DNA of 7,073 nucleotides from Candidatus Fermentibacterota bacterium (GTDB lineage: Bacteria; JAFGKV01). Below are positions 1 to 7,073 of the stretch, piece by piece. The stretch covers positions 1 through 7,073 of the forward strand of contig JAUXFG010000183.1 of assembly GCA_030620115.1 (NCBI GenBank). Reading direction: 5' to 3'. The position numbers and the translations under genes were made by a program. The notes beneath the pieces were generated by a model, which ran no database searches, was not told the origin of the DNA, and saw only the letters and a list, made by a program, of their open reading frames with translations. Within the stretch, counting starts at the first letter, position 1; the number at the start of each line of letters is the position of its first letter.

Positions 1-8
1 AAAAATCA

Positions 9-24
9 CAGGCAGGGACGCCTG
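9..24. repeat. Short inverted repeat CAGGC/GCCTG
   Basis: CAGGC at 9-13 is perfectly complementary to GCCTG at 20-24, with a 6-nt loop AGGGAC. An alternative pairing uses GCAGG (12-16) with CCTGC (21-25). It overlaps the first copy of the 13-bp tandem repeat. There is no U-run after it, so it is not an intrinsic terminator on this strand. It may be a piece of an interspersed palindromic element cut by the window edge. Confidence 0.5.
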
Positions 25-47
25 CGCCACTGAGCTGCGCCACTGAG
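22..47. repeat. Perfect 13-bp tandem direct repeat, two copies
   Basis: CTGCGCCACTGAG occupies 22-34 and is repeated without change at 35-47, directly abutting. It runs straight into a run of seven Gs. The window starts too close to judge whether more copies lie upstream. Confidence 0.9.
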
Positions 48-81
48 GGGGGGCGAAGTTTGTGGGGGAGGAGGGAGGGGG
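47..81 (+). repeat. G-rich polypurine tract, possible G-quadruplex
   Basis: G-runs lie at 47-53 (7), 64-68 (5), 73-75 (3) and 77-81 (5), giving four runs of at least three Gs. The first loop is long (10 nt) and the others are short (4 and 1 nt). The arrangement is compatible with a G-quadruplex on the plus strand, although the long first loop weakens that. The core GGGGGAGGAGGG at 64-75 recurs at the far end of the window. Confidence 0.5.
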
Positions 82-102
82 AAGAATTGCTTGATTTCGG
101 AT

Positions 103-118
103 TGCTGGAATGCTGGAA
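103..118. repeat. 8-bp tandem duplication TGCTGGAA
   Basis: TGCTGGAA occurs at 103-110 and again at 111-118, directly adjacent and identical. The next eight bases, TGGGGGAA (119-126), look like a diverged third unit. It resembles a short tandemly repeated non-coding element. Confidence 0.7.
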
Positions 119-127
119 TGGGGGAAG

Positions 128-154
128 AATCTAGAATCTGTCAATCTGTAATCT
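128..154. repeat. AATCT words at 7-8-bp spacing
   Basis: AATCT starts at 128, 135, 143 and 150, so four copies recur with spacings of 7, 8 and 7 bases. This is either a degenerate short tandem repeat or a set of closely spaced binding words. It overlaps the candidate promoter at 154-159. Confidence 0.6.
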
Positions 155-159
155 ATAAT
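154..159 (+). promoter_or_regulatory. Candidate -10 box for the thiL operon
   Basis: The hexamer TATAAT is a perfect match to the sigma-70 -10 consensus, within an AT-rich patch of an otherwise GC-rich flank. No good -35 hexamer lies 16-18 nt upstream; that stretch is the AATCT repeat (for example CTAGAA at 131-136). A start near 166 would give a leader of roughly 135 nt. The call rests on the -10 box alone, and other lineages use different promoter rules. Confidence 0.35.
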
Positions 160-162
160 ATA

Positions 163-178
163 GAGGGAGGGGGAGGAG
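163..178 (+). repeat. Second polypurine tract containing GGGGGAGGAG
   Basis: GAGGGAGGGGGAGGAG is purely purine and contains the 10-mer GGGGGAGGAG (169-178), which also occurs at 64-73 and 7056-7065. A few bases later GGCGAAGTT (184-192) repeats 52-60. The same sequence modules therefore occur twice within the leader. Confidence 0.55.
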
Positions 179-287
179 TTCGAGGCGAAGTTGTCCGGCT
201 GACCTCTGGCGATTGCGGCCGGAGGCCGACTTAGGAGACATGGTGACATGTTCTACTGCACGAGATGGTGGGCAGTGAATGCGGGAT

Positions 288-292
288 AGGAG
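288..292 (+). promoter_or_regulatory. Ribosome binding site deciding the thiL start
   Basis: AGGAG lies 10 nt before the ATG at 303. The earlier in-frame ATG at 279 is preceded only by GGTGGGCAGTGA, which has no clear Shine-Dalgarno match, and the residues it adds are not part of the ThiL family. The start at 303 is therefore preferred. Confidence 0.6.
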
Positions 293-302
293 ATCACACT
301 CG

Positions 303-1358
303 ATGCCGGGACTGCCGGCATGGGATCTGGATGGTGAGAGGGTCTCGGACGTGGGAGAGGATGGCCTTCTTGACCTCATCTTTCAGGAGCTTTCTCCGCC
401 CCATTCTGGAGTACGGATAGCCGCAGGTGATGACGCTGCCAGCATTCGGGTCCCCCGAGGCAATGATCTCCTTGCCACCTGCGATAGCCAGATAGAAGGC
501 GTCCATTTCAGGAAGCAGTGGCTGACCCCGAGGGAACTGGGTTCCCGAGCGTCCAATGTCAATCTCAGTGACTTGGCAGCCATGGGTGCCAGCCCATACT
601 GCGCCTTGCTGAATCTCGCATTGGAGAGTCACACACCCGTTGGTGTAGTGCTTGAGCTTTTCCGTGGGGCGCTTTCTCAGTTGCGACCTGCCGGCGCATC
701 CATCATTGGAGGAAACCTATCACGCTCGGAGTGCGGCCTCAGCGTTGATATGACTCTGATGGGTATATGTCGTTCCGGCATGGCGGTCAAGAGGAGTGGA
801 GCTGCTGAGGGAGATGCGGTCTATGTCTCGGGCTATCCCGGCATGGCCGGCGCCTGCGTGGGCCTTCTCGAGCGTGGACTTGCAGTCCCTTCACCCCAGC
901 TTCTCGGGGCATTCAAAGCTCCTGAACCACGGATCTCCTTAGGACGGAAACTCGCTCGCAAGATGCTTGCTACGGCTATGATCGATATCTCCGACGGACT
1001 TGCATGCGATCTAAATCGTCTAGCATTGGCCAGCGCGGTTCGAATACGGCTTGAAGAAGAGCTAGTCCCCCTGGGGCAGGGGCTGGAGAGCGCGGCGCTC
1101 TCTCTGGGATTGGATCCTATGAGGTGCATCCTTGGCCCTTCAGAGGATTATGAGCTTATCTTCACCATCAGGCCCGAACATGAGGCAAGGCTTCTTCGGA
1201 TGGCGGAGCAGGGTGAGTTCGGTGTTCACCTCACCAGGATTGGGTATTGCGCGACCGGTGAACCAGGATTGGAGAGAAGCGCATGCTTTGGGGATCCTGT
1301 TGGGTGGGATCATTACCGAGGGGATCCCCGGGGGATTTCCGTGTCAACGATGGAGTGA
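303..1358 (+). CDS. thiL: Thiamine-monophosphate kinase ThiL
   Basis: ThiL phosphorylates thiamine monophosphate with ATP to make thiamine diphosphate, the last step of cofactor synthesis, in the cytoplasm. From the ATG at 303 the product is 351 residues, close to the usual 320-350. Family motifs appear in order: GDDAA (about 42-46), EGVHF (65-69), SDLAAMGASP (89-98), GGNLSRS (136-142), DISDGL (228-233), SEDYEL (280-285) and GWDH near the C-terminus (334-337). The Asp-rich GDDAA and DISDGL segments bind Mg-ATP in this PurM-like fold. The gene looks intact. An alternative ATG at 279 would add eight residues but has a poorer ribosome site. It is first in the operon, and its stop is 5 nt before the yjbQ ATG. 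No TPP riboswitch is visible in its leader. The assignment is very secure; the start is less so. Confidence 0.96.
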   Translation: MPGLPAWDLDGERVSDVGEDGLLDLIFQELSPPHSGVRIAAGDDAASIRVPRGNDLLATCDSQIEGVHFRKQWLTPRELGSRASNVNLSDLAAMGASPYCALLNLALESHTPVGVVLELFRGALSQLRPAGASIIGGNLSRSECGLSVDMTLMGICRSGMAVKRSGAAEGDAVYVSGYPGMAGACVGLLERGLAVPSPQLLGAFKAPEPRISLGRKLARKMLATAMIDISDGLACDLNRLALASAVRIRLEEELVPLGQGLESAALSLGLDPMRCILGPSEDYELIFTIRPEHEARLLRMAEQGEFGVHLTRIGYCATGEPGLERSACFGDPVGWDHYRGDPRGISVSTME

Positions 1359-1363
1359 ATGTG

Positions 1364-1780
1364 ATGTCAACATATGCCCGGCATACATGTACGATGAGAA
1401 CCACGAGCCGAATCGCCATGACCGATGTCACCTCTCTCATTGAAGCACGGATTCATCAGGAGGGGTTTCATGATGGGTTCTGCCATCTCTTCTGTCCCCA
1501 CACTACCGCTGGTTTGACCATCAACGAGGGTGCGGATGCCGCGGTGGCGCACGACATCCTCGGGGTATTGAATGACCTGGCGCCTGCGTCGCCGCGCTAC
1601 ACTCATGCTGAAGGCAATTCTGACGCGCACATGAAAAGTACTCTTGTGGGCGTGAGTCTTTCGATTCCAGTGGATGCGGGGAGATTGGTCCTTGGGAGAT
1701 GGCAGAGAGTATTCTTCTGTGAGTTCGATGGGCCACGTCAACGTGAGATATGGCTTCGTTTCACTGAGCACCCGAATTGA
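1364..1780 (+). CDS. yjbQ: YjbQ-family protein (secondary thiamine-phosphate synthase, UPF0047)
   Basis: This 138-residue protein has the normal length and signature of the YjbQ/UPF0047 family. CPHTTAGLTINEGAD (44-58) and HAEGNSDAHMKSTLVG (81-96) carry the conserved histidines (H46, H81, H89) thought to bind metal. The end has the typical LGRWQRVFFCEFDGPRQRE block (110-128). Members of the family have a weak thiamine-phosphate synthase activity that can replace ThiE in complementation tests, but their main physiological role is not settled. Being next to thiL supports a thiamine link here. The ATG at 1364 is chosen because GGAG at 1352-1355 is 8 nt upstream and the protein then aligns end to end. 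A longer frame from 1283 would only add residues read out of frame from thiL. The stop overlaps the tatC start. Confidence 0.93.
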   Translation: MSTYARHTCTMRTTSRIAMTDVTSLIEARIHQEGFHDGFCHLFCPHTTAGLTINEGADAAVAHDILGVLNDLAPASPRYTHAEGNSDAHMKSTLVGVSLSIPVDAGRLVLGRWQRVFFCEFDGPRQREIWLRFTEHPN

Positions 1781-2532
1781 GCGATAGACGGGATCCACCG
1801 GGCGCACGAGGCGCGGATGCCGATGGCGCCCGCTCCGAGATGCCGTTTCTCGATCACTTGGAGGAATTCCGCCGTCGGATTCTGTGGAGTTTGGGTACGC
1901 TTTTTCTTGCAGCACTTGGTTCCTATGTCGTCTCAGGGAGATTGCTCACCATCTTGGTGAGGGCAGCGGGGCAGCTCCAGGCCATCAGTCCCCTGGAGAC
2001 CCTGACCGTGCGGATCAAGATCTCCGTGGTCGCCGGTTTGGTGATCGCACTTCCGGTGATTCTCTATCAGGGATGGCGATTTGTCGCTCCGGGGCTCCTG
2101 CAGAACGAGAAACGTATCGCCTCGGGTCTGATTGTTTCTTCAACCCTCTGTTTTATGTGTGGCGGCATTTTTTCTTTTCTTGTGGTGGGTCCCGCTTCGT
2201 TGCGGGTCTTGGAGGGGTTTGCCACGCCCGAGATAAAGAATGTGTGGAGCGTTTCGAAATATGTCGCGTTCATCCTGAAGCTTATGCTCGCATTCGCCAT
2301 CGTGTTTGAGCTCCCTGTGGCGATATTTTTCCTCAGTAAGCTCGGCGTGGTGACCCCAAAGCTGCTTCGGGCAAAACGGCGGTACGCCATCGTGTTGATA
2401 TTCGTCATGGCGGCAACCATCACCCCACCCGATATGTTCACTCAGATAATGCTCGCAGTTCCCCTTGTTGTGCTGTACGAAGTTGGTATCTTTGTGAGTG
2501 CTGCGGCTCAGCCCAGGCGGAGGAAAACGTGA
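1777..2532 (+). CDS. tatC: Sec-independent protein translocase subunit TatC
   Basis: TatC is the integral membrane receptor that recognises twin-arginine signal peptides of folded proteins. The 251-residue product has the cytoplasmic HLEEFRRR segment (27-34; the usual form is HLxELRxR, so a Leu is Phe here), FVAPGLLQNEKR (102-113) with the conserved Glu at 111, GVVTP (190-194) and TITPPD (214-219) with the conserved Asp. Several hydrophobic segments fit six membrane spans, for example 35-60, 83-99, 114-138, 162-188, 203-216 and 222-243. The upstream choice is TTG at 1777, overlapping the yjbQ stop as TTGA. An ATG at 1840 would give 230 residues starting just before the HLEEF motif and is a real alternative, as neither has a strong Shine-Dalgarno site. 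No tatA or tatB lies nearby. The next gene overlaps by 4 nt. Confidence 0.96.
   Translation: MSDRRDPPGARGADADGARSEMPFLDHLEEFRRRILWSLGTLFLAALGSYVVSGRLLTILVRAAGQLQAISPLETLTVRIKISVVAGLVIALPVILYQGWRFVAPGLLQNEKRIASGLIVSSTLCFMCGGIFSFLVVGPASLRVLEGFATPEIKNVWSVSKYVAFILKLMLAFAIVFELPVAIFFLSKLGVVTPKLLRAKRRYAIVLIFVMAATITPPDMFTQIMLAVPLVVLYEVGIFVSAAAQPRRRKT
2519..2523 (+). promoter_or_regulatory. Ribosome binding site for the polyprenyl synthase, inside tatC
   Basis: GGAGG lies within the last codons of tatC, 5 nt before GTG at 2529 and 14 nt before ATG at 2538. The spacing favours the GTG start, which overlaps the tatC stop as GTGA, a usual arrangement for translational coupling. Confidence 0.65.
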
Positions 2533-3509
2533 GATCAATGGAACTGCTCGAAAATGCGCAAGCTCTCGTCAAGAGGGAACTCGTGTTGACGGACAACGTC
2601 CTCGCACAAGTACGAGCGGAATTCCAAGGTACGCTGCGCTCACTGGGCGATCACGTTCTCAGCGTTTCGGGGAAGCGGTTGCGGCCAACCATACTGCTGC
2701 TTTCGGCAAGGCTCAGAGCACAGTCTCACGGTATGGCGCCCAGAGTTGCCGCGGTGGTGGAACTCATCCATACTGCGACATTGATTCATGATGACAGCAT
2801 TGACGAGGCACAGTTGCGGCGGGGGCGATCGACGGTGAACGTCGAGTGGAATCACCAGGTCGCCACCATGCTGGGGGACACGCTCTATTTACGTGCGTTC
2901 GAGCTACTCACTGAGTTGGGTGAGGATCAGGTCACCGTTCTTCTTGCACGCGCATCGCATACTATGTCTCGCGGTGAGTTGCGCGAGTTTCTATTTCGTG
3001 ACAATCTCATTGAAGAGTCCACCTACTTGGAGTTGATCTGGTCAAAGACGGCTGCCTTCATGGGAGCATGCTGTCATGTCGGCGCGATACTGGGAAGACT
3101 GGACGAAGCCGAATGCCAAGCTATCCGCCAGTATGGAGAGAAGCTTGGGATGGCGTTCCAGATCGTGGATGACATGCTTGACTATTCAGCAAATGCCGAT
3201 CGATTGGGGAAGGAGACGTTGACCGATCTGAGGGAGGGAAAGATGACACTCCCTCTCATCGCGGCCCTGCAATCTTCCGGCAGGGATGGTGATTTCCTGA
3301 AGGAGCAGATCCAACTACTGCGCAGCGGGGAGCTTTCCGGTACAGAGGTTGCCGAGTTTGTAGGCATTCATGGTGGTCTGCACTACGCACGAGACAGGGC
3401 ATTGTCACTGACACAGGATGCCAAGTCATGCCTTTCGGAACTACCGGAATCCGAATCTCGGAGTTCACTTGAGCTGATTGCCGATTATGTGGTCAAACGG
3501 GAGAGGTGA
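2529..3509 (+). CDS. Long-chain polyprenyl diphosphate synthase (IspB/heptaprenyl-type)
   Basis: This trans-prenyltransferase condenses isopentenyl diphosphate onto an allylic diphosphate, most likely making the quinone side chain. The 326-residue all-helical protein has GKRLRP (48-53), the first Asp-rich motif DDSID (88-92) followed by an RRG (97-99), and the second, DDMLD (214-218), preceded by FQIV. LREGKMTLP (235-243) is also typical. The residues just before the first Asp motif (HTATLIH) are small at the chain-length positions, as in IspB, so a long product (C30 or longer) is likely; the exact length cannot be read from sequence. The usual Gln of the helix motif GExxQ is Glu here (GELRE, 149-153), a mild oddity. 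GTG at 2529 is chosen over ATG at 2538 for its ribosome-site spacing. It overlaps tatC by 4 nt; DUF4321 follows after 5 nt. Confidence 0.93.
   Translation: MRSMELLENAQALVKRELVLTDNVLAQVRAEFQGTLRSLGDHVLSVSGKRLRPTILLLSARLRAQSHGMAPRVAAVVELIHTATLIHDDSIDEAQLRRGRSTVNVEWNHQVATMLGDTLYLRAFELLTELGEDQVTVLLARASHTMSRGELREFLFRDNLIEESTYLELIWSKTAAFMGACCHVGAILGRLDEAECQAIRQYGEKLGMAFQIVDDMLDYSANADRLGKETLTDLREGKMTLPLIAALQSSGRDGDFLKEQIQLLRSGELSGTEVAEFVGIHGGLHYARDRALSLTQDAKSCLSELPESESRSSLELIADYVVKRER
3501..3506 (+). promoter_or_regulatory. Ribosome binding site for the DUF4321 gene
   Basis: GAGAGG lies 8 nt before ATG at 3515, within the end of the preceding gene. GTG at 3506 is in frame but overlaps this site, so the ATG is preferred. 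Confidence 0.55.
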
Positions 3510-3514
3510 TAATC

Positions 3515-3781
3515 ATGAGTATTCGTTCGCGCCCCATAGGAATCCTCATTGTGATGCTCGTCGTTGGTTGCGTGCTCGGCAGCCTCTTCGGTGAATTGCT
3601 TGGCGTCATCCTTCCAAAGGGTGTGATTCGTGATTTCTTCGTCACTGGAGTCCGCCCCGGGTTCAACCGGCTCCATGTCGATGTAGGGATTCTGGCATTC
3701 TCCATCGGGTTGAGGATCAAGGTCACGGTGACGAGTGTTCTGGGTATGATGCTCGCGGTCCACATGTTCCGGTGGTATTAA
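3515..3781 (+). CDS. Small membrane protein, DUF4321 family
   Basis: This 88-residue protein matches my memory of the DUF4321 family, whose function is unknown. The N-terminal segment (about 8-32) is a Gly-rich hydrophobic helix ending in GSLFGELLG (22-30), followed by the family-like LPKGVIRDFF (33-42). A less hydrophobic loop with FNRLHVDVG (50-58) leads to a second hydrophobic region (about 59-66) and a C-terminal helix (about 71-85), and the protein ends with aromatic and basic residues (FRWY). Length and layout fit the family. It sits between the polyprenyl synthase and lysS, with 5 nt before it and 11 nt after it, so it is made as part of the operon; the position gives no function. The family call rests on motif recall, not on a search. 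Confidence 0.78.
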   Translation: MSIRSRPIGILIVMLVVGCVLGSLFGELLGVILPKGVIRDFFVTGVRPGFNRLHVDVGILAFSIGLRIKVTVTSVLGMMLAVHMFRWY

Positions 3782-3785
3782 GGGA
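3780..3785 (+). promoter_or_regulatory. Ribosome binding site deciding the lysS start
   Basis: AAGGGA lies 7 nt before ATG at 3793, a good spacing, and overlaps the DUF4321 stop. An in-frame GTG at 3772 would add seven residues but lies upstream of this site inside DUF4321, so the ATG is preferred. Confidence 0.65.
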
Positions 3786-3792
3786 ACGATTC

Positions 3793-5328
3793 ATGGGACT
3801 CGAAGAAACCATCTCCGCGAACATCAAAAAGGCTCAGAACCTTCGGGAGCAAGGCATAGAGCCGTATCCGATTCGGACCCCTGAAACAAGAGCGATTGCC
3901 GAGGTGAAGACGCGGTTCGAAGAGAATCCTTTGGACGATGTGGTAGGTGTGGCCGGGCGGTTGACCGGACGAAGAGCACATGGCAAGGTGGCTTTTGGAG
4001 ATATTCAGGACGAAACGGGGAAGATCCAGCTCTTCATGAGGTCTCAGGAGATTGGCCCGGAGGGTATGGATCTGTTCAATGGACTTGACTTGGGTGATTG
4101 GGTATGGGCTCGTGGACCGGTGGTCAGGACTCGACGAGGAGAAATCAGTGTGGATGTGAGAGAGCTTGTGCTTCTCTCAAAGAGTCTCCGGCCCTTTCCC
4201 GACAAATGGAAAGGCATCGCCGATCCCGAGATTCGGTATCGACAGCGGTATGTGGATCTCATGGTCAATCCCTCCGTGAAGCAGGTTTTCAGAAAGCGCG
4301 CTACAGTGATCGATTCACTCCGCGAACTGCTCCAGCAAAGGGGTTTCCTCGAAGTGGAGACACCGGCATTGCAGCCACTGTACGGCGGCGCAGCGGCACG
4401 GCCATTCGTCACTCACCATCATGTGCTCGACAGCACTCTCTATCTCCGAATCGCTTTGGAGCTTCATCTGAAAAGGCTTTTGGTAGGGGGACTGCGCCGG
4501 GTCTTTGAGATCGGGAAGTGCTTCCGAAATGAGGGGATGGATCGTCTCCATAATCCCGAGTTCACGCTCTTGGAAGCGTATGAGGCCTTCAGCGACTCGG
4601 AAGGCATGATGTCGCTGACAGAGGATCTCATCCGCGCGGCTGCGTTGGCGGCCTGCGGCCGGCTAGACATCGAATACCAGGGTACGCCGATAGATCTTGG
4701 CGCGCAGTTTGAATGTTTATCCATGATCCCGACGCTGAGTGAGAGGCTTTCGCTCGATCCGATGACAGCGCCGCTTGACGATCTCGCCCATGCCTGCCAT
4801 GTTCGCGGTGTGGAAGAGATCCCGGAAAAGGCAGACCGTACCTGGTTTATCGACCGGCTCTTTTCCGTGGCCGTGGAGCCCGAACTGGTTCAGCCCACGT
4901 TTGTCACGGGGCATCCCCTCGACATGTCTCCGCTGGCAAAGTCCGGTGAGGACGATCCGGAACGTGCTTCACGATTCGAGTTGTTCGTGGCGGGCCGGGA
5001 GCTGGTGAACGGCTATTCGGAATTGAACGACCCTGTGAAACAACGGGAAAGGTTGCTCAGACAGCGCCGGAACGAGACATTCGAAGAGCACCTGGTGGAC
5101 GAAGACTTTCTGAGGGCCTTGGAGTATGGCATGCCGCCGGCCGGCGGGTTGGGTCTTGGGGTGGATCGATTGGTCATGCTGCTGACTGATCAACAGAGCA
5201 TCCAGGATGTTATCTTGTTCCCACAGATGAGGCCCGAAGCGGAGAAAGCCAAAGGCGACGTGCCATTGGTTGGTATCGATGCATCGGCACTAGTACCGAT
5301 CCATGTCGATCAGATGAGGAGAGCATAA
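3793..5328 (+). CDS. lysS: Lysyl-tRNA synthetase, class II
   Basis: LysRS attaches lysine to tRNA-Lys using ATP, in the cytoplasm. The 511-residue product has an N-terminal OB-fold anticodon-binding domain (about 50-134) and a class II catalytic core. Motif 1 is around VFRKRATVIDSLRELL (165-180). The GGAAARPF stretch (198-205) follows. Motif 2 runs from FEIGKCFRNEG (238-248) to HNPEFTLLEAYEAF (253-266). RFELFVAGRE (394-403) and the GYSELNDP stretch (407-414) come next, and motif 3 is GLGLGVDRLVMLLT (452-465). The family core ends at ILFPQMRP (474-481), and about 30 further residues form a tail beyond the usual end. ATG at 3793 is chosen from the AAGGGA ribosome site. The stop shares its last base with the start of the lipoprotein gene (TAATG). 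The gene is complete and the assignment secure. Confidence 0.98.
   Translation: MGLEETISANIKKAQNLREQGIEPYPIRTPETRAIAEVKTRFEENPLDDVVGVAGRLTGRRAHGKVAFGDIQDETGKIQLFMRSQEIGPEGMDLFNGLDLGDWVWARGPVVRTRRGEISVDVRELVLLSKSLRPFPDKWKGIADPEIRYRQRYVDLMVNPSVKQVFRKRATVIDSLRELLQQRGFLEVETPALQPLYGGAAARPFVTHHHVLDSTLYLRIALELHLKRLLVGGLRRVFEIGKCFRNEGMDRLHNPEFTLLEAYEAFSDSEGMMSLTEDLIRAAALAACGRLDIEYQGTPIDLGAQFECLSMIPTLSERLSLDPMTAPLDDLAHACHVRGVEEIPEKADRTWFIDRLFSVAVEPELVQPTFVTGHPLDMSPLAKSGEDDPERASRFELFVAGRELVNGYSELNDPVKQRERLLRQRRNETFEEHLVDEDFLRALEYGMPPAGGLGLGVDRLVMLLTDQQSIQDVILFPQMRPEAEKAKGDVPLVGIDASALVPIHVDQMRRA
5317..5321 (+). promoter_or_regulatory. Ribosome binding site for the lipoprotein gene
   Basis: AGGAG at the 3' end of lysS is 6 nt before the ATG at 5328. 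This is the strongest site in the operon by match and spacing, so the last gene can be translated efficiently despite overlapping lysS by one base. Confidence 0.65.
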
Positions 5329-6698
5329 TGATCCGTCTGGTTCTTCCTATTATTGTCATCTTTGCGCTCATGACCGCATGTGGTGATGACACATCCGGTG
5401 TCACGCCACCTCGTCTCTATCTTGAACGAACGGCGGTTCAGCTTTCCGTGGCGCAGTATGAAGAGACAACTGAATCGTTGCGCATGGTGAATGAAGGAGA
5501 GGGAGTTCTGGAGATCATCGGTATCGCCATCGATCTTGATTGGATCAGCGTATCCGATACGAGTTTTCAGATCGATGCCGGCCACAGCAAGACGCTCCTG
5601 ATCACTGCAAATCCTCTCTTTCTGTCGGAAGGCTTTTACTCTGCCAAGCTCACATTCTCGACAAATGACCCCGATCATAAGAATGTATTGATTCCGGTGG
5701 AAGTGACTGTCTTGCACGGGACCTACTCACCAATCACCATAACTCCCCTCCAGGTGACCCTCACCCTCGAACCGGGGGGGAACACGCAACAGGAATTGAC
5801 CGCAGAGAATCCTGGGACCGTGGCGAGACAGATCACCGGGATTCAGCCGAGCTGCCAGTGGGCCAGTGCCGAGCCAACTGCATTCACGCTCCAGCCCGGT
5901 GAACAGAGACAGATCGTATTGACAGTGACGGCGGAAGACCTTGCCGAGGGCCAGTATTCAGGTGCCCTCACCATTGCCACGGATGATCCAGTCGTCCCAT
6001 TCATCACGGTTACGGTTCAACTGACCGTGACCACGTCAGTCACCGTTACCCGCGTGGTGGTTGCCGAGGAATTCACGGGTACGTGGTGCACACATTGTCC
6101 CGACGCCATGCGGGGGCTGCATGAGTTGAGGGCAGTGGTAGGGGAAGATCGGTTGGCGGCGGTGGCGTTTCATATTCAGGACGACTTCGATATTGCAGAG
6201 AACAGCGATAGGGCGGCATACTATGATGTTTCCAGTGTCCCGGATGTGCGTATTGACGGTGTTCTCCAGCATTTGGGCGGGAATGATGGGAATCCTGTTG
6301 ACTACACGTCATACTATGATGAGCGCGTGCTTGTGCCCCCCTCACTCTCTATAGAGCTGGTCTTGGATCAGTATGAGGCGGCTACCGGACTGGGGCAGGT
6401 GACCGCTGGTCTGGGGAATATCTCAGACAGCACGGTGGACTTCAATCTTCTGGTCTATCTGACCGGCACTGACTCCAGTTACTCCTGGCAGGGATTTGAT
6501 CACCTCTACTTCACGGTGCTGCAGCACGTGGCGGGGAGCCAGGGGGCTCCACTTTCCTTGGCTCCAGGCGAAGATGCGCAAAGAACCTATGACTTCCTTG
6601 TGCCGAACTCGTGGCGAGGCCGGGAATGTGAATTGATCGCCATGGCCCAGGATAAAACGAGCAAAGAGATCCACCAGGGAGCTATCCTCAAGTTCTAA
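5328..6698 (+). CDS. Lipoprotein with two Ig-like repeats and an Omp28/thioredoxin-like CxxC domain
   Basis: This 456-residue protein has an export signal with a hydrophobic core (2-14) ending in a lipobox-like LMTAC, so Cys18 is probably lipidated; Met at -3 is not ideal. No twin arginine is present, so Sec export is likely. Two similar beta-rich repeats follow (about 29-129 and 137-236), each ending in a matching block: EGFYSAKLTFSTNDP (101-115) and EGQYSGALTIATDDP (207-221). A thioredoxin-like domain then carries EEFTGTWCTHCPDA (247-260) with CxxC at C254/C257, and VPDVRIDG (304-311) with the probable cis-Pro at 305. A beta-rich C-terminal part (about 340-456) resembles Omp28-type proteins. 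It probably acts outside the cytoplasmic membrane; redox activity or a purely structural role are both possible. Stop TAA is followed in frame by TAG. Confidence 0.85.
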   Translation: MIRLVLPIIVIFALMTACGDDTSGVTPPRLYLERTAVQLSVAQYEETTESLRMVNEGEGVLEIIGIAIDLDWISVSDTSFQIDAGHSKTLLITANPLFLSEGFYSAKLTFSTNDPDHKNVLIPVEVTVLHGTYSPITITPLQVTLTLEPGGNTQQELTAENPGTVARQITGIQPSCQWASAEPTAFTLQPGEQRQIVLTVTAEDLAEGQYSGALTIATDDPVVPFITVTVQLTVTTSVTVTRVVVAEEFTGTWCTHCPDAMRGLHELRAVVGEDRLAAVAFHIQDDFDIAENSDRAAYYDVSSVPDVRIDGVLQHLGGNDGNPVDYTSYYDERVLVPPSLSIELVLDQYEAATGLGQVTAGLGNISDSTVDFNLLVYLTGTDSSYSWQGFDHLYFTVLQHVAGSQGAPLSLAPGEDAQRTYDFLVPNSWRGRECELIAMAQDKTSKEIHQGAILKF

Positions 6699-6743
6699 TA
6701 GCCTCCTGCTCGCCCGCAGCCTTGAGTGCCAGACTATACGCCT

Positions 6744-6758
6744 CGGGGTTCGCCTCCG
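6744..6758. repeat. Small GC hairpin 46 nt after the last stop codon
   Basis: CGGGG (6744-6748) pairs with CTCCG (6754-6758) with one G-T wobble and a TTCGC loop. It is enclosed by a distant pair, GTGCC (6726-6730) and GGCAC (6762-6766), giving a possible two-tier stem-loop in the 3' untranslated region. There is no U-run. Confidence 0.4.
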
Positions 6759-6768
6759 GTGGGCACGG

Positions 6769-6784
6769 TCCGCCAGCTGGCGGA
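6769..6784. repeat. Perfect 16-bp palindrome
   Basis: TCCGCCAGCTGGCGGA is identical to its reverse complement. The arms can extend outward: GGGCA (6761-6765) with TGCTC (6785-6789), if CGG at 6766-6768 is bulged. Read on the minus strand the block begins GTAGGAG (6793 down to 6787), which recalls the GTRG head of REP elements. A fully self-complementary site could be a dimeric protein-binding site or a mobile palindromic element. Confidence 0.8.
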
Positions 6785-6801
6785 TGCTCCTACATGGGAC
6801 A

Positions 6802-6815
6802 GAATGTACACATTC
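6802..6815. repeat. Inverted repeat GAATGT/ACATTC
   Basis: GAATGT (6802-6807) is the exact complement of ACATTC (6810-6815) with only AC between, so it would form a cruciform rather than a stable RNA hairpin. Flanking GGG (6796-6798) and CCC (6815-6817) hint at a longer imperfect repeat. Confidence 0.55.
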
Positions 6816-6818
6816 CCT

Positions 6819-6848
6819 CAGGAGGGCCATGCTCCGTCATGGCCGCCG
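6819..6848 (+). repeat. REP-like hairpin element, copy A
   Basis: A GGAG head (6821-6824) is followed by a perfect 7-bp stem, GGCCATG (6825-6831) with CATGGCC (6838-6844), around the loop CTCCGT. The loop CTCC can alternatively pair with the GGAG head. It matches copy B on the opposite strand in head and loop while the stem differs. It looks like an interspersed palindromic element of the REP/BIME kind. Confidence 0.7.
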
Positions 6849-6860
6849 TTTGAGCCAATA

Positions 6861-6890
6861 CCGCGGATGCGCCGGAGCGCGTCCCTCCAG
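6861..6890 (-). repeat. REP-like hairpin element, copy B (inverted)
   Basis: On the minus strand it reads GGAG, then stem GGACGCGC with GCGCATCC (8 bp, one G-T wobble) around the loop TCCG. Plus-strand arms are 6865-6872 and 6877-6884. Aligned with copy A without gaps, 20 of 30 positions agree; most mismatches are in the stem and preserve pairing. The two copies face each other across 12 bases. Confidence 0.7.
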
Positions 6891-6968
6891 AGATGCGATA
6901 TCCATGTGGTTGGGGGTTGAGAGCTCGATCGAGGAATCATTAGCATCAAACGCTGATGGATCCATTAT

Positions 6969-6992
6969 GCTGATAAGCTGTTGAGCTGATGA
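6969..6992. repeat. 8-bp imperfect tandem repeat, GCTGATRA type
   Basis: GCTGATAA (6969-6976), GCTGTTGA (6977-6984) and GCTGATGA (6985-6992) are three adjacent 8-bp units. A further GCTGATGG lies at 6952-6959, seventeen bases before the first. The unit length matches the 8-bp duplication in the left flank at 103-118, although the sequence differs. Confidence 0.7.
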
Positions 6993-6996
6993 GCAG

Positions 6997-7016
6997 GAAG
7001 GAGGGGGGACGGAGGG
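6997..7016 (+). repeat. G-rich polypurine tract after the 8-bp repeat
   Basis: Nearly all purine, with one C, and with runs of six Gs (7003-7008) and three Gs (7014-7016). It directly follows the 8-bp tandem repeat, mirroring the order of tandem repeat then polypurine tract seen at 103-178. Confidence 0.5.
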
Positions 7017-7039
7017 AACCGACGAGTTTCCCGATGAAG

Positions 7040-7073
7040 CCCCCGATGATGTTTTGGGGGAGGAGGGGAAGTT
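7040..7073 (+). repeat. C5/G5 inverted repeat and terminal copy of the GGGGGAGGAGGG tract
   Basis: CCCCC (7040-7044) can pair with GGGGG (7056-7060) across 11 bases. The G-run starts GGGGGAGGAGGG (7056-7067), identical to 64-75 in the left flank. The window ends within this tract, so its full length is unknown. Confidence 0.55.

Follow-up and report, generated by a model that had tools for sequence, protein, structure and literature searches.

GGAG-tagged REP hairpins and a RAYT gene flanked by the same repeats in a Candidatus Fermentibacterota genome

The window (the whole stretch of 7,073 nucleotides analyzed, contig JAUXFG010000183.1) carries an ordinary row of genes at 279-6698, encoding an AIR-synthase-like protein, UPF0047, TatC, a polyprenyl synthase, DUF4321, a class II lysyl-tRNA synthetase and a secreted-looking protein with a HYDIN-type Ig domain. 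About 120 bp past a stop codon, in intergenic DNA, lies a pair of hairpins, copies A and B. Copy A (6821-6846, plus strand) comprises a GGAG tag (6821-6824), the stem GGCCATG/CATGGCC (6825-6831 with 6838-6844; 7/7 pairs), the loop CTCCGT (6832-6837) and a GC tail. Copy B (6863-6888, minus strand) has its GGAG tag at 6888-6885, the loop CTCCGG, a GC tail and the stem GGACGCG/CGCATCC, in which a C-A mismatch (bases 6881 and 6868) leaves 6/7 pairs. The two copies form a tag-outside A/B pair (REPIN) with a 16-bp spacer (6847-6862). A third repeat, the GTAG-tagged hairpin-bulge-hairpin GTAGGAGCATCCGCCAGCTGGCGGACCGTGCCC (6761-6793, minus strand), was absent from the original prediction; it lies tail-to-tail with copy A, tags inside, across a 27-bp linker that ends at the tag of copy A (6794-6820) and by eye resembles the linkers of the RAYT-gene arrays described below. 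This hairpin represents a second REP family, with about 20 exact GTAG-tagged relatives in the source genome. GGAG-tagged B copies share the inner hairpin of GTAGGAGCATCCGCCAGCTGGCGGACCGTGCCC, so the GGAG and GTAG families look mosaic. At the contig end, window 6985-7073 is occupied by a G-rich dispersed repeat (GATGAAGCCCCCGATGATGTTTTGGGGGAGGAGGGGAAGTT) with 17 matches in the source genome, one of them near the RAYT arrays (C160:20271); the other contig end (window 1-180) is similarly G-rich.

The original prediction aligned the two copies without gaps over 30 bases (6819-6848 and 6861-6890), and a hand count at these positions returned the same 20 identities. Its claim that the stems differ and still pair held in full for copy A and in six of seven pairs for copy B; genome-wide, the consensus of copy B has the 3' stem arm CGCGTCC and is fully paired. 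A single copy can be described as GGAG, a 7-bp stem opening with GG and closing with CC, a 6-nt loop and GC. The fixed part of this pattern, GGAGGGNNNNGCTCCGNCNNNNCCGC, had two matches in the window compared with a mean of 0.04, and never two, in 200 dinucleotide shuffles; the pattern was derived from copies A and B themselves, and the real test is the genome-wide count. Folding energies of the whole pair and of the single copies were only modestly better than those of shuffled sequences, so the case rests on the family and not on energy. A search of the window against Rfam returned no match.

To describe the family, we analyzed the source genome, a 4.10-Mb draft that is 98% complete. The family pattern, at up to two mismatches, occurred 171 times in this 4.1-Mb genome compared with 4 times for the reversed control, so the window pair is far from the only one. 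We classified 107 copies in 41 fetched stretches (564 kb) chosen for holding copies. Type A stems were GGCCATG or GGCCACG and the type B stem was GGACGCG. Neighboring copies were mainly arranged as inverted pairs, with 31 head-head (tags outside), 18 tail-tail and 3 head-tail arrangements. All 31 head-head pairs joined A with B, across spacers of 14, 16 or 17 bp except for a single spacer of 7 bp, and tail-tail spacers measured 28 bp in nearly all cases. Tag position 2 was G in 100% of 105 copies and base -1 was T in 97% of copies, giving an extended tag TGGAG. Pairing of the GGAG tag with a CTCC loop was considered and dropped, since the loops TTTCAT, GTCTCT and CTTCGT share the same tag.

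The copies were strongly biased towards intergenic DNA. Within the copy-bearing stretches, to which this comparison applies, codon-scored genes made up 73% of the sampled DNA and contained 3/107 copies, or about 2/55 clusters. Codon scoring replaced a naive ORF test (53/107 copies in ORFs), which was discarded because the arrays create shadow ORFs. By copy number, extragenic placement, kept palindrome and inverted pairs and arrays, the feature is a REP/REPIN (BIME) family; its tag, GGAG, lies outside the GTAG superfamily, defined by a 5' tag of GTAG or GTGG. Two genomes of the same bacterial family contained few copies.

The original prediction also read the stem differences as compensating changes that keep the structure. 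A contig scan of many genomes for the fixed part, with the stem unconstrained, gave an unfiltered set of 136 among the matches listed, of which 81 showed Watson-Crick pairing at all four free stem positions. Covariation was analyzed on 36 representative variants; 33 came from the 136-match list by visual choice, which leans towards paired stems. In this set 98% of cells were paired, a figure that leans high given the selection by eye. Five of the seven stem pairs changed on both sides, and there were 68 double-change cells compared with 18.7 ± 3.6 in shuffles. The covariation score was 0.696, compared with 0.125 for shuffled sequences and at most 0.150 for slid controls. The controls use the same sequences, so this signal does not come from selection alone. 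The stem structure is kept, a conclusion provided by the family and not provable from copies A and B alone.

An intact RAYT gene (Y1/HUH transposase, 159 aa) was identified on contig 160 of the source genome (20652-21131). On both of its flanks A and B copies alternate as bare repeats with a period of ~97 bp, and gene and arrays sit well inside the 30.9-kb contig. The gene was found only with a Pelagicoccus mobilis protein as query (47% identity); PF01797 scores it below the cut-off (18.7 vs 23 bits). Four PF01797 Y1 genes of the source genome had at first been taken as the sole candidates and were rejected, with no family hairpin within 1.5 kb of them. The best solved-structure match of the contig-160 protein was E. 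coli TnpA-REP (PDB 4er8, E = 5e-6). Residue equivalents were assigned from the 4er8 alignment read against the numbering in PMC6006769 and PMC8266576: the HVH motif is present, the equivalents of W94, Q95, R104, Y115 and N119 are kept, the E100 equivalent is D and the H101 equivalent is T. Judged by its HUH and Tyr catalytic motifs, its relation to TnpA-REP and the copies of its own REPs on both flanks, the gene product would be classed as a RAYT. The REP/BIME layout with an associated RAYT that had been predicted is thus present in the genome. No RAYT of the contig-160 type was found in the two low-copy genomes of the same bacterial family. The source genome also encodes a second RAYT (L291, G000:C200:12754-13173), of E. 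coli type (WQHRYWEHVLR) and flanked by four GTAGGTCGGGTTA...TAACCCGAC hairpins, which makes it a separate GTAG REP/RAYT system. A further RAYT (L220, G001:C207), in a genome of the same bacterial family, is surrounded by GTAG repeats (GTAGGGGAGGGCG...), and this bacterial family therefore also hosts ordinary GTAG systems.

We then extended the analysis to other phyla. Among the matches listed, which set a lower bound on the taxonomic spread, hairpins that keep this head, loop and tail but have other stems occurred in Verrucomicrobia, Opitutales, Kiritimatiellae, Lentisphaerae, Planctomycetes, a Desulfobacterales MAG and others. RAYT homologues in Verrucomicrobiota, Kiritimatiellae, Lentisphaerae and the Desulfobacterales MAG are also flanked by GGAG hairpins; the homologues bracketed in this way in other phyla showed about 43-60% identity, and the Pelagicoccus mobilis genome has two GGAG pairs with a Y1 gene for a 156-aa protein placed exactly between them. 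Several genomes rich in copies lacked a detectable RAYT of the GGAG branch or any Y1 gene; G076 (~378 copies) and G066 (194) had no Y1 gene, and some genomes with fewer copies do carry Y1 genes. In these drafts, where many contig ends have copies nearby, the gene was likely lost from the assembly at repeats, or the loss may be real.

The relationship between tag and protein was examined in a set of 113 RAYT sequences, taken together with their flanking DNA from dozens of genomes; the tag was called from perfect flank hairpins (G-N-R-G tags only, at least two hairpins). Position 101 was T, R or S in 35/38 GGAG loci and H in 27/30 GTAG/GTGG loci. A clade of 40 RAYTs that includes the contig-160 gene (SH-aLRT 99) had GGAG wherever the tag was callable, bar one locus with mixed hairpins, and a second, weaker group with the motif FDR also had GGAG. 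Tag type was clustered on the RAYT tree (5 changes compared with 22.5 in shuffles). The number of independent tag changes on the tree was three when starred branches were counted and five when all were, and three to five changes are too few for a confident test of the correlation between residue 101 and tag. A simple rule, T at 101 means GGAG, was dropped: R occurs often, H is kept at three GGAG loci and R is found at two GTAG loci. H101, sometimes R, is listed among the tag contacts (PMC6006769), and we put residue 101 forward as a candidate for tag reading without claiming it as the determinant.

We consider it highly probable that the window pair is a REPIN/BIME unit, two inverted REPs of types A and B with their 5' tags outside, and that the family was spread by its cognate RAYT on contig 160. 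This reading joins the observed family size, hairpin structure, intergenic placement, pairing pattern, repeat-flanked RAYT gene and intact catalytic motifs to a mechanism of cleavage, mobility and tag reading that would resemble those of the E. coli, Stenotrophomonas and Marinomonas TnpA-REP. When a strand is single, for example as the lagging-strand template, each REP would fold; the RAYT would read the tag and the conserved hairpin, cut between C and T of a nearby CT dinucleotide through a 5'-phosphotyrosine bond and join the element to a new intergenic site. TnpA-REP cutting between C and T is tag-dependent, and the third and fourth tag bases are thought to select CT (PMC8266576). These bases (AG) are unchanged in GGAG, so CT cutting is predicted here too. 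For tag position 2, where G replaces T, the RAYT would have a modified recognition site.

An alternative is that the hairpins persist because they serve a function at the RNA level (transcription end, protection of mRNA 3' ends or attenuation) and that the RAYT association is incidental. The copies are intergenic, the window pair follows a stop codon and its transcript could form the hairpins, and roles of this type have been reported for REPs (PMC6006769); however, no T run follows hairpin A or B in the window, and the genes flanking the copies were tandem in 28 cases, convergent in 7 and divergent in 6, a distribution like that of all intergenic regions. Nor does this alternative account for the asymmetry of the tag, for the hairpin arrays that surround the RAYT gene or for the fact that tag and RAYT branch are found together repeatedly in different phyla, and we regard it as improbable. 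Slightly less probable still is that the copies are parts of a larger, MITE-like element moved by another transposase, with the REPs as passengers. One subgroup, with a 14-bp spacer, stem GGCCACG and loop TTTCAT (L159, L164, L173, L177, L183, L188 and L190), has similar flanks that extend for 35 bp or more to either side (gaattcatccgct...atcatacaaagcaaaagggggagaaggttggatgc), indicating a copied unit of 135 bp or more; in contrast, other subgroups, including a set ending gatgat...agagat, diverge ~6-7 bp from the tags, the flanks of the window copy are mixed in origin and the repeats at the RAYT locus are bare. Chance likeness of two G+C-rich inverted repeats, for which the abundance of hairpins in such DNA and the modest single-copy energy z-scores might speak, is refuted by the count of 171 vs 4 in the genome, with two matches found in 0/200 shuffles of the window, and its probability is negligible.

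Beyond the REPIN/BIME reading of the window pair, we propose tentatively, at a little short of even confidence, that GGAG REPs and their RAYTs form an undescribed, old and very common branch, with its center in the PVC group and members in Eisenbacteria and elsewhere, and that tag and H101 equivalent changed together in this branch in a natural specificity switch. If this is true, the tag-reading code of RAYT enzymes can be worked out from the GGAG branch. With about 40 related RAYTs in which both the tag and a tag-contact residue have changed, the branch is a natural set for direct tests of tag recognition and of how the cleavage site is chosen, and it explains a very common short repeat of PVC-group genomes. 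The accepted view is that REP tags hardly vary from GT[AG]G, and this motif was used in systematic searches of RAYT surroundings for REPs (PMC6006769); the GGAG branch would thus be invisible to them, and PF01797 also overlooks the RAYT of the source genome.

The tags described for REPs in the open-access texts covered here are GTAG, GTGG, the degenerate forms GYAG/GYRG/GTRG/GTMG, CGTC and CnGA. GGAG was absent from the open-access papers listed on RAYTs and tyrosine transposases; for PMC3733652 the comparison covers the running text. Thus, the fixed tetranucleotide head of the original prediction is indeed fixed, as GGAG, but is not that of any REP class in these open-access texts; its suggestion that the family might be undescribed applies to the GGAG branch, which seems new as a described variant, and not to the combination of REP and RAYT, a known kind. 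Similar short tagged hairpins make up the GTAG and CGTC superfamilies (Di Nocera et al. 2013, PMC3733652), which include families of Opitutus terrae and Rhodopirellula baltica and, as far as the text of that paper describes them, share head-head dimers, heterodimers and presence in the PVC group. GGAG falls outside the variants given in that text (GYAG, GYRG, GTRG, GTMG and GTGG), the basis of this comparison, and overlap with the O. terrae families is possible. In Planctomycetes and Acidobacteria, class 3 TnpA-Y1 goes with CnGA hairpins (PMC6006769); there too the tag is not GTAG and copies are numerous in related phyla, but the tag and the Y motif (Y----Q) are different, whereas the proteins described here align with E. 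coli TnpA-REP. The GTAG REPs and RAYTs of E. coli, Stenotrophomonas maltophilia and Marinomonas (PMC8266576, PMC6006769, PMC2817692) also form inverted pairs and arrays in intergenic DNA, and their HUH/Y transposases are likewise flanked by their own repeats, with W94, Q95, R104 and Y115 kept as equivalents in the contig-160 protein. In contrast to these systems, the present family has the tag GGAG in place of GTAG/GTGG, a 7-bp stem whose 6-nt loop, CTCCGT, is conserved between phyla and, in the source genome, T as the equivalent of H101.
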